Below are positions 1-57,212 of a DNA stretch of 57,212 bases, in pieces. The notes under the pieces are model-generated. The model made no database searches. It saw only the letters and a list, made by a program, of their open reading frames with translations, and was not told the origin of the DNA. The stretch is from Burkholderiaceae bacterium (GTDB lineage: Bacteria; Pseudomonadota; Gammaproteobacteria; Burkholderiales; Burkholderiaceae_B): the NCBI GenBank assembly GCA_017983955.1, contig JAGOAJ010000020.1:1-57212 (forward strand), given 5' to 3'. Made by a program: the position numbers and the translations under genes. Positions within the stretch are counted from its first letter, which is position 1. Each line of letters starts with the position of its first letter.

Positions 1-1199
1 TTCTGAAAGAGCAGCACAACAACATTAATACCCAAATCACTACCGTGGTCACTCAGGTCAACAGCTATGTCGAACGCATACAAGACCTGAACAAACAAAT
101 TACTGTGGCTCGTGCAACTACGGCCAACCACGAACCCAACGATCTGCTTGATCAGCGCGATCAGCTTGCCGCTGAACTGACCCAATTGGTAGGCGTTAAA
201 ATTACCGACCAAGAAGGCACATTCAGCGTGGCCTTGAATAATGGCCAGGTGCTGTTGGGCGGCAACGTTGCCTACCCTTTGCATGCACAGCCTTCAGCGG
301 CTGATCCCAGCCGCATGGTATTGGCCTACACCCAACGGGTGGGTGGCAATAACCAAACAACCACTATTGAAATGAGAGACGCCAGCATCACTGGCGGAAA
401 ACTGGGTGGTTTGCTGGACTACCGTGCTCAAGCCTTGGATAGCGTACAAAATGAATTAGGTCGCCTGGCTGTTGGCCTGGCTATGTCAGTCAACGAAATC
501 CATCGTGGCGGGCAGGACCTGAATGGTGATCCTGGTGGCGATTTCTTCACCCTAGGCCCTATCAAAATGCTGAACGGTGCTAAAAACACCTCCAGCGCTC
601 AGGTCACCGCAGAATTCGCTGATGCCAATGCCTTGACCGGCCAAGACTACCGTATAGACTTTAACGGCACCAACTACAGTATTACCCGTTTGCCCAATGG
701 CAACACCATGGCCTTGACCGACGGTGCTGTTATTGATGGCGTGAAATTTACGCTGCCCACCACAGCCGCTGCAGCCGGCGACTCCTGGACAGTGCAACCT
801 ACACGTGATGCAGCCAGCAATTTGTCGCTGGCCATTAACGATCCGGCCAAGATAGCTGCCGGTGAAATGGGTGCTGGTAATGCCAGTGGCGAAAACGCGT
901 TGAAACTGGCTGCATTGCGCAACGGAAAAAGCCTGGGCGGCGGCACCCTTAGCCTGAACGAAGCCTTTTCACAGGTAGTCAACCGGGTTGGCGTCATGGC
1001 ACAGCAAAACGGTACGGCCGCCAAGGCACAGGCGTCTTTGATACAGCAGAACTACGCCGCCCAACAGGCGCTGTCCGGTGTCAACGTTGACGAAGAAGTG
1101 GTTAATTTGACGCGCTTCCAGGATCAGTATCGGGCTGCATCGCGTCTTATCGACGTTAGTTCTACCTTGTTTGATACCTTGCTGGGCTTGCGTAGTTAG
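1..1199 (+). CDS. flgK: Flagellar hook-associated protein 1 FlgK (3' part; 5' end outside window)
   Basis: HAP1, one of the two junction proteins between hook and filament. The open frame runs from the first bases of the window into a GTG that is only an internal codon, so the N-terminus is missing. The visible part has the coiled-coil stretch with NSYVERIQDLNKQI and LLDQRDQLAAELTQLV typical of FlgK and the conserved C-terminus GVNVDEEVVNLTRFQDQYRA...ASRLIDVSSTLFDTLLGL, which packs in the D0 coiled coil. The D2 region (about residues 170-260 of the visible part) is the variable loop. flgL follows 74 bases downstream on the same strand, the standard flgKL arrangement. Identity is certain; only the start is unseen. 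Confidence 0.96.
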   Translation, partial: LKEQHNNINTQITTVVTQVNSYVERIQDLNKQITVARATTANHEPNDLLDQRDQLAAELTQLVGVKITDQEGTFSVALNNGQVLLGGNVAYPLHAQPSAADPSRMVLAYTQRVGGNNQTTTIEMRDASITGGKLGGLLDYRAQALDSVQNELGRLAVGLAMSVNEIHRGGQDLNGDPGGDFFTLGPIKMLNGAKNTSSAQVTAEFADANALTGQDYRIDFNGTNYSITRLPNGNTMALTDGAVIDGVKFTLPTTAAAAGDSWTVQPTRDAASNLSLAINDPAKIAAGEMGAGNASGENALKLAALRNGKSLGGGTLSLNEAFSQVVNRVGVMAQQNGTAAKAQASLIQQNYAAQQALSGVNVDEEVVNLTRFQDQYRAASRLIDVSSTLFDTLLGLRS

Positions 1200-1273
1200 G
1201 TTTAGTCGTATTTTTCGCCCAGCCGCTTTTTTGTTTGTGTATTAGTTAGTTTTCCCTTTTCAGGATATTCACC

Positions 1274-2527
1274 ATGCGTATAAGTTCCAATTTGCTATTC
1301 CAGACGGGACTGAACTCGATGAACGCCCAGCAGTCTGACCTGATGCATTTGTATCAGCAAATAGGCAGCGGTCAGCGCATGGTGACACCCTCGGACGACC
1401 CCTTGGCCGCCGCGCAAGCCATTAACCTTAGCCAGTCGCAGGCACAGAACGCGCGTTTCAATGAAAACCGCAGCGTTGCCATGCAAAACCTGGGTGTGGA
1501 AGACAATACCTTAAGCTCGGTGGTTACCTTGATGCAAAATATCAAAACCACCATGATAGAAGCCGGTAACGGCACCATGTCTGATGCTGACCGTATGACC
1601 CTATCCACTGTGCTGACCAGCGCCAGGGATACCTTACTGGGTCTGGCCAATTCCACCGACGGCAATGGTCAATATCTGTTTTCAGGTTCCAGGGGTGATG
1701 TGGTCCCATTTGACAATAATGGTAATTATCAGGGTGATGCAAGGCAGCGCAATATTCAAATTGACCAGACCCGTCAACTGTCTTCATCTGATATTGGTTC
1801 AGACGTTTTCAGCCGTGTCAGCCCAGGTTCCAATAGCTATTTGACTGGTGCTGCAGGTACTAACGGTGGTACAGGGGTTATCGGTACACCCGCTATTATT
1901 AACGCGGGTGAAGTTAAAAAAGGGTATACATTTGAAGTCGTATTTACTTCAGACACCGAATACCGGATTATCCCTACTTCAAACAATGCAGATCCAGCTG
2001 CTCCAGTTCCTCTAATCATTCCTGGTGTTATCAATCCTGATGATAAGTCCGGTCAGTTGCTTATTCCAGGCTATGGTTTGCAAGTGAAGTTTTCTGGCCA
2101 GCCCGTTGCCGGTGATTCGTTCACTATAGAGCCTGCTGAAAGCACGGATATGAACGTCTTCCAGACCATGCAGAACATGATAGACGCACTGGCAGGCGCA
2201 CAAGGCGCAGGCAGTGCTGAAGATCAGGCCAAGGCACAGGCGAATTTCCAGAACGTATTGGCCAATAGCATGCAGCGCATGGATCTTAACTACGACAACG
2301 TACTTACCGTACAGTCGTCAGTGGGTACGCGCATGAATGAAATTGACGCGGTCAAGGCCAATGGCGCTTTGCGTCACGTCGGTGTTACTGGCGAACTCAG
2401 TCGCCTTGAAGATCTGGATTACTACACGACCACGGCGCAATTGCAGCTGCGTAACTCGGCTTTGCAAGCAGCCATGATGGCTTTTGTAAAAATCCAGCAA
2501 ACCACCTTGCTTAATATTGGCAGGTAA
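1274..2527 (+). CDS. flgL: Flagellar hook-associated protein 3 FlgL
   Basis: HAP3, second hook-filament junction protein, flagellin-like. The N-terminus MRISSNLLFQTGLNSMNAQQ and the following helix QIGSGQRMVTPSDDPLAAAQA are the flagellin/FlgL N-terminal D0-D1 signature, and the C-terminus (SRLEDLDYYTTTAQLQLRN...MAFVKIQQTTLLN) is the matching D0 helix. At 417 aa it is longer than enteric FlgL (about 317 aa) because of an inserted middle domain (about residues 180-290), as in other Burkholderiales. The ATG has an AGGA ribosome site ten bases upstream. It is cotranscribed with flgK and probably with the lipoprotein gene that starts three bases after its stop. Confidence 0.95.
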   Translation: MRISSNLLFQTGLNSMNAQQSDLMHLYQQIGSGQRMVTPSDDPLAAAQAINLSQSQAQNARFNENRSVAMQNLGVEDNTLSSVVTLMQNIKTTMIEAGNGTMSDADRMTLSTVLTSARDTLLGLANSTDGNGQYLFSGSRGDVVPFDNNGNYQGDARQRNIQIDQTRQLSSSDIGSDVFSRVSPGSNSYLTGAAGTNGGTGVIGTPAIINAGEVKKGYTFEVVFTSDTEYRIIPTSNNADPAAPVPLIIPGVINPDDKSGQLLIPGYGLQVKFSGQPVAGDSFTIEPAESTDMNVFQTMQNMIDALAGAQGAGSAEDQAKAQANFQNVLANSMQRMDLNYDNVLTVQSSVGTRMNEIDAVKANGALRHVGVTGELSRLEDLDYYTTTAQLQLRNSALQAAMMAFVKIQQTTLLNIGR

Positions 2528-2530
2528 CAC

Positions 2531-3058
2531 GTGTTTTTGGGTTCTATATCGCGACCTAGCTTGAAAGTGCTTGCAGTGGCAAGTCTGGTGTCTTTGATGG
2601 CAGCGTGTACTAGCACCGGCAATTCTTTTAATACCAGGACATTGCACCAATTGGTGCCTGGGCAGACCACTTTGGATGAAGCTATAGCGGTGCTGGGCGC
2701 TGACCCCGTGAATACCTATAGGCAGTTGGATGGTTCGGCAACCAGCATCTGGTCGCATAAGAATTCCATGCTGACCGACGCTATTTACCTTAATCAGGAG
2801 CTTTGGCTGGCCTTTGGTTCGGATGGCCGTTTTCAGCGAGTGCTGAAAAAACATAATTTGCCAGTTGCGCCACCACCCGGTACTTCGTCTGCATCAGCCT
2901 ATCCCCCCGCGCCTGTTCATCAAGCTGTTGTCGCGGCACCGGCACCTACGCCTGTTATCGTACCCGCGTCCATGATAGATGCTGCATCCAGGCCTGAACC
3001 TATTATTGACCACCTGAATATCAATCAACCCGCCGTTAGTTACCCGATCAATAACTAA
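2531..3058 (+). CDS. Small outer-membrane lipoprotein, BamE/SmpA-like N-terminal domain
   Basis: Unrecognised lipoprotein of 175 aa starting with GTG. The signal peptide ends in a lipobox (SLMAAC, Cys at about residue 26), so it should be lipidated. The segment LVPGQTTLDEAIAVLGADPVNTYRQLDG...WSH resembles the 'G-x-T-x-x-E-v...lG.P' fold of BamE/SmpA/OmlA-type lipoproteins (DUF4136/BLIP-like superfamily); the Pro/Ala/Val-rich C-terminal 70 residues look disordered and periplasm-spanning. It follows flgL after three bases, so it is probably read with the hook-associated genes. It ends two bases before fliR, which points the other way. A flagellar role is suggested only by position. Confidence 0.7.
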   Translation: MFLGSISRPSLKVLAVASLVSLMAACTSTGNSFNTRTLHQLVPGQTTLDEAIAVLGADPVNTYRQLDGSATSIWSHKNSMLTDAIYLNQELWLAFGSDGRFQRVLKKHNLPVAPPPGTSSASAYPPAPVHQAVVAAPAPTPVIVPASMIDAASRPEPIIDHLNINQPAVSYPINN

Positions 3059-3059
3059 T

Positions 3060-3848
3060 TTATCCGCCAGACAAGGCTTGGGCCATCGCGCCCATCGCTT
3101 GCAGGCCGTCTTCGATTAAACGGGTCAGAAACGGCGCGGTTTGCGGCAGCACCACGGCCAACAAGATAAACCCCATCATCAGGCTAATCGGGAAACCTAC
3201 CGCAAAGACGGAAAGCTGTTGGGCGGTGCGGTTCAGTATGCCTAGTGCAAGACTGATAGTCAGCAGCACAATAATCAGTGGCAAGGCCAGCAGCATCCCG
3301 GATACCATGACGGTAGAGCTCCATTCAAACAGCACGCCCCAGCCATTGGGATCCAGGCTGCCTTGCTGTATGGGTATCGTCTGGAAGGTATAGATCAGGT
3401 TGCTGATCATCACCAGGTGGCCGTTTACAGCCAGGAACAGCAACATTGCCACGACGTTCATGATGCGCGCCAGCACGGCGGTATTGGCCCCGGTAGCGGG
3501 ATCAAAAAAGGACGCAAAGGACAGGCCCATTTGCAAGCCTATAAATTCACCGGCGGTCTGGACGGCGGCAAATACTATGCGCATGGTCAGTCCCAGGCCT
3601 ATGCCGATGAATACCTGCTGCAGGGCCAGCCACAACGCGGCTAGCGAACCAGTAGGAAGGTCAGGCATGGGATCCAAGGTGGGCGCGACAGCGATGGTGA
3701 TCAGGGCGGCAAAGCCGACCTTAAGGCGCACCGGAATTGAGGATTCGCTAAGGATAGGGGCAGTCGCCATCAATGCCAGTACGCGGATGAAAGGCCACAG
3801 AAAGGCGTTCATCCAGCCATAAAGCTGTTCGATATTGACTTCTACCAT
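3060..3848 (-). CDS. fliR: Flagellar export gate protein FliR
   Basis: Inner-membrane component of the flagellar type III export gate, forming the FliP5Q4R1 channel. 262 aa, hydrophobic throughout, with about six membrane segments. The stretch QMGLSFASFFDPATG is the conserved FliR signature, and the protein ends with the usual amphipathic tail. Last gene of the minus-strand fli run; fliQ lies 12 bases upstream. It converges on the lipoprotein gene with two bases between stops and no visible terminator. Confidence 0.95.
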   Translation of the reverse strand: MVEVNIEQLYGWMNAFLWPFIRVLALMATAPILSESSIPVRLKVGFAALITIAVAPTLDPMPDLPTGSLAALWLALQQVFIGIGLGLTMRIVFAAVQTAGEFIGLQMGLSFASFFDPATGANTAVLARIMNVVAMLLFLAVNGHLVMISNLIYTFQTIPIQQGSLDPNGWGVLFEWSSTVMVSGMLLALPLIIVLLTISLALGILNRTAQQLSVFAVGFPISLMMGFILLAVVLPQTAPFLTRLIEDGLQAMGAMAQALSGG

Positions 3849-3860
3849 GCCTGGTGCAAC

Positions 3861-4130
3861 TTAAGAGACCAGGCTGGGAATTTGCCTAAGCAGACTTTGC
3901 ATATAGTCGACCATGGTGGCGATCAGCCACGGCCCCAACAAGGCCAGGGTAATGCCTATGGCCAGCAACTTGGGAATGAATGACAGCGTCATTTCATTGA
4001 TTTGCGTGGCGGCCTGGAAAATACTGATCACCAGCCCCACGATCAGGGTTACCAACAAGATAGGTCCTGCCATGCTAAGCGCTACCAGCATAGCGCTATA
4101 GGTCAGGGACATGACGGCTTCGGAGTTCAT
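3861..4130 (-). CDS. fliQ: Flagellar export gate protein FliQ
   Basis: 89-aa two-helix membrane protein of the export gate. MNSEAVMSLTYSAMLVALS...GPILLVTLIVGLVISIFQAATQINEMTLSFIPKLLAI is the nearly invariant FliQ pattern (GLxISIFQAATQInEmTLSFIPK). Length is exactly that of the family. Sits between fliP and fliR with 12-base gaps, as in most bacteria. Confidence 0.96.
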   Translation of the reverse strand: MNSEAVMSLTYSAMLVALSMAGPILLVTLIVGLVISIFQAATQINEMTLSFIPKLLAIGITLALLGPWLIATMVDYMQSLLRQIPSLVS

Positions 4131-4142
4131 GCGGTCACCTTG

Positions 4143-4850
4143 TTATTGATAGAAGCTGCGGGCTAGCGATCCCAGCAGTAAATGCCATCCATCGGCCAAT
4201 ACAAACAGCATCAATTTAAACGGTAAGGAAATGGTCACCGGTGGCACCATCATCATCCCTAAAGCCATCAAGGTACTGGCGATTACCAAGTCGATGATCA
4301 GAAAGGGGATGAAAATGGTGAAGCCTATTTGGAAGGCTGTTTTCAGTTCGCTAGCTACAAAAGCAGGCACCAATACGCGCAGCGGAACTTGGTCCGGGCT
4401 GTCGATTTCGCCCACATTGGCCATATCCGCAAATAATGACAGATCGGTTTCCCGTGTTTGATTCAGCATGAAACCATGCAAGGGTTTGATGCCCCGGTCT
4501 ATGGCTTCTTCGAACGAAATCGCACCCGCACTTAGCGGTTGGTAGGCCTGATCATAGATTTGGTCAAACACGGGTGACATGGTGAAAAATGTCAGGAATA
4601 AGGCCAAGCCTATCAGTATGGAGTTGGGGGGCGATGCACCTGTGCCTATGGCGTTGCGCAGCAGTCCCAGCACAATAATAATGCGGGTAAAGCCTGTCAT
4701 CATCATCAGCATGGCAGGCAGGAAAGACATCATGGTCAGCAAGGCCAGAGTCTGTATGCTTAATGACCAAGTCTGGCTGCCGTTGATGCCCGGGGTGGAT
4801 GTAATCGCGGGTAGGGTGGTTTGCGCCAAGCTGAAAAAAATTACATCCAC
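4143..4850 (-). CDS. fliP: Flagellar export gate protein FliP
   Basis: Core of the flagellar export channel. 235 aa, with the conserved [26 protein letters not shown] motif region, [11 protein letters not shown] and the C-terminal membrane pair ending [16 protein letters not shown]. The start is a GTG placed one base after the fliO stop, suggesting translational coupling. The short hydrophobic N-terminus ([12 protein letters not shown]) may be a cleaved signal as in enteric FliP. Confidence 0.95.
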
Positions 4851-5180
4851 TTAATGTCTCTTTAAGGTCTTGCTTAGTATGGCGTGAAAGCCAGCTGCTG
4901 CGGGTGGTGCAGGTTCCGTCTGTGAAGGCGCGGAAGGTGGCAAGGTATGTAATAAGCTGATCTGGTTGCCGGTAATGCCCACCACCAGGCGGGCATCTTC
5001 CACTTCCAGCATGGCCACATGGGCGCGTGTACCCACGCTTTGCACGCTAAGTATTTTGATGGCCTGACTGGCCTTGGGGCGTAGCCAGCCAGATTTTCGG
5101 CTTAGCCAGGCGATAGCCAGTATCAGCAAAACGACAAATATCAGGCTAACCACCAGGCGCAGTACAGCGGCGTCTGTCAT
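4851..5180 (-). CDS. fliO: Flagellar biosynthesis protein FliO
   Basis: Small bitopic membrane protein that assists FliP assembly. I take the ATG giving MTDAAVLRLVVSLIFVVLLILAIAWL: it lies seven bases after the fliN stop and begins directly with the single membrane helix. A longer frame upstream would run into fliN. The cytoplasmic part contains LSVQSVGTRAHVAMLEVEDARLVVGIT, typical of FliO (SRTRLvvVEigD..yLlGVT). 109 aa. Poorly conserved family, but position between fliN and fliP settles it. Confidence 0.9.
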   Translation of the reverse strand: MTDAAVLRLVVSLIFVVLLILAIAWLSRKSGWLRPKASQAIKILSVQSVGTRAHVAMLEVEDARLVVGITGNQISLLHTLPPSAPSQTEPAPPAAAGFHAILSKTLKRH

Positions 5181-5187
5181 AGGTAAT

Positions 5188-5757
5188 TCAACGCCTGCTG
5201 TTGAGCCGGTTGATACGGTCCGATGGGGTAATGATGTCAGTGACGCGTATGCCGTACTTTTCGTCAACCACCACAACTTCACCCTGAGCGATCAGGTAAC
5301 CATTGACAAAGATGTCCATAGGTTCGCCGGCCAGCCCGTCCAGTTCAACCACGGAACCCTGACCTAATTGCAAGATGTTCTTGATGGTCATGCGGGTGCG
5401 ACCTAGCTCCACCGTCAGTTGGACCGGGATGTCCATGATCATGTCGATGTCGCTATTGCCCTCGATGTCGGTGCCCACCAGTGGCGGGAACATATGCGGC
5501 ACGGCTTGTTCTGTGGCTACAGGCTGTGCGGCGGCGGGAGCAGGCTTAGTCGCTGGCGCGGTAGCTTGCGCTTCGGCGGCAGTTTGTTCGGCCAGGGCGC
5601 TGGCCCAATCGTCGACTTCCTGGGCCAGGCCATCGGCCTGGGTGCTTAGGCCGGCTTGGCTGCCACTGGCTTGTTCGGACATGGCGGCTGCCCAGTCCAC
5701 GTCCATATCGTCGGCTTGTGTATTTTCTTGGGCGGGATCGTGTTTGGGATCAGTCAT
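5188..5757 (-). CDS. fliN: Flagellar motor switch protein FliN
   Basis: C-ring protein that with FliM and FliG sets rotation direction and also docks FliH. The C-terminal SpoA domain (about residues 105-189) contains [64 protein letters not shown], a textbook FliN core. The N-terminal ~100 residues are an acidic and Ala/Pro-rich extension, longer than in enteric FliN (137 aa) but usual in Burkholderiales. The chosen ATG (MTDPKHD) overlaps the fliM stop by eight bases; the longer in-frame extension is antisense of no merit because it lies wholly inside fliM. Confidence 0.95.
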
Positions 5758-6760
5758 GTTTTCTAGCGTTAGTAAGTTCGGTTTCGGAGTTGGCCAGGAT
5801 TTTTTGTACGCGCAGGGCATAACGGCCGTTATGGGTGCCGTAACTGCACTCCATGACGGGGACGCCGCCGACATGGGCAACAACAGCCGGCGCAATGTCT
5901 ATAGGCAGGATGTCGTTTACCTTGAGCTTCATCAGACCGCCTACGCTGGTGTTGACGTGGGCGAAGTCGGCCACCAGATCAACATCGGCGCTACGCACCT
6001 GATGCGACAGTTGCTGGGTCCAGCGCTGGTCTATGTCGTTTGAGCTATTTTCTTGCAGTGGACGGGTCAGCAGGTCGCGTACCGGCTCTATCATGGAATA
6101 GGGCAGGCAAATGTTCAGGTTGCCGCCAACCGCGCCCAGTTCGATCTGGAATGAAGTCACCACGACAATGTCATTGCCGCTGCTGATGCTGGCAAATTTA
6201 GTGTGCATTTCAGAGCGCACATACTCGAACTCTATGGGGTAGATCTGTTCCCAGGCGCTACCGTAGCTGTCTAAGGTCAGGTTCAGCAGGCGCAGAATAA
6301 TACGCTGTTCCGTGGTGGTGAAATCCCGGCCTTCGACCCGTGTGTTGTAGCGGCCATGGCCGCCGAACACGCTGTCTATGATTAGAAACACCAGGTTAGG
6401 ATCAAACGTGAACAGGGCCGTGCCGCGCAGCGGCTTCATGGTCACCATGTTCAAGTTGCTGGGCACCGGCAAATTGCGTTCGAACTCTGAATACTTCAGT
6501 ATGCGTATGCTGCCCACGGTGATGTCGGCATTGCGGCGCATGAAACTAAGCATCAAGGTGCGTAACCTGCGGGCAAAACGCTCGTTGATGAGTTCCAGCG
6601 TTTGCATACGGTGGCGCACCACGCGATCGGGCGAACTTAGATCGTAGGGCCGTACACCGCTGGAGTCTTCGGCCTCGCGGGGTTTTTCATTGCTTTCGCC
6701 AGTAACGCCGGCCAGCAATGCATCGACTTCGTCTTGCGAGAGAAAACTTTGATATGACAT
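5750..6760 (-). CDS. fliM: Flagellar motor switch protein FliM
   Basis: C-ring protein that binds phospho-CheY. The extreme N-terminus [15 protein letters not shown] is the CheY-P binding peptide. The central CheC-like domain (about 45-245) includes the conserved GGxG loop region [23 protein letters not shown], and the C-terminal SpoA domain ends [21 protein letters not shown]. 336 aa, normal length. Adjacent to fliL with no gap and overlapping fliN, so the switch genes are translationally linked. Confidence 0.96.
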
Positions 6761-7282
6761 TTATTGAACGACGAAAGCGGTAAACAGAACGCTGGTAATT
6801 TGTGGGCCGGTAGAGTGTGGCAGGTAGGGCTCTTGCAATACCTGAGTCAAACTGTGGACCAAGGCCTCGCGTCCCGTCAGGGTTTGTACTTGATCAGGTT
6901 GTTGAGATGCCAGTTCGCGCAAGACGCGGTCGCGCACTTCAGGCATGTATTCCTGAATCATTTTGTGCGCCGCATCGTTGGCGACGCGCAAAGTAATAGC
7001 TACATAAAGCACCCGCCCGCCACTATGGTCATTCAGGGTGACAGTAAAGGGTTCCAACGGGCTAAAAACGGGGTTGGGTAAAACAACAGCCGGCGCGGTC
7101 GACGAGCTAGCGTTGGCGAAACCTTGATCCATCTGATTTTGATAGTACATGGTTCCCGCGACGCTGGCGGCGATAATGGAAATGACCGCGATTAAGCCTT
7201 TAAGGGCTTGGGATGCTTTGTTGGGTTTGTTTTTTGCCATAGCCGGGGGGCTGTTTTTTTGGTTCAGTGAAGAGGTTGCCAT
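6761..7282 (-). CDS. fliL: Flagellar basal-body-associated protein FliL
   Basis: Single-pass inner-membrane protein that rings the stator units and tunes their activity. There is a membrane helix at about 25-45 (LKGLIAVISIIAASVAGTMYY) and a periplasmic stomatin-like domain with FSPLEPFTVTLNDHSGGRVLYVAITLRV...VRDRVLRELASQQPDQVQTLTGREALVHSL, all standard. I chose the ATG giving MATSSLNQ; a TTG seven codons upstream and an ATG 14 codons downstream are alternatives, and none has a clear ribosome site. About 134 bases separate it from fliK, so a promoter for fliLMNOPQR could lie there, but I see no convincing boxes. Confidence 0.92.
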   Translation of the reverse strand: MATSSLNQKNSPPAMAKNKPNKASQALKGLIAVISIIAASVAGTMYYQNQMDQGFANASSSTAPAVVLPNPVFSPLEPFTVTLNDHSGGRVLYVAITLRVANDAAHKMIQEYMPEVRDRVLRELASQQPDQVQTLTGREALVHSLTQVLQEPYLPHSTGPQITSVLFTAFVVQ

Positions 7283-7416
7283 TGTAAATTCATGCACTTG
7301 CAAATAGTGCTAGTCAGGATACTACATTGTGAAGTAATTACATACATACGGTCGCCTTGAACTAGCTGTTGAAAGTATGTTTGATCTGTAGTTTAACCAG
7401 CATTAGCACAAGAGCC

Positions 7417-8709
7417 TTAGGCAAACGTATCCACCAAAGCATCAGGTGAACGGCTACGTGCTGCAGGAGCGGAGTCGCTAGTCGCCACCAGCAAGGAACT
7501 ATCTGTAGAGCGGCCTTGGCCTGAAGCTTGCCCTTGATTTCTGGATTCGCTGAAGTCTTGTGCCGTCTGACTTTGATCGTTAACGCTGGTGTCACCCAAT
7601 GAAATACCGGCTTGTGCCAAGAGTTCTTGTAATTGGGGCAGGGCGTTTTCCACCGTCTGGCGGACCGCAGCGTGGGGCGAAAAGAACGCGGCGTGAGCGA
7701 CATTATCGCTAAGGTTCAGCGTAATCCGCAAAGGGCCAAGCTCGGGCGGGTCTAGGCGTAGCTCGGCGACTTGAGTACCGTTAGTGCCGTTTTGTAGCAT
7801 GCTAACAAATTGACGACCAAAGTCTGTTCCCCATTGGGGGCTGTTCAGTGGCACAGGGACACCCAAAGCACTTGCCGCCGTGCTGTTGGTTGGGCCTGAT
7901 GGCAGTATCTGGCTGGCAAGACTGGCGACGTGATCGTTAGTGCTGGCAGTTATGGCGGCATCTGGCGCGTTATTGCCTGACATACGGGCACGCGCTAGGT
8001 TGGCAGCGTCTATCATGGCGGTCGAGAATTCACTGATGGCGATTTTTCCGGTACTTAGGTCGACTGCTTTGGTGGCATCGGTGATCAGTGCGGCGTTACC
8101 GGGAACTGATGCCGGGTTTTTCGCTTTAGCGCTTGCAGACAGTGTTTGGTGCAAGCTGGTGGTGTCAGATTGAGCCCGGCGGACGCTATTGGTTGTGGCG
8201 TTGGCTGGGTTCATTAGTGCCGCCAGAGTGGCACTGCTTTCGGCAGGGCTGATCGGGGTGGCGGTGCCGGGGCGTAGCTGGGCGTAGTCCACATCGACTT
8301 TAGCGTCAGATGGCAGCACCTGGCGGGCATGCGCAACAGCGATGCCAGGTTCGCGCAGCTGACGCGTGTCACCACGTGGATCGGCGCTGAAGGCTATGGC
8401 TTGATCAGCGTGGTCCAGCAGCAATGGCAATGGCTGGCCGGCAACACCAGATTGGGCGGTCAGACGGGACAGTTCGCTGTCCAGTTGATCGGTTTCAGGG
8501 CGGGCATCAGAACCGCTAGTACTGTCTTTGGAGGCAGAGTCGTTATCTACGCGCTTACCTGTTTCCGGCGCCTGACTGGCATGCTGTTGCGACAAGACAT
8601 CGGCAAAACGGGGGCTGTCATTATCGGCCTCTGGGGTCTTGCTGGCCTGAGCGTTTGCCGGTTTATTGGCAAGCATGTCCAGTGCGGGCGAAATCGTAGC
8701 TGTATTCAT
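7417..8709 (-). CDS. fliK: Flagellar hook-length control protein FliK
   Basis: Secreted molecular ruler that stops hook growth by acting on FlhB. Start chosen at MNTATISPALD, which is preceded by CAGGG seven bases upstream; a longer frame lies inside fliJ. The N-terminal ~290 residues are low-complexity (Ala/Ser/Thr/Asp), as expected for an export ruler. The conserved C-terminal domain (about 300-385) has WGTDFGRQFVSMLQNG...VAELRLDPPELGPLRITLNLSDNVAHAAFFSPHAAVRQTVENALPQLQELLA, the Flg_hook domain. A second FliK-type gene exists at 20.9-22.2 kb. Confidence 0.93.
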   Translation of the reverse strand: MNTATISPALDMLANKPANAQASKTPEADNDSPRFADVLSQQHASQAPETGKRVDNDSASKDSTSGSDARPETDQLDSELSRLTAQSGVAGQPLPLLLDHADQAIAFSADPRGDTRQLREPGIAVAHARQVLPSDAKVDVDYAQLRPGTATPISPAESSATLAALMNPANATTNSVRRAQSDTTSLHQTLSASAKAKNPASVPGNAALITDATKAVDLSTGKIAISEFSTAMIDAANLARARMSGNNAPDAAITASTNDHVASLASQILPSGPTNSTAASALGVPVPLNSPQWGTDFGRQFVSMLQNGTNGTQVAELRLDPPELGPLRITLNLSDNVAHAAFFSPHAAVRQTVENALPQLQELLAQAGISLGDTSVNDQSQTAQDFSESRNQGQASGQGRSTDSSLLVATSDSAPAARSRSPDALVDTFA

Positions 8710-8722
8710 AAAACTACCCTGG

Positions 8723-9172
8723 TCAGTATGAGTGTCGAACACGGCGGTACAAGGCGGCTGATGCCTCGTCGCTGGCAAGTTGCTCGGCGCGGTTGTCCTG
8801 CTTGAGTTGCTGCTGGTGGTGTCGTGTTTGTAAGGCCTCGTAAGAGCTAAGGCGTCGCTTTTCGGCATACCATTGTTGCTGGCTGTGTTCGATCTTCGTG
8901 TCTATTTGCCCAACTACCTTATTTTGCTGCAAGATGGCCTCGTCCAAAGTGGCAATGAACTGCCTGAAATTGCGATAGTTCGCTGTTGTGACGCCATCCA
9001 TGGTGACTTTCTGCAGACGCTCGGCATAATCTTGGCGGTAAACCAGTAGGGTGGACAGCTGGCTTTCCGCGTTATTCCGCTCGTTTTGCAATTGCTGCAG
9101 TTGCTTGATGACCTTGTTGGCGGCATCTTTTTTCAGATCGATCAGGGTGACTAATGACGAATACTTAGCCAT
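8723..9172 (-). CDS. fliJ: Flagellar export chaperone FliJ
   Basis: 149-aa, almost wholly alpha-helical coiled-coil protein ([38 protein letters not shown]...). FliJ forms the central stalk of the FliI hexamer and links it to FlhA. Overlaps the 3' end of fliI by eight bases and precedes fliK by 13. Sequence conservation is low in this family; coiled-coil pattern, length and position together support the call. Confidence 0.92.
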
Positions 9173-10655
9173 GTTGCTGTCCGCGGCCAGTGTTTAGATC
9201 ATGGCGTACCGAGCCTTTGCCCAGCAGCGTGGCAAGCTCGCCCGAGGCTGATGCATAATCAATACGGGTCTCTATCCCTTGTTGTAGATAGGCTTCCAGC
9301 CAAGGATATTTTTCGATGGCTTGGTCGATTTGGGGATCATTGCCGGGCGTGTAAGCGCCCACGGCAATCAAGTCATGATTGCGCTGGTAGCGCGACAGCA
9401 TTTTCTTGAATTGATGCACCAGAGTAAATTGTTCTTTAGGTACTATGGCGGCCATCACCCGCGAGATCGAGGCTTCGATATCAATGGCAGGGTAATGGCC
9501 GGCTTCAGCCAGGCTACGCGATAACACTACGTGTCCGTCCAGTATGGCGCGTGCTGAATCGGCAATTGGGTCTTGCTGATCATCGCCTTCGGTCAACACG
9601 GTATAAAACGCCGTGATAGACCCGGCGGGCTTGTTGCCTATGGCTGCGCCGTTGCCGGCGCGCTCAACCAAAGACGGCAACTTGGCAAATACGGAAGGTG
9701 GGTACCCTTTAGTGGCGGGGGGTTCACCTATGGCCAAAGCGATTTCCCGCTGCGCCATGGCATAGCGGGTTAAGGAATCCATAATCAGCAGCACGTGCTT
9801 GCCGTCGTCGCGAAAGTGCTCGGCCAATCGGGTGGCATAGACCGCGCCTTGTAGCCGCAGCAGCGGCGATACGTCGGCGGGTGCAGCCACGACCACAGAA
9901 CGTTTCAAGCCTTCCGGGCCTAGATTGTGCTCTATGAATTCTTTTACCTCGCGGCCACGTTCGCCGATCAGGCCGACCACGATCACGTCAGCTTGGGTAT
10001 AGCGCGCCATCATGCCCAGCAGCACGCTTTTTCCTACCCCAGAACCGGCAAACAGTCCCATGCGTTGGCCGCGACCTACAGTCAGCAGGCCGTTGATAGC
10101 TCGCACGCCCACATCCAAAACGGTATCCACAGGGGCGCGGGTCAGTGGGTTGATGGCGGCGGCGCCCAGCGACGCCGTACCTACCGCATTCAGCGGCCCC
10201 AGATTATCCAAAGGCCGCCCAGCACCATCCAGCACCCGCCCCAGCAAAGCGTTGCCCACGGGCAGGTGGCGTGACAGTATCGGGGGCGGCAGGGCGTTAT
10301 CGTCCTCGCTTAGGGGCAAGGGTATGCGTAGCAGCTCGTCAGGTTCGGTAGGCAGGACGCGTGCGCCCGGTGGCAGGCCCGAGATATCGCCTTGCGGCAT
10401 TAAATATAAGGTGTTGTCGCGAAAACCCACCACTTCGGCTTCGGCCCAGTGGTTTTGCCCGGGGGCAATTTCGATCTTACAGGCGGCACCTACGGCCAGT
10501 CGCAGGCCTGTGGCCTCAAGCACCAGACCGGTGGCACGAGTAATGCGGCCACTAACACGCCAGGATTCGGTACCGGCGACCCGTTGAGCGCCATTGGCCA
10601 ACTGCATACGCCAGCGTTCGCTGGCAGAGGCTAGAAGTTTGGCGCTATCGGGCAT
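9165..10655 (-). CDS. fliI: Flagellum-specific export ATPase FliI
   Basis: F1-beta-like ATPase that energises and orders flagellar export. Walker A is [15 protein letters not shown] (about residues 200-215), Walker B is [38 protein letters not shown], and the conserved [21 protein letters not shown] segment follows. 496 aa, slightly longer than the enteric 456 aa because of an extended N-terminus. Its ATG shares one base with the fliH stop (TGATG), a coupled arrangement. Confidence 0.97.
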
Positions 10656-11413
10656 CAGGCGTCCTGACCTAAGGCGGCTTTATGACCCAAGGCTGCTATA
10701 ACCCGTTGCCAACGTGTTTCCAAGGTCGCGTCTATGTCGCCTTGGCTGGTTTCGGCGATGCAACCACCACGCGTGACAGTGGGGTCGGCCAGCAAGCGCC
10801 AAAGCCCCACGCCGGGTTCTTTGTCCAGGTAACGGCGCACCAGCTCCAGGTCATCAGGGTGCAGGCGCAGTTTAAGCATAGCGTCCTGGTCATTATCCTG
10901 ATGGGTAATGTCGTGGATAAGATCCAGTAATTTCTCGGGCTGGCTATCCAGGGTGGAACGCAGGACCTGTTCGGCTATCCGTATCGCCAGGGAAATCAGC
11001 GATTGGCCCATGTCAGCTTCCAGGCTGGCGATGGATGCAGCGCATTCATCCGCCAGTGTCAGCAGTTGATTACAGGCCTGGCGCGCTTGTTCGCTACCTG
11101 CCTTGTGACCTTGAGCCAGTCCGGCCTCATACCCTTGAGCGTGACCTTGTTCCTGCCCTTCCTGTAGACCGGTAGCCAGGCCTTGCGCATGACCAGCGGC
11201 ATAGCCCTCGGCTTGACCCCGGGTCTGCGCCGTGGCGCGCAGCGCCTGGATTTGGCGACGCAGTTCGGCGGCGGTAGGTGGAGGCGGGCTGACGGCGACA
11301 TCGGGGGCTGTTGCGGTGTTCGCCGCCACAGGCGCATCGAAGGAGGTCATTTCCAAGGGGGCCCAGTGGTGCCCCTTTAAATTATCGGCAAGATGCTTGC
11401 TAGACGTATTCAT
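10655..11413 (-). CDS. fliH: Flagellar assembly protein FliH
   Basis: Peripheral stator-like regulator of FliI that tethers it to FliN. The middle carries the diagnostic GxxxG-repeat region ([41 protein letters not shown], split here only for description), followed by the V-ATPase E-subunit-like C-terminal domain ([26 protein letters not shown]...[15 protein letters not shown]). The start overlaps the end of fliG by 14 bases. Normal length (252 aa). Confidence 0.94.
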
Positions 11414-12398
11414 CGTTGCTGCCGCCTAGGGTAAATTGCCCAGCTTCGGATAGCTTGCGGGCGATTTGCAGTATGGCTTTTTGCTCGGATTCGACCTTGG
11501 ACATGCGCACCGGTCCTTGGGCATCCAGGTCGTCGCGCAACATTTCGGCAGCGCGGTTGGACATGTTCTTGAAGAATTTGTCGCGTAGCTCTTCGGGCGC
11601 GCCTTTAAGGGCAATGGTCAACGACGCCGTATCGATTTCCTTGAGGATAAGCTGTATAGCGGTATCTTCGATGTCGGCCAGATTTTCGAAGACAAACATT
11701 TCGTCGACGATGCGCTGGGCTAGGTCGGCGTCCAGTTCACGCAGGCTGTTAACCACGGCGTCTTCGTCGGAAGACGACATAAAGTTAAGGATCTCGGCCG
11801 CTGTGCGTATGCCGCCCATTTTGCTGCGCTTGGCGCCCTGGCCAGACAACATGCTGTTAAGCACGTCGGTAAGCTCGTGCAAGGCGGTCGGCTGTACTCC
11901 ACCAAACGTGGCGATACGCAGCATGACATCATTGCGCAAGCGCTCGTTTAGCAGGGCCAGGATGCCAGAGGCGCGGTCACGTTCCAAGTGCACCAATATC
12001 GTGGCAATAATTTGCGGGTGCTCGTCGCAGATCAGTTCCGCTACGCTGTTGGTGTCCAGCCAGTTCAGGGCATCGATGCCACTGGAACCGTCGCCCGCAT
12101 CCAGGATGTCTTCTATTAGGCCCGCCGCCCTGTCAGTACCCAGGGCCTTGTTCAAGACGCTACGTATGTAATCGTCCGAACCCAGGGTGACCGCCATGAA
12201 CTGATCGGCCTCTTGGCGAAATTCTTCCAAGACCTCATCGACATCAGAACGCGTAATTTGCTTCAGATTGGCCATGGCCGATCCGACTTGCTGTACTTCA
12301 CGCGCTGTCAGGTATTTAAATACTTCTGCCGCTGCGTCTTCGCCTAACGAAAGCATCAGGATTGCGCAGCGGTCCATGTTAGCGTTAGCGGTTGCCAT
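11400..12398 (-). CDS. fliG: Flagellar motor switch protein FliG
   Basis: Rotor protein contacting the stator and the MS ring. 332 aa, with the three FliG domains: N-terminal FliF-binding (MDRCAILMLSLGEDAAAEVFKYL), middle with the FliM-binding EHPQIIATIL (EHPQ motif), and C-terminal torque helix with charged residues (LILKEIDTASLTIALKGAPEELRDKFFKNMSNRAAEMLRDDLDAQGPVR). All motifs are intact. Overlaps fliF by 14 bases. Confidence 0.97.
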   Translation of the reverse strand: MATANANMDRCAILMLSLGEDAAAEVFKYLTAREVQQVGSAMANLKQITRSDVDEVLEEFRQEADQFMAVTLGSDDYIRSVLNKALGTDRAAGLIEDILDAGDGSSGIDALNWLDTNSVAELICDEHPQIIATILVHLERDRASGILALLNERLRNDVMLRIATFGGVQPTALHELTDVLNSMLSGQGAKRSKMGGIRTAAEILNFMSSSDEDAVVNSLRELDADLAQRIVDEMFVFENLADIEDTAIQLILKEIDTASLTIALKGAPEELRDKFFKNMSNRAAEMLRDDLDAQGPVRMSKVESEQKAILQIARKLSEAGQFTLGGSNDEYV

Positions 12399-14073
12399 CT
12401 TTTTCCATCCAAGAGCGTAATACCATGGCGACCGCGCGTGGATCTTTCTCCGCCATGGTACGAGCGGTGGTCAGATTGTCTTCGTAGCGGCTTAATTCGG
12501 AAGCGCGGCGTTCAGCGTCGGCAATTTGCTCGCGATCAAACTGAACCTTAGGCGACTCGGGGGTAGGCACTTCCGGCACAGGTATCAAGCTTTCCATCAG
12601 CGGCTTGATAATCTTGCGCCAAAGCAACAGCAGCCCCAGAGCGATCAGCAGGTACTTACCCAACTGCGCGGCATAATCCAGATACAGCGGATTCTTCCAG
12701 ACAGGCAGCGTGTCGGCAACGGTGCTGGTAAACGGACTGTTGATTACGCTTAAGGTGTCGCCACGTTCAGCCGAATAGCCCATGGCCTGTTTGACCAGTT
12801 CATTGATTTTTTCCAGCTGGGCGTTGTCTTGGGCGTCGGGTGTATCGTCTATTACATGAGAGTTGATCACCACAGCCGCTGACAGGCGCTTAACCTTGGC
12901 CAGGGGGTCTTTGATATGGCTGATGGTGCGGTCAACTTCGTAGTTGATCGTGGCATCATTGCGCGACGTCCCGCTACCGCCATTCAACGGGTCAGCAGGT
13001 GCGGTTAGGATGGTGGCTGCAGCGGCATTGGCGGCGTCGGGGGCGGCATTGACGCCCTGAGCAGGCTGAGCCGGATTGGCCGCAACCGCTGGCGGGGTAA
13101 TAATCGGCGCCACCGGGTTGAGCGGCGGCTGATTGGTCAGGGCACCAGGTATGCCTTCGGGCGCCAGCACATTATTCTGCACCGACGCGCTGGTTTGTTG
13201 GCTACGGATAGCTGCTTCGCCTGGCGTCTGATTGGGACGGTAGACTTCCGACGTCAGTTCGCGTTGCGAGAAATCAATGTCCGCACTGACCTGGGCGCGC
13301 ACATTGCCTGCGCCCACTAACGGAGTCAGCAGATTCATGATGCGTTCCACGGCGCGCTGCTCGACTTCCAGGGCAAAACTGCGCCTGCCGCTTTCCGCCG
13401 CGGCTTCGCCGGTAGGCGGCGTCAGCAACCTACCGTTTTGATCCACTACCGACACCTTGTCGGCACCCAGATTGGGCACGCTAGACGACACCAGCCACGT
13501 AATGGCCGAAACCTGCGATTCACTAAGGCTGCGGCCAGGATACAAGGTTAGTAGCACCGAAGCAGTAGGGGGCTGGCGGTCGCGCACGAACAACGACTCA
13601 CGTGGAATGGCCAAATGCACCCGGGCGCTTTGTACCGACTGCATGGCTTCCACAGAATGGGTCAGTTCGCCTTCCAAGGCACGTTGGTAGTTCACCTGCT
13701 CGGTAAACTGACTGGCGCCAAAGCGCGTTTTGTCTAAAAGCTCGAAACCGGTGTCGCCCGCGCGGGGTAGACCCTGCTCAGCCAGCTGCAGTCGAGTTTC
13801 ATAGACCTTATTCGATGGAATCAGAATAGCGCCGCCATTTTCCGAAAACCGGTAGGGCACATTCATCTGATTCAGCGCCGTCACTATGGCCCCGCCATCG
13901 CGATCAGCCAAGTTAGAGAACAGCACGCGATAGTCGGGCGAGCGCGTCCACAACAGCAGCATCACAATCACAGCAACCACGGCCGACGCGGCCCCTAGCT
14001 GCAATGGCTTGGGCCAACTGTTTACTTTGGCAAGGAACGGGAAGCGAGCCAGCAATGCCGCCTGTTGGCTCAT
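12385..14073 (-). CDS. fliF: Flagellar MS-ring protein FliF
   Basis: Forms the MS ring in the inner membrane. Two membrane helices flank a large periplasmic part: one near residues 27-45 (LQLGAASAVVAVIVMLLLW) and one near 450 (YLLIALGLLLLWRKI). Ring-building motifs include YRVLFSNLADRDGGAIVTALN and VNYQRALEGELTHSVEAMQSVQSARVHLAIP. The C-terminal cytoplasmic tail (about 500-562) binds FliG. First gene of the minus-strand run; in most Burkholderiales fliE is next to it, here divergent and 6.1 kb away because of an insert. Confidence 0.96.
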   Translation of the reverse strand: MSQQAALLARFPFLAKVNSWPKPLQLGAASAVVAVIVMLLLWTRSPDYRVLFSNLADRDGGAIVTALNQMNVPYRFSENGGAILIPSNKVYETRLQLAEQGLPRAGDTGFELLDKTRFGASQFTEQVNYQRALEGELTHSVEAMQSVQSARVHLAIPRESLFVRDRQPPTASVLLTLYPGRSLSESQVSAITWLVSSSVPNLGADKVSVVDQNGRLLTPPTGEAAAESGRRSFALEVEQRAVERIMNLLTPLVGAGNVRAQVSADIDFSQRELTSEVYRPNQTPGEAAIRSQQTSASVQNNVLAPEGIPGALTNQPPLNPVAPIITPPAVAANPAQPAQGVNAAPDAANAAAATILTAPADPLNGGSGTSRNDATINYEVDRTISHIKDPLAKVKRLSAAVVINSHVIDDTPDAQDNAQLEKINELVKQAMGYSAERGDTLSVINSPFTSTVADTLPVWKNPLYLDYAAQLGKYLLIALGLLLLWRKIIKPLMESLIPVPEVPTPESPKVQFDREQIADAERRASELSRYEDNLTTARTMAEKDPRAVAMVLRSWMEKDGNR

Positions 14074-14457
14074 TGGGCGCCTCGCGTAGGAACAATGTTA
14101 CGGGGTGATGCGGCTACGCCATGTAGGCGAATACACAAGGCAAATGCCCGACAGCAGGAGAGCAAGGGGTGCATGCGACTAGGAAAAATTGATGTGAGCC
14201 TGGATTATGGCCCGGGACGCATCGCAAGCAAGCGTCGAAAAAGCAGGGTTTTAGGTGTTATTTAGGTGATATGGGTGGGGGAAGTGTGGGGAGTCTGATT
14301 AGGCTGGAGTGGTATTGTTAGGAAGAAAACGGTCTAAAGTGGAAGTTTGGTCACGGTTGGATATGGGTGGTTTGTCTCGACCTTTTGCGGCCTTTCGGCA
14401 TAAGGCAGCCCCTCGATCTCTGTTGGAAGGTTGTGGCGATTATCAGATTGGTTAAGT
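14074..14457 (-). other. Intergenic region upstream of fliF, left side of the inserted segment
   Basis: 384 bases with no convincing gene. It should contain the promoter of the fliF-to-fliR run, but I could not pick clear sigma-54, sigma-28 or sigma-70 boxes. A G-rich tract on the + strand (14270-14295) faces a C-rich tract near 20110-20165 on the fliE side; these may be the two halves of the original fliF-fliE spacer. No tRNA, integrase or direct repeat was seen. Confidence 0.4.
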
Positions 14458-15339
14458 CTAGAGGGAGTTCATATGAAAGGGATGACCATAATTCAACGCA
14501 GGAACCTTGCTAGCATAGCTCTCAGCTAGCTCTTTAAGGTTATTCAATTCAAAGTGTCTAATTTGCACAGCCCGCAGCATATCAAACAGCTGGTGTGCAT
14601 CGGCACATTTCAAATGAATACCAGCGATCCGGGCTTGTCGACACAGTTTGGGCACTTCACGAGAAAAACTCGAAGTCGTCACGAAGATGCCTTGCAAAGT
14701 GCCATGTAATATTAATGCGCCTACGAATTCTCGAATTAATTCAACTCCTATTTTCTTTTGATAGCGCTTCACTTGAACTCCAAATGGATGCCCGTGAAAA
14801 TCGAAGCCAAACAGATCTAGCCCTCCGTCATGAGATCGATTCGAAAGTTGTATGTCACACTTAAAAGAGCGAAACACACTAGCGACTACGTCCTCCAGTT
14901 GATACGGGTCAATGAGAAAGCGTTTCTCATAACAAGCACAAAGATAGCTTCGAACCTCAGAAATTGGCACTGTAACGTCTGGGAAATCCTGAGACACAAG
15001 TGCACCGGCTGCCCACTGAAAGCCCATGTACGGCATCTTCGGCGTGTCATATTGAAAGCATTGAATAATGCACCACCATCCGCACACCGGACAACAATGG
15101 AATGTAACGTCTTCAAGGTCGAATCCAGATATGACGGGACGATGGGAAGCGAAGGCATCATCAACATACCTTACATATCCCTGTATCGCTAACTCGTGTT
15201 CCATGTTGAGCTTCTGTTCGTCCAATGGCCATCTGTTTTCAATGGACTCGATCACCATATTGGATTTGCAAAAAACGCAGTGGAAGCAGTGACCATACGT
15301 AATTTCAATGCCATCATAAATTGATGCATAGCGCCACAT
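14458..15339 (-). CDS. Mrr-like restriction endonuclease with N-terminal zinc-binding region
   Basis: 293-aa protein with a C-terminal Mrr-type PD-(D/E)xK nuclease domain (about 145-265). The frame shows the conserved LEDVVASVFRSFKCDIQLSNRSHDGGLDLFGFD...FGVQVKRYQ, giving candidate catalytic Asp175, Gln189 and Lys191, followed by ELIREFVGALILHGTLQGIFVTTSSFSREV, the usual second half of the fold. The N-terminal half contains two CxxC-type pairs (HCFHCVFCKS near residue 20 and CCPVCGWWC near 85), suggesting a zinc site for DNA or base recognition. Mrr-family enzymes cut modified or foreign DNA. An AGGGGA ribosome site precedes the ATG and overlaps the stop of a small upstream ORF. Isolated in an AT-richer insert inside flagellar genes; no methyltransferase gene accompanies it, so a type IV-like activity is more likely than a type II system. 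Confidence 0.75.
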   Translation of the reverse strand: MWRYASIYDGIEITYGHCFHCVFCKSNMVIESIENRWPLDEQKLNMEHELAIQGYVRYVDDAFASHRPVISGFDLEDVTFHCCPVCGWWCIIQCFQYDTPKMPYMGFQWAAGALVSQDFPDVTVPISEVRSYLCACYEKRFLIDPYQLEDVVASVFRSFKCDIQLSNRSHDGGLDLFGFDFHGHPFGVQVKRYQKKIGVELIREFVGALILHGTLQGIFVTTSSFSREVPKLCRQARIAGIHLKCADAHQLFDMLRAVQIRHFELNNLKELAESYASKVPALNYGHPFHMNSL

Positions 15340-15348
15340 ATTCGTCCC

Positions 15349-15495
15349 CTAGAAGAAACTTCCTAACGACATACGGGTCAATGGCACCGTAGAAGGGAAA
15401 TTCCGCTTGGCTTTAGACGCCGACTGACCATTCACAATTTGAGCTGCCGGTTTGTTGGGTTTTTCTGATGTTTGCTTCTGGCCAAAAGCAGCCAT
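15349..15495 (-). CDS. Possible 48-aa basic small protein coupled to the Mrr-like gene
   Basis: Short frame from ATG at 15495 to TAG at 15349, ending nine bases before the Mrr-like ATG. The product (starts MAAFGQKQTSEK, ends LTRMSLGSFF) is basic, Lys/Gln/Ser-rich at the N-terminus with a hydrophobic C-terminal tail. The TAG stop overlaps the AGGGGA ribosome site of the nuclease gene, which is a typical coupling geometry. Its own ribosome site is weak. No homologue is recognised. It could be a real accessory or inhibitor peptide, a leader ORF, or chance. Confidence 0.35.
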   Translation of the reverse strand: MAAFGQKQTSEKPNKPAAQIVNGQSASKAKRNFPSTVPLTRMSLGSFF

Positions 15496-15865
15496 CAAGA
15501 TAGCCCATATGCCGTGAGGCTCAGCCTAAGCTAGCACACACTTACACAAAACCAACAGCCATAAAAAAAACGGAACCATATAGCTCTGGCTTGTATTCAC
15601 CTTCATCTTGCAACAATCGTATATTTCATGCTCTTTCCCTAGCAAAACCCTCTACCCTAGTACGCCAAACCCAATAAAGCATAGTGTGGTTAAACGTGAA
15701 ATAAAGCATAAGCTGGCCAAAAAATATACGGGTAAATAGCATAGGTTTTTATTGATTGCGGATAATCCGACTATTCGCAACTGAATATCAATTAACCACC
15801 ACCCCTCTCTACCGTAACTGCCTGCTTACGGCCAATAGTAGAAGCAAGTGGATACCTACTGGGCA
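15496..15865. other. AT-rich intergenic region with an 11-base direct repeat
   Basis: 370 bases between the dGTPase-like gene and the small ORF, all genes here on the minus strand. No ORF of merit. The sequence AATAAAGCATA occurs at 15673-15683 and again at 15700-15710, with a third degenerate copy (AAATAGCATA) near 15735. The even spacing could reflect regulator binding or decayed mobile-element DNA. Probably holds the promoter of the small ORF and Mrr-like gene. Confidence 0.35.
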
Positions 15866-17164
15866 TCAGAGGCGATCAAATATGGAGCCGCTGGAAGGTG
15901 TGAATATTTTGTGATACAGCTTCGTCGCATAGTCGTCCGTAGTGCCCGCTAAATAATCGCAAATAACTCGTAAATCATGTCCTTGCTCGATAAAGTCGTC
16001 ATGGTATTTTTTCAGAAGTAAGCGGGATGGGTTGTTAGCAATCGCATCAAAAAGCCGGACAATCATTTGTTGACCTTTATATTCCAAGGTCTGGACCTCA
16101 ACGGTTCTGATTACGTGCTTTACTACAAAAAGCTTGAGAATCTCAAGTTCTCGCTTTACTACGTCCTTCATCACGACTTCCAGATCTAGCAGGTCATGGG
16201 AGAATAGATTGCGCTTAACGATCGAGCAGTTATGGATGAAGTATCCAACTAAGTAACTTATCGATTTCTTTCGAGTTTTATTCACACCAGAAAAGAGATT
16301 TTTCGTGATCTCATTCATCTGATCACGGAGCGGATAGCTTGCGAGAGGGTCGATTAGTAAATTGTGAACTTCGGTGCGCCACTCGTGTTCATTGACAAGT
16401 TTGAGCGATATTGCATCTTCCAAATCGTGGACTCCATACGCAATGTCGTCTGCTAGTTCAAGAATGGACGTGTCTAGAGCCATGAATTTAGTCTTCGCGT
16501 GTTTGCCATCGACTTTTTTAAACTCTTGAAAGGCGACCCTTTCCGATGAGATCGGAGTGAAGATGAAGTCCAGACTCTCAGCGTCACAGTCGAATATGCA
16601 CTTGGGTGGCTTAAAAGAGTCTATGTTGAGTGGTGCTAGCAAAGGCTTATATATTGATGCATTTGCAACAGCGGAGTAGGTTGCCGGATACTTTAATAAC
16701 CCTAGAAGGGTTCTTCGTGTCAGGTTCAAACCGGTAGTTTCGGAGTATTCCCCAAGTTTTGTGCATATACGAAGTGTTTGAGCATTTCCCTCGAAACCGC
16801 CATGATCTCGCATGGAATAATTTAACGCTACCTCACCTCCGTGACCAAAGGGAGGGTGCCCAATATCATGTGCCAGTGCAATTGCCTCGATAAGCTCGGA
16901 GGAAGGCAGCCACTCGTAGTGTTCTTTCAATGACGAGTCAGTTCGTAATGCCTCAAGAATGCCGCTCGCTACTTGTGCGACTTCAACCGAGTGTGTTAAT
17001 CGAGTACGGTAGAAATCACTCTCGCCCAACCCCAGCACTTGAGTTTTTCCTTGAAGTCTTCGAAAAAAAGCTGAATGAATTATTCGGGCTCGGTCGCGAC
17101 TGAAGTTGTTGCGTTGTCGCTTATCGTCGCCAAGAGTTGCTTGACGGGTTTCCCACACATTCAT
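15866..17164 (-). CDS. HD-domain deoxyguanosinetriphosphate triphosphohydrolase-like protein
   Basis: 432-aa dNTPase of the Dgt family, which splits dNTPs into deoxynucleoside and triphosphate. The family's N-terminal nucleotide-contact motif FFRRLQGKTQVL is at 33-44; the HD metal site is LTHSVEVAQV (His58), AHDIGHPPFGHGGE (His99-Asp100) and LADDIAYGVHDLED (later Asp). NAQTLRI is the usual Dgt motif. Length falls in the dGTPase type 2 group rather than the 505-aa enteric enzyme. Chromosomal housekeeping Dgt is common, but several Dgt-like enzymes act as phage defence by draining dNTPs. Here it sits between an Mrr-like nuclease and a NYN protein in a segment with visibly low GC (25 of 60 bases in 16081-16140), which favours an accessory or defence role. 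Confidence 0.85.
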   Translation of the reverse strand: MNVWETRQATLGDDKRQRNNFSRDRARIIHSAFFRRLQGKTQVLGLGESDFYRTRLTHSVEVAQVASGILEALRTDSSLKEHYEWLPSSELIEAIALAHDIGHPPFGHGGEVALNYSMRDHGGFEGNAQTLRICTKLGEYSETTGLNLTRRTLLGLLKYPATYSAVANASIYKPLLAPLNIDSFKPPKCIFDCDAESLDFIFTPISSERVAFQEFKKVDGKHAKTKFMALDTSILELADDIAYGVHDLEDAISLKLVNEHEWRTEVHNLLIDPLASYPLRDQMNEITKNLFSGVNKTRKKSISYLVGYFIHNCSIVKRNLFSHDLLDLEVVMKDVVKRELEILKLFVVKHVIRTVEVQTLEYKGQQMIVRLFDAIANNPSRLLLKKYHDDFIEQGHDLRVICDYLAGTTDDYATKLYHKIFTPSSGSIFDRL

Positions 17165-17504
17165 CTCTTACTCCAAAGTTATAATTATCAGTAGATGATA
17201 CAGACTATTACAACGCATGGCGAAAAGCGGTCAAAAACGGAATTGCAATGATTTAAGGTATCAAGTCGGACAAGCTACGCACGGTAATCTTAAGCTCTCG
17301 GAGTTCGGGCGCTCATTGACACCTTGGCTGTATGACTAATGGCAGCTGGATACATTGAACCTATCCACCACGACGTACCGCCGCTGAAAGTTTAGCGTGA
17401 CATGAGAAGGCAAAGCGACGCAGCCAGTATTCACATTACGGAGTCATCAGTTGTGTGCCCATGTTCTGCTCTTGGCCGTTTTCAACCGTTTCCTTGCTCT
17501 CTGA
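17165..17504. other. Intergenic region between NYN gene and dGTPase-like gene
   Basis: 340 bases without a supportable gene. The dGTPase ATG has no strong ribosome site, only a weak purine run. I saw no tRNA, inverted repeat pair or transposase remnant here. Confidence 0.4.
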
Positions 17505-18308
17505 TTAACTAGCCAAACATACAGACCAGTGCCCACCTTTCTCATAGTTAAGCTCGAGAAGATCGTAGGTTCGTATCATATCTAATAGCCCAGAATGACC
17601 ATATGCCTTAGGCGAAAAAGCGGGGTCGGTACGTTTGAGATACTGGCCCAACGGGCCCAAGCCTACTTTTCCTTCGGAGGTATCGCTAGTGAGAAGTGAA
17701 ACAGCGTCAATGACAAAACGTAGCCTGCGTTTGATCGGTAACATGCCTGCTTCTTGCTTCGCTGGGCCAGCATGGACAGCAAGATTATCGTTAGCCAGCA
17801 CTGTGCGAGCCTCGTCAACAGTTATTTCGTGGTTCGTTTCAACTGGCACCCATTCGAAAAACTGATCGCTAGCATTACGTAGTGCCTCAGGCGTTTTAGT
17901 TTGACCAACAATAAAAACTGTCGCACCGCGCTCACGCAGTTTATGACATAGGTAAGCAAAATCTGAATCACTGGTGACAAGGCAAAAAGTATCCGCTCGA
18001 CGGTCGAACATCGCTTCCACTGCATCCAAAGCCAGGGCAATGTCTGCGGTGTTCTTACCTGGCACGTACTGATATTGAAGGCATGGGGTGAATGCTAATC
18101 GTACGAGGGCCTCTTGCCACTTATTCGCAAGCGTTGTGTGATTACCATATCCGCGCCGCATAGACACGCGACCGAATTGCGCAACTACGCGCAGTGCATA
18201 AGGCAAGATATCAGGAGAGACATTGTCACAGTCAACGAGCACGGCCACACGAGTATCATTCCCGTTCGACTCCGCTCGACCTTCATTTAGCGATGCTGCA
18301 CTGTTCAT
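17505..18308 (-). CDS. NYN-domain putative ribonuclease with C-terminal LOTUS (OST-HTH) domain
   Basis: 267 aa. The N-terminal half is a NYN/PIN-like (LabA/DUF88) nuclease: VAVLVDCDNVSPDIL gives Asp26, Asp28 and Asn29; NTADIALALDAVEAM and FCLVTSDSDFAYLCHKLRERGA supply the remaining acidic cluster. The C-terminal part (about 190-265) has the OST-HTH/LOTUS pattern GKVGLGPLGQYLKRTDPAFSPKAYGHSGLLDMIRTYDLLEL, which binds RNA (G-rich or structured). Such NYN-LOTUS proteins are common in bacterial accessory regions, and their targets are mostly unknown. The ATG is preceded by AGGAAGAG. Forms part of the island between fliF and fliE; a role in RNA cleavage during stress or phage infection is inference. 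Confidence 0.85.
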   Translation of the reverse strand: MNSAASLNEGRAESNGNDTRVAVLVDCDNVSPDILPYALRVVAQFGRVSMRRGYGNHTTLANKWQEALVRLAFTPCLQYQYVPGKNTADIALALDAVEAMFDRRADTFCLVTSDSDFAYLCHKLRERGATVFIVGQTKTPEALRNASDQFFEWVPVETNHEITVDEARTVLANDNLAVHAGPAKQEAGMLPIKRRLRFVIDAVSLLTSDTSEGKVGLGPLGQYLKRTDPAFSPKAYGHSGLLDMIRTYDLLELNYEKGGHWSVCLAS

Positions 18309-18408
18309 AGCACTCTTCCTGTTTTTGTCTTAATGGCAAATGTATAGAAAATATCACTAATTAACCACAGGCCGCTCCCGGCCGGACGCGGACAGATGGA
18401 AAGTTTCT

Positions 18409-19770
18409 TTAAGTATCTCCTTCATGTTTGGGATGCTGAATAGTCAAATTCCGAACATAGCCGCCGAGGCGCGTGTCTCCCCAATCTGACTCGTCCAGCG
18501 ATACCCGTATGCCATCGATCACCAAGGCGTCGGGCTCGAAGGCTTGAGCGCGAGCGTAGATCATCCTCGCTTGCTCAGCGTTAAACGTCTTGGCGAGCAG
18601 GGTCAGTGCGCGTTCATCGAAGGCGCACTGTGCCTCCTTCGTGTCATTCTGATTCGATCCATCGAGTGCAATCCGCAGTTGTGTCACAACGCACTGATTG
18701 CCGGTGAGGTAATAGGACATCCGATCAGCCAGCACCTTGTCGTTCAACTTGACTGACGGGATGTGTGCGAACCACGCCCATTGTGTACGGTGATAGTCGT
18801 CGGTGATGAGACCATACTCTTCAAGAAATAGCCGAGCTGCGTGAGGCGACCAACCTTCGGAACGCGTGACGGTAGGCGGGTTCCTTTCGATCTTACGAAG
18901 CCGCTTGATTTCCTGGATGGCATCTTTGATTCCCTGCTTGTCGGTAATGTCGCGCCCGCGCATATCCCGCGCCAAGCGCTTCAGTTCGTCGATATTCCAG
19001 CCGAATGCGAACAACGCACGCCATCGGGCATAACGGACAATAGGGGCCTGTTTTGGTCTTATCTGCAAACGGACGAAGACTTCCTCGTAGGTCATATAGA
19101 CCAACAGAAAAAAAACAAATGGGATGAACAATAACCAAAGCAGAAAGGGCAACCCGAACTCGCGCAGTGTATTCAATGACCAGAGTTTGGTGATGCTGCC
19201 TACCACCAGCCAATAGCTGACGCCGATGAGGAGGATGCCCGCGAGCATCTGCAGCCCGCGTAATAGTTTCAGCACTAGGGGAGCCCCGGGATTATCAGTT
19301 TGATGCTCACTAACCACTATAAGCAGGGTTAAAAGCACCAGTGCCGGAAGCATCAGCAGTTCGACCCAAAGTGGGAAGCTCACCAATTCGGTAATGAACA
19401 GGATGACGGCAGAGAGTGTGAATGCATCGCGCACCAGTTTTCGAAGCGCGTTTGGCTTGTCCTTAAGCCGCTGTGCTTCAAAGATCCCGGTAAAACCTAC
19501 TGTCAGCCACCACAGTAGGGTCGATTTAAGATTGGGCCATTCCCAGAGACTAAACCACGCAAGAAGCCAGACACAAACCGCCACGTAGAGGGACATGAGC
19601 AGCCAGATTAGTGCGAGCTTTGGAGCAAAGAAAGCACGTGCCGCATTAAGTGCGAGAGGGCGTCCGTTCTTCCTCAGCAGCACGGCAGCCAGTATTAGAC
19701 CTGAATAAATGAGGGTAGCTATTTCGCGATTGCTCAGGTCGAATCCGAAGGAGGTAAGAGTGAAGGACAT
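18409..19770 (-). CDS. Multi-pass membrane protein of unknown function with soluble C-terminal domain
   Basis: About 453 aa from the ATG giving MSFTLTSFGFD; a TTG 53 codons upstream (19929) would lengthen it, and neither start has a clear ribosome site. The first ~260 residues contain about seven hydrophobic helices (for example LALIWLLMSLYVAVCVWLLAWF, STLLWWLTVGFTGIFEA, LQMLAGILLIGVSYWLVVG, FGLPFLLWLLFIPFVFFLLVYM). The C-terminal ~190 residues are charged and soluble, with RMSYYLTGNQCVVTQLRIALDGSN and a motif region around WSPHAARLFLEEYGLI. No family recognised. It lies upstream of the NYN gene with 100 bases between them and may be its partner, or the outermost gene of the insert. A membrane effector plus nuclease pairing is a common defence design, but this is only an analogy. 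Confidence 0.55.
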   Translation of the reverse strand: MSFTLTSFGFDLSNREIATLIYSGLILAAVLLRKNGRPLALNAARAFFAPKLALIWLLMSLYVAVCVWLLAWFSLWEWPNLKSTLLWWLTVGFTGIFEAQRLKDKPNALRKLVRDAFTLSAVILFITELVSFPLWVELLMLPALVLLTLLIVVSEHQTDNPGAPLVLKLLRGLQMLAGILLIGVSYWLVVGSITKLWSLNTLREFGLPFLLWLLFIPFVFFLLVYMTYEEVFVRLQIRPKQAPIVRYARWRALFAFGWNIDELKRLARDMRGRDITDKQGIKDAIQEIKRLRKIERNPPTVTRSEGWSPHAARLFLEEYGLITDDYHRTQWAWFAHIPSVKLNDKVLADRMSYYLTGNQCVVTQLRIALDGSNQNDTKEAQCAFDERALTLLAKTFNAEQARMIYARAQAFEPDALVIDGIRVSLDESDWGDTRLGGYVRNLTIQHPKHEGDT

Positions 19771-20231
19771 ATTTTTAGACTGTACCCCACGCTCGTTGCC
19801 AATCGCGGCATTTTTTAATTTTGGTAGGGAGCCTTTATTGTCAAGCAACACCATGGGTACGAAGTTGCGTATCCACTTCATTCGCTTAGGTGGGATAAGC
19901 CTGCATCCCCCATGATTGTCATGTTTCAATCCTGTTGTGCCACATTATTCAATTTTTATTCGCAGTAATGCGCATCTTGAACTGCTCTCTTGTGTTACCG
20001 ATAATAATCACTTACACCCATCCATCTAATACAAGCCAAGCTAGTCCCATCAACTAGTCCACATCAGATCAAGTATCCAGTTAATTTCATAGACTCTGCA
20101 GTTGCCCCCAATCCCCCAATAAACCCCCTAAATTGCCAGCTATTAGCACCGCTAGTACACCCCCATATTGCCTATAGTAAGGACAGTGGGGTCCAGAAGG
20201 ACCCGTTTCACAGAATACTGAGTACACCCTT
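19771..20231. other. Intergenic region upstream of fliE, right side of the inserted segment
   Basis: 460 bases (301 if the longer start of the membrane protein gene is used). No gene seen. It contains a C-rich stretch (20105-20165) and, just before fliE, a short hairpin GGGTCC-AGAA-GGACCC (20189-20204) in what would be the fliE leader. A TATAGT near 20172 could be a -10 box. No tRNA or attachment-site repeat matching the left side was found. Confidence 0.4.
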
Positions 20232-20567
20232 ATGGCTATAGAACACCTTACCGCTGTTGAAAACTTGCTGTCTCAGATGAGGGCAGTGGCTCAGGCCGCA
20301 GGTGCTATGCCGGTGCGCGCGCAGGCGGTGTCAGACAGCAGCGGCGATGGCTTTGCTGCCGAACTGGCGCGGTCCTTGCAGCGGGTGTCCACGGTGCAGA
20401 ACGACGCCAACATACAGGCCGAAGCCTTTCAGATGGGCGCGCCTGATATTTCCCTGAATGACGTGATGATAGATCTGCAAAAGGCTAATCTGGGCTTCCA
20501 GATGACGCTGCAGGTGCGTAACCGCTTGGTTGCTGCCTACCAAGAAATCGCTAGCATGGCGGTGTAG
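20232..20567 (+). CDS. fliE: Flagellar hook-basal body protein FliE
   Basis: Rod adaptor between MS ring and proximal rod and early export substrate. 111 aa, with the conserved C-terminal helix NDVMIDLQKANLGFQMTLQVRNRLVAAYQEIASM, the FliE signature. The gene is alone on the + strand, divergent from fliF across the island and convergent with flhX. In most relatives fliE is the first gene next to fliF, so the present distance is explained by insertion between them. Confidence 0.95.
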   Translation: MAIEHLTAVENLLSQMRAVAQAAGAMPVRAQAVSDSSGDGFAAELARSLQRVSTVQNDANIQAEAFQMGAPDISLNDVMIDLQKANLGFQMTLQVRNRLVAAYQEIASMAV

Positions 20568-20609
20568 TCTTAATCCTGGCAGCCTGAGCACACTGTAAAC
20601 ACAGCGTAT

Positions 20610-20939
20610 TCAGGCCGTATCCACGCCGCCTTTTGGTTCAGGCATCTGCAATTTCTCATATTCTTTGCCTTCCAGGGCATACAGCCACGCCAGCAGTTCA
20701 GCGATGGCCAGGTACAGCTGGGGCGGGATGTGGGCATCCAAATCCACTTGCATCAACAAGCCCACCAGTTCGGGCGACTCGTGCACATACAATTCATTTT
20801 CTTTGGCCGTGCGGATTATTGTTTCCGCTAACGTCCCATAGCCTTTGGCGATAACGCGTGGCGCCGAGTCGCCGCTGTCATACGTAATGGCAACTGCGCT
20901 GGGCCGGCCGTCATTAAGCGCGTGTGGTCGTGTCGTCAT
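20610..20939 (-). CDS. flhX: FlhB C-terminal-domain homologue (FlhX-type export switch protein)
   Basis: 109-aa stand-alone homologue of the cytosolic FlhB/EscU switch domain. The pattern SAVAITYDSGDSAPRVIAKGYGTLAETIIRTAKENELYVHESPELVGLL matches the FlhB-C core (AVALrY...aP.vvAKG...A..Ir..A.e..iPv.e...La..L). The autocleavage NPTH segment of true FlhB is absent: the aligned place reads DGRPSAVA. It also has no membrane part. Such FlhX proteins can partly replace the FlhB cytosolic domain. The ATG at 20939 overlaps the end of the upstream FliK-like gene by 26 bases; a TTG slightly upstream is a less likely start. The pairing of FlhX with a FliK-like gene is meaningful because FliK acts on FlhB-C. 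Confidence 0.85.
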   Translation of the reverse strand: MTTRPHALNDGRPSAVAITYDSGDSAPRVIAKGYGTLAETIIRTAKENELYVHESPELVGLLMQVDLDAHIPPQLYLAIAELLAWLYALEGKEYEKLQMPEPKGGVDTA

Positions 20940-22200
20940 GGCTGACTTCCCCGGCAATAGACAGCTGGCTTAGCTGCAAGCCCTGGCCCAGGCAACGGCT
21001 GCGCAAGTCTTCGGTGTGGTGGCTTAAGAGGTCCGCCGAGTCGGGCGCGGTGACGTGCATGACCAGTTGCTGTCCTGATAACGTCAGTCGTGCCTGTACA
21101 TCGCCCAGTTGCGGCAAGTGTATGGTGATTTTGGTCGCCCAATGGGGGGCGGCAGATCCATCTTTCTGATCTTCGGGCGGGGCCTCGTGGCGGCTGACTT
21201 CCCATTCCATGGGGGCGTCGGGCCAGGCCTCGCCGCGCCAGGCAAAGGTCTGGTTGGCCAGCATGTCCAGTTGTTGGCGCACCAGTAGCTGGGTTTGCGG
21301 ATCTACGCCGGGTACGGGAGCCTGGTTGCTAGCGCTTGATGCTGTTGGGTTGTTGGCACTGGGTGACGCGTCACTTCGGGCTGATGTTGATGATTCCGAA
21401 CTGGAGCTCAAAACTGATGACCCGGGCGTGCCTGGTGTGGTGGAAGCTTGGTTGCCGGCGTTGGAAGCGGCGCGGCCAGCTTGGGCTTGCGGTTCCTGCT
21501 GCAGCTGCTCCAGGGTCAATTTGCCTGACATTAAGCCACTAAGGTGAGACTCGTAGAACATGCCGCTGTTCTGCAAAATCTGCGGCAGAATTTGGCTTAG
21601 CTGTCCTGCCAGGCCTAGTGCAGGCATGATGGCGCCGGTGGTGGATGCCGCGCTGGTGGTTGGAGTGTTGCCGCCGCTTGTTGTTGGCGTGCTACCAGTG
21701 CTACCCGCTTGGCGGCTTGGGCTAGCGGCACCGGCGTCTTGGCGCTGGCCTGCAAGCGTGGGCTGTGGCAGGCCGGGCTTATCGCTAATTAGGGGGGCTT
21801 TGCCTAGGGTGGCAGGGTTCTGGTCTGGGTGGTTGGCCAGCAGCGCCAAGATGGCCCTAGCGGCTGGACCCAACGATGTGGGTGCGGATGGCGTCGCGCC
21901 GGTGCTGACCATGCCGCGCGTGCCCATCAGGGCGGCTGTTTTGGCATCCAGCTTGGCACGATCTACAGTCTGCTGACCGTGCTGGCGCGACTGTTCCAGT
22001 GCCCGGTCTACGCCGGTCCGAGTGTCACGTATGATTTCATTGCGAGCTGCTTCGGGGCGTTCAGGTTGACCGGGTTGGGTCACCGCGTCCGGTCTGGCGC
22101 CAGATACTAGATTGGCTTGCTGCGATAGGGTAGTGCCCAACATCGCGTCTAGACGCTGCACCAGCAGCGTCCCTAGTGCTGATGGGCCGCCTATGCTCAT
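20914..22200 (-). CDS. Second FliK-type hook-length control protein
   Basis: 428 aa. The first ~300 residues are low complexity and rich in Ala, Ser, Thr, Gln and Pro; the C-terminal domain (about 320-415) has VRQQLDMLANQTFAWRGEAWPDAPMEWEV...WATKITIHLPQLGDVQARLTLSGQQLVMHVTAPDSADLLSHHTEDLRSRCLGQGLQL, a FliK/Flg_hook-like fold. It overlaps fliT by four bases (ATGA) and flhX at its 3' end. Known Alcaligenaceae genomes carry such a gene beside fliT, usually annotated as hook-length control protein. Whether it or the 7.4 kb fliK sets hook length is not evident from the sequence. Confidence 0.8.
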   Translation of the reverse strand: MSIGGPSALGTLLVQRLDAMLGTTLSQQANLVSGARPDAVTQPGQPERPEAARNEIIRDTRTGVDRALEQSRQHGQQTVDRAKLDAKTAALMGTRGMVSTGATPSAPTSLGPAARAILALLANHPDQNPATLGKAPLISDKPGLPQPTLAGQRQDAGAASPSRQAGSTGSTPTTSGGNTPTTSAASTTGAIMPALGLAGQLSQILPQILQNSGMFYESHLSGLMSGKLTLEQLQQEPQAQAGRAASNAGNQASTTPGTPGSSVLSSSSESSTSARSDASPSANNPTASSASNQAPVPGVDPQTQLLVRQQLDMLANQTFAWRGEAWPDAPMEWEVSRHEAPPEDQKDGSAAPHWATKITIHLPQLGDVQARLTLSGQQLVMHVTAPDSADLLSHHTEDLRSRCLGQGLQLSQLSIAGEVSHDDTTTRA

Positions 22201-22526
22201 TGGTGTTGCGGAGGGGCGTAGGCCTGAAGCACGGACTGCTGGCGTTTCATGGCGCCTATCAGCAGACCCAATCGATCAATTTCTGGCATGGCTAAACGCC
22301 GTATGCTGGCGTCATTGTCCAGGATTTTTCTAAGTAGTTCGCGGCGTGCCTGGCGGTCTTCAGTGCTTAGCGGTGCAAAGCGGCGTAACTGTTCGACGGC
22401 GATGTGGTATTGGGTACCCAGTTCCATGACGGCGTCCCATTGCTCGGCGCGTGCCTGCTCCAGCATGTTGCCTGTAATGCTAGCGATAATTTCGTACTGG
22501 TGTAAAAGTGGGGTAGTGTGGCTCAT
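22197..22526 (-). CDS. fliT: Flagellar export chaperone FliT
   Basis: 109-aa helical cytoplasmic protein, chaperone of FliD. Its N-terminal half (LLHQYEIIASITGNMLEQARAEQWDAVMELGTQYHIAVEQLR) matches the FliT pattern 'yY..i..lS..ML.aA...dWd.L..le..y...v..L'. Located right after fliS with a five-base gap and overlapping the FliK-like gene. In enterics FliT also inhibits FlhDC. Confidence 0.88.
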   Translation of the reverse strand: MSHTTPLLHQYEIIASITGNMLEQARAEQWDAVMELGTQYHIAVEQLRRFAPLSTEDRQARRELLRKILDNDASIRRLAMPEIDRLGLLIGAMKRQQSVLQAYAPPQHQ

Positions 22527-22531
22527 GGTAT

Positions 22532-22966
22532 TTAACCCAGGGTAGCATCTGCTTGATGCGGGTCTGCGATGGTTTGCCAGGCCAGGCTGATATTGTTTAG
22601 TAGGCGTTCTGCCAGATCAAGCTTTTCGTGGTCGGCATTCAGGTTGGCCAGCAGCAAATTACGAATTATCAGTTCGTAGGTGGCGACTAGATTGGTGGCG
22701 ACTTCGCCGCCATTATCCAGATCAACGCTGGCCTTAAGCCCGGAGTCAACGATATCTATAGCTTTGGAAATGGCCATACCACGGCCTTCGATGTTGTTGC
22801 TTTGCATGTGCAGCCGTGCTTTCAGGATGGCTGCGCTAGCCCCTTTAAACAGCAGGGTAATTAGCTGCTGTGGATTGGCGCTAAACACTTCGGTTTCCAG
22901 ACCTACGTTAGCATAAGCCTGGGCCGAGAAAGCGTGGCGCGGGCCGCGCCGTACAGAGTAATTCAT
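22532..22966 (-). CDS. fliS: Flagellin export chaperone FliS
   Basis: 144-aa helical chaperone that keeps flagellin unpolymerised and passes it to FlhA. Contains AYANVGLETEVFSANPQQLITLLFKGASAAILKARLHMQ and ISKAIDIVDSGLKASVDLDNGGEVATNLVATYELIIRNLLLANL, the family core. Start ATG overlaps the fliD stop by four bases. Confidence 0.94.
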   Translation of the reverse strand: MNYSVRRGPRHAFSAQAYANVGLETEVFSANPQQLITLLFKGASAAILKARLHMQSNNIEGRGMAISKAIDIVDSGLKASVDLDNGGEVATNLVATYELIIRNLLLANLNADHEKLDLAERLLNNISLAWQTIADPHQADATLG

Positions 22967-24369
22967 TTATCCTTACCGATATTGCCTAACATGGACAATT
23001 GTTGGGTTAGGTAGTTACTGATGCCATTCATTTGGCTCATCATGACATCCAGGCCAGAAAACTGCTTGCGGTAGGCTTCCATTTTGGCGTCTATGCGTTC
23101 AGTCGTGGCCAAAAACTGTTTGTCCAACTGGCTGATGGTGCGGTTAGTGCCATCTTCCGCGTTTTTGATAAGCCCGTCGCTACGGGTAAAGTTATCGGCG
23201 ACTTTAGCCAAATTGGCGCTAAGGCCCAGCTCGCCGGTAAATAGCTTTTGCACATCGACCATATTAGTCTTCAGCGCCTCTTCAAGCTTTTTCTCATCAA
23301 TTTTCAGTGTGCCATCTTTGGGATCGGTGGTGATGCCCAATTGCGACAAGGTGCTTATGGCACCATCGCTTACAGCTGAATTTAACGCCTGGCGTACTTG
23401 GTTCTGGGCATTGCGTGCCAGGTTGTCGCCGGTCAGGGCGCTGCCGGTTTGGTTTTCGACATCGTAAGATGTTAGGGATTTGATCGTGGTTTGCAGGCTG
23501 TTGTAGGCAGTCACGAACTTGTTGATGGCATCAGTAGTGACTTTGTCATCGCGCGTAACGGCCAGACTGACAGCGGTATCGGTCACTTTAGTCAAATTAA
23601 GGGTGACGCCTTCAATGGCGCCTTCGACCTTATTCGATTGGCTGGTGATTTCTATGTTGTTGATCAAGATCTTGGCGTTAACGGCGGCTTCTTGTTCAAT
23701 GTTGGTGTTTGCGCCTGGCGTGCTGGCGTCAAACCTGATCAAGTCGTTCAGGGCGCTGTCGCCAGCATCGCTGGCGGCAAACGACAGCGACTCGATAGAA
23801 GCTTCAGTACCGGTGTCTTTGGCGGTAAATAGCAAGCGGTGTGGCGCGTCAGAGCCATCGTTGATCAGGGTGGCGCTAAAGCCTAGCTTAGAGTCACCAT
23901 TGATGGCGGCCATTAGGTCATCTAGTGTGGGTGCGCCGCCGTCCTTGCCCGAGACATCCAGGGTTTTGGTTTCACCATTGATAGTCACGGACAGCGTGCC
24001 GCCGCTAGTGCCTATGGCGGCGGTGCGATCAGCCTGCCCTGTAGCGACTAGGGTTTGGGACGTGGCAAGCGTATCAACCTTGATGTTGTATTGCCCAGCG
24101 ACTGCCTTATTGGTGACGCTGGCGGTGAAGTGGTCGCCAGCCGTCGTGGCTTTCAGGGCGCCAAAAGCGTCATCTTTCCCCAAGGCCTTGCCAGCCGTGT
24201 TAAGCGCTTCCAGGGCGCTTTTCAGGGTGCTGTATGCCGATATGCGATTTTGCGCAGAAATCTGCTGGGACTGTATTAGCACCAGGGGTTGGTTTTCGCT
24301 TTCGCGCAGGTCCTTGAGCAGTTGCTCGATAGGTAAGCCCGAACCAACGCCAATAGAAGAAATAGCCAT
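22963..24369 (-). CDS. fliD: Filament cap protein FliD (HAP2)
   Basis: Pentameric cap that guides flagellin polymerisation. N-terminus AISSIGVGSGLPIEQLLKDL and the coiled-coil C-terminus (DGLIKNAEDGTNRTISQLDKQFLATTERIDAKMEAYRKQFSGLDVMMSQMNGISNYLTQQLSML) are the two conserved ends; the centre is the exposed variable domain. 468 aa, normal. The A/G-rich TACGGAGTTAAAA leader gives a ribosome site (GGAG). About 120 bases separate it from flaG upstream. Confidence 0.96.
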   Translation of the reverse strand: MAISSIGVGSGLPIEQLLKDLRESENQPLVLIQSQQISAQNRISAYSTLKSALEALNTAGKALGKDDAFGALKATTAGDHFTASVTNKAVAGQYNIKVDTLATSQTLVATGQADRTAAIGTSGGTLSVTINGETKTLDVSGKDGGAPTLDDLMAAINGDSKLGFSATLINDGSDAPHRLLFTAKDTGTEASIESLSFAASDAGDSALNDLIRFDASTPGANTNIEQEAAVNAKILINNIEITSQSNKVEGAIEGVTLNLTKVTDTAVSLAVTRDDKVTTDAINKFVTAYNSLQTTIKSLTSYDVENQTGSALTGDNLARNAQNQVRQALNSAVSDGAISTLSQLGITTDPKDGTLKIDEKKLEEALKTNMVDVQKLFTGELGLSANLAKVADNFTRSDGLIKNAEDGTNRTISQLDKQFLATTERIDAKMEAYRKQFSGLDVMMSQMNGISNYLTQQLSMLGNIGKDK

Positions 24370-24490
24370 TTTTAACTCCGTATGCTGAGATTGTCCCGCA
24401 TATTACAAATTACAATTAGGATGACAGCAGGTAGATTTGCGGGTATTTCGATGCTTACCTGTGTTGCTGCGCTACAAAGACCAGTCTGCG

Positions 24491-24895
24491 TCAGGCTTTG
24501 GTGTCTATATTGGCACCTTGCAACTGAACTATCATTTTGGCGACACGTATGACGGCATCGGATGGTACGGTGCGTAAAACATCGCCAGTTTCGCTGTCGA
24601 TAATCGAAACCACCATGCGCTGGGCTTCTTCGTCCATATCAAACCGCATGCCTGTGGACCAGGCCTTCATGCTGTTGTTGACCAGGGCCAAGGCCTTTTC
24701 CAGCGGGTTGGTGCTGTCGTAGGCGTTGGTAACTGATCCAGAGCCAGGTCCGGTGGTGGCGCTACCACTGCCGCGTGCATCGCTAGACGGCGTCACGGTG
24801 ACGGCCGCTTCGGGGGCTGCCGGAGGGCGTTCAAAATCCGCTGCCATCGGGGCCTGAGGCGAATGGGACATGCCTGAGGCAATCGGGTTGACCAT
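24491..24895 (-). CDS. flaG: Flagellar protein FlaG
   Basis: Small protein that affects filament length. The C-terminal half (KALALVNNSMKAWSTGMRFDMDEEAQRMVVSIIDSETGDVLRTVPSDAVIRVAKMI) is the FlaG core with 'lrFs.de....VkvvD..TgEVIRqIPs'. I set the start at ATG 24895 because an AGGAG lies seven bases upstream; the longer frame would begin in the promoter leader. A sigma-28-type promoter lies about 55-90 bases upstream. Confidence 0.9.
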   Translation of the reverse strand: MVNPIASGMSHSPQAPMAADFERPPAAPEAAVTVTPSSDARGSGSATTGPGSGSVTNAYDSTNPLEKALALVNNSMKAWSTGMRFDMDEEAQRMVVSIIDSETGDVLRTVPSDAVIRVAKMIVQLQGANIDTKA

Positions 24896-24955
24896 GGTGT
24901 GGCTCCTGAGTGTTGTACGCACAGTGCGCATCTGGCTTTTTCTTGATTACAGTCA

Positions 24956-24982
24956 ATAACGGCAGGACGCGCTAATTCTTTA
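24956..24982 (-). promoter_or_regulatory. Candidate sigma-28 (FliA) promoter for flaG-fliDST
   Basis: Read on the minus strand: TAAAGAAT (24982-24975), an 11-base spacer, then GCCGTTAT (24963-24956). The enteric consensus is TAAAGTTT-N11-GCCGATAA, so the -35 matches 6 of 8 and the -10 matches 6 of 8 with exact spacing. The predicted start near 24949 gives a leader of about 54 bases before the flaG ATG. The gene on the other side is fliA itself, so this late-class promoter fits well. Confidence 0.7.
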
Positions 24983-25080
24983 GGGGAGGCCATGTTGTTA
25001 GGCAATCCATAGAACAGGCAATGAAATAACACCCACCTCCGTTTAACGCCAGGGCAGCAAACGTCTGATAATAAGGCCTT

Positions 25081-25869
25081 GTGTATAGGCCTTTCTTGAT
25101 TGGTATGGTTCATTCTGAAGACCACCTTGTGGGGGTGCATGCCCCTCTTGTACGTCGCCTTGCGTTGCAGTTGGCCGCCCGACTGCCGCCCAGCGTCGAG
25201 CTGGATGACCTGATGCAAGCTGGCATGATGGGGTTGTTGGATGCTGTACGCCGGTATCAGGAAACGCCTGGTGCCCAGTTTGAAACCTATGCTGTTACCC
25301 GTATACGCGGCGCGATGTTGGATGAATTGCGTAGCCAGGACTGGCTGCCACGCAGCGTGCGCAGCAAAGCTAGAACTATAGAAGTCGCCATACAGAACCT
25401 AAGCCATAAGTTATTGCGGCCAGCGACTGAAGTGGAGATCTCCCAAGAACTGGACATGCCATTGGGCGATTACCAGGCTTTGCTGGAAGAGGCCCGTGGC
25501 GTGCAGGTCATACATTACGAAGACTTGGCCCGCTATCAGGACGAAGGGATCAATCCTTTAGATACCATGCAGGACAGCAGTGACAACCAGGCCGGACATT
25601 GGGCTAGCCCCTTGACTCACCTGATGTCTGGTGCATTGCGACAGCAACTGGTGCAGGCCATCCAGGCCTTGCCGCAGCGCGAGCAATTGCTATTGTCATT
25701 GCACTTTGAGCAAGACCTTAACCAAAAGGAAATTGCTGCGGTGATGAGCATTACCGAAGGGCGGGTATCGCAGTTGCGTTCGCAGGCGGTGGCTAGAATA
25801 CGCGCATTCCTGGCGCGCGACCAGTGGGACGAGAGTCCTGGCGAGGCGGAATTACAGCATTTGCTATAA
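25081..25869 (+). CDS. fliA: Flagellar RNA polymerase sigma factor FliA (sigma-28)
   Basis: 262-aa sigma-70-family factor directing late flagellar genes. Region 2 reads LVRRLALQLAARLPPSVELDDLMQAGMMGLLDAVRRY...FETYAVTRIRGAMLDELRSQDWLPRSVR; region 4 reads ALPQREQLLLSLHFEQDLNQKEIAAVMSITEGRVSQLRSQAVARIRA. Start GTG 25081 has a TAAGG four bases away; ATG 25105 is an alternative without a ribosome site. It is on the + strand, divergent from flaG, and carries no adjoining flgM in this window. Confidence 0.95.
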   Translation: MYRPFLIGMVHSEDHLVGVHAPLVRRLALQLAARLPPSVELDDLMQAGMMGLLDAVRRYQETPGAQFETYAVTRIRGAMLDELRSQDWLPRSVRSKARTIEVAIQNLSHKLLRPATEVEISQELDMPLGDYQALLEEARGVQVIHYEDLARYQDEGINPLDTMQDSSDNQAGHWASPLTHLMSGALRQQLVQAIQALPQREQLLLSLHFEQDLNQKEIAAVMSITEGRVSQLRSQAVARIRAFLARDQWDESPGEAELQHLL

Positions 25870-25894
25870 CTCAGATCAGCTTCGTAGCTGAGTT
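25868..25894 (+). terminator. Weak hairpin after fliA
   Basis: AACTCAG (25868-25874) can pair with CTGAGTT (25888-25894) right at the fliA stop codon; an alternative inner stem CAGC/GCTG is possible. It has no uridine tract, so a terminator role is doubtful. Confidence 0.25.
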
Positions 25895-26026
25895 TACATC
25901 GTCTTACGTTGCTATATAGCCGTCTAAAGTTCTTATCTTCGCGTATCGCGTACAATTATTTCTTTTTTGGGCAGGGACTCCTATTCAGGCAGGTTCCTCC
26001 CGGGCTTTTCTCGTGCTCTAACTAAA

Positions 26027-26052
26027 GCGCGAGGTCCTTCACCAAGGAGCGC
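26027..26052 (+). promoter_or_regulatory. Hairpin that sequesters the speD-speE ribosome binding site
   Basis: TCCTT (26035-26039), loop CACC, AAGGA (26044-26048), extended outside a GAGG bulge by GCGC (26027-26030) pairing with GCGC (26049-26052). The AAGGAG ribosome site of the fusion gene (ATG at 26059) lies in the 3' arm. A CCTC at 25997-26000 could pair with GAGG (26031-26034) and favour another fold. This is the shape of a translational switch, perhaps responding to polyamines or SAM, but no known riboswitch class is recognised. Confidence 0.5.
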
Positions 26053-26058
26053 AACACC

Positions 26059-27294
26059 ATGCAAGGCCTGCACCTTACCGCAGATTTATACCTATGTGCC
26101 GCAGACACGTCTTTGCTAATAGACGCCGATGCTTTAGCGGACTTGTGCCGCAATGAAACTATAGCCTCGGGTCTGACCCTGGTGGCGGAGAAGTGGTTTA
26201 CCTTTCCGGATTATCAGGGTGAGCCTGGCGGCGTGACCGGCATGTTGTTGTTGGCCGAGTCGCATTTGGCTATACATACTTGGCCAGAGCGCGGCGGCGT
26301 CACCCTGGACGTGTATGTCTGTAACTTCGAGGGCGATAACTCCTTGAAAGCCGAGCAGTTGATGGATGCCTTGGAAACGGCGTTCAAGCCTACTCAATTA
26401 CAGCGCAACCGCCTACAGCGCGGCGACGAAAATGGCCCAGTAGAAAACGGACAGCTGCTGTTGGAAAGCCTGAATGCCAATAGCGTGTATGGTTTCCGCT
26501 TTGATCGTCATGTCTTAAGTCAGCGCACACCCTACCAGCATCTGGAGTTATTGCAGTCTAGTGACCTGGGCCTGACCTTGCGCCTGGACGGCAGCATGAT
26601 GACTTCCGAGGCTGACGAATTTTTCTACCACGAAGCGTTAATCCATCCAGCCGCTGTCGCCCATCCAGCCCCACGTAATGCGCTAATCATAGGTGGTGGG
26701 GACGGTGGGGCACTGGAAGAGTTACTTAAGCACCCTTTGGATGCCGTTACCCTGATCGAGCTGGACTCAGCTGTGGTCGATGTGGCTCGCGAGCATTTGC
26801 ACAGCATACATAAGGGGGCATTTGACGACCCGCGGGTCACCATGCGTTTTGAAGACGGCGCAGCGTTTGTCACGGCTACTGATCAGCGTTTTGATTTGGT
26901 GTTCCTGGATCTGACCGATCCTGAAACGCCTGCGGGTCCTTTGTACACCCAGGCATTCTTTGAGCAATGCAAAGCCGTGTTGGCTCCGGGTGGCGCCTTG
27001 GTGCTGCATCTGGGCGCGCCATTCTACGAACCGGAACAGGTGCGCGAATTAAATGCCGCCGTGGCTGCAGCATTCAGCCAAGTGCGCGGTTACGGCCTGC
27101 ATATTCCCTTATACGGGTCTTATTGGGCGCTGACTGTGGCATCAAACGATCTGGATGCCAAGGCCATAGAAACGGCGGTTGTCCAGAAGCGCTTACAGGA
27201 ACGTGGCATAAATGACCTGAACTATTACAACGCTGAAGTTCATGGCGCGTTGTTCGCTTTGCCTAATTTCCACCGTAAGTTGGTGCAGGGGTAA
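26059..27294 (+). CDS. Fused S-adenosylmethionine decarboxylase / spermidine synthase
   Basis: 411-aa fusion catalysing two consecutive steps: SAM to decarboxylated SAM, then aminopropyl transfer to putrescine. Residues 1-~118 are a short class-1b SpeD unit: AESHLAIHTWPE carries the self-cleaving pyruvoyl serine (Ser68) and His73, and DVYVC carries Cys88, with the same 5- and 20-residue spacing as the Thermotoga enzyme (Ser63, His68, Cys83). Residues ~150-400 are SpeE: NALIIGGGDGGALEELLKHP (SAM loop), VTLIELDSAVVDVAREHL, and FDLVFLDLTDPETPAGPLYT with the catalytic Asp. SpeD-SpeE fusions are known in some proteobacteria. All catalytic positions are present, so both halves should be active. Product is a spermidine-type triamine by inference. 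Confidence 0.92.
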   Translation: MQGLHLTADLYLCAADTSLLIDADALADLCRNETIASGLTLVAEKWFTFPDYQGEPGGVTGMLLLAESHLAIHTWPERGGVTLDVYVCNFEGDNSLKAEQLMDALETAFKPTQLQRNRLQRGDENGPVENGQLLLESLNANSVYGFRFDRHVLSQRTPYQHLELLQSSDLGLTLRLDGSMMTSEADEFFYHEALIHPAAVAHPAPRNALIIGGGDGGALEELLKHPLDAVTLIELDSAVVDVAREHLHSIHKGAFDDPRVTMRFEDGAAFVTATDQRFDLVFLDLTDPETPAGPLYTQAFFEQCKAVLAPGGALVLHLGAPFYEPEQVRELNAAVAAAFSQVRGYGLHIPLYGSYWALTVASNDLDAKAIETAVVQKRLQERGINDLNYYNAEVHGALFALPNFHRKLVQG

Positions 27295-27308
27295 GTGTGT
27301 AGGGCGGC

Positions 27309-28106
27309 TTAATAGCCACCGCTAACTGTGTCAGGTTTCAAGTTCAGCCCGTGGACGTAACGCACGCCAGTATCCAATCGGCCATCGGGGTGCAAAGTTA
27401 ACCAGCGGTAGCCTGGGCCAGCGGCATCCAGGCTGAACTGGCTGCTGGCTGGCGTGAACTGCACACAGGTGGACGGGGTGGCTAGTAAACGTACTTCGCG
27501 ACCTTGTTGGGCATAGTGATGAACGCTGTCGTATTCCTGGTGCACATGGCCCCATAGCAAGGCGCGTACGTTTGGCAGATCCTCGATTACCTGCAATAAC
27601 TTCTGGCCATTGCTGACCATCATGGTATCCAGCCATTGGCTGCCTACAGCCACGGGGTTATGGTGCAGGGCCACTAAGATATGCTTGTTGCCCGCCTGTT
27701 GTGCCGCTGTTTTTAACAGAGCCAGTTGGTCAGGCTCCAGTGCGCCCGCATTCGAGCCAGGAATGATGGAGTCCAGTAAAACTATTCGCCAATTACCTAC
27801 ATCCGCTATCGTCTGGGCCTTATCTTGCCAGGCGTCGTGAAAATTGGCGCGTACATCGTGGTTGCCGGGTAGTCCGCGCAAGGGCGCGGGTATAGCTGCG
27901 GCTAACTGTAGAAAGCGTTGGTAGGCGGCAAGGCTGCCGTCCTGAGCAATATCGCCTGTAGCCAGTAGCAGATCCAGGCTAGGGTGGTGCACCGCAATGT
28001 CTTGCAGCACGGCGCGCAAACTCGCGTCGGTATTTACATTCAGCAACCGCCCTTCAGGATCGGCAAACAAATGCGGGTCGGTAAGCTGTACCAACGTGAC
28101 CGGCAT
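27309..28106 (-). CDS. cpdA: 3',5'-cyclic AMP phosphodiesterase CpdA
   Basis: Class III metallophosphodiesterase that hydrolyses cAMP. The motifs of the calcineurin-like fold are all present: VQLTDPHLF, LLLATGDIAQDG, LRGLPGNHDVR, VALHHNPV, LLWGHVHQEYD. Start set at the ATG giving MPVTLVQLTDPHL; the longer frame upstream reads across the divergent promoter region. 265 aa, same size as E. coli CpdA (275 aa). Divergent from an operon that encodes a class III cyclase and a cyclic-nucleotide-binding channel, which strengthens cAMP as its substrate. Ends 15 bases after the convergent speD-speE fusion. Confidence 0.88.
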   Translation of the reverse strand: MPVTLVQLTDPHLFADPEGRLLNVNTDASLRAVLQDIAVHHPSLDLLLATGDIAQDGSLAAYQRFLQLAAAIPAPLRGLPGNHDVRANFHDAWQDKAQTIADVGNWRIVLLDSIIPGSNAGALEPDQLALLKTAAQQAGNKHILVALHHNPVAVGSQWLDTMMVSNGQKLLQVIEDLPNVRALLWGHVHQEYDSVHHYAQQGREVRLLATPSTCVQFTPASSQFSLDAAGPGYRWLTLHPDGRLDTGVRYVHGLNLKPDTVSGGY

Positions 28107-28215
28107 ATTCAAATTAAGGTTAAGTTTCAAGGTATTACCACATTTAGCCCCAAAACAGGCCTGAATAAGCTGTAAACATTGCAACTTAACACAGCTTGAA
28201 GCAAAATGACCCGCT

Positions 28216-29625
28216 ATGACGACAATAACGATGAGAAAGACGGGGCGGGGGATGGCAATTAAGCAACCTAGTAGCGGCCGGCATAGACTTACGTGGCTGG
28301 TAGGGATAGGGATCAGCCTGATGCTAGGCGGCAATGCTGTGGCGCAGGTCGATAGCAGCCATCAGGCGACACTGAATCAAGCGTTGGAATGGATTAACGC
28401 CGGGCAAGCAGGTACGGCTTATAACCTATTGGCTCCTTTGGAAGCCGACCTGGCAGGCCAACCCGAATACGATTACTTGTTGGGGCAGTCTGCCTTGGGT
28501 GCGGGTCAGGCCACGCGTGCCGCCTTTGCCTTCGAGCGCTGTCTATCCGTCAACTCCTTGAATGGCTTGTGTCGTCTGGGTATGGCACGCGCCCATATTG
28601 CACTGACCGAAGTTGATAGTGCCCGGCTAGAGTTAAACACCATTGCCCAGTCGGCGCCGCCTGCCGAAGTAGAGCAGATTATTACGGATTATCTGGATGA
28701 ATTGACCGGTACGGAATCCGGTCATAGGGATACCCGTTTGCGTTCTTACGTGCAGTTGGGCGTGGGTTACGACAGCAATATTAATAATGCGACCTCGCAA
28801 AGCAGCCTAGCCATCCCGTTGTTTGACGACTTGGTCATGGGCTTAAGCCGTGAAGGGCGTAGCCGCGACAGCGGTTTTAATCAGGCAGCCTTCAACATAC
28901 GTTATTCCACCCCTATGGGCGATGGCAATTGGCGTTTTGTGGCTGATGGCAATCTGGCAGCGACCGGCAACTGGAATACCCATCGCTATAACACCGCGAT
29001 TGCCGATGTGGGCGTGGGCGCATCCTATAAAGCCTATCGTCATCAGTTCACCGGCAAAGTCCTGGGCCAGAACTACAACCTGGGCGGCCACAACTATCGA
29101 AATATGCTGGGTGTGCTGGGTCAATATGCCTATACGGTCTCTGATCAGGCTGAATTCAGCGGTTTTCTGCAGGCCAGCCAAATGCGCTACCCAGACATGC
29201 GCTTGCGTGATTCCCATCGTTATACCGGTGGCCTTTCTTGGGCCCAGGCCCTGGCAGCGAATCGGGCTGTGACCTATGCCAGCCTGTATGGCGGCTGGGA
29301 AGACACCATGCGCAGCAATGCCCCCGACAGCTACCAGCATAAATTTGCCGGACTGCGAATCGGCGGCATGTACATGGCCACGCCGCGCTTGCAATTGGAA
29401 GCCGGAGTAGGCGCGGAACGACGTCGCTACGACGGACAGGAAATCCTGTTTTTACGTCGCCGAACTGAAACCGCCTATGATGCCTACATGGGATTTAACT
29501 ATTCGCTGAATCGGAAATTGTCGCTACGGCCGCAGTATCGCTACGCGAAAACCGATTCATCCATACCGTTGCATGACTATCAGCGTCATACTTTTATAGT
29601 GAACCTGCGTTATGAACTATTCTAA
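28216..29625 (+). CDS. Outer-membrane beta-barrel protein with N-terminal TPR region (DUF560/Slam-like)
   Basis: 469 aa. A signal peptide follows a basic start (three in-frame ATGs at 28216, 28231 and 28252; the last gives a compact signal peptide, none has a textbook ribosome site). Residues ~45-165 form TPR-like helices (LNQALEWINAGQAGTAYNLLAPLEADLAGQPEYDYLLGQSALGAGQATRAAFAFERCL). The remainder is a series of amphipathic strands starting with YVQLGVGYDSNINNAT, a hallmark of TPR-barrel proteins of the DUF560 (surface lipoprotein assembly modifier) group, and ends in a C-terminal strand VNLRYELF with terminal Phe as expected for BAM insertion. Overlaps the next gene (FecR-domain) by 14 bases, so it may export or anchor that protein. 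First gene of the operon. Confidence 0.75.
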   Translation: MTTITMRKTGRGMAIKQPSSGRHRLTWLVGIGISLMLGGNAVAQVDSSHQATLNQALEWINAGQAGTAYNLLAPLEADLAGQPEYDYLLGQSALGAGQATRAAFAFERCLSVNSLNGLCRLGMARAHIALTEVDSARLELNTIAQSAPPAEVEQIITDYLDELTGTESGHRDTRLRSYVQLGVGYDSNINNATSQSSLAIPLFDDLVMGLSREGRSRDSGFNQAAFNIRYSTPMGDGNWRFVADGNLAATGNWNTHRYNTAIADVGVGASYKAYRHQFTGKVLGQNYNLGGHNYRNMLGVLGQYAYTVSDQAEFSGFLQASQMRYPDMRLRDSHRYTGGLSWAQALAANRAVTYASLYGGWEDTMRSNAPDSYQHKFAGLRIGGMYMATPRLQLEAGVGAERRRYDGQEILFLRRRTETAYDAYMGFNYSLNRKLSLRPQYRYAKTDSSIPLHDYQRHTFIVNLRYELF

Positions 29626-31111
29626 ATTTGCTGGTTTAGGTTGGCGTCAGTGCCAGCTATGGCTGCTATCGCTAGCCTGTTTGTTTTTACTGAATGGCCA
29701 GGCACTGGCCGAAGTGGCAGCCAATGTCAGCTTCGTCAGTGGCGTGGTCACAGCCAGCACCAGCGGCGCTAGCGCACGCGAACTGGCCAAAGGTAACGAC
29801 ATTTTTAGTGGCGACAGCATAGACACCGCCGACAACGGCCGCATACAAATGCGCTTTACCGATGGTGGCCTGGTTTCCCTGATGCCGCGCACCACATTTT
29901 CCGTGGATGAATACCTGCACGAAGGGAAATCCGCCGAAGACGGATCGTTGGTATTTGGCATGTTGCGTGGTGGTATGCGCACCATTACCGGTTCCATCGG
30001 CAAGATCAAGCACGAAAACTATGAACTGAAAACCCCGGTGGCTACCTTAGGGATACGCGGCACGGAATACGTTGCCGTCATAGGACCGCCTGACACCTTG
30101 CGTGTGCATGTGGGCAAGGGCAAGGTCGTTATTACCAACGATCATGGCACGCTGGAAGTACCCGAAGGTCGCAATGCCGTGGTCGTTCTGGGCAGCGCTC
30201 CAGAGTTTTCTGATCAAGGCCCGCAGTATTTGGCCGCTGGCATTGGCGGGGATAAGGCCTTGATAGCCGGGCTAATCGACCAAGATCCGTATGGGGTTGA
30301 TGTGACTTTGGATATGCCAACGGCGTTTGACGAGGCGCAGCGCTTGGCAAGTAATCCTCCACCAGGAGTCACCCCGCCTACAGGGCCTGTTGCTCCTCCA
30401 GTAACACCACCTGCTCCGCCTGTATCACCCATACCGCCTAGTGGTCCGGGTTATTTGATGGCTGGATATACAGATTTTGGATCAGGGTCTATGTCTCCAT
30501 TTAGTTCAGGGGCAACAACGTTTACCGCTACCTTTGACCAGGCCACAGGCGCTTTGCTGGATGTTATAGATTCGAATACTACCTTTGGTAGTTTGACGAC
30601 GGGTAATGTAGGATATTTGGGCGGTAACATTAGTTGGGGGGAGTTTAATGCAGGTACGGGAACTCTGTTTAATCAGTCCATATCCGGTATTAGCCCTTAT
30701 GTGACTGGTTCCGCTGTACAAACTTTGCCGACAGGAAGCCTTGGCTATAGTCTCGCGGACCCCACACATGCTACGCTTGCGCGTGGTAGTTTCGGCAGTA
30801 TAGGAACCTTGGATTCGTTCAACCTGATGATTGATGTTACGAATCTCAACTATAACTTCAACATGGGGCTGGTCATGACTGCCGATACGTTTACAGCAGC
30901 AGGCAGCGGCAGCCTTGCTTCAGGATTTCAGGATAATTTTTCCCTTACCGGAAATAGCGTTAATCAGAACGGTTCGGATTGCATGAGCAATGGTTGCACC
31001 TTCAATGCCAGCGGCTTCTTAGCGGGCCCCAATGCTGAACAGGCTGGCGTAAGTTATAACCTCAATACCGGGTTTGAGCCAATTACCGGCGCAGCAGCCC
31101 TAAGCCGCTAA
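29612..31111 (+). CDS. Secreted FecR-domain protein with Gly/Thr-rich C-terminal barrel-like domain
   Basis: 499 aa with a signal peptide ending QALAE. The FecR (LysM-like) fold spans residues ~37-210: GVVTASTSGASARELAKGNDIFSGDSIDTADNGRIQMRFTDGGLVSLMPRTTFSVDEY and VATLGIRGTEYVAVI. A Pro-rich linker (about 250-280, PPGVTPPTGPVAPPVTPPAP) leads to a beta-rich C-terminus that ends GFLAGPNAEQAGVSYNLNTGFEPITGAAAL, resembling the barrel of transferrin-binding-protein-B-like solute-binding domains. FecR/CHASE2-cyclase pairs occur widely; the FecR protein is likely the periplasmic or surface ligand-sensing partner. Four bases before the cyclase gene. Confidence 0.8.
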   Translation: MNYSKFAGLGWRQCQLWLLSLACLFLLNGQALAEVAANVSFVSGVVTASTSGASARELAKGNDIFSGDSIDTADNGRIQMRFTDGGLVSLMPRTTFSVDEYLHEGKSAEDGSLVFGMLRGGMRTITGSIGKIKHENYELKTPVATLGIRGTEYVAVIGPPDTLRVHVGKGKVVITNDHGTLEVPEGRNAVVVLGSAPEFSDQGPQYLAAGIGGDKALIAGLIDQDPYGVDVTLDMPTAFDEAQRLASNPPPGVTPPTGPVAPPVTPPAPPVSPIPPSGPGYLMAGYTDFGSGSMSPFSSGATTFTATFDQATGALLDVIDSNTTFGSLTTGNVGYLGGNISWGEFNAGTGTLFNQSISGISPYVTGSAVQTLPTGSLGYSLADPTHATLARGSFGSIGTLDSFNLMIDVTNLNYNFNMGLVMTADTFTAAGSGSLASGFQDNFSLTGNSVNQNGSDCMSNGCTFNASGFLAGPNAEQAGVSYNLNTGFEPITGAAALSR

Positions 31112-31115
31112 CCCT

Positions 31116-33389
31116 ATGTCCCAGGCCAGCCTCATCCGGGCCAGTCGCAACAACGCTGTAGTCAATGCACTGCGGCGTTACTGGCCCGGCTGGCTGGGTT
31201 TACTGCTAGTGGCGGCCTTGCTGGCCACCCATCTACTCGCCTCCCACAACCCCGCTCACAGCGGGGCGCTAAATCGACTGGACGCCTTGCTGTACGACTG
31301 GCGCTTCCAGTTACTTCCACCGCAACGGCCCGCCCGTTTACCCATAGTCATTGTTGATCTGGACGAAGCCACTCAGCGTCGCGAGGGGCGTTGGCCCTGG
31401 GACAGGGCCAAGGTAGCCGATTTGGTACTGGCCTTGCAGCAGCACGGTGCTGGCCTGATCGGGTTTGACGTGGTGTTTTCCGAACCCGGTGTTAATCCGG
31501 CTCAAGTCCTGCTGGCTGCGCCTGATCTACACTCCAACACCCGGCAGGCTTTGCGGCAATTGCTTCCTGATTTTGATGGCGATAGCACCTTGGCGGCTAC
31601 GTTAGGCAGCAATGTCTTGCTGGGCTATTTCTTCCATGCTGACGGCGGCAAGGTGGGGGCTTTGCCGTTTCCTTTTCTGGAACTGCCTGAACAGGATATC
31701 GCCCGATCAGCCCTAATCAGTCTGCCGGATTACACCAGCAACCTGCACTTATTGACTGAAAACGCATTAAGCAGCGGCTTTGTGGTGGCCGTGCCTGATG
31801 CCGACGGCATAGTGCGGCGCATGCCGCTGGCCATGCGCTATAACAACGGCGTGTATGCATCACTAACACTGGAAATGGCACGGGTGGCGCTGGGTGCGCC
31901 TTGGATCAGGCTGGCTCAGGCTGAAAACGGTGGTCAGGTGGTGGCTACCAGCCTACAAATAGGCAAGCATGTGCAGGTGCCTGTCGATGGCCGCGCCCAG
32001 ATGTTGGTGCCTTATCGTGGCAGGGCGGGGTCTTACCCGTCTATCTCCGCCACTGGCATATTGCGTGGCGATGCCCCGGCTGAACAGCTGCAGGCGCTGG
32101 ATGGGGCTTTGGTGCTGGTGGGGACATCGGCGCTGGGTTTAAGTGATCTGCGCACGGTTCCCTTGCAAACCGGCTATCCGGGGGTCGAGGTACACGCCAA
32201 TGTACTGGATACTATTTTGCAGGCAGCCTTGGGTGAAAATACCTTTTATCAGCAGCCGGACTGGGAGCCGGGCGCCACATTATTGATGTTGGTGTTGTCG
32301 GGCGTGCTGCTGGCCTTACTATTGCCTGGTCGCTCGCCTGTGTTGATGTTGCTGATGTCGGGTGGCTGGCTGGTGCTTATTGTTGGCGCTAACCTGATGT
32401 TGTGGCGCTATGCGCATTTTGCCTTGCCCTTGTCTATGCAGGTGTTGATGGTGTTGGCGTTGACGGGTTTTAATATTGCGGCCGGCTATTTAAAAACGAA
32501 TCGTCAGAAACGCGCCATACAAACCTTGTTTGGCGAGTACGTGCCAGCCGCCTATGTAGAGCGCATGGTGGCCCACCCTGATCTGGTTTCGCTAGAGGGC
32601 GAGCAGCGCGAAATGACGGTGTTGTTTGCCGATGTGCTGAACTTTACCGCCATGTCAGAAGCCTTGTCGGCGACCGAACTTAAAGATTTGTTGAATCGCT
32701 ATTTGACCGCAGTCACCCAGGTGATCTTCGAGCATAGCGGCACCATTGATAAGTACGTGGGCGATATGGTGATGGCATTTTGGAATGCGCCGCTGGATGA
32801 TGCCAGCCACGCCAACCATGCGGTAGGCGCGGCTTTGCAAATGCAGCAGCGCATGACCAGCTTGCGGGCAGCATTCCAGCAGGACGGCTTGCCCGTATTC
32901 GATATCGGCATAGGTTTGAATACCGGTTTGATGAATGTGGGCGACATGGGTTCCAGCTACCGGCGTGCCTATACGGTTATGGGCGATGCGGTCAACCTGG
33001 GCGCTCGCCTGGAAGGGGTAACCCGCTTTTATGGTTCAGGCATATTGGTCAGCGACGCCACGCGTCAGCAGGCCAGCGAATTTTTATATTGCCCGGTGGA
33101 CCGTATACGGGTCAAGGGCAAACGCGAAGCTATCGATATCTACGAACCGCTATGCCGACAGGATCAGGCCCCGCCTGAACTGATTCAGCACATGCACGTG
33201 TTTCAACAGGCTCTGGAACATTATCGTGAACGGCGCTGGGTAGACGCCCGCGAATTGTTGACTCAGTTGTTGCAACAGGACGAGGCACGTCGTGCCTTGT
33301 ATGCTTTGTATCTTCAGCGTATGGCCAGCACTGACCCAGCAAGTCTGCCGCTATACTGGGACGCTGTCTACGATCACGAGAATAAATAA
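31116..33389 (+). CDS. CHASE2-domain class III adenylate cyclase
   Basis: 757-aa membrane sensor cyclase. One N-terminal helix (WPGWLGLLLVAALLATHLLA), a periplasmic CHASE2 domain (~45-375, with RLDALLYDWRFQLLPP, PIVIVDLDEATQRREGRWPWDRA and GFDVVFSEP), three more helices (~385-455), then the cyclase domain (~490-670). Catalytic features are complete: metal Asp in VLFADVLNFTAMSE (near 503) and in DKYVGDMVMAFW (near 546), purine-specifying Asp and transition-state Asn/Arg in VMGDAVNLGARLEGV (near 621). The Lys/Asp pair predicts ATP, hence cAMP. The stop TAA overlaps the ATG of the channel gene by one base. Confidence 0.92.
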   Translation: MSQASLIRASRNNAVVNALRRYWPGWLGLLLVAALLATHLLASHNPAHSGALNRLDALLYDWRFQLLPPQRPARLPIVIVDLDEATQRREGRWPWDRAKVADLVLALQQHGAGLIGFDVVFSEPGVNPAQVLLAAPDLHSNTRQALRQLLPDFDGDSTLAATLGSNVLLGYFFHADGGKVGALPFPFLELPEQDIARSALISLPDYTSNLHLLTENALSSGFVVAVPDADGIVRRMPLAMRYNNGVYASLTLEMARVALGAPWIRLAQAENGGQVVATSLQIGKHVQVPVDGRAQMLVPYRGRAGSYPSISATGILRGDAPAEQLQALDGALVLVGTSALGLSDLRTVPLQTGYPGVEVHANVLDTILQAALGENTFYQQPDWEPGATLLMLVLSGVLLALLLPGRSPVLMLLMSGGWLVLIVGANLMLWRYAHFALPLSMQVLMVLALTGFNIAAGYLKTNRQKRAIQTLFGEYVPAAYVERMVAHPDLVSLEGEQREMTVLFADVLNFTAMSEALSATELKDLLNRYLTAVTQVIFEHSGTIDKYVGDMVMAFWNAPLDDASHANHAVGAALQMQQRMTSLRAAFQQDGLPVFDIGIGLNTGLMNVGDMGSSYRRAYTVMGDAVNLGARLEGVTRFYGSGILVSDATRQQASEFLYCPVDRIRVKGKREAIDIYEPLCRQDQAPPELIQHMHVFQQALEHYRERRWVDARELLTQLLQQDEARRALYALYLQRMASTDPASLPLYWDAVYDHENK

Positions 33390-34900
33390 TGACAGATTTC
33401 CTCGCTAATTTTACGGTGTCCTTGCACGCCGCCTGGATGCCGCACTACTTGCCCATGATGGCCTGCGTGGTCGTGCTGGGTTTCATCTTGATGCGCACTA
33501 CGCGTAGGGCATTGTTGTTTACAGTGCAGATGCTAGTGCTGTTCTTGTGCTTGGTGCTGGGCAGTGCCGTGGCCGCCAGTTTGCACGCAGCAGACATTGC
33601 ACAGGCGCTTAGCCAATTGGCTACTTTGGTGCTGGGCATGACGCTGATCCGCCAGGGTGGCCTGACGATGTTCCGGTTGGTGGTGCCCAAGCTAGGCCTG
33701 CATCCGCCACGCATACTTGAAGAACTATTGATTTTACTGGCCTATGTCGCCTGGATTTTGGTGCGCCTGTCCGCGGGCGGGTTAGACCTGGGCAGCCTGG
33801 TGGCCAGTACGGCAGTGATCACGGCCGTGCTGGCATTTGCCATGCAGGACACGCTGGGCAACATCCTGGCCGGATTGGCATTGCAACTGGATCATTCTGT
33901 CCACATAGGCGACTGGATACTGATCGAAGATATCAGCGGTCAGGTAGAGCAGGTGCAATGGCGGCACACGGCCATACGTACCTTATTTGGCGAGTTGGTA
34001 TTGGTGCCCAACAGCCAGTTAATGAAATCACGTGTCATGTTGACTGGCGGGCAGTCCGCGCCGCGCCGACTGCGTACAGTCAAATTTTATGGCAGCTTGG
34101 ATTTGTCGCCTGGATTGGTAATTTCCGAGGTGCAAAAGGCCTTGGCTAGTGCCGACTTGCCTAGTGTGGATAAGGGGGCCGGTCCAGAGTGTTTTGTGCT
34201 GGATTTTAACCACGGCATGGTGGAGTACGCCGTACGCTATTGGTTGATTAATCCCAAGGTGCCAGGCAGTACGGATTCCTTGGTACGCCAGCACGTGCAT
34301 GCCTTATTTCGTCGCAGACGCTGGCGCATGGCGGCACCTACTCAGGATGTGAACCTGGGGCGTGTCAATTCGCATCGCGAACATGAACCTACCCATTCAG
34401 GCCTAGCCTCCAGCGTTGATATCGTGCGTAGCTTGCCTTTGTTCGAACCACTGAACGATGACGAAGTTCGGCAGCTAGCCGTTGGCTTGCGTGTCATTCC
34501 TTATGTGGCGGGCAGTCTAATTACCCGCCAACACGACATTGGCGATTGTTTGTATATTTTGCTGTCCGGCAAGGTGGATGTCTGGCTGGAAGATAAGGGT
34601 AAACGGCATGCGCTGGCGGTGCTGGAACCCTTGCAAATTATGGGTGAAACCAGCTTGCTGACAGGTGAACCCCGTAGCGCTACCCTGACTGCTCGTAGTG
34701 ACGTTGAATGCTATGTCATCAATCAGGATGACTTTCAGCATACCCTGCGTAATCGCCCTGAGCTAGCCGATTCCTTTGCCCAGTTGTTGACCGATAGGCT
34801 GCAGGAACGCACCGCATTACGTGAAAAAATGCTGCAGCCTCAGGTGATCCAGCAGCAAGCCGCCATACTGACCCGTATACGCAGTCTGTTCGGCCTGTAG
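33389..34900 (+). CDS. MscS-family channel with C-terminal cyclic-nucleotide-binding domain
   Basis: 503 aa. Four membrane helices in the N-terminal third end in the pore-lining, Gly/Ala-rich TM3-like segment SLVASTAVITAVLAFAMQDTLGNILAGLALQLDHSVHIGDWILIEDISGQVEQVQWRHTAIRTL, the MscS core. The C-terminal cNBD (~345-470) contains GDCLYILLSGKVDVWLE and MGETSLLTGEPRSATLTA (near 418) with the phosphate-binding Arg in the PRSAT cassette, all residues of a working site. This is the architecture of bacterial cyclic-nucleotide-gated (bCNG) channels, of which a few have been shown to respond to cAMP rather than tension. The preceding gene encodes a cyclase and the operon faces cpdA, so cAMP is the likely ligand. 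Confidence 0.9.
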   Translation: MTDFLANFTVSLHAAWMPHYLPMMACVVVLGFILMRTTRRALLFTVQMLVLFLCLVLGSAVAASLHAADIAQALSQLATLVLGMTLIRQGGLTMFRLVVPKLGLHPPRILEELLILLAYVAWILVRLSAGGLDLGSLVASTAVITAVLAFAMQDTLGNILAGLALQLDHSVHIGDWILIEDISGQVEQVQWRHTAIRTLFGELVLVPNSQLMKSRVMLTGGQSAPRRLRTVKFYGSLDLSPGLVISEVQKALASADLPSVDKGAGPECFVLDFNHGMVEYAVRYWLINPKVPGSTDSLVRQHVHALFRRRRWRMAAPTQDVNLGRVNSHREHEPTHSGLASSVDIVRSLPLFEPLNDDEVRQLAVGLRVIPYVAGSLITRQHDIGDCLYILLSGKVDVWLEDKGKRHALAVLEPLQIMGETSLLTGEPRSATLTARSDVECYVINQDDFQHTLRNRPELADSFAQLLTDRLQERTALREKMLQPQVIQQQAAILTRIRSLFGL

Positions 34901-35024
34901 CGCTTAGGCGGCTTAAGTCGTATTTTTTGCCCATACTGTCTGTTTAGACGGGGACAAGCCATCTGCCACTGCGTATGATCATTCGATCTTTGGCTGCCTG
35001 CTATCGTAGGCTTAAGGGTGCAAA

Positions 35025-35522
35025 ATGAAAAAAATACAACTAAGTACCTTGATCCTGGGTGCGCTAATGGTCGCGCTGTCAGGTTGTGGCGATAGCACGG
35101 CTAGCGCCGTCCCTAAAGTAAGCAGCACGTATCAGAAAAAATTGGATGCGGCCTGGGATACGGCCAGCCAAGGCAAGTCGCCAACCATTTCGTGTGCCTC
35201 TGTGGTTGGGACGGCGGTAGGGATGGCGTCGTCTGGCCAAGGTAAAAAGTCAGAAGCCATCCAGGCTTATGAAGCCTGTTACGTCGATGCTTTCGTGCAT
35301 TATGCCAATGTCTATATTGCACAGCCCGATAAGGCCGCGTTGGACAAGCGTAATCAACCCGCAGGCTGCGGCACCTTGTCCACCCACGCCATGATTCATC
35401 AGGTTTCTTTGGGTGGATTTGCCAGCGATCTAGGGTTGAATACCAAAGCGTTGGCCGATAAAGCGCGTGCCGCTCTAGGCCAGGGCGCAGCGGCGTGTAC
35501 CAGCCTATTTGCTGACGATTGA
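35025..35522 (+). CDS. Small lipoprotein of unknown function
   Basis: 165 aa with a signal peptide and lipobox (VALSGC, Cys at about 21). The mature part has six Cys including the lipidated one (ISCASV, EACYVD, AGCGTL, AACTSL), suggesting periplasmic disulfides. Also IQAYEACYVDAFVHYANVYIA. No family recognised. A purine-poor site precedes the ATG at 35025. 28 bases separate its stop from the VWA-protein gene, so the two may be cotranscribed. Confidence 0.6.
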   Translation: MKKIQLSTLILGALMVALSGCGDSTASAVPKVSSTYQKKLDAAWDTASQGKSPTISCASVVGTAVGMASSGQGKKSEAIQAYEACYVDAFVHYANVYIAQPDKAALDKRNQPAGCGTLSTHAMIHQVSLGGFASDLGLNTKALADKARAALGQGAAACTSLFADD

Positions 35523-35550
35523 TCGCCACTCGCTTACTTTAGGAAGTTCT

Positions 35551-37914
35551 ATGAAACGATTGCAAGCGTGTCTGCTGGCCGGACTATTAGCAGCGTCTGG
35601 CGCTCATGTGGTGGCAGCCGAGCAGGCCATGATAGTACTGGATGCTTCCGGCTCTATGTGGGGACAAATCAACGGCAAGCCTAAGCTGCAAATTGCCCGT
35701 GAAGCCTTGGCCACCGTGTTAGAGGGCGTGCCTGCCGATATGGAACTGGGCCTGATGGCTTATGGGCACCGTGAAAAGGGCAATTGCAACGATATTGAAG
35801 TCATTATTGAACCCGCAGCGGGCACAGGTCCGGCTATTGCCAAGGCAGCGGCTCAGATGAAGTTCCTAGGTAAAACTCCCTTATCGGCCGCCGTAAAACA
35901 AGCTGCTGAAGCCCTACGCTATACCGAAGACAAAGCCACCGTCATCCTGATTACCGATGGCCTGGAAACCTGTAAGGCCGACCCCTGTGCCCTGGGGACG
36001 GAACTGGCCAAGCAAGGCATAGACTTTACGGCTCACGTCGTAGGCTTTGACCTGACCGATGCCGAAGGCAAGCAGGTTGCTTGTTTGGCGGAAAACACGG
36101 GTGGGCAGTATATTGCGGCGTCTAATGCCGATGAATTGCGCGACGCCTTGGTCAGCACCGTGGTCCAGCCCGTGATGGCGGCCAAACAGCCTGAGCCTGA
36201 AAAAGAAGTGGTACCTGTGTTACCCGAGGCCACCCTGGACCCTGACGAAAGCGCTGCCGTGGGGGCCGACATGCAGGTGAACTGGACAGGTCCTAATGCA
36301 GACAACGATTACATCGATATCGTGCCCGAAGGCCATAAAAAAACGAATGACGAATTGGCCTACACCTATACCAAGCAGGGTACGCCGCTAAGCATACGCA
36401 TGCCTGGCAAGCCTGGACCTTATCAAATACGCTATATCTGGCGCGGTACCGACAATAAACGCCATATATTGGCGGCGGTGACTGTGCAGGTGACGGATAG
36501 CGATGTTGCATTGATTGCCCCTGACACCGTGCAGGCGGGTAGCGTGATTCCTGTGGAGTGGAAGGGACCGGCGAATGCGGGTGATTATATTGACCTGGTG
36601 GTCGATGGCACCAAAGCCACCAGTGGTGAGTTGTTCTATGCCTATGCCAAGGACGAACCCACATTGGAATTAAGGGCACCTACCAAGCCGGGCAACTATC
36701 AGATACGTTATGTGCTTAGGGCTGCAGATAAGAAGCGTGTATTGGCAGATATACCCTTGGTCGTCAGTGCGGCAACTGCTACCGTTTCTATTGCAGATAC
36801 CCTACAAGCAGGCTCGCCTTTGTCGGTGTTCTGGACAGGTCCGGCAAGCAAGGACGATTACATAGATATTGTGCCGGCTGACTACAAAAAGATGGATGGT
36901 GGACTAGACTATTTTTATCCAGCCAGATCAGACGATGGTGAAACAGGCGACTTGAAAGGCCCGACCAAAGCAGGGCAGTATCTAGTGCGTTACATTTTAC
37001 GTGGTGCAGGTGCCGCGCAGATGATTGCCAGCGCGCCGCTTACCGTGACAGCATCCAGTGCTGCCTTGTCTGTGCCGGATACCCTACAGGCCGGTTCGCC
37101 TTTGTCGGTTTCTTGGACGGGTCCTGCAGGCAAGAATGATTACATAGATATCGTGCCGGCTGACTACAAAAAGATGGATGGTGGACTAGACTATTTTTAT
37201 CCAGCTAAATCAGACGATGGTGCAACCGGTGACCTGAAAGGGCCGACCAAAGCAGGGCAGTATCTGGTGCGTTACATTTTGCGTGGTGCAGGTGCCGCAC
37301 AGATGATTGCCAGCGTGCCGCTTACTGTGACGGCATCCAGTGCGACCTTATCTGTGCCGGATACCTTACAGGCCGGTTCGCCTTTGTCGGTATCGTGGAC
37401 GGGGCCTGCAGGCAAGAATGATTACATAGATATCGTGCCGGCTGATCAGAAAAAACTGGATGGTGGACTAGACTATTTTTATCCAGCCAAATCAGACGAT
37501 GGTGCAACCGGCGACCTGAAAGGGCCGACCAAAGCAGGGCAGTATCTGATTCGTTACGTTTTACGTGGTGCAGGTGCCGCGCAGATGATTGCCAGCGCAC
37601 CACTTACCGTTACCGCAGTTACCGCAAGCCTGTCTGCACCGGAAACAGCCCCGGCAACTTCACAAGTCACGGTGTCGTGGACTGGCCCAGCCGGTAAGAA
37701 CGATTACATAGATATTGTGCCGGCTGATCAGAAAAAGCTGGATGGTGGACTAGACTATTTTTATCCGGCCAAATCAGACGATGACGCAACCGGCGAACTG
37801 AAAATGCCCAAGAAACCTGGGCAATATAAGCTGCGTTATGTGCTGCGTGGCGCAGGACCTGCGCAACTGATTACCAGCCGTCCCCTGATGGTAACAGCGG
37901 CGCCCCAAGAATAA
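35551..37914 (+). CDS. Secreted VWA-domain protein with six tandem ~93-residue repeats
   Basis: 787 aa from the ATG at 35551, preceded by AGGAAG. Signal peptide (LLAGLLAASGAHVVAAE). VWA domain (~27-215) with an intact MIDAS: DASGSMWG, then LGKTPLSAA and LITDGLETC; hence a divalent-metal-dependent binding domain of the YfbK/Ca-activated-channel type. From about residue 225 on, six units of 91-94 residues follow, each built on a 'lQAGSpl.V.WTGPa..dDYIDIVPa..K...G.ldYfYp...dd....l..PtkpGqY.lRYvlrga' pattern. Units 3-6 are nearly identical in DNA and recur at exactly 282 bases, units 1-2 diverge. The repeats look like Ig-like or beta-sandwich modules for surface or periplasmic binding. Function unknown. 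Confidence 0.85.
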   Translation: MKRLQACLLAGLLAASGAHVVAAEQAMIVLDASGSMWGQINGKPKLQIAREALATVLEGVPADMELGLMAYGHREKGNCNDIEVIIEPAAGTGPAIAKAAAQMKFLGKTPLSAAVKQAAEALRYTEDKATVILITDGLETCKADPCALGTELAKQGIDFTAHVVGFDLTDAEGKQVACLAENTGGQYIAASNADELRDALVSTVVQPVMAAKQPEPEKEVVPVLPEATLDPDESAAVGADMQVNWTGPNADNDYIDIVPEGHKKTNDELAYTYTKQGTPLSIRMPGKPGPYQIRYIWRGTDNKRHILAAVTVQVTDSDVALIAPDTVQAGSVIPVEWKGPANAGDYIDLVVDGTKATSGELFYAYAKDEPTLELRAPTKPGNYQIRYVLRAADKKRVLADIPLVVSAATATVSIADTLQAGSPLSVFWTGPASKDDYIDIVPADYKKMDGGLDYFYPARSDDGETGDLKGPTKAGQYLVRYILRGAGAAQMIASAPLTVTASSAALSVPDTLQAGSPLSVSWTGPAGKNDYIDIVPADYKKMDGGLDYFYPAKSDDGATGDLKGPTKAGQYLVRYILRGAGAAQMIASVPLTVTASSATLSVPDTLQAGSPLSVSWTGPAGKNDYIDIVPADQKKLDGGLDYFYPAKSDDGATGDLKGPTKAGQYLIRYVLRGAGAAQMIASAPLTVTAVTASLSAPETAPATSQVTVSWTGPAGKNDYIDIVPADQKKLDGGLDYFYPAKSDDDATGELKMPKKPGQYKLRYVLRGAGPAQLITSRPLMVTAAPQE
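36223..37911 (+). repeat. Six tandem repeats inside the VWA-protein gene
   Basis: The Trp codon of the W-T/K-G-P motif falls at 36283, 36559, 36832, 37114, 37396 and 37678: spacings 276, 273, 282, 282, 282. Units 3, 4 and 5 share long runs of identical bases; unit 6 diverges at its 3' end and units 1-2 are old. This indicates recent duplication within a growing array, prone to copy-number change by slippage or recombination. Confidence 0.9.
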
Positions 37915-37970
37915 TTGGGGCTTGCAGCGTTGCCGGGAAGCATAACTAATGCCCTGGCAGCCGCTACGTG

Positions 37971-38648
37971 TTATGGCGTGGCTGTTTTGCTCATGCCCTG
38001 GGTCAGCATGCCCTGGTGTTCCAGAAAGGCGATTACTTCGTCCAGGCCGTTGCCGTCTTTCAGGTTGCACATAATAAAAGGGCGGCCTTGGCGCATGCGT
38101 TCCGCGTCTTCGGCCATCACTGTTAATGATGCCCCTACATAAGGTGCCAAGTCTATTTTGTTGATGATCAACAAATCGGACTTGGTGATACCTGGGCCAC
38201 CCTTACGGGGGATTTTTTCGCCAGCAGCCACATCAATAACGTATAGCGTCAGGTCAGACAATTCTGGGCTGAAGGTGGCCGCCAGGTTATCACCGCCGGA
38301 TTCTATAAAGACGATATCAGCATCTGGGAATTTACCCAGCATGCGGTCTATGGCTTCCAGGTTAATGGAGGCATCTTCACGAATCGCAGTGTGTGGGCAG
38401 CCGCCGGTTTCTACGCCCATGATGCGTTCAGCGGGTAGGGCGCCGGAAATGGTCAGCAGGCGCTCGTCTTCTTTGGTGTAGATATCGTTGGTGATGGCGA
38501 TCAGGTCGTAGTGGGCCGACATGCGCTTGCACAGCATTTCCAGCAAGGTAGTCTTGCCCGACCCGACAGGACCGCCTACGCCTACACGTAAAGGAGGTAG
38601 CTTCTTGGTGCGTGTGCCTGGAGTGTGGGCTTGCAAAGAGTTTTCCAT
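37971..38648 (-). CDS. ureG: Urease accessory GTPase UreG
   Basis: GTPase that delivers nickel to apo-urease with UreE, F and D. 225 aa: P-loop [38 protein letters not shown] (nickel-site CPH), [17 protein letters not shown], and [18 protein letters not shown] (GTP base recognition NKID). Last gene of the urease operon. 11 bases from ureF. Confidence 0.97.
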
Positions 38649-38659
38649 ATGACTGGCCT

Positions 38660-39373
38660 TTAAGATCGAAACAGACGGAAATGCTGGGTTTCGTGTCGTG
38701 AAGAAAGAATGGCGAATTGTGGTGCTAACGTGTATACGCGGGGTGGCTTGCTGGCGGCACGTTGCTGTGCTTCGTCCAAGATGGCAGGAATTAGCAGACG
38801 CAATTTATTCAGTATGCGCTGTCCCGCGATTTGGCCCAAGGGCACAGTTTTAATGGCCGCCATGACTTGGTTTTCCAACCAGGCGAACAAATAGGCGGTC
38901 AGGCCCTGGTCTGGGTTGATGCTCAGCGCATGTGCAGCAAAACTGTGCGCCGCCGGATAGGTCAAGCGACGGCTATCCAGCAACTGCTGTCTGGCTTTGG
39001 GGCTGCCCCATTCCAGGTCCTGGGCCAGCCTGGCCATCGACCAACCCATTTGCTCGGTTTCTTGGCGTATTTCCTGGGTCTCGCGCGAGGCGTGGAACCA
39101 GGTATTCCAATGTTGCACACCAGCCCAGTCATCGGCTGACCAGTGCTGGAACAACAGCAGCCAGATAGGGGCCTCGCACTGGGCCATGACCAAGGTCAGT
39201 TGCTGCGAGGTCCAGTCCAGCGCACTGGCTTCATCCGTTACCAGCCTGGCTTCCACGGCTGCCTCGAAGCCTTGTGAATAGCTGTAGCCGCCTATGGGCA
39301 AGGCGGGTGACGACAGTTGCAACAGGGCGGATAAAGCGTCGGGCATAGGGGCTGGCGACTGACTACGCACCAT
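38660..39373 (-). CDS. ureF: Urease accessory protein UreF
   Basis: GTPase-activating partner of UreG. The start [15 protein letters not shown] overlaps the end of ureE by 11 bases; the alternative Met nine residues on is also plausible. [22 protein letters not shown] is the invariant N-terminal UreF motif, followed by all-helical sequence including [25 protein letters not shown]. About 237 aa, normal. Confidence 0.93.
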
Positions 39374-39893
39374 CGGGTTCGCGGGCAGTATAAGCAGCTT
39401 GCGCCAGGGCGTAGTCTTCGTCAAACGTGGCGTCATGACCATGCTTGTGACCGCCGCCATAGGCACCGGTTTCAGGTTCGAAAGGTTGATTCACGGTGGT
39501 GACATTCAGGTCGCCCAGTTGGGCCAGCATGTCGGCCAGGACCGGGTCGTGTTCCAGTTGCAGGTAGTCGGGGCCGATTTCCACCGCCACATGACGATTA
39601 CCCAAGTGATAGGCGGCACGCATAAGCTGCTGCGAACTTGATGCGGTAACCCGCAGTACGGGTTCTAAAGCGGCCTGCACCAAAATGGCTTGGCCGTTGT
39701 CGTCTATTAGCAGGTCGTTGTTTCGCAAGACCGTGCCTTGGTTCAGTATGATGCCAACCTGTTCGTCGTTGTCCAGGGTAATAATTTGGCGGCTGCGACG
39801 GCGTGCCTCGAAGGGCAGGATGGCCTGGGGCGCATCGTTGGCAGGCATCTGGCCAGGGTCGGCATGATGCTGGTGTTTAGTAATAATACGCAT
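39363..39893 (-). CDS. ureE: Urease accessory nickel chaperone UreE
   Basis: Nickel-binding chaperone. 176 aa with the UreE core DNDEQVGIILNQGTVLRNNDLLIDDNGQAILVQAALEPVLRV and YHLGNRHVAVEIGPDYLQLEHDPVLADMLAQLG (conserved dimer-interface nickel His in GNRH). The tail has only a short GGHKHGHD cluster, not the long poly-His of Klebsiella. Two bases from ureC and overlapping ureF. Confidence 0.94.
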   Translation of the reverse strand: MRIITKHQHHADPGQMPANDAPQAILPFEARRRSRQIITLDNDEQVGIILNQGTVLRNNDLLIDDNGQAILVQAALEPVLRVTASSSQQLMRAAYHLGNRHVAVEIGPDYLQLEHDPVLADMLAQLGDLNVTTVNQPFEPETGAYGGGHKHGHDATFDEDYALAQAAYTAREPDGA

Positions 39894-39895
39894 AA

Positions 39896-41611
39896 TCAGA
39901 AAAGAAAATAACGTTGTGCCATGGGCAGGGTTTTGGCAGGTTCGCAGGTTAGCAAGCGGCCATCGGCCATGACCTGATAGGTTTCCGGATCTACCGTGAT
40001 ATTTGGCAGCCAGCTATTACGTACCATGTCTTTTTTGCCTATGGTGCGGCAACCCCTGACGGCTTCCAGGGTTTTAATCAGGCCTAGATCGTGGACGGCT
40101 TGATTGACCATGGCGTCCGCCGACAAAAACGTCAGCGATGTTTTCACGCCCTTGCCAAAGGCGCCGTACATTAAGCGCGAGTGCACAGGCTGGGGGGTAG
40201 AAATAGATGCACCAGGGTCGCCCACGAAGGCCGAGGCTATCATGCCGCCTTTCAGCACCATATTGGCTTTGACGCCAAAGAAACTGGGGCGCCACAGCAC
40301 GATATCGGCCAGCTTTCCGACTTCAATGGAGCCGACTTTGTGCGCGATGCCGTGGGTGATGGCAGGGTTGATGGTGTACTTGGCAATGTAGCGCTTGATA
40401 CGTTCGTTATCGGAACGTGAGCTATCACTCTCCAGGGCGCCTTGCTGGGCTTTCATTTTGTCGGCGGTTTGCCAGGTGCGCAGCACGACTTCACCCACTC
40501 GGCCCATGGCCTGTGAATCGGAACTCATAATGGAAAAAGCGCCCAGGTCGTGCAGTATGTCTTCGGCGGCGATGGTTTCGCGGCGTATGCGGCTTTCTGC
40601 AAACGCCAGGTCTTCTGCGATAGAAGGGTCCAGGTGGTGGCACACCATTAGCATGTCCAAGTGCTCGTCTATGGTATTGACGGTAAATGGCATGGTGGGG
40701 TTGGTAGAGGCGGGCAGCACATTGGGCATGCCAGCGGCTCGGATGATGTCGGGGGCGTGGCCACCGCCTGCGCCTTCGGTATGGAAGGAGTGTATGGTCC
40801 GGCCCTTGAAGGCAGCAAACGTGTCTTCGGCAAACCCGGATTCGTTCAGGGTGTCGCTGTGTATGGCGACTTGAACGTCCATTTCATCGGCAACATTCAA
40901 ACAGCAGTCTATGGCCTCTGGGGTGCAACCCCAGTCTTCATGTAGCTTTAAACCGATAACACCGGCGCTGACTTGTTCCCGTAGCGGGCCGGGCATGCTG
41001 ACATTGCCTTTGCCCAGCAGGCCGATATTCATGGGAAAGGCATCCAGTGCCGACAGCATGGAATGTATGTGCCAGGGGCCTGGCGTGCTACTGGTGGCCA
41101 GCGACCCGGTCGCTGGACCTGTACCGCCGCCTATCATGGTGGTGGTGCCGGTGGCCAGAGCTTCCGGGATTTGGTCAGGCGACAGAAAATGGATGTGGGT
41201 GTCTATGGCACCTGCCGTCACTATCATGCCTTCGCCGGCAATCACTTCGGTGGCTGGACCTATGACGATGGTGACACCGGGCTGTATGTCGGGATTGCCC
41301 GCCTTGCCTATACCCGAAATGTGTCCGTTTTTGATGCCGATATCTGCTTTGACGATGCCGGTGACGGCATCAATAATCAAGGCGTTGGTGATGACGGTAT
41401 CTACGCAGTCGGCGCTCATGCGCTGGCTTTGACCCATGCCGTCGCGTATGACCTTGCCGCCGCCAAAGGTGACTTCTTCGCCAAAGATGGTGTAGTCTTT
41501 TTCTACTTCCGCCAGCAAGTTGGTATCGGCCAGCCTTATCCTGTCACCCACGCCATTAACGCAGGTTGGACCCAGCATTTCAGTATAAGCACGTCGTGAA
41601 ATTGTGACCAT
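39896..41611 (-). CDS. ureC: Urease subunit alpha UreC
   Basis: Catalytic subunit, 571 aa. Nickel ligands and active-site residues are visible: DTHIHFLSP (two His), [12 protein letters not shown] (carbamylated Lys), [33 protein letters not shown] (flap His) and [11 protein letters not shown] (Asp). The start ATG shares one base with the ureB stop. All key residues are present, so active urease is expected. Confidence 0.98.
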
Positions 41612-41916
41612 TACAAGACCCCCATGATATCGCCGTGAAACCCGTAGACTTTGCGTTCGCCACCCAGCTCGACCAGTTCCACCGTGCGCTTTTGACCGGG
41701 CTCGAAGCGTACCGCTGTGCCTGCGGCAATGTTCAGGCGAAAACCCCTGGCGGCATGGCGATCAAAGTCCAGTGCCCGGTTGGTTTCGGCAAAATGGTAA
41801 TGCGAACCCACTTGTATGGGGCGATCGCCCGTATTGACAACACTGACCTCGCAGGTGGTGCGCCCTACGTTCAGTTCGATATCGCCCGGTTCAGCCAGTA
41901 TTTCACCTGGAATCAT
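41611..41916 (-). CDS. ureB: Urease subunit beta UreB
   Basis: 101 aa. [86 protein letters not shown] matches UreB end to end. Separate from ureA and ureC (three-subunit enzyme). Confidence 0.97.
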
Positions 41917-41949
41917 GGTGTGCTTCCTAAAGAATGTGGTTGGCCTGAA

Positions 41950-42567
41950 TTAGGCAGCAATCAGTGCTACGCCATAAGCGGCGATACCTGCGCCCAGCAA
42001 GCGTGTTAGCCAGACGCTACGTTGCATGGAGAATCCAGCCACTAGGCCGCTGACATGTAGGGCCAAGGTGGTGGCCATGAAGCCCGCAATAAACGCGGCG
42101 GCACTGCCGCCTAACGGCAGTTCAGCACCGTGCGCCATGCCGTGAAACAAGGCGAAAAAGCCAACTAACGCTGCGCCAGCCCAGTTAGGCAGGGCCAGAC
42201 GGCTGGCCACCAACAAACCCAGCACTAGCAGCGAGCCCATGATCATGGGCTCCATGGCAGGTAGCGTGAAGCCCGCCAGACCCAGCAACGCGCCAACCAA
42301 TAGCAGGCATAGGAAGCTGACCGGTGTCCATAGGGCGGAGCTTACCGACTTGTGAGTCAAGGCTGCCCACAGGCCTACTGCCAACATGGCGAACAAGTGG
42401 TCCATGCCAGTTAGTGGGTGGGTCAGGCCGGACAACAGCATATTGCTGGATACTTCGTGGCCAGGGTGGGCCAAGGCAGCGCCCGATAGCAGGGCCAAGC
42501 CGCTGGCGCGTGCCAGAAACACAGTGATGGAACGAAAAATGGAGGGAGTCGACATGGCAGTTTCCAA
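41950..42567 (-). CDS. ureJ: HupE/UreJ-family nickel/metal permease-like protein
   Basis: 205-aa (or 201-aa from the internal Met) membrane protein of the HupE/UreJ family, with the N-terminal signal-like helix, HPGHEVSSNMLLSGLTHPLTGMDHLFAMLAVGLWAAL (H-x5-D-H metal-site motif) and FALFHGMAHGAELP. Such proteins are thought to bring nickel in. It lies between ureA and ureB, a placement described in Bordetella and related genera. Confidence 0.93.
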   Translation of the reverse strand: METAMSTPSIFRSITVFLARASGLALLSGAALAHPGHEVSSNMLLSGLTHPLTGMDHLFAMLAVGLWAALTHKSVSSALWTPVSFLCLLLVGALLGLAGFTLPAMEPMIMGSLLVLGLLVASRLALPNWAGAALVGFFALFHGMAHGAELPLGGSAAAFIAGFMATTLALHVSGLVAGFSMQRSVWLTRLLGAGIAAYGVALIAA

Positions 42568-42606
42568 TAATTCAAAAAGTATTTCGGGGTATTAAATTTC
42601 GGGGTA

Positions 42607-42909
42607 CTAAATAATGGGATGATGTACGGTGATCAGCTTGGTGCCATCCGGGAAGGTGGCCTCTACCTGAATATCGGCAATCATTTCAGGGATGCCTTCC
42701 ATGACGTCGGCGCGGGTCAGTATGGTGGTGCCATAGTGCATCAGTTCGGCCACACTACGACCGTCGCGCGCGCCTTCCATGAGCGCAGCGGTAATCAGGG
42801 CTACGGATTCCGGATAATTCAGTTTTACCCCGCGTGCCAACCGCCGTTCCGCCAGCAAAGCAGCGGTAAATATTAATAATTTGTCTTTTTCGCGAGGGGT
42901 AAGCTCCAT
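42607..42909 (-). CDS. ureA: Urease subunit gamma UreA
   Basis: 100 aa, [77 protein letters not shown], fully typical UreA. Starts after an AAGGAATAAGG site. 38 bases after ureD. Confidence 0.97.
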
Positions 42910-42947
42910 AGCCTTATTCCTTGGTATTTGTCAGGTGTAGTCTAATT

Positions 42948-43802
42948 TCAGGTCTTCCAGCTACGCAAGTGAGCGCCCTGGGTTTGTAGTAATAAAGGAC
43001 GCAATTGCATCCATAACGGAACCAACAGACGTTTTACGTCTTCGACGTGTTGCCCCAGCACGCGTATCAAGCATAAGCCCTGGCCGTTATCTTGAGGCAT
43101 CTGGGTTATGCCTGCACGACAATTGTCGTCCCATGGCAGCGTCTGGGCAATAGCATCTGTTTGCTCACGGCTTAATTCGGGCCCAAAGCCCCATAGCGTG
43201 GCCATGACCGGAAAGCTATCCAGGCCGTTGGCGCTATGGCGTATTTGACCTTGGGCGCACAGTTCGCCTGTGTCCAGCCACAAGGGGTGACCATCCAGCG
43301 TTAGCTGGGTAGTAAGCAAGACCTGGCCTTGATCCCAATGATTAGGCCGCATAATGCTGCCCAGTTGGGTAATTTCCCAGCCTATGGCGCAGGCACTGGT
43401 CCGCAAGTTCAGTTGCGTGGTGACTTCGGCATTGGTTTGCTCGAAGAAGATGTTTTCTTGCGGCAGCCAGTCCAGACGGGACTGTTCTGCCATATTGATA
43501 ACTACAGTTTGTGCCGAGCGCCGTCCGTTGGCTTTGTACCAGCGGCTGGCCCCAGGCGTGGTCAGTAGCGCATGCGCGCCCTGATCTAAGGTGACGTCTA
43601 TGGCCAGAATGTCGCCGCCTGCGATGCCCGAGGGCGGATGCAGTATGGTGACATGACAGACTTTAGGACCTTCAGGATAAAGCGCTTTTTGCACCAACAG
43701 CGGGCCGTAGTGCTTGCGCGAACTAAGTATGGTTTTATCTAGGTCCTGCCGCGTAAATGACAGTTGCAGGTTGGCGTGCCATTCGCTTGCAGATGCAGAC
43801 AT
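42948..43802 (-). CDS. ureD: Urease accessory protein UreD
   Basis: 284-aa scaffold that binds apo-urease with UreF and UreG. Motifs: HYGPLLVQKALYPEGPKVCHVTILHPPSGIAGGDILAIDVTLDQGAHALLTTPGASRWYKANGRRSAQ and WLPQENIFFEQTNAEVTT. First gene of the operon; the 96 bases upstream should hold its promoter, but I cannot pick convincing boxes. Confidence 0.93.
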   Translation of the reverse strand: MSASASEWHANLQLSFTRQDLDKTILSSRKHYGPLLVQKALYPEGPKVCHVTILHPPSGIAGGDILAIDVTLDQGAHALLTTPGASRWYKANGRRSAQTVVINMAEQSRLDWLPQENIFFEQTNAEVTTQLNLRTSACAIGWEITQLGSIMRPNHWDQGQVLLTTQLTLDGHPLWLDTGELCAQGQIRHSANGLDSFPVMATLWGFGPELSREQTDAIAQTLPWDDNCRAGITQMPQDNGQGLCLIRVLGQHVEDVKRLLVPLWMQLRPLLLQTQGAHLRSWKT

Positions 43803-43898
43803 AGATTATAGCCTTTTATAGATGGTTAGCGTGTTCTCGTGGTTAATTATGCGCTTTTGATGACAGCTATTTTGCCAGAGTGTGTATGAAAAATGATA

Positions 43899-44660
43899 TC
43901 AGTTTTTTAGTCGGTAGCCAGTCTTGAAAATTAAGGCAACCACGATCAGGCAAGTCAGCAAAAATAATAGTGTCATGCTTAGGCTGACCCAGATGGCGAC
44001 ATCGGCCACGCCATAGAAGCTCCAGCGAAATCCGCTGATCAGATACACGACAGGGTTAAATAGCGTGACGGTTTGCCAGAACGGCGGCAACATGGAAATT
44101 GAGTAGAAACTGCCGCCCAGAAAGGTCAGGGGGGTAATGATAAGCAGGGGTACTAACTGTAGTTTTTCGAAGCCGTCGGCCCAGATGCCAATAATGAAAC
44201 CAAACAGGCTGAAGGTAAACGCAGTCAGAACTAAGAATAATAGCATCCAGAACGGGTGTTGTATGTCTATAGGCACAAAGAAGCCTGCAGTACCCAGAAT
44301 GATTAGTGCCAGCAATAGGGATTTTGTGGTTGCCGCGGCCACGTAACTTAGCGTGATCTCCATAGCCGAAATCGGGGCTGATAATATCTCGTAGATGGTC
44401 CCTGAGAATTTTGGGAAGTAGATCCCAAATGATGCATTGGACACGCTGTGCGTAAGTACCGACAGCATAATCAGACCTGGCACAATGAAGGCACCGTAGC
44501 TGATGCCATCCACCTGTTCTATACGATGTCCTATGGCAGCGCCAAACACCACGAAATACAGTATGGTGGAAATAACCGGTGCCACTATGCTTTGCAGTAG
44601 GGTGCGCCAGGTTCGTGTCATTTCGAAGACATAGATGGCGCGCATGGCATGCAGGTTCAT
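43899..44660 (-). CDS. ABC-2-type transporter permease (YadH-like)
   Basis: 253-aa, six-helix permease of the ABC-2 family. Conserved [47 protein letters not shown] and [26 protein letters not shown]. Overlaps its ATPase by four bases. Substrate unknown; E. coli YadGH is the closest pattern I recognise. Confidence 0.88.
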
Positions 44661-45583
44661 GATGTTTTTCTTAATAATGTGACAAAAATATCTTCCAACG
44701 AGCTTTGGCGAGTCCGCAAGTCATGGAAAAGAACGCCAGCGGTGTTCAGCTGGGCCAGTAGCGCCGTAATATCGTGGCTTTCAGCATGGATATCGTAGGT
44801 GTAGATCAATTCTTGGCCGTCGCTGCTTAGCGTCAACTGAAATGGTGCCAATGCAGGAGGTATGCTTTGCAGGGGATGTTGCAACTGCAAGATCAGTTCT
44901 TTTTTCCCCAGTTGGCGCATCAGTTGTTGTTTGTCCTGCACCAGGATGATTTCCCCAGCGTTGATGACGCCGACGCGGTCGGCCATATCTTCGGCCTCTT
45001 CAATATAGTGCGTGGTCAGGATGATAGTCACGCCGGTATCGCGCAGGGTACGCACTAACTGCCACATGTCTTTGCGCAGGGAAACGTCCACGCCTGCGGT
45101 GGGTTCATCCAGAAACAGGATGCGTGGTTCGTGTGACAGGGCCTTAGCAATTAACACCCGCCGCTTCATGCCACCCGATAAGGTAATCAGTTGATTGTCT
45201 TTTTTGTCCCACAAAGACAGGTCACGTAAGACTTTCTCTATGTAGGCGGGGTTAGGCGGTTTGCCAAACAGACCGCGGCTGAAACTGACGGTAGCCCAAA
45301 CCGTTTCAAACGCATCAGTGGTCAGTTCTTGCGGCACCAGGCCGATTAGCGCACGGGCTTTGCGGTAATCGCGAATAATGTCATGGCCATCGGCCACGAC
45401 CGTGCCAGCCGTGGGTCTGACCAGACCGCAGATAATGTTGATCAGCGTGGTTTTGCCCGCGCCGTTGGGACCTAATAACGCAAATATTTCGCCACGCCGT
45501 ATGGTTAGGTCTACGCTTTTCAGGGCGGAAAAGCCAGAGGCGTAGGTTTTTTCCAGACCAGTTACGGTAATGATGGGCGGCAT
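44657..45583 (-). CDS. ABC transporter ATP-binding protein (YadG-like)
   Basis: 309 aa from [14 protein letters not shown]; a longer frame upstream lacks homology. Walker [14 protein letters not shown], signature [10 protein letters not shown], Walker [13 protein letters not shown], switch His [10 protein letters not shown]. The C-terminal ~80 residues, with an extra domain ([35 protein letters not shown]), are typical of the YadG/DrrA exporter class. Operon with the permease. Confidence 0.92.
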
Positions 45584-45614
45584 ACTAAGTAGTCCAGGGT
45601 GAAGGGTAGAGGGC

Positions 45615-46049
45615 CTAGTGTTGGATGGCAGGGCGAAGTTTTTCCCTGAGCCTGTCGTACGCCAGGTTAAAGAAAAAAGCATAGGGCAGATAGAACAGTA
45701 CCAGACCTATGTCCACCACTAGGGCATGCCATAGCGTGGAATCCAGCCACCAGGCTACAAAGGGCACGGCTATAACTATTAGGCCTAGCTCGAAACCGCA
45801 GGCATGTAGCACCCGTACCCACAGCGTGCGATTAAAGTCATAGTGGTTTTGTAGACGGTCAAATAGCCAGTTGTACAGCATATTCCATAGCAAGGCCATG
45901 GTGGCGATAACCGCGGTTAGTACGCCCATGCTAAGGATGCTTTTGCCGGTTAGCCAGGCCGCCAACGGGGCCGAAATACCGATGGCCAGAACTTCAAACA
46001 ACAGGGCGTGCATGGCTCTTTCGGCCAGGCTGCGATCGTAGACTTGCAT
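45615..46049 (-). CDS. PACE-family multidrug efflux protein
   Basis: 144-aa four-helix protein. The tandem 'RAMHALLFE...[10 protein letters not shown]' and '[20 protein letters not shown]...[11 protein letters not shown]' pattern is the bacterial transmembrane-pair (BTP) motif of AceI/PACE transporters (biocide and polyamine-type cation export). Preceded by a perfect palindrome (46065-46080). Upstream of, and same strand as, the ABC genes with 32 bases between them. Confidence 0.9.
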
Positions 46050-46064
46050 TGCATCGTTCCAAGA

Positions 46065-46080
46065 GTGACGTCGTCGTCAC
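46065..46080. promoter_or_regulatory. Palindrome upstream of the PACE-family gene
   Basis: GTGACG-TCGT-CGTCAC, a six-base perfect inverted repeat 16 bases before the PACE gene start. It fits a dimeric repressor operator or a hairpin in the leader. No regulator gene is adjacent. Confidence 0.35.
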
Positions 46081-46174
46081 ATTCAAGAGAGTAAAGCGAG
46101 GTCGTCCACGCCTAAAACAGTAAGTATTTTAGGGAAAACCCTTGAGTAGGGCAATCATGATCAATAAATAACCA

Positions 46175-48064
46175 TTAATGAAAAGCGCCACCGCCGCCCA
46201 AGGGCAATTGGACGACGGCTTGTGGCGGCAGCCAAATACCATTGCTACGGGTCATTACCCAATAGTCTTGCGCGGTTGTGGTGGCACGTGCCGCCATATG
46301 CAGTACGCCATTAATCAAGCGTAGTGTGGGTACCGAGGCCATGGACATGGGCAGCTGCTGGGCTTGTCCGTTTTCGCTTAACCAGATTGAGCCTCCCGGG
46401 CGATCCAGGGCAGCCACAACCACTGCGCCAAATTCGTCTATAGCGGTCGTAGGCTGACCTATATAAGGGAAGCCCAGATCCACAGGCGTATTCCAGGCGC
46501 TTTGTGCATCACCTGGCAGGGCCTGAGTCATACGCAGCATGTGGCCAGTTTTTTGGTCGCGTAGATACAGTTCTATCAGGTCGCTGCTGTTGCGTATCGC
46601 TGCCAGTCCCCCGTCAGTTTTGACGCCATCCATAACTTGCCAGACCGACCATGCCAGGGTAGTGCTTTGTGAGCTAAGCCATAGTGTACCGTCCAGGTCG
46701 GCGGCGAAAGCCAGTAGATGCCCGTCACGGCTGCGGGCAATGGTCGCTGTGGGTAAAGCCCGGGGCAAAACGGGTAGGACAACCCAGTTAGACCAACTAT
46801 TATCCGCGCCTGCCTGCTGTGCATAATAAAACCGCTGGTCGTTACCCATGGCGATGGCAGCGGGGGAGCCCTGGGCCGTCATGGACGGTAATTGCATCAG
46901 GCGTGGGCCATCCAGTGCTTGCCAACCTCGCCATAAGCCGGGACCATCCTGGGACTTGAACCATAACCGTCCATTGGCATCGCGCATTAGTACCCCGTCA
47001 GCGCCATTGTTCATATTAAAAGCCACCATGGAGTCGGCCGTGCGGCCCCCTAAGCTAGACCACTGTTGGGTATGGCTTTGCCAAAGATTACCGGCACGAT
47101 TGTGCTCGCCCACCGCAAACAAAGAATAGCCTTGAGTCGCATCAGGTAATAACACCGCTGGCGTATCGGAATGAGACACATAGTAGATACGGCTGACCCA
47201 CGAGGCTTCTGGACCTGCCGGCCCCTGGCACTGCGCAGGCACGGGGCAATAACGGTAATCATTACGTGCATACTCCAGGAAAGCACTGGTTTTGTGCTCA
47301 ACCTCAGCTGCTGTCAGATTGGGCTCGCGTTCTTGGCTGGGGTAGTTCAGATACCCCGTCCTGGCGTAGTTTCCGCCCGCCTGCTGCATGGCATCGCGTA
47401 CCAAACGGGCGCTGGCAATATGATCGGGGTGATCATTGCCCGCGCAACGCCAGCACAGGGCCGTATAGGCTATCGTGATCGTTGCATCCATATAACGCAG
47501 GGTAGTGGGCTGATACTGCTGGATAATGGCCGCTATCGTGTTCACTAGATCCGTGCGTGTGTAACGCTCTATATAAGGCTCCAGTGATTCGGCGACCTGC
47601 CCAGGCTCCGATTCGGCGCGGCTTAAGGGGGTCAAGCTACCCCAACCTTTGCCCAGCCAAGGGTCCTGGATGCGCATTTGCAGCAGGGTAATACCTGGAC
47701 TGCCATCCAGCGTAAAGTGGGCCAGTTGGCGTGCGTCATACGTTTGGGCTGTTTCAGTCCAGCGGTTAGCCGTGCCAGCGATGTGAGCATAAGCTGCCTG
47801 CACGCCGCGCTCACGTCCCAGCATATAGCCTGTGCCTTCGCCCCGGTCACTGGCGGTCAGATACACCACCTGTAGGCAACCTTTGGCATGTATGGTGGCG
47901 CTAATGTCGGGATTCATGAACAACAGATCGTCGTCCATATGGGCTGCAAACACCAAGTCTTTAACGCCATGGCACTGGGCCAAAGACGGGCTGGCGGTGT
48001 TGGCCAAGGCGCTGTTTGCAAGCAGTAGTGCTGTACAGGCAAATAGCAGGTTTAGTATTTTCAT
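46175..48064 (-). CDS. Secreted PIG-L family deacetylase with C-terminal propeller/lectin-like half
   Basis: 629 aa. Signal peptide (LLFACTALLLANSALA). Residues ~25-300 form a PIG-L/LmbE N-acetylglucosaminyl deacetylase domain: the metal motif is AHMDDDLLF (instead of the common AHPDDE), with CAGNDHPDHIASARLVRDAM supplying the later H-x2-H ligands. Residues ~310-629 are a string of W-containing units (LWQSHTQQWSSLGG, GLWRGWQAL, SWSNWVVLP, WSVWQVMDG, LWLSSQ), reading like a five- to seven-bladed PLL/fucose-lectin propeller. Expected role: deacetylation of an exported or host glycan, targeted by the propeller. Substrate unknown. Confidence 0.8.
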   Translation of the reverse strand: MKILNLLFACTALLLANSALANTASPSLAQCHGVKDLVFAAHMDDDLLFMNPDISATIHAKGCLQVVYLTASDRGEGTGYMLGRERGVQAAYAHIAGTANRWTETAQTYDARQLAHFTLDGSPGITLLQMRIQDPWLGKGWGSLTPLSRAESEPGQVAESLEPYIERYTRTDLVNTIAAIIQQYQPTTLRYMDATITIAYTALCWRCAGNDHPDHIASARLVRDAMQQAGGNYARTGYLNYPSQEREPNLTAAEVEHKTSAFLEYARNDYRYCPVPAQCQGPAGPEASWVSRIYYVSHSDTPAVLLPDATQGYSLFAVGEHNRAGNLWQSHTQQWSSLGGRTADSMVAFNMNNGADGVLMRDANGRLWFKSQDGPGLWRGWQALDGPRLMQLPSMTAQGSPAAIAMGNDQRFYYAQQAGADNSWSNWVVLPVLPRALPTATIARSRDGHLLAFAADLDGTLWLSSQSTTLAWSVWQVMDGVKTDGGLAAIRNSSDLIELYLRDQKTGHMLRMTQALPGDAQSAWNTPVDLGFPYIGQPTTAIDEFGAVVVAALDRPGGSIWLSENGQAQQLPMSMASVPTLRLINGVLHMAARATTTAQDYWVMTRSNGIWLPPQAVVQLPLGGGGAFH

Positions 48065-48216
48065 TGTGATCCCATACAGATTCTATGGGTGATTTTATGC
48101 TGTTTTCTGTTGCTCTCTCCTAAGTTATTTACAGATTGTGGGGATAACCTTGGGTGACGAATGCTTGCGGTAAGACTATGATTCCTGATGCGCCATAGTG
48201 GCGCAAGGGGCATGCA

Positions 48217-48537
48217 ATGAAAATTCAAAAATCTCAAGCAGAAGGTTCGCCAAAAATAGTGGCGTTGCGAGCAAAATTTCCAGGCTTTCCTGAACCTAAA
48301 GTAGATGCTGACGGCAAGCTTAGCGTACGCGTTTCGGGACATATCGCTGACGAGAATGGCGACTTGGCCGTGTATCAGGTCATATTAAGTGACGGTGAAA
48401 TTGAACGCATACTTGATTGTTTGGCTAATCCAAAAGATGCCGAAACATCCAAGGCCATCAGCAAGGCTATGTCGGGAAGCTTGCAAAGCCTGGTGCGTTT
48501 GACCGCATTTTCTGCAGGAACCATGCCAGATAAATAA
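48217..48537 (+). CDS. Hypothetical protein, 106 aa
   Basis: Unknown small soluble protein, no signal peptide. Start ATG 48217 after a GGGGCATGCA leader. Ends before a strong hairpin terminator. Contains SVRVSGHIADENGDLAVYQVILSDGEIERILDCLANP. No family recognised. Its strand differs from both neighbours. Confidence 0.55.
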   Translation: MKIQKSQAEGSPKIVALRAKFPGFPEPKVDADGKLSVRVSGHIADENGDLAVYQVILSDGEIERILDCLANPKDAETSKAISKAMSGSLQSLVRLTAFSAGTMPDK

Positions 48538-48541
48538 GCAC

Positions 48542-48585
48542 GTGGAACCAGGCCCATTCTGTCAGCAGGTCGGGCCTGGTTCCAC
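48542..48585. terminator. Terminator hairpin between convergent genes
   Basis: GTGGAACCAGGCCC (48542-48555) pairs perfectly with GGGCCTGGTTCCAC (48572-48585), 14 base pairs and a 16-base loop, placed between the 106-aa gene (+) and the ICMT-like gene (-). No long T tract, so it may act as a bidirectional barrier. Confidence 0.65.
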
Positions 48586-48612
48586 ATAGTATTTAATCTA
48601 TAAATTAAGCGG

Positions 48613-49074
48613 TTATAGCCAGCGGCGGACTCTGGCCGTATAGGCACTAAATGCCTCACCGAACTTGTCCCGCAACAACCGTTCCTCGGGTTGGATTTGG
48701 TAGCGGTTGATGTAAGGCACAAAGATAAATGCACATGCTAGTGCCAGCACGTTGCCCAGAAACACCCCCCAGCCTATCAGTATCAGTAAGACACCCAAAT
48801 ACATCGGGTTGCGGGTCAGGCGATAAACACCTGATGTGACCAGCGCCGATGCCAGATCAGGGTGTCTGGGGTCGGATGTGGTGCGTGCGCGTTTAAAGGT
48901 GATAACGCCCGCCATGCTGATAGCTAAACCGACCAGGCCGATAATGATGGCTACTGCCATATTTTTGATGACAGGCAGCGTAAGGGCGGGGAACACAAAA
49001 GCCAGCAACCACATGATCAGGCCCACGGTAAGCATAACTACCGGCGGGGGTATGGTTAGTTCAAGTGCACGCAT
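48613..49074 (-). CDS. Isoprenylcysteine carboxyl methyltransferase-family membrane protein
   Basis: 153-aa protein with four membrane helices and the ICMT/PEMT-like C-terminal part: TSGVYRLTRNPMYLGVLLILIGW (conserved RNPMY motif), PYINRYQIQPEERLLRDKFGEAFSAYTARVRRWL (E-E pattern). A SAM-dependent methyltransferase fold by homology; substrate in bacteria unknown. Confidence 0.85.
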   Translation of the reverse strand: MRALELTIPPPVVMLTVGLIMWLLAFVFPALTLPVIKNMAVAIIIGLVGLAISMAGVITFKRARTTSDPRHPDLASALVTSGVYRLTRNPMYLGVLLILIGWGVFLGNVLALACAFIFVPYINRYQIQPEERLLRDKFGEAFSAYTARVRRWL

Positions 49075-49208
49075 GTGTAATCACTTTCCTGTTTCTGTCC
49101 ATTTTTACCAGTTCCTGAGCAAAAACATAGTACATCATCCCTGTTTCGCAACTGGTCGCCATGAACATCCCCAGGCTAAACAGCAGACCGCCCAGTCGCT
49201 CCCCTTAT

Positions 49209-49583
49209 TTATTTCCCATCCGCTTTGGATGTAGGGGATGCTGCGCTGGAAGAGGGGGACTCTGAAACTGACGAATCTTGACTGGCGCCTTTCGATGTGT
49301 CTCGATACCTTTCACTACTGGGAGCCCCAGGGCTGATTTCATTGTCTTTGCTGCCTGAGTTCGACGTAGGTCCCTTATTATTAAAGGCGTCCGCTGCAGG
49401 GTCAGTGCCCCCACGATTAGCGGCCGATCCTGATTGGTTGCTAGGGGCGCTGCCGTTAGTCCCAGCGCTTGGCGTGGTCGATGTGGAGTCTATGCTGGAG
49501 TTGTTTCCGCTAGACCCAGAGTATGCTGAAGAGGCCCAAGCAAGCGGCAAGGAACATAGGGCAATGACGATTAGTTTCTTCAT
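49209..49583 (-). CDS. Secreted Ser/Gly/Asn-rich low-complexity protein
   Basis: 124 aa, signal peptide (KLIVIALCSLPLAWASSAYS), then a disordered Ser-, Thr-, Gly-, Asn- and Ala-rich body with no predicted fold. Preceded by an AGGAG site. Function unknown; similar proteins are often envelope or biofilm-matrix linked. Confidence 0.55.
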   Translation of the reverse strand: MKKLIVIALCSLPLAWASSAYSGSSGNNSSIDSTSTTPSAGTNGSAPSNQSGSAANRGGTDPAADAFNNKGPTSNSGSKDNEISPGAPSSERYRDTSKGASQDSSVSESPSSSAASPTSKADGK

Positions 49584-49847
49584 GTGGATCTCCTGTTAAC
49601 GGACTGCTGGAGTGAGTCAACGGGAGATAGCAACTGCCGTGCCGCAAGGGCGTTCAACTCGACTAACCGGCTTTTGCAACACGAGTCGATTGTTTGTTAC
49701 ATAATGACGTCTGTTAAAACGTTATGTGCTGATGCCGAGGTTATCCTGCAGGGGTTGTTCCTGAAGGATTTTGGTTTATAGCCTGTAACGGGTCTGGACA
49801 TGACCGTTGACACTTCCATTGATCAATCGCTTCGTTAAGGTGGAGGC

Positions 49848-51299
49848 ATGCATAATCAGCAAGAACCTCAGGCGGGACTCAGCACGCCCGCCGCAGTGTA
49901 TCCATGGACTGCCACAAAGGATGAGCTTGCTTTCGCCTTGCTTGTTGCCTTATCAGTTCTTGTTGCCGCTTTATTGGGTATTTTTACTCGACCCATAGGC
50001 TTGCTTGCGGCGTTCTGGCCAGCGAATGCCGTATTTTTGGGCTTGTTGTTATCCAACCCTGGGGTCAGATCACGTTTTGCATGGATAGCTGCGCCCATTG
50101 CTTACATTGTGGCAGATCAGCTTATGGGTGGGCAACTGCTCATAACGTTCTGGATGACCTTAGCCAATTTGGCAGGAGCTGCCACTGGGTTTGGCTTGTA
50201 CCAGCGCTTGCCTGATCAAGAGCGTGTGCTTGGTCGACCACTGTCGGTCTTGATCATGTTCTGTATTTGTGCCTTTTCTGCTGTAGTCGCAGCGATCATA
50301 GGCGCTGGGTCTGCCTGGGTTCTGCTCGATCAGGAGTTTCGACATGGATTCGAGTTCTGGTTTACAGGTGAGCTTGTGAATTATTTGGCGATACTGCCGG
50401 TGATTCTTACCTTTTCAACCAGGAAATCGGAAGCGGCGCGGGTCACCGAGCAATATACGGTGACACAGAGCAAAGTCGGGCGAGTTGCGCCTTTAGCAAC
50501 ATTGGCTTTTTCGCTAGCTGTCGGTGCCGCCTTCGGTGGGCCAGGAGCTATTTCATTTGCTGTTCCGGCGCTATTGTGGTGTGCACTTTCCTATACCTTA
50601 TTCTTTACGTCGCTTTGTACGCTTTTCTTTTGTGCGTGGATGCTTATCGCCACGTCATCCGGTGTAATGGATGGACCGCTGGCGGATGACGCCCTAAGGT
50701 ACACATCGTCTGCAAGACTGGGAGTCGCTTTAATTTCTATCGTTCCGCTTGCCGCAGCGGCCATTAATACGTCGCGCTTGAGCTTGGTGGCGAAGCTTGC
50801 GCAGGCGGCCCATTACGATTTTCTAACGGGAGTCCTTGCACGGGGTGAGTTCATCAAGCGCAGTCGCGGCGTGTTAAAACGTAGCGCATATGATGGCCAA
50901 CCGGTTGCTGTTCTGATGCTCGATATTGATCGCTTCAAGCGAATTAACGATATGCATGGTCACTGCATAGGCGATAAGGCACTGTGTGCTTTCACCCAAA
51001 CAGTAATAAGCGCTCTTAGAACCGAGGAGCTGTTTGGTCGCATTGGTGGTGAAGAATTTGGGATTGTTATACCGGGTCAAAATTCCGAGCAAGCGTTTGC
51101 GACCGCAGAGCGCATTCGCCAAGTGGTTGCACAACGCTGTGCGTCCTTAGTCGGTCAGACCGATGGGGTTACTGTCAGCATAGGCCTGACATCTACGGAC
51201 CGTCATCCAGGTGAAAGCCTTGAGGGTCTACTTCGCTTGGCTGACCAAGCGCTGTACTCAGCCAAACGAGATGGTCGTGATCGCGTAGCGCAGGCTTAA
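49848..51299 (+). CDS. MASE1-GGDEF diguanylate cyclase
   Basis: 483 aa. Residues ~20-310 hold a MASE1 membrane sensor (eight or so helices; WPANAVFLGLLLS and LANLAGAATGFGLYQR are MASE1 hallmarks). GGDEF domain ~325-483: DFLTGVLARGEF, LDIDRFKRINDMHGHCIGD, GRIGGEEFGIVIPG (active site GGEEF near 399). The product-inhibition I-site would sit at RTEE where RxxD is usual, so feedback may be weak. It makes c-di-GMP, influencing motility versus attachment. ATG preceded by GGTGGAGG. Confidence 0.92.
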   Translation: MHNQQEPQAGLSTPAAVYPWTATKDELAFALLVALSVLVAALLGIFTRPIGLLAAFWPANAVFLGLLLSNPGVRSRFAWIAAPIAYIVADQLMGGQLLITFWMTLANLAGAATGFGLYQRLPDQERVLGRPLSVLIMFCICAFSAVVAAIIGAGSAWVLLDQEFRHGFEFWFTGELVNYLAILPVILTFSTRKSEAARVTEQYTVTQSKVGRVAPLATLAFSLAVGAAFGGPGAISFAVPALLWCALSYTLFFTSLCTLFFCAWMLIATSSGVMDGPLADDALRYTSSARLGVALISIVPLAAAAINTSRLSLVAKLAQAAHYDFLTGVLARGEFIKRSRGVLKRSAYDGQPVAVLMLDIDRFKRINDMHGHCIGDKALCAFTQTVISALRTEELFGRIGGEEFGIVIPGQNSEQAFATAERIRQVVAQRCASLVGQTDGVTVSIGLTSTDRHPGESLEGLLRLADQALYSAKRDGRDRVAQA

Positions 51300-51308
51300 T
51301 TGGCGTTT

Positions 51309-51662
51309 TTATATGTCCAACATGGCATGCCCCAAGGCCTTGTTGCCCTGATTGATCAGAGCATTCCCCGCACTGGTTCGGTCGCCTTCTTCCCGGTTTT
51401 GACTCAATTTAAATTTGCCAATTATTCGAGTCACTTCGATCTCAATGCCGACAATAGCTTTAAGCATCGTGTCGATATAATCTGGCGGAGCATCAGTCAT
51501 TTTCCAGGGCTTATCCTGGGCGCTTTCGTGTTCGCGGGTTAATCGGGCGACTAAACCGCGAACATACCTCTCGTCATCTCGAACAAAAATCTGTCCATGT
51601 ACGTGCACGACCCTGTAGTTCCAGGTTGGCACCTGCTGGTGGGGGTTTTGTTTGCTTGGGTA
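51309..51662 (-). pseudogene. Truncated paiB-like FMN-binding regulator remnant
   Basis: Only the C-terminal half of a PaiB-family protein remains: (YPSK)...QVPTWNYRVVHVHGQIFVRDDERYVRGLVARLTREHESAQDKPWKMTDAPPDYIDTMLKAIVGIEIEVTRIIGKFKLSQNREEGDR. Full PaiB is ~210 aa; 107 residues follow a chance GTG, and the homologous frame continues about ten codons further 5' to YPSK at 51662. Beyond that the frame reads unrelated sequence and then a stop, so the N-terminal FMN-binding half is deleted. Convergent with the diguanylate cyclase. Confidence 0.8.
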
Positions 51663-51778
51663 TTCTCGTATCCTAATTACGGCCAGCCTGATGCTCGCCG
51701 TACTTATCGTTATACCGTCCTCCTTTGCCTACAGCATGCTATAAGAATGGCTATAGCATTTCAGTAGGTCTGGGCAAG

Positions 51779-52057
51779 ATGAGCATTCAATCGTTTAGTC
51801 GATTCGGCATAGCGCTATTTCTTGGCGCGATTATTTCTGGGTGCGCTTTCTTCGACCTGGGTCCTACAAAAAATGGCCCCAATACCTCGATAAGTGGCGG
51901 TCAAACCTCGGGCCGTAGCGGCGTATGCAAGTGGAATCGCAGCAGCTGTATGCATGAAGGTTCGTATGAGTCAGGAGAGAGGGCTTATGCTGAGCAGGAA
52001 GCGAAAGATCTGAACCGGGCTGCATTGGCGAACTTCCGCCGCAGCGTTCGCAGGTGA
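51779..52057 (+). CDS. Small putative lipoprotein
   Basis: 92 aa from ATG 51779 (a TTG 54 bases upstream is possible). Hydrophobic N-terminus with lipobox (AIISGC, Cys at 23). The mature part is hydrophilic: GRSGVCKWNRSSCMHEGSYESGERAYAEQEAKDLNRAAL. Two further Cys could form a disulfide. No family recognised. Confidence 0.55.
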   Translation: MSIQSFSRFGIALFLGAIISGCAFFDLGPTKNGPNTSISGGQTSGRSGVCKWNRSSCMHEGSYESGERAYAEQEAKDLNRAALANFRRSVRR

Positions 52058-52138
52058 CTGCGACCTAGCTCTTAACTACCCAGCAACTATACTCCCGATC
52101 GATCAAATTTTGCCGATGCCAGAGCTATACGTAGATAG

Positions 52139-52603
52139 CTATTGAGCGCGTCGTCGTGATGCGGCTCTTGGGATATCTGTCATAATCTGATCCTCGCTGA
52201 AGCGAACGCCATTGCCCACCTGATAACGGCTGCCTTTAGCCAGTTGCTCGGTAATTACCCCACCATAATAGTCCAGCGGCGTAGCGGGCAGGGCGGTCAC
52301 GCGCACGGGCACCCAGCGCTCGGTGGATTGGGCCACCAGCCGCACAATATCGCCTACTTTAAGTTGAATGGCGCCAGGCCCACGGTGAAAGTCCCGGTGA
52401 CCAACAGTGATACGGAATTCCATTGGCCCATGCAAAACATAGGCACCACGGATGGCCATGTCAGCCTGTCGCAGCCTGGCGGCTATCTCTTCGGCCGTCA
52501 CGCTACCTTCTTCACTATTGAAAATAATGCCCATCGCTGCGTCGCGGTCTGGATCGGAAATGCCCATCAGGTCGGATAGCACGTGAAATTGCTGTTCTGT
52601 CAT
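52139..52603 (-). CDS. Hypothetical protein, 154 aa
   Basis: Soluble, no signal peptide. N-terminal part EQQFHVLSDLMGISDPDRDAAMGIIFNSEEGSVTAEEIAARL reads as a helical (possibly HTH-like) unit; the rest is beta-rich with KVGDIVRLVAQSTERWVPVRVTAL. No family recognised. Lone minus-strand gene. Confidence 0.5.
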   Translation of the reverse strand: MTEQQFHVLSDLMGISDPDRDAAMGIIFNSEEGSVTAEEIAARLRQADMAIRGAYVLHGPMEFRITVGHRDFHRGPGAIQLKVGDIVRLVAQSTERWVPVRVTALPATPLDYYGGVITEQLAKGSRYQVGNGVRFSEDQIMTDIPRAASRRRAQ

Positions 52604-52685
52604 GCGTGAATTGGTCTACTGGCATCGTCCAGTTGATATGGCGAGATTCCCATCGCTCGCCCTAAACTCTATAAGTTTGAAGGCG

Positions 52686-52994
52686 TCAAATTATCGTTGC
52701 TTCCAGCGAAACCCCCTCGGGCATATGCTCGCCCTCGGCCTCGAATTTCAGCCCGTCATCCGCACGTACTATCGCCAGATGATGGTCTTCCCAGTTGCGC
52801 GAGCGGATTTTCACTCGCAGTGCGGATATCGCTTCCTTCCTTCGGTGATCGATGATCTCGGCAGGGACAAAGATAGTGTAGGGTCGGGGACTTAGGTGCA
52901 GTACGCAACCACCATGCTCCTTCCTATTGTCGTATGCAATGATTGCTCCTTCGATGCCTTTGTTCAGTTCGCTCACAAACGTCACATAACTCAT
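52686..52994 (-). CDS. Hypothetical protein, 102 aa
   Basis: Small soluble protein, MSYVTFVSELNKGIEGAIIAYDNRKEHGG..., ending in GVSLEATII. No family recognised. A perfect six-base inverted repeat lies 26 bases upstream of its ATG, perhaps an operator. Confidence 0.5.
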   Translation of the reverse strand: MSYVTFVSELNKGIEGAIIAYDNRKEHGGCVLHLSPRPYTIFVPAEIIDHRRKEAISALRVKIRSRNWEDHHLAIVRADDGLKFEAEGEHMPEGVSLEATII

Positions 52995-53019
52995 GGCTGC
53001 CCCCGTCTTTCGCTAGATA

Positions 53020-53037
53020 ATACGAGTGCTATCGTAT
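53020..53037. promoter_or_regulatory. Inverted repeat upstream of the 102-aa gene
   Basis: ATACGA-GTGCTA-TCGTAT, six perfect base pairs around a six-base centre, in an AT-rich promoter-like stretch. Candidate operator for a dimeric regulator; not a LexA-type site. Confidence 0.35.
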
Positions 53038-53146
53038 ATGAGAGCGCAATGGACGGCTAGGGCCGACTAAAACAGTTACTTTTTAGCAATTAAATCGGTG
53101 CGAATCACATGCGATTTTGGTACGAAACTTTACACCAACGGATACT

Positions 53147-53173
53147 AAAAAGGGCCTAACTTTCGTTAGGCCC
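53147..53173 (-). terminator. Rho-independent terminator of ssrA
   Basis: On the minus strand GGGCCTAAC-GAAA-GTTAGGCCC followed by TTTTT: nine base pairs, GNRA tetraloop, U tract. Lies 32 bases beyond the CCA end of the tmRNA. Confidence 0.93.
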
Positions 53174-53204
53174 CGTCTAGTGCTACTTGGTGTAGCGTGT
53201 GTGC

Positions 53205-53570
53205 TGGTGGAGTCGGGGGGAATTGAACCCCCGTCCGCAAGCCCTCTGCAGGCAGTTCTACATGTGTAGTCAGTTAATTTTAAGTTTTAACCTTGGATTA
53301 TGCCTACTGACAGGCCTTTCCTTGGCGATTCACATCAATTTAAGAAGTGGCTGAGTGACCCAACCCTATCCGATTCTTTGTAAATGACGCTGCTGTAAGT
53401 TTTACCCTACCTGACCCAAAGACAAATCAGTGCAGCGGCTTACCGCCTTAAGCGGCTAAAGCGAAACGCTCGTCGTTGGCGTTTATAGTTTTCCAGTGGA
53501 TTTACGAGCTTACTGGTGCTCGACATGCCCTGCTCTGTTTCGTGACCCACGTCGAAGCCGGATCGACCCC
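53205..53570 (-). ncRNA. ssrA: Transfer-messenger RNA (tmRNA)
   Basis: 366-nt one-piece tmRNA that rescues stalled ribosomes. 5' end GGGGTCGATCCGGCTTCGACGTGG and 3' end CCCCCCGACTCCACCA with the encoded CCA; GGGGUCG pairs with CGACUCC in the acceptor stem (one G-U). The tag frame at 53480-53448 reads ANDERFALAA followed by TAA. The tag matches the proteolysis-tag type of Bordetella and related Burkholderiales. The T-arm-like GGGGGTTCAATTCCCCC is visible near the 3' end. Confidence 0.98.
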
Positions 53571-53579
53571 AGAGCACTA

Positions 53580-53608
53580 ATTATAGTGTATTACCGAGTA
53601 TTTAGACA
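53580..53608 (-). promoter_or_regulatory. Probable sigma-70 promoter of ssrA
   Basis: A perfect TATAAT (-10) lies at 53585-53580 on the minus strand, ten bases before the mature 5' end. The -35 region is weak (TGTCTA-like, near 53606). The divergent gene sstT shares the region. Confidence 0.6.
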
Positions 53609-53689
53609 GTGTTGTTAACGGTGGTAAAATCCCAGCGGCCGTGGTGGGGCGATTTTGCAACAGCGCATGGCATGTTTTCGGAGTCGATC

Positions 53690-54910
53690 ATGAGTCGTAG
53701 TGCTGTAAAGCAAAACCCGATACTGCATTTTGTCAGTAACGGCAGCTTGGTGGTGCAGATTTTAATAGGCCTGGTGGCTGGTGTGCTGCTGGCCTGGCTG
53801 TCCCCGACTGGCGCGGTTGCCGTCAGCCTGTTGGGCGATCTGTTTGTTAATGCCTTGAAGGCGGTTGCGCCAATACTGGTGTTTGTTCTGGTGGCGGCAT
53901 CGATTGCTAACCACAAACAGGGTCAACAGACCAGCTTGGGACCTATCCTGGTGTTGTATCTGCTGGGTACCTTTGCTGCTGCCCTGGTGGCGGTTCTGGC
54001 CAGCTTTATGTTCCCCTTGACCATACAGCTCAAAGAGGTGGCCGAGTCCTTGAATCCTCCAGACAATATAGTTGATGTTCTGAAGACTTTGCTAATGAGC
54101 GTGGTGGACAATCCTGTACGTGCGCTGCTGAACGCCAACTATATTGGTATTTTGGCTTGGGCCATAGGTTTGGGGATAGCGCTGCGTCATGCGCATGGCG
54201 TCACCAAGGATGTGCTGGCTGATGTGTCCATGGGCTTGTCATATATCGTCAGGGTGGTTATTCGCCTTGCGCCTATCGGTATTTTTGGGCTGGTGGCATC
54301 CACCATTGCCACGACGGGCTTCGGTGCCTTGCTAGGCTATGCGCGTCTGTTGGCCGTGTTGTTAGGTTGCATGGTGTTTGTCGCCTTGGTAGTTAATCCA
54401 CTTATCGTATATTTCAAGCTGCGCATCAATCCCTATCCGTTGGTCTTTACCTGCCTGCGTGAAAGTGGTGTTACTGCATTCTTTACCCGTAGTTCAGCGG
54501 CCAATATTCCGGTGAATATGGCGTTGTGCAAGCGTTTGGGTCTGGACGAAGATACGTATTCGGTGTCGATACCTTTGGGCGCTACCATCAACATGGCAGG
54601 TGCGGCCATCACCATTACGGTACTGACACTGGCTGCGGTGAATACCCTGGGCATAGTGGTCGATATACCAACGGCGCTGTTGCTAAGCGTGGTTGCTGCT
54701 ATTTGTGCGTGTGGCGCATCGGGTGTTGCGGGTGGTTCATTGTTATTGATACCGCTGGCGTGTAGCCTGTTTGGTATTTCCAATGACTTGGCCATGCAGG
54801 TAGTGGGGGTAGGTTTCATTATTGGCGTGCTGCAGGATTCTGCTGAAACGGCCTTGAATTCGTCCACCGACGTGCTATTTACTGCCGCAGGTTCACACGT
54901 ACACGGTTAA
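53690..54910 (+). CDS. sstT: Serine/threonine:sodium symporter SstT
   Basis: Dicarboxylate/amino acid:cation symporter family (DAACS). 406 aa from ATG 53690, which has GGAG eight bases upstream; the longer frame reads into the ssrA promoter. Signatures: [46 protein letters not shown] (SSAA/NMA substrate region), [22 protein letters not shown] and the C-terminal [20 protein letters not shown]. Imports serine and threonine with Na+. Confidence 0.95.
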
Positions 54911-54942
54911 GGCTTAGTGCAGTTCGACTAGCTCATGTAAAA

Positions 54943-54977
54943 ACAAACAGGCCGCCAATATATGGCGGCCTGTTTGT
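54943..54977. terminator. Bidirectional terminator between sstT and gph
   Basis: ACAAACAGGCCGCCA (54943-54957) pairs with TGGCGGCCTGTTTGT (54963-54977), 15 base pairs around ATATA, with A/T-rich flanks on both sides. Serves the convergent sstT (+) and gph (-). Confidence 0.88.
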
Positions 54978-55008
54978 CTTGTACGGTAGAAAAGCAGTCG
55001 GGGGTGGA

Positions 55009-55683
55009 TCAGGCTGCTGCGCGAGCCCATGCTTGGACGGCGGGCCACACGGCCTGCGGTGTGTTGGCTATGGCGTCGGCCTGCCAGCCTTGTAGCATGG
55101 TGGTTTCCGAGCCGCAATAACCATAGGCGGCAATAATGGTTGCCATGCCAGCCGCTTTCCCAGCGATGATGTCACGTTCGTCGTCCCCGACGTAAATGCA
55201 ATCTTCGGGGGCAAAACCGGCTTTTTCAGCGGCATAAAGCAAGGGGGCAGGGTGGGGCTTGGGGTGGGCCGTGGTGTCGCCGCCTACGGTTACGGCGCAA
55301 TCGTCGGCCAGACCCAGGTGACGAATCAGCGGCAAGGCCAGGTATTCCATCTTGTTGGTGACTATGCCCCAGGTGTAGCCGTGATTTTTTAATGTGGCCA
55401 GCAAATCATCTACGCCTGCAAACAGGGTGCTTAGCTCTGTCATGTTTGCTTCGTAGTCTGCTAGAAACTGCTGACGGAACTGTGGGTATTCCGGGTGATC
55501 GGTACCCATATTCAGGCCAACTTGCAGCAGGCCGCGTGCGCCATGCGAGGCGGCAGAGCGATATTCCTGGTGTGGCAAAGGCGCGAGGCCTTTGCGCGCC
55601 CGTTGTTTGTTGGCGGCTTCGGCCAGGTCAGGTGCTGTATCGGCCAGGGTGCCGTCGAAATCAAATAAAACCAGTTTGGACAT
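55009..55683 (-). CDS. gph: Phosphoglycolate phosphatase (HAD family)
   Basis: 224-aa HAD phosphatase: motif I LFDFDGTLADTAPDL, motif II IVTNK, motif III KPHPAPLLYAAEKAG, motif IV YVGDDERDIIAGKAAGM. Removes 2-phosphoglycolate. Seven bases after ubiG, the usual Burkholderiales pairing. Confidence 0.9.
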   Translation of the reverse strand: MSKLVLFDFDGTLADTAPDLAEAANKQRARKGLAPLPHQEYRSAASHGARGLLQVGLNMGTDHPEYPQFRQQFLADYEANMTELSTLFAGVDDLLATLKNHGYTWGIVTNKMEYLALPLIRHLGLADDCAVTVGGDTTAHPKPHPAPLLYAAEKAGFAPEDCIYVGDDERDIIAGKAAGMATIIAAYGYCGSETTMLQGWQADAIANTPQAVWPAVQAWARAAA

Positions 55684-55690
55684 AGAGTGC

Positions 55691-56425
55691 TCAGCTTTCC
55701 AGGCGCGTGGCCATCAGGTAATTTACCGAGGTGTCAGCGCTGATTTTGTAGTGATTGGTGATGGGGTTGTATTCCAGGCCGGCCATTTGCGTCATGGCCA
55801 GGCCTGCCTGGCGAACTGATGCGGCAAGTTCACTGGGCTTGATAAAGCTTTCGTAACTGTGGGTGCCCTTGGGCAATAGTCGCAGCAGGTATTCAGCGGC
55901 CATAATGGCAAACAGAAAGGATTTCGGGTTGCGATTAAGGGTAGAGAAAAATACCCAGCCGCCCGGTTTGACCAGTTTGGCGCAGGCGGCAACGATTGAG
56001 CCAGGATCGGGTACGTGCTCTAGCATTTCCATGCAGGTGACGATATCGAACTGGGCAGGGTGCTGGTCGGCGAACTGTTCGGCGCTAATGGCTTGGTAGT
56101 CTACGACGACGCCGGATTCCAGGCCGTGCAGCTTTGCTACTTTAAGTGATTTCTCGGCCAGGTCTATGCCGGTCACCTGGGCACCAGCCACTGCCATGCT
56201 TTCGGCCAGTATGCCGCCGCCGCAACCCACATCCAGGATCTTCTTGCCTGTTAATGCGCCAGCTTGCTGGGTAATCCAGTTAAGGCGTAGCGGATTAATG
56301 GCATGTAGGGGTTTAAATTCGCTTTCGGGATCCCACCATCGTGATGCCAAGGCGCTGAATTTATCAAGTTCGGCTTGATCAACGTTGCTGGAGTAGTCGG
56401 TCCGTGAGGTGGCGCTGGCTGTCAT
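55691..56425 (-). CDS. ubiG: Ubiquinone biosynthesis O-methyltransferase UbiG
   Basis: SAM-dependent methyltransferase for both O-methylations of ubiquinone. 244 aa from [13 protein letters not shown]; the frame extends 11 residues further but without a ribosome site. [33 protein letters not shown] and [16 protein letters not shown] (SAM loop), [24 protein letters not shown]-type [13 protein letters not shown] are all UbiG markers. Confidence 0.96.
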
Positions 56426-56484
56426 GGCGTGATGATACCGGTAAAGAAAACGCAGCAAGAATGATAGTGCTGACGCTTAAATGG

Positions 56485-56513
56485 ATAAGGGCTCCGCAAT
56501 GCGGAGCCCTTAT
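56485..56513 (-). terminator. Terminator of ompA
   Basis: ATAAGGGCTCCGC (56485-56497), loop AAT, GCGGAGCCCTTAT (56501-56513): 13 perfect base pairs 35 bases past the ompA stop. The T tract is short. Confidence 0.8.
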
Positions 56514-56547
56514 TGTAGCGTTTAAGATAATACGTAAGACAACTGTA

Positions 56548-57129
56548 TTATTTGCGAACGCCTACAATTTCAAGCTCTACGCGACGGTTCTGTGCGCGGC
56601 CTTCACGAGTCTTGTTGGAAGCAACTGGGCTAAGTTCGCCCTTGCCTTCAGCATAGATACGATCGGCAGGGATGCCTTTAGTAACCAGGTAGTTCTTGAC
56701 CGAGTTAGCACGACGCTCGGACAAGCCTTGGTTGTACTGTTCGGTACCGATAGAGTCAGTATGACCAACAGCGATCAAAGTTTCCAGATTCAGAGTGTCG
56801 ATCTGCGATGCGACCTGATCCAGAATTTGACGACCTTCAGGCTTGATAGTGGCTTTGTCAAAATCAAAGAAGGTGTCAGCGTTCAGAACGACTTTGCTGG
56901 AAGTAGGAGCAACAACTGGAGCTTCGGCGGCAACTGGTACACCGTCGCAACCGGCGATGCCGGTAGCTGGAGTCCAGAAGTTGTCGCGCCAGCACAGTTC
57001 GTTGGTGCCATTTTTCCAAACGTTGCCGTAAGGATTTTGCCAGTTATCGATAGTTTGCGCAGATACTGCACTGCCAGCCGACATGGCTGCGATAGCAAGT
57101 GCAAGTGCGATTTTGGAGGGTTTGTTCAT
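56548..57129 (-). CDS. ompA: OmpA-family outer-membrane protein (short form)
   Basis: 193 aa. Signal peptide ending AVSAQ. Instead of an eight-strand barrel there is a ~60-residue segment with WQNPYGNVWKNGTNELCWRDNFWTPATGIAGCDG (two Cys), then the OmpA C-terminal peptidoglycan-binding domain (~85-190): FFDFDKATIKPEGRQILDQVA, VGHTDSIGTEQYNQGLSERRANSVKNYLVTKGI, AEGKGELSPVASNKTREGRAQNRRVELEI. This short form is the standard 'OmpA' of Bordetella and relatives. A GAGGAG site precedes the ATG; the 3' end has a strong hairpin. Confidence 0.93.
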   Translation of the reverse strand: MNKPSKIALALAIAAMSAGSAVSAQTIDNWQNPYGNVWKNGTNELCWRDNFWTPATGIAGCDGVPVAAEAPVVAPTSSKVVLNADTFFDFDKATIKPEGRQILDQVASQIDTLNLETLIAVGHTDSIGTEQYNQGLSERRANSVKNYLVTKGIPADRIYAEGKGELSPVASNKTREGRAQNRRVELEIVGVRK

Positions 57130-57202
57130 GTTTCTCCTCGTTGAGCTTAATGCTGGTAAGTGACCGCAGCGAACCCCCGCCGCATATCAAGAAAACGGAG
57201 CC

Positions 57203-57208
57203 AGTATA
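57203..57208 (-). promoter_or_regulatory. Extended -10 box of ompA promoter
   Basis: On the minus strand TGCTATACT gives TATACT with an extended TGn. The -35 box would lie beyond the window edge. The transcript would have a leader of about 65-70 bases. Confidence 0.55.
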
Positions 57209-57212
57209 GCAA

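Follow-up and report, generated by a model that had tools for sequence, protein, structure and literature searches.

The window, as we call the whole stretch of DNA analyzed here (G000:C9, 57 kb), comes from the 3.3 Mb genome, 94% complete, of a bacterium of the Alcaligenaceae group. It contains five adjacent genes; cpdA lies on the minus strand and is divergent from four plus-strand genes, which encode a barrel protein, a FecR protein, a CHASE2 cyclase and an MscS-cNBD channel in this order. The features are as follows.

27309..28106, minus strand: cpdA, predicted calcineurin-like class III 3',5'-cAMP phosphodiesterase, 265 aa (NF008359 and motifs)
28107..28215: gap between cpdA and the barrel gene, 109 bases (direct reading)
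28216..29625, plus strand: barrel gene, TPR and outer-membrane beta-barrel, SlipAM/DUF560 (Slam, T11SS) family, 469 aa (PF04575, TPR_19)
29612..31111, plus strand: FecR gene, exported FecR-domain protein, 499 aa, predicted T11SS-type cargo (PF04773)
30416..31108, plus strand: C-terminal region of the FecR protein (residues 269-499), predicted handle and beta-barrel, NHBA/TbpB/fHbp-like
31116..33389, plus strand: cyclase gene, predicted CHASE2 class III adenylyl cyclase, 757 aa, with CHASE2 at 31245-32306 and the catalytic domain at 32607-33131 (Pfam, residues)
33389..34900, plus strand: channel gene, MscS-type with C-terminal cNBD (bCNG architecture), 503 aa, with the cNBD at 34502-34750 (Pfam, alignment)
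34643..34684, plus strand: phosphate-binding cassette GETSLLTGEPRSAT in the cNBD of the channel
34908..34921, plus strand: terminator-like hairpin and T run just 3' of the channel stop, candidate operon end

The junctions of the plus-strand genes (barrel/FecR -14, FecR/cyclase +4 and cyclase/channel -1 bases by ORF coordinates) and the gene order are exactly those of a preliminary description of this DNA; the ORFs lie at these positions, and Pfam and NCBIfam agree. That description also had cpdA diverging from the operon across a shared region of 110 bases; the divergence is found, but the gap measures 109 bases. By coordinates, the start of the FecR gene overlaps the end of the barrel gene by 14 bases in the window's own genome and also in genomes G042, G121, G101 and G092. 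The operon-proximal half of the gap resembles that of the sister genome G042 (by eye, from the gaps of the window's genome, G042 and G109). A promoter scan called no sigma-70-like site in the gap; in the region as a whole it found 4 sites versus 5.8 expected. The hairpin behind the channel gene is a weak signal, because the region contains 14 terminator-like sites versus 8.2 (sd 2.9) in shuffles. In a hydropathy window the barrel protein and the FecR protein each show a single segment, at the N-terminus; the cyclase shows one before CHASE2 and three behind it, and the channel shows four.

The channel matches MS_channel_2nd (PF00924) with 63.6 bits (cut-off 20.2) and cNMP_binding (PF00027) with 76.3 bits (cut-off 27.5). 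It has the parts that define a bCNG channel, namely an MscS pore/beta domain and a C-terminal cNBD with the phosphate-binding Arg. The intact PRSAT nucleotide cassette described earlier is present within residues 419-432 (GETSLLTGEPRSAT). The pocket Arg is invariant in 13 aligned channels and is followed by Ser, Arg, Val or Ala; the pocket is PRRAT, not PRSAT, in four of seven genomes. The cNBD is predicted to bind cAMP and to gate the channel.

The cyclase matches CHASE2 (191.4 bits, cut-off 26.3) and Guanylate_cyc (PF00211; 65.5 bits, cut-off 21.9). Its ATP-type residues are complete, as had been noted: D506, K546, D550, T620, N627 and R631 are all present and are invariant in 11 aligned sequences, the window included. 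We take D506 and D550 to be the metal Asp residues, N627 and R631 to be the transition-state pair, and K546 and T620 to be the ATP-type pair. In an alignment the latter two match the K and T positions of the CyaB chain 3r5g; chain 2w01, presumably a guanylate-type enzyme, has E and G there. By its residues the cyclase is thus of the ATP type and probably synthesizes cAMP. The CpdA protein exceeds the cut-off of the NCBIfam equivalog NF008359 (253.7 bits versus 225) and contains DPH, GDIAQ, GNHD, LHHNP and GHVHQ, presumably the metal-site motifs of CpdA; it looks like a 3',5'-cAMP hydrolase.

Linkage of the genes within and beyond the family

The channel was searched for in 268 genomes of the family, and relatives of CpdA and of the cyclase in a separate sample of 151. 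The channel occurs in 10 of the 268 genomes. In eight of these, which belong to six genera (g1, g30, g14, g29, g38 and g5), the CHASE2 cyclase is directly upstream of it (G000, which is the window's genome, G042, G109, G121, G101, G127, G092 and G944); the two other carriers are undecidable on this side, as the contig ends inside the channel gene in G069 and ~140 bases upstream of it in G953. All five genes are on one contig in G000, G042, G109, G121 and G101. Contig breaks fall within the FecR gene in G127 and inside the cyclase gene in G092, which is split over two contigs, while the locus of G944 is broken into two. When the sample of 151 genomes was searched for the cyclase, relatives of at least 58% identity turned up in six genomes besides the window's own (in G092 as two fragments), and these are the genomes with a full-length channel. 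The preliminary description had allowed that the genes might be neighbours in a single strain; the linkage of cyclase and channel in eight genomes and six genera shows that the set is not so confined.

The cpdA gene adjoins the block in seven of the eight linked genomes. It is divergent in G000, G042, G109 and G092, whereas in G121, G101 and G127 it follows the block in the same orientation; these two arrangements imply that cpdA has been retained through rearrangement. It was not found on the two short contigs of G944. The CpdA cut-off was passed in 9 of the 151 family genomes, among them G148, G136 and G097, which have no intact locus, and the copy of G092 is just under it (222.1 bits versus 225). 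Many more relatives score 180-225 bits in family genomes without a match to the channel. CpdA is therefore wider than the circuit proposed below, with relatives also in family genomes that do not have the CHASE2 cyclase of the locus.

The proteins of the carriers are 46-88% identical to those of the window. The dN/dS values against G042 (cpdA 0.10, barrel 0.07, FecR 0.14, cyclase 0.05 and channel 0.05), which are rough because dS is >1, indicate purifying selection on all five genes. The flanks of the block differ among G000/G042, G109, G121/G101, G127 and G092; among carriers, flanking genes are common to G000 and G042, and to G121 and G101. A contig of G037 that ends inside cpdA has a fused speDE gene in common with G000/G042 and two other genes in common with G092; the surroundings may thus be ancestral in part. 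A chance neighbourhood is ruled out by this family comparison. The wider alternative, that the genes are chance neighbours or stem from one recent transfer of a random block, would fit the finding that all eight carriers are in one family; with six genera, this range of identities, differing flanks, two cpdA arrangements and purifying selection, we regard it as extremely improbable.

Among 399 genomes of the order, the channel was found in 62 (E <= 1e-40) and the CHASE2 cyclase in 201 (E <= 1e-60), with both in 51 (Fisher p 1.9e-8, phylogeny not controlled). The preliminary description had proposed a search for co-occurrence across Burkholderiales; the linkage is present in the eight family genomes, but no further channel-cyclase pair within 10 kb was seen by eye in the order among the matches listed, with two candidates scored per genome. 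The nearest other pair among these matches, in G423, involves a weak second channel at ~14 kb. Channel and cyclase as a universal pair are ruled out by these counts. MscS-cNBD channels mostly occur with no cyclase as neighbour: among the best 80 of 229 named channel loci, many of them with short flanks, six adjoin a CHASE2 cyclase, and all six are within the seven closest. The nearest, from 'Alcaligenaceae bacterium strain CGII-43', has an 88% identical channel; in two others a cyclase-like ORF lies at a greater distance, 1.6 kb in L080 and 8 kb in L115. No cyclase was found in 29 order-level channel loci with flanks of up to 1.5 kb. Eight other genomes with the channel were found among 331 of the class, and in one of them (G545, locus L330) a dCache-HAMP class III cyclase lies 5 bases upstream; this lends weak support to an independent pairing, because the cNBD of that channel is without the pocket Arg.

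The neighbours of CHASE2 cyclases were surveyed in 40 Burkholderiales loci of up to 20 kb each, chosen from the matches listed as one per genome and spread over families. The usual order is a CHASE2-Ser/Thr kinase, PP2C, FHA, the cyclase, an MBL protein, often a cNBD-rhodanese protein, and then a T2SS-type ATPase. Within 6 kb of the cyclase there is an MBL protein in 31 loci, a cNBD in 14 (rhodanese-bearing in 10), FecR in six and a barrel in four; channel and cpdA are present in none. The two MBL proteins scanned resemble class II PDEs. Five genomes of the genus g35 have a large cNBD protein opposite FecR and a cyclase of 37-39% identity, and the one such protein that was scanned is an FAD/4Fe-4S protein with two cNBDs. 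The neighbours in the 40 loci and in the g35 genomes lead us to the view that the CHASE2 cyclase forms a core that recurs while its sensors, phosphodiesterases and cNBD partners can be exchanged; the window holds the version with CpdA and the channel. The MBL and cNBD genes of the 40 loci were counted as an analogy for a circuit.

The barrel and FecR proteins

The barrel protein matches SlipAM (PF04575; 54 bits, cut-off 22) and TPR_19 (32.1 bits, cut-off 25). It thus has the DUF560/SlipAM domain with periplasmic TPR by which T11SS outer-membrane proteins are defined. It is homologous over 430 columns to barrels that adjoin other CHASE2 cyclases; a comparison with PDB sequences up to E 5 gave weak TPR matches only, with no Slam chain among them. 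The FecR protein matches PF04773 (43 bits, cut-off 24), and its N-terminus is a single hydrophobic export-type segment. The FecR part is 89% identical to that of G042, the C-terminal part 51%.

For this C-terminus the predicted fold resembles that of Slam/T11SS cargo (NHBA, TbpB, fHbp). T11SS cargo has a C-terminal eight-stranded barrel after a beta pedestal or handle, and barrel domains are reported to be rare beside some T11SS clusters (available part of PMC12282271). Because of the SlipAM-family barrel and the predicted cargo-like fold, genes 1 and 2 resemble a T11SS (Slam) exporter with its cargo, a likeness that is newly recognised here. It went unnoticed in the preliminary description. 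A cargo domain at the sequence level was rejected: in a search for a TbpBBD/lipoprotein C domain, eight FecR C-termini matched no Pfam family even at an E of 10, and the PDB matches were two L,D-transpeptidase-type chains (E 0.42 and 1). Profile comparison of the C-terminus with FecR proteins from other families gave a weak result, with probabilities of 52% (set B) and 0.2% (set C).

Other roles of the FecR protein were considered. A function as anti-sigma factor is ruled out, because FecI and FecA partners are absent beside its gene (none among eight proteins scanned, i.e. those of the five locus genes and three neighbours). Outer-membrane proteins inserted by BAM have an aromatic C-terminal residue as a rule. 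The FecR protein is less likely to be such an anchor, because none of six aligned FecR proteins ends in an aromatic residue, whereas the barrel protein does (Phe).

Genes 1 and 2 could also be an ordinary surface-protein exporter and its cargo, unrelated to the cyclase-channel pair except for a common promoter. The SlipAM membership of the barrel and the predicted fold of the FecR C-terminus would agree with this, as would the fast change of the C-terminus, which is like that of surface proteins. We nevertheless hold it to be quite improbable, since barrel and FecR both adjoin the cyclase in 4 of the 40 loci, in other families (L281, L286, L295 and L298; the three barrels compared are homologous to that of the window). 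A cyclase in G011 (L057) is likewise flanked by a FecR protein and a TPR protein, the latter with a weak barrel-profile match and no SlipAM match, and FecR proteins adjoining CHASE2 sensors are known (available parts of PMC5192318 and PMC9239204). If genes 1 and 2 are instead the sensory part of the locus, a T11SS-like export pair may also serve for sensing in the known FecR-CHASE2-cyclase clusters.

The channel as candidate output of a proposed cAMP circuit

The cyclase is the only PF00211 match in the genomes G000 (E <= 0.001), G042, G109, G121 and G092; another CHASE2 cyclase is present in G127, and there is a weak further match in G101. A class I cyclase was not matched in G000. In a check for receptors, 66 PF00027 matches were collected from seven genomes and 60 were aligned, with six weak ones left out. 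Every one of the seven channels has the pattern R-[S/R]-A-T. The single additional protein with it, G101:C55 (306 aa), adjoins two further cyclase-like ORFs. One cNBD protein of G092 keeps the Arg, in an RYT context; several others are FNR- or Dnr-like by eye, and one in G000 is antiporter-like with a cNBD. By this motif, six of the seven genomes thus have no candidate cAMP receptor other than the channel. The claim of a self-contained cAMP circuit therefore stands as far as the sole clear cAMP pocket (six of seven genomes, aligned cNBDs) and the lack of another class III cyclase (five genomes) are concerned, but not for CpdA, whose relatives also occur in family genomes without the CHASE2 cyclase of the locus.

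On balance we think it probable, with some reserve, that the locus is a dedicated, locus-encoded cAMP circuit with the channel as output. The SlipAM-type barrel of gene 1 would export or hold the FecR protein of gene 2, and the cyclase (gene 3) would read the state of this pair in the periplasm with its CHASE2 domain. It would then make cAMP from ATP; this would bind to the cNBD of the putatively co-transcribed MscS-type channel (gene 4) and alter its opening. The output would be a flux of ions or solutes and not transcription, and CpdA would destroy the cAMP and reset the system. At the level of sequence, the parts, the residues and the conserved linkage are established, and so is the lack, in most of the genomes examined, of another clear cAMP pocket. 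The linkage in all eight decidable genomes and the absence of a rival pocket argue most strongly for the circuit; the strongest points against it are related channels without a linked cyclase, a CpdA that is not exclusive to the locus, and activities that are predicted from sequence. The interpretation given in the preliminary description is, in this sense, partly supported.

In a second explanation, cyclase, FecR protein, barrel and CpdA form the signalling unit, cAMP acts on another receptor, and the channel is a co-transcribed osmotic safety valve with a structural cNBD. Related channels in Gallionellaceae, Rhodocyclales and Moraxellaceae have no linked cyclase, and other cNBD proteins lie beside CHASE2 cyclases, i.e. 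the cNBD-rhodanese proteins and the large cNBD protein of g35. Against this, the aligned cNBDs of six of the seven genomes include no other R-[S/R]-A-T pocket, the channel accompanies the cyclase wherever this is decidable, and its pocket Arg is invariant. We consider a safety valve rather unlikely.

The circuit reading can be taken further, to a cAMP reflex without CRP that leads from the cell surface to turgor. Success or failure in the export of the FecR cargo would be the signal, read in the periplasm by the CHASE2 cyclase, and the MscS-type channel would be the only cAMP receptor of the cell. There is a parallel in the Rcs system, for which retention of RcsF is the signal. We offer this extension as a speculation that is unlikely to hold in full; if true, envelope damage would be answered by a flux of ions or solutes without a transcription step. 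To our knowledge, the physiological job of MscS-cNBD (bCNG) channels is still open. Here a natural locus gives a channel of this type its own cyclase, sensor and phosphodiesterase, in genomes in which no cAMP-type CRP was seen, and makes gating, signal and reset accessible together in a single compact locus. Such a circuit would be a cAMP pathway of bacteria that ends in a channel.

Comparison with known systems

The bCNG channels of Caldwell 2010 and Malcolm 2012 are reportedly MscS channels with an added cNBD. The window channel is like them in having an MscS pore and beta domain followed by a C-terminal cNBD; it differs in its constant place in an operon that also encodes its cyclase, with a phosphodiesterase gene nearby. 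The Burkholderiales clusters of STK, PP2C, FHA, CHASE2 cyclase, MBL and cNBD/rhodanese genes also combine a CHASE2 cyclase with local PDE-like and cNBD genes, but the PDE has another fold, the effector is another one, and there is no channel.

The first two genes resemble the T11SS Slam/DUF560 pairs (available parts of PMC12282271 and PMC8406197) in the SlipAM/DUF560 barrel and in a partner with a C-terminal handle and barrel, which in the window are both predicted. In contrast to those pairs, the predicted cargo of the window has a FecR domain and the pair is in a second-messenger operon; the term 'FecR' is absent from the main text of both papers in the form available to us. In S. meliloti, according to the available part of PMC5498481, Clr is the target of signals from CyaD1 and further receptor-like cyclases, and a FecR domain is present in SMc02177. 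This system shares with the window a receptor-like cyclase (CHASE2, judging from a construct name) and, under a neighbouring gene number, the FecR-domain protein, but its effector is Clr, a transcription factor of the Crp family. The BiofilmReg operon of Burkholderia (PMC5192318) has an exported FecR-domain protein adjoining a CHASE2 sensor as well; that sensor is a histidine kinase, and the available part of the paper mentions no cyclase.

The closest relative is found in Campylobacterota, where clusters of CHASE2 adenylate cyclase, phosphodiesterase, FecR and TPR genes have been proposed to form one pathway (available part of PMC9239204). The same four kinds of part are together in the window; no channel is named in that part of the paper, and the channel is the distinguishing feature of the window. 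The preliminary description was aware of no account of the whole set as one system; this accordingly narrows to the channel. Our literature search, the reach of which ended short of the original bCNG papers, gave no account of channel and cyclase as one operon, and we found no description of the addition of a channel. Four of the five parts were therefore already known as a set, and the channel is the new part.

Neighbouring genes and a relic of the locus

Three further features of the window were recorded:

26059-27294, + strand: fused SpeD-SpeE ORF, in which the S-adenosylmethionine decarboxylase domain comes first and the spermidine synthase domain second
35509-37914, + strand: gene for a VWA-domain protein, by domain match
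53205-53570, - strand: tmRNA gene, tag ANDERFALAA

Comparison of the flanks indicated that the fused SpeD-SpeE gene also adjoins cpdA in the sister genome G042 and in G037, where the contig ends inside cpdA. The VWA-domain gene holds a tandem repeat at 36796-37803 (unit of 282 bases, 3.6 copies, 87% matches); the copy in the sister genome is shorter.

In genome G148, cpdA is retained on contig C512 (L216, 2758-4270) and is accompanied by part of the barrel N-terminus, which continues in-frame into the final 30 residues of the cyclase. The channel gene was not found on that contig. L216 is a relic of the main locus and looks as though the middle had been lost by deletion.

Channels and other proteins with a cNBD

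G545 (L330, 7132-10922) encodes another MscS-cNBD channel, 5 bases downstream of the gene for a dCache-HAMP class III cyclase, an unrelated enzyme; the cNBD of this channel is without the pocket Arg. Six loci (L333, L334, L335, L336, L338 and L339) encode proteins of 1142-1382 aa that combine MscS and cNBD. The two that were scanned, L333 and L336, have a periplasmic ligand-binding domain (Peripla_BP_6/ANF receptor) ahead of the channel part.

In genus g35 (L045-L049), the FecR and CHASE2 cyclase genes are convergent with the gene for a large cNBD protein; in L046, the sole g35 locus scanned, this protein is FAD/4Fe-4S oxidoreductase-like and has two cNBDs. G101, a carrier of the main locus, has a small second locus (L218, contig C55, 3187-7348), in which a cNBD protein of 306 aa with KRSAT is accompanied by two ORFs that are cyclase-like. 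The window's own genome encodes, on contig C43 (L007/L138), a protein that appears antiporter-like by eye, whose C-terminal cNBD is without the pocket Arg.

A widespread CHASE2-cyclase cluster

The 40 chosen Burkholderiales CHASE2-cyclase loci (L278-L317; for example L281 and L282) revealed a cluster of genes for a CHASE2-Ser/Thr kinase, PP2C, FHA, the CHASE2 cyclase, an MBL class-II-PDE-like protein, a cNBD-rhodanese and a T2SS-type ATPase. This second-messenger and phosphorylation cluster is widespread in Burkholderiales and merits separate investigation.
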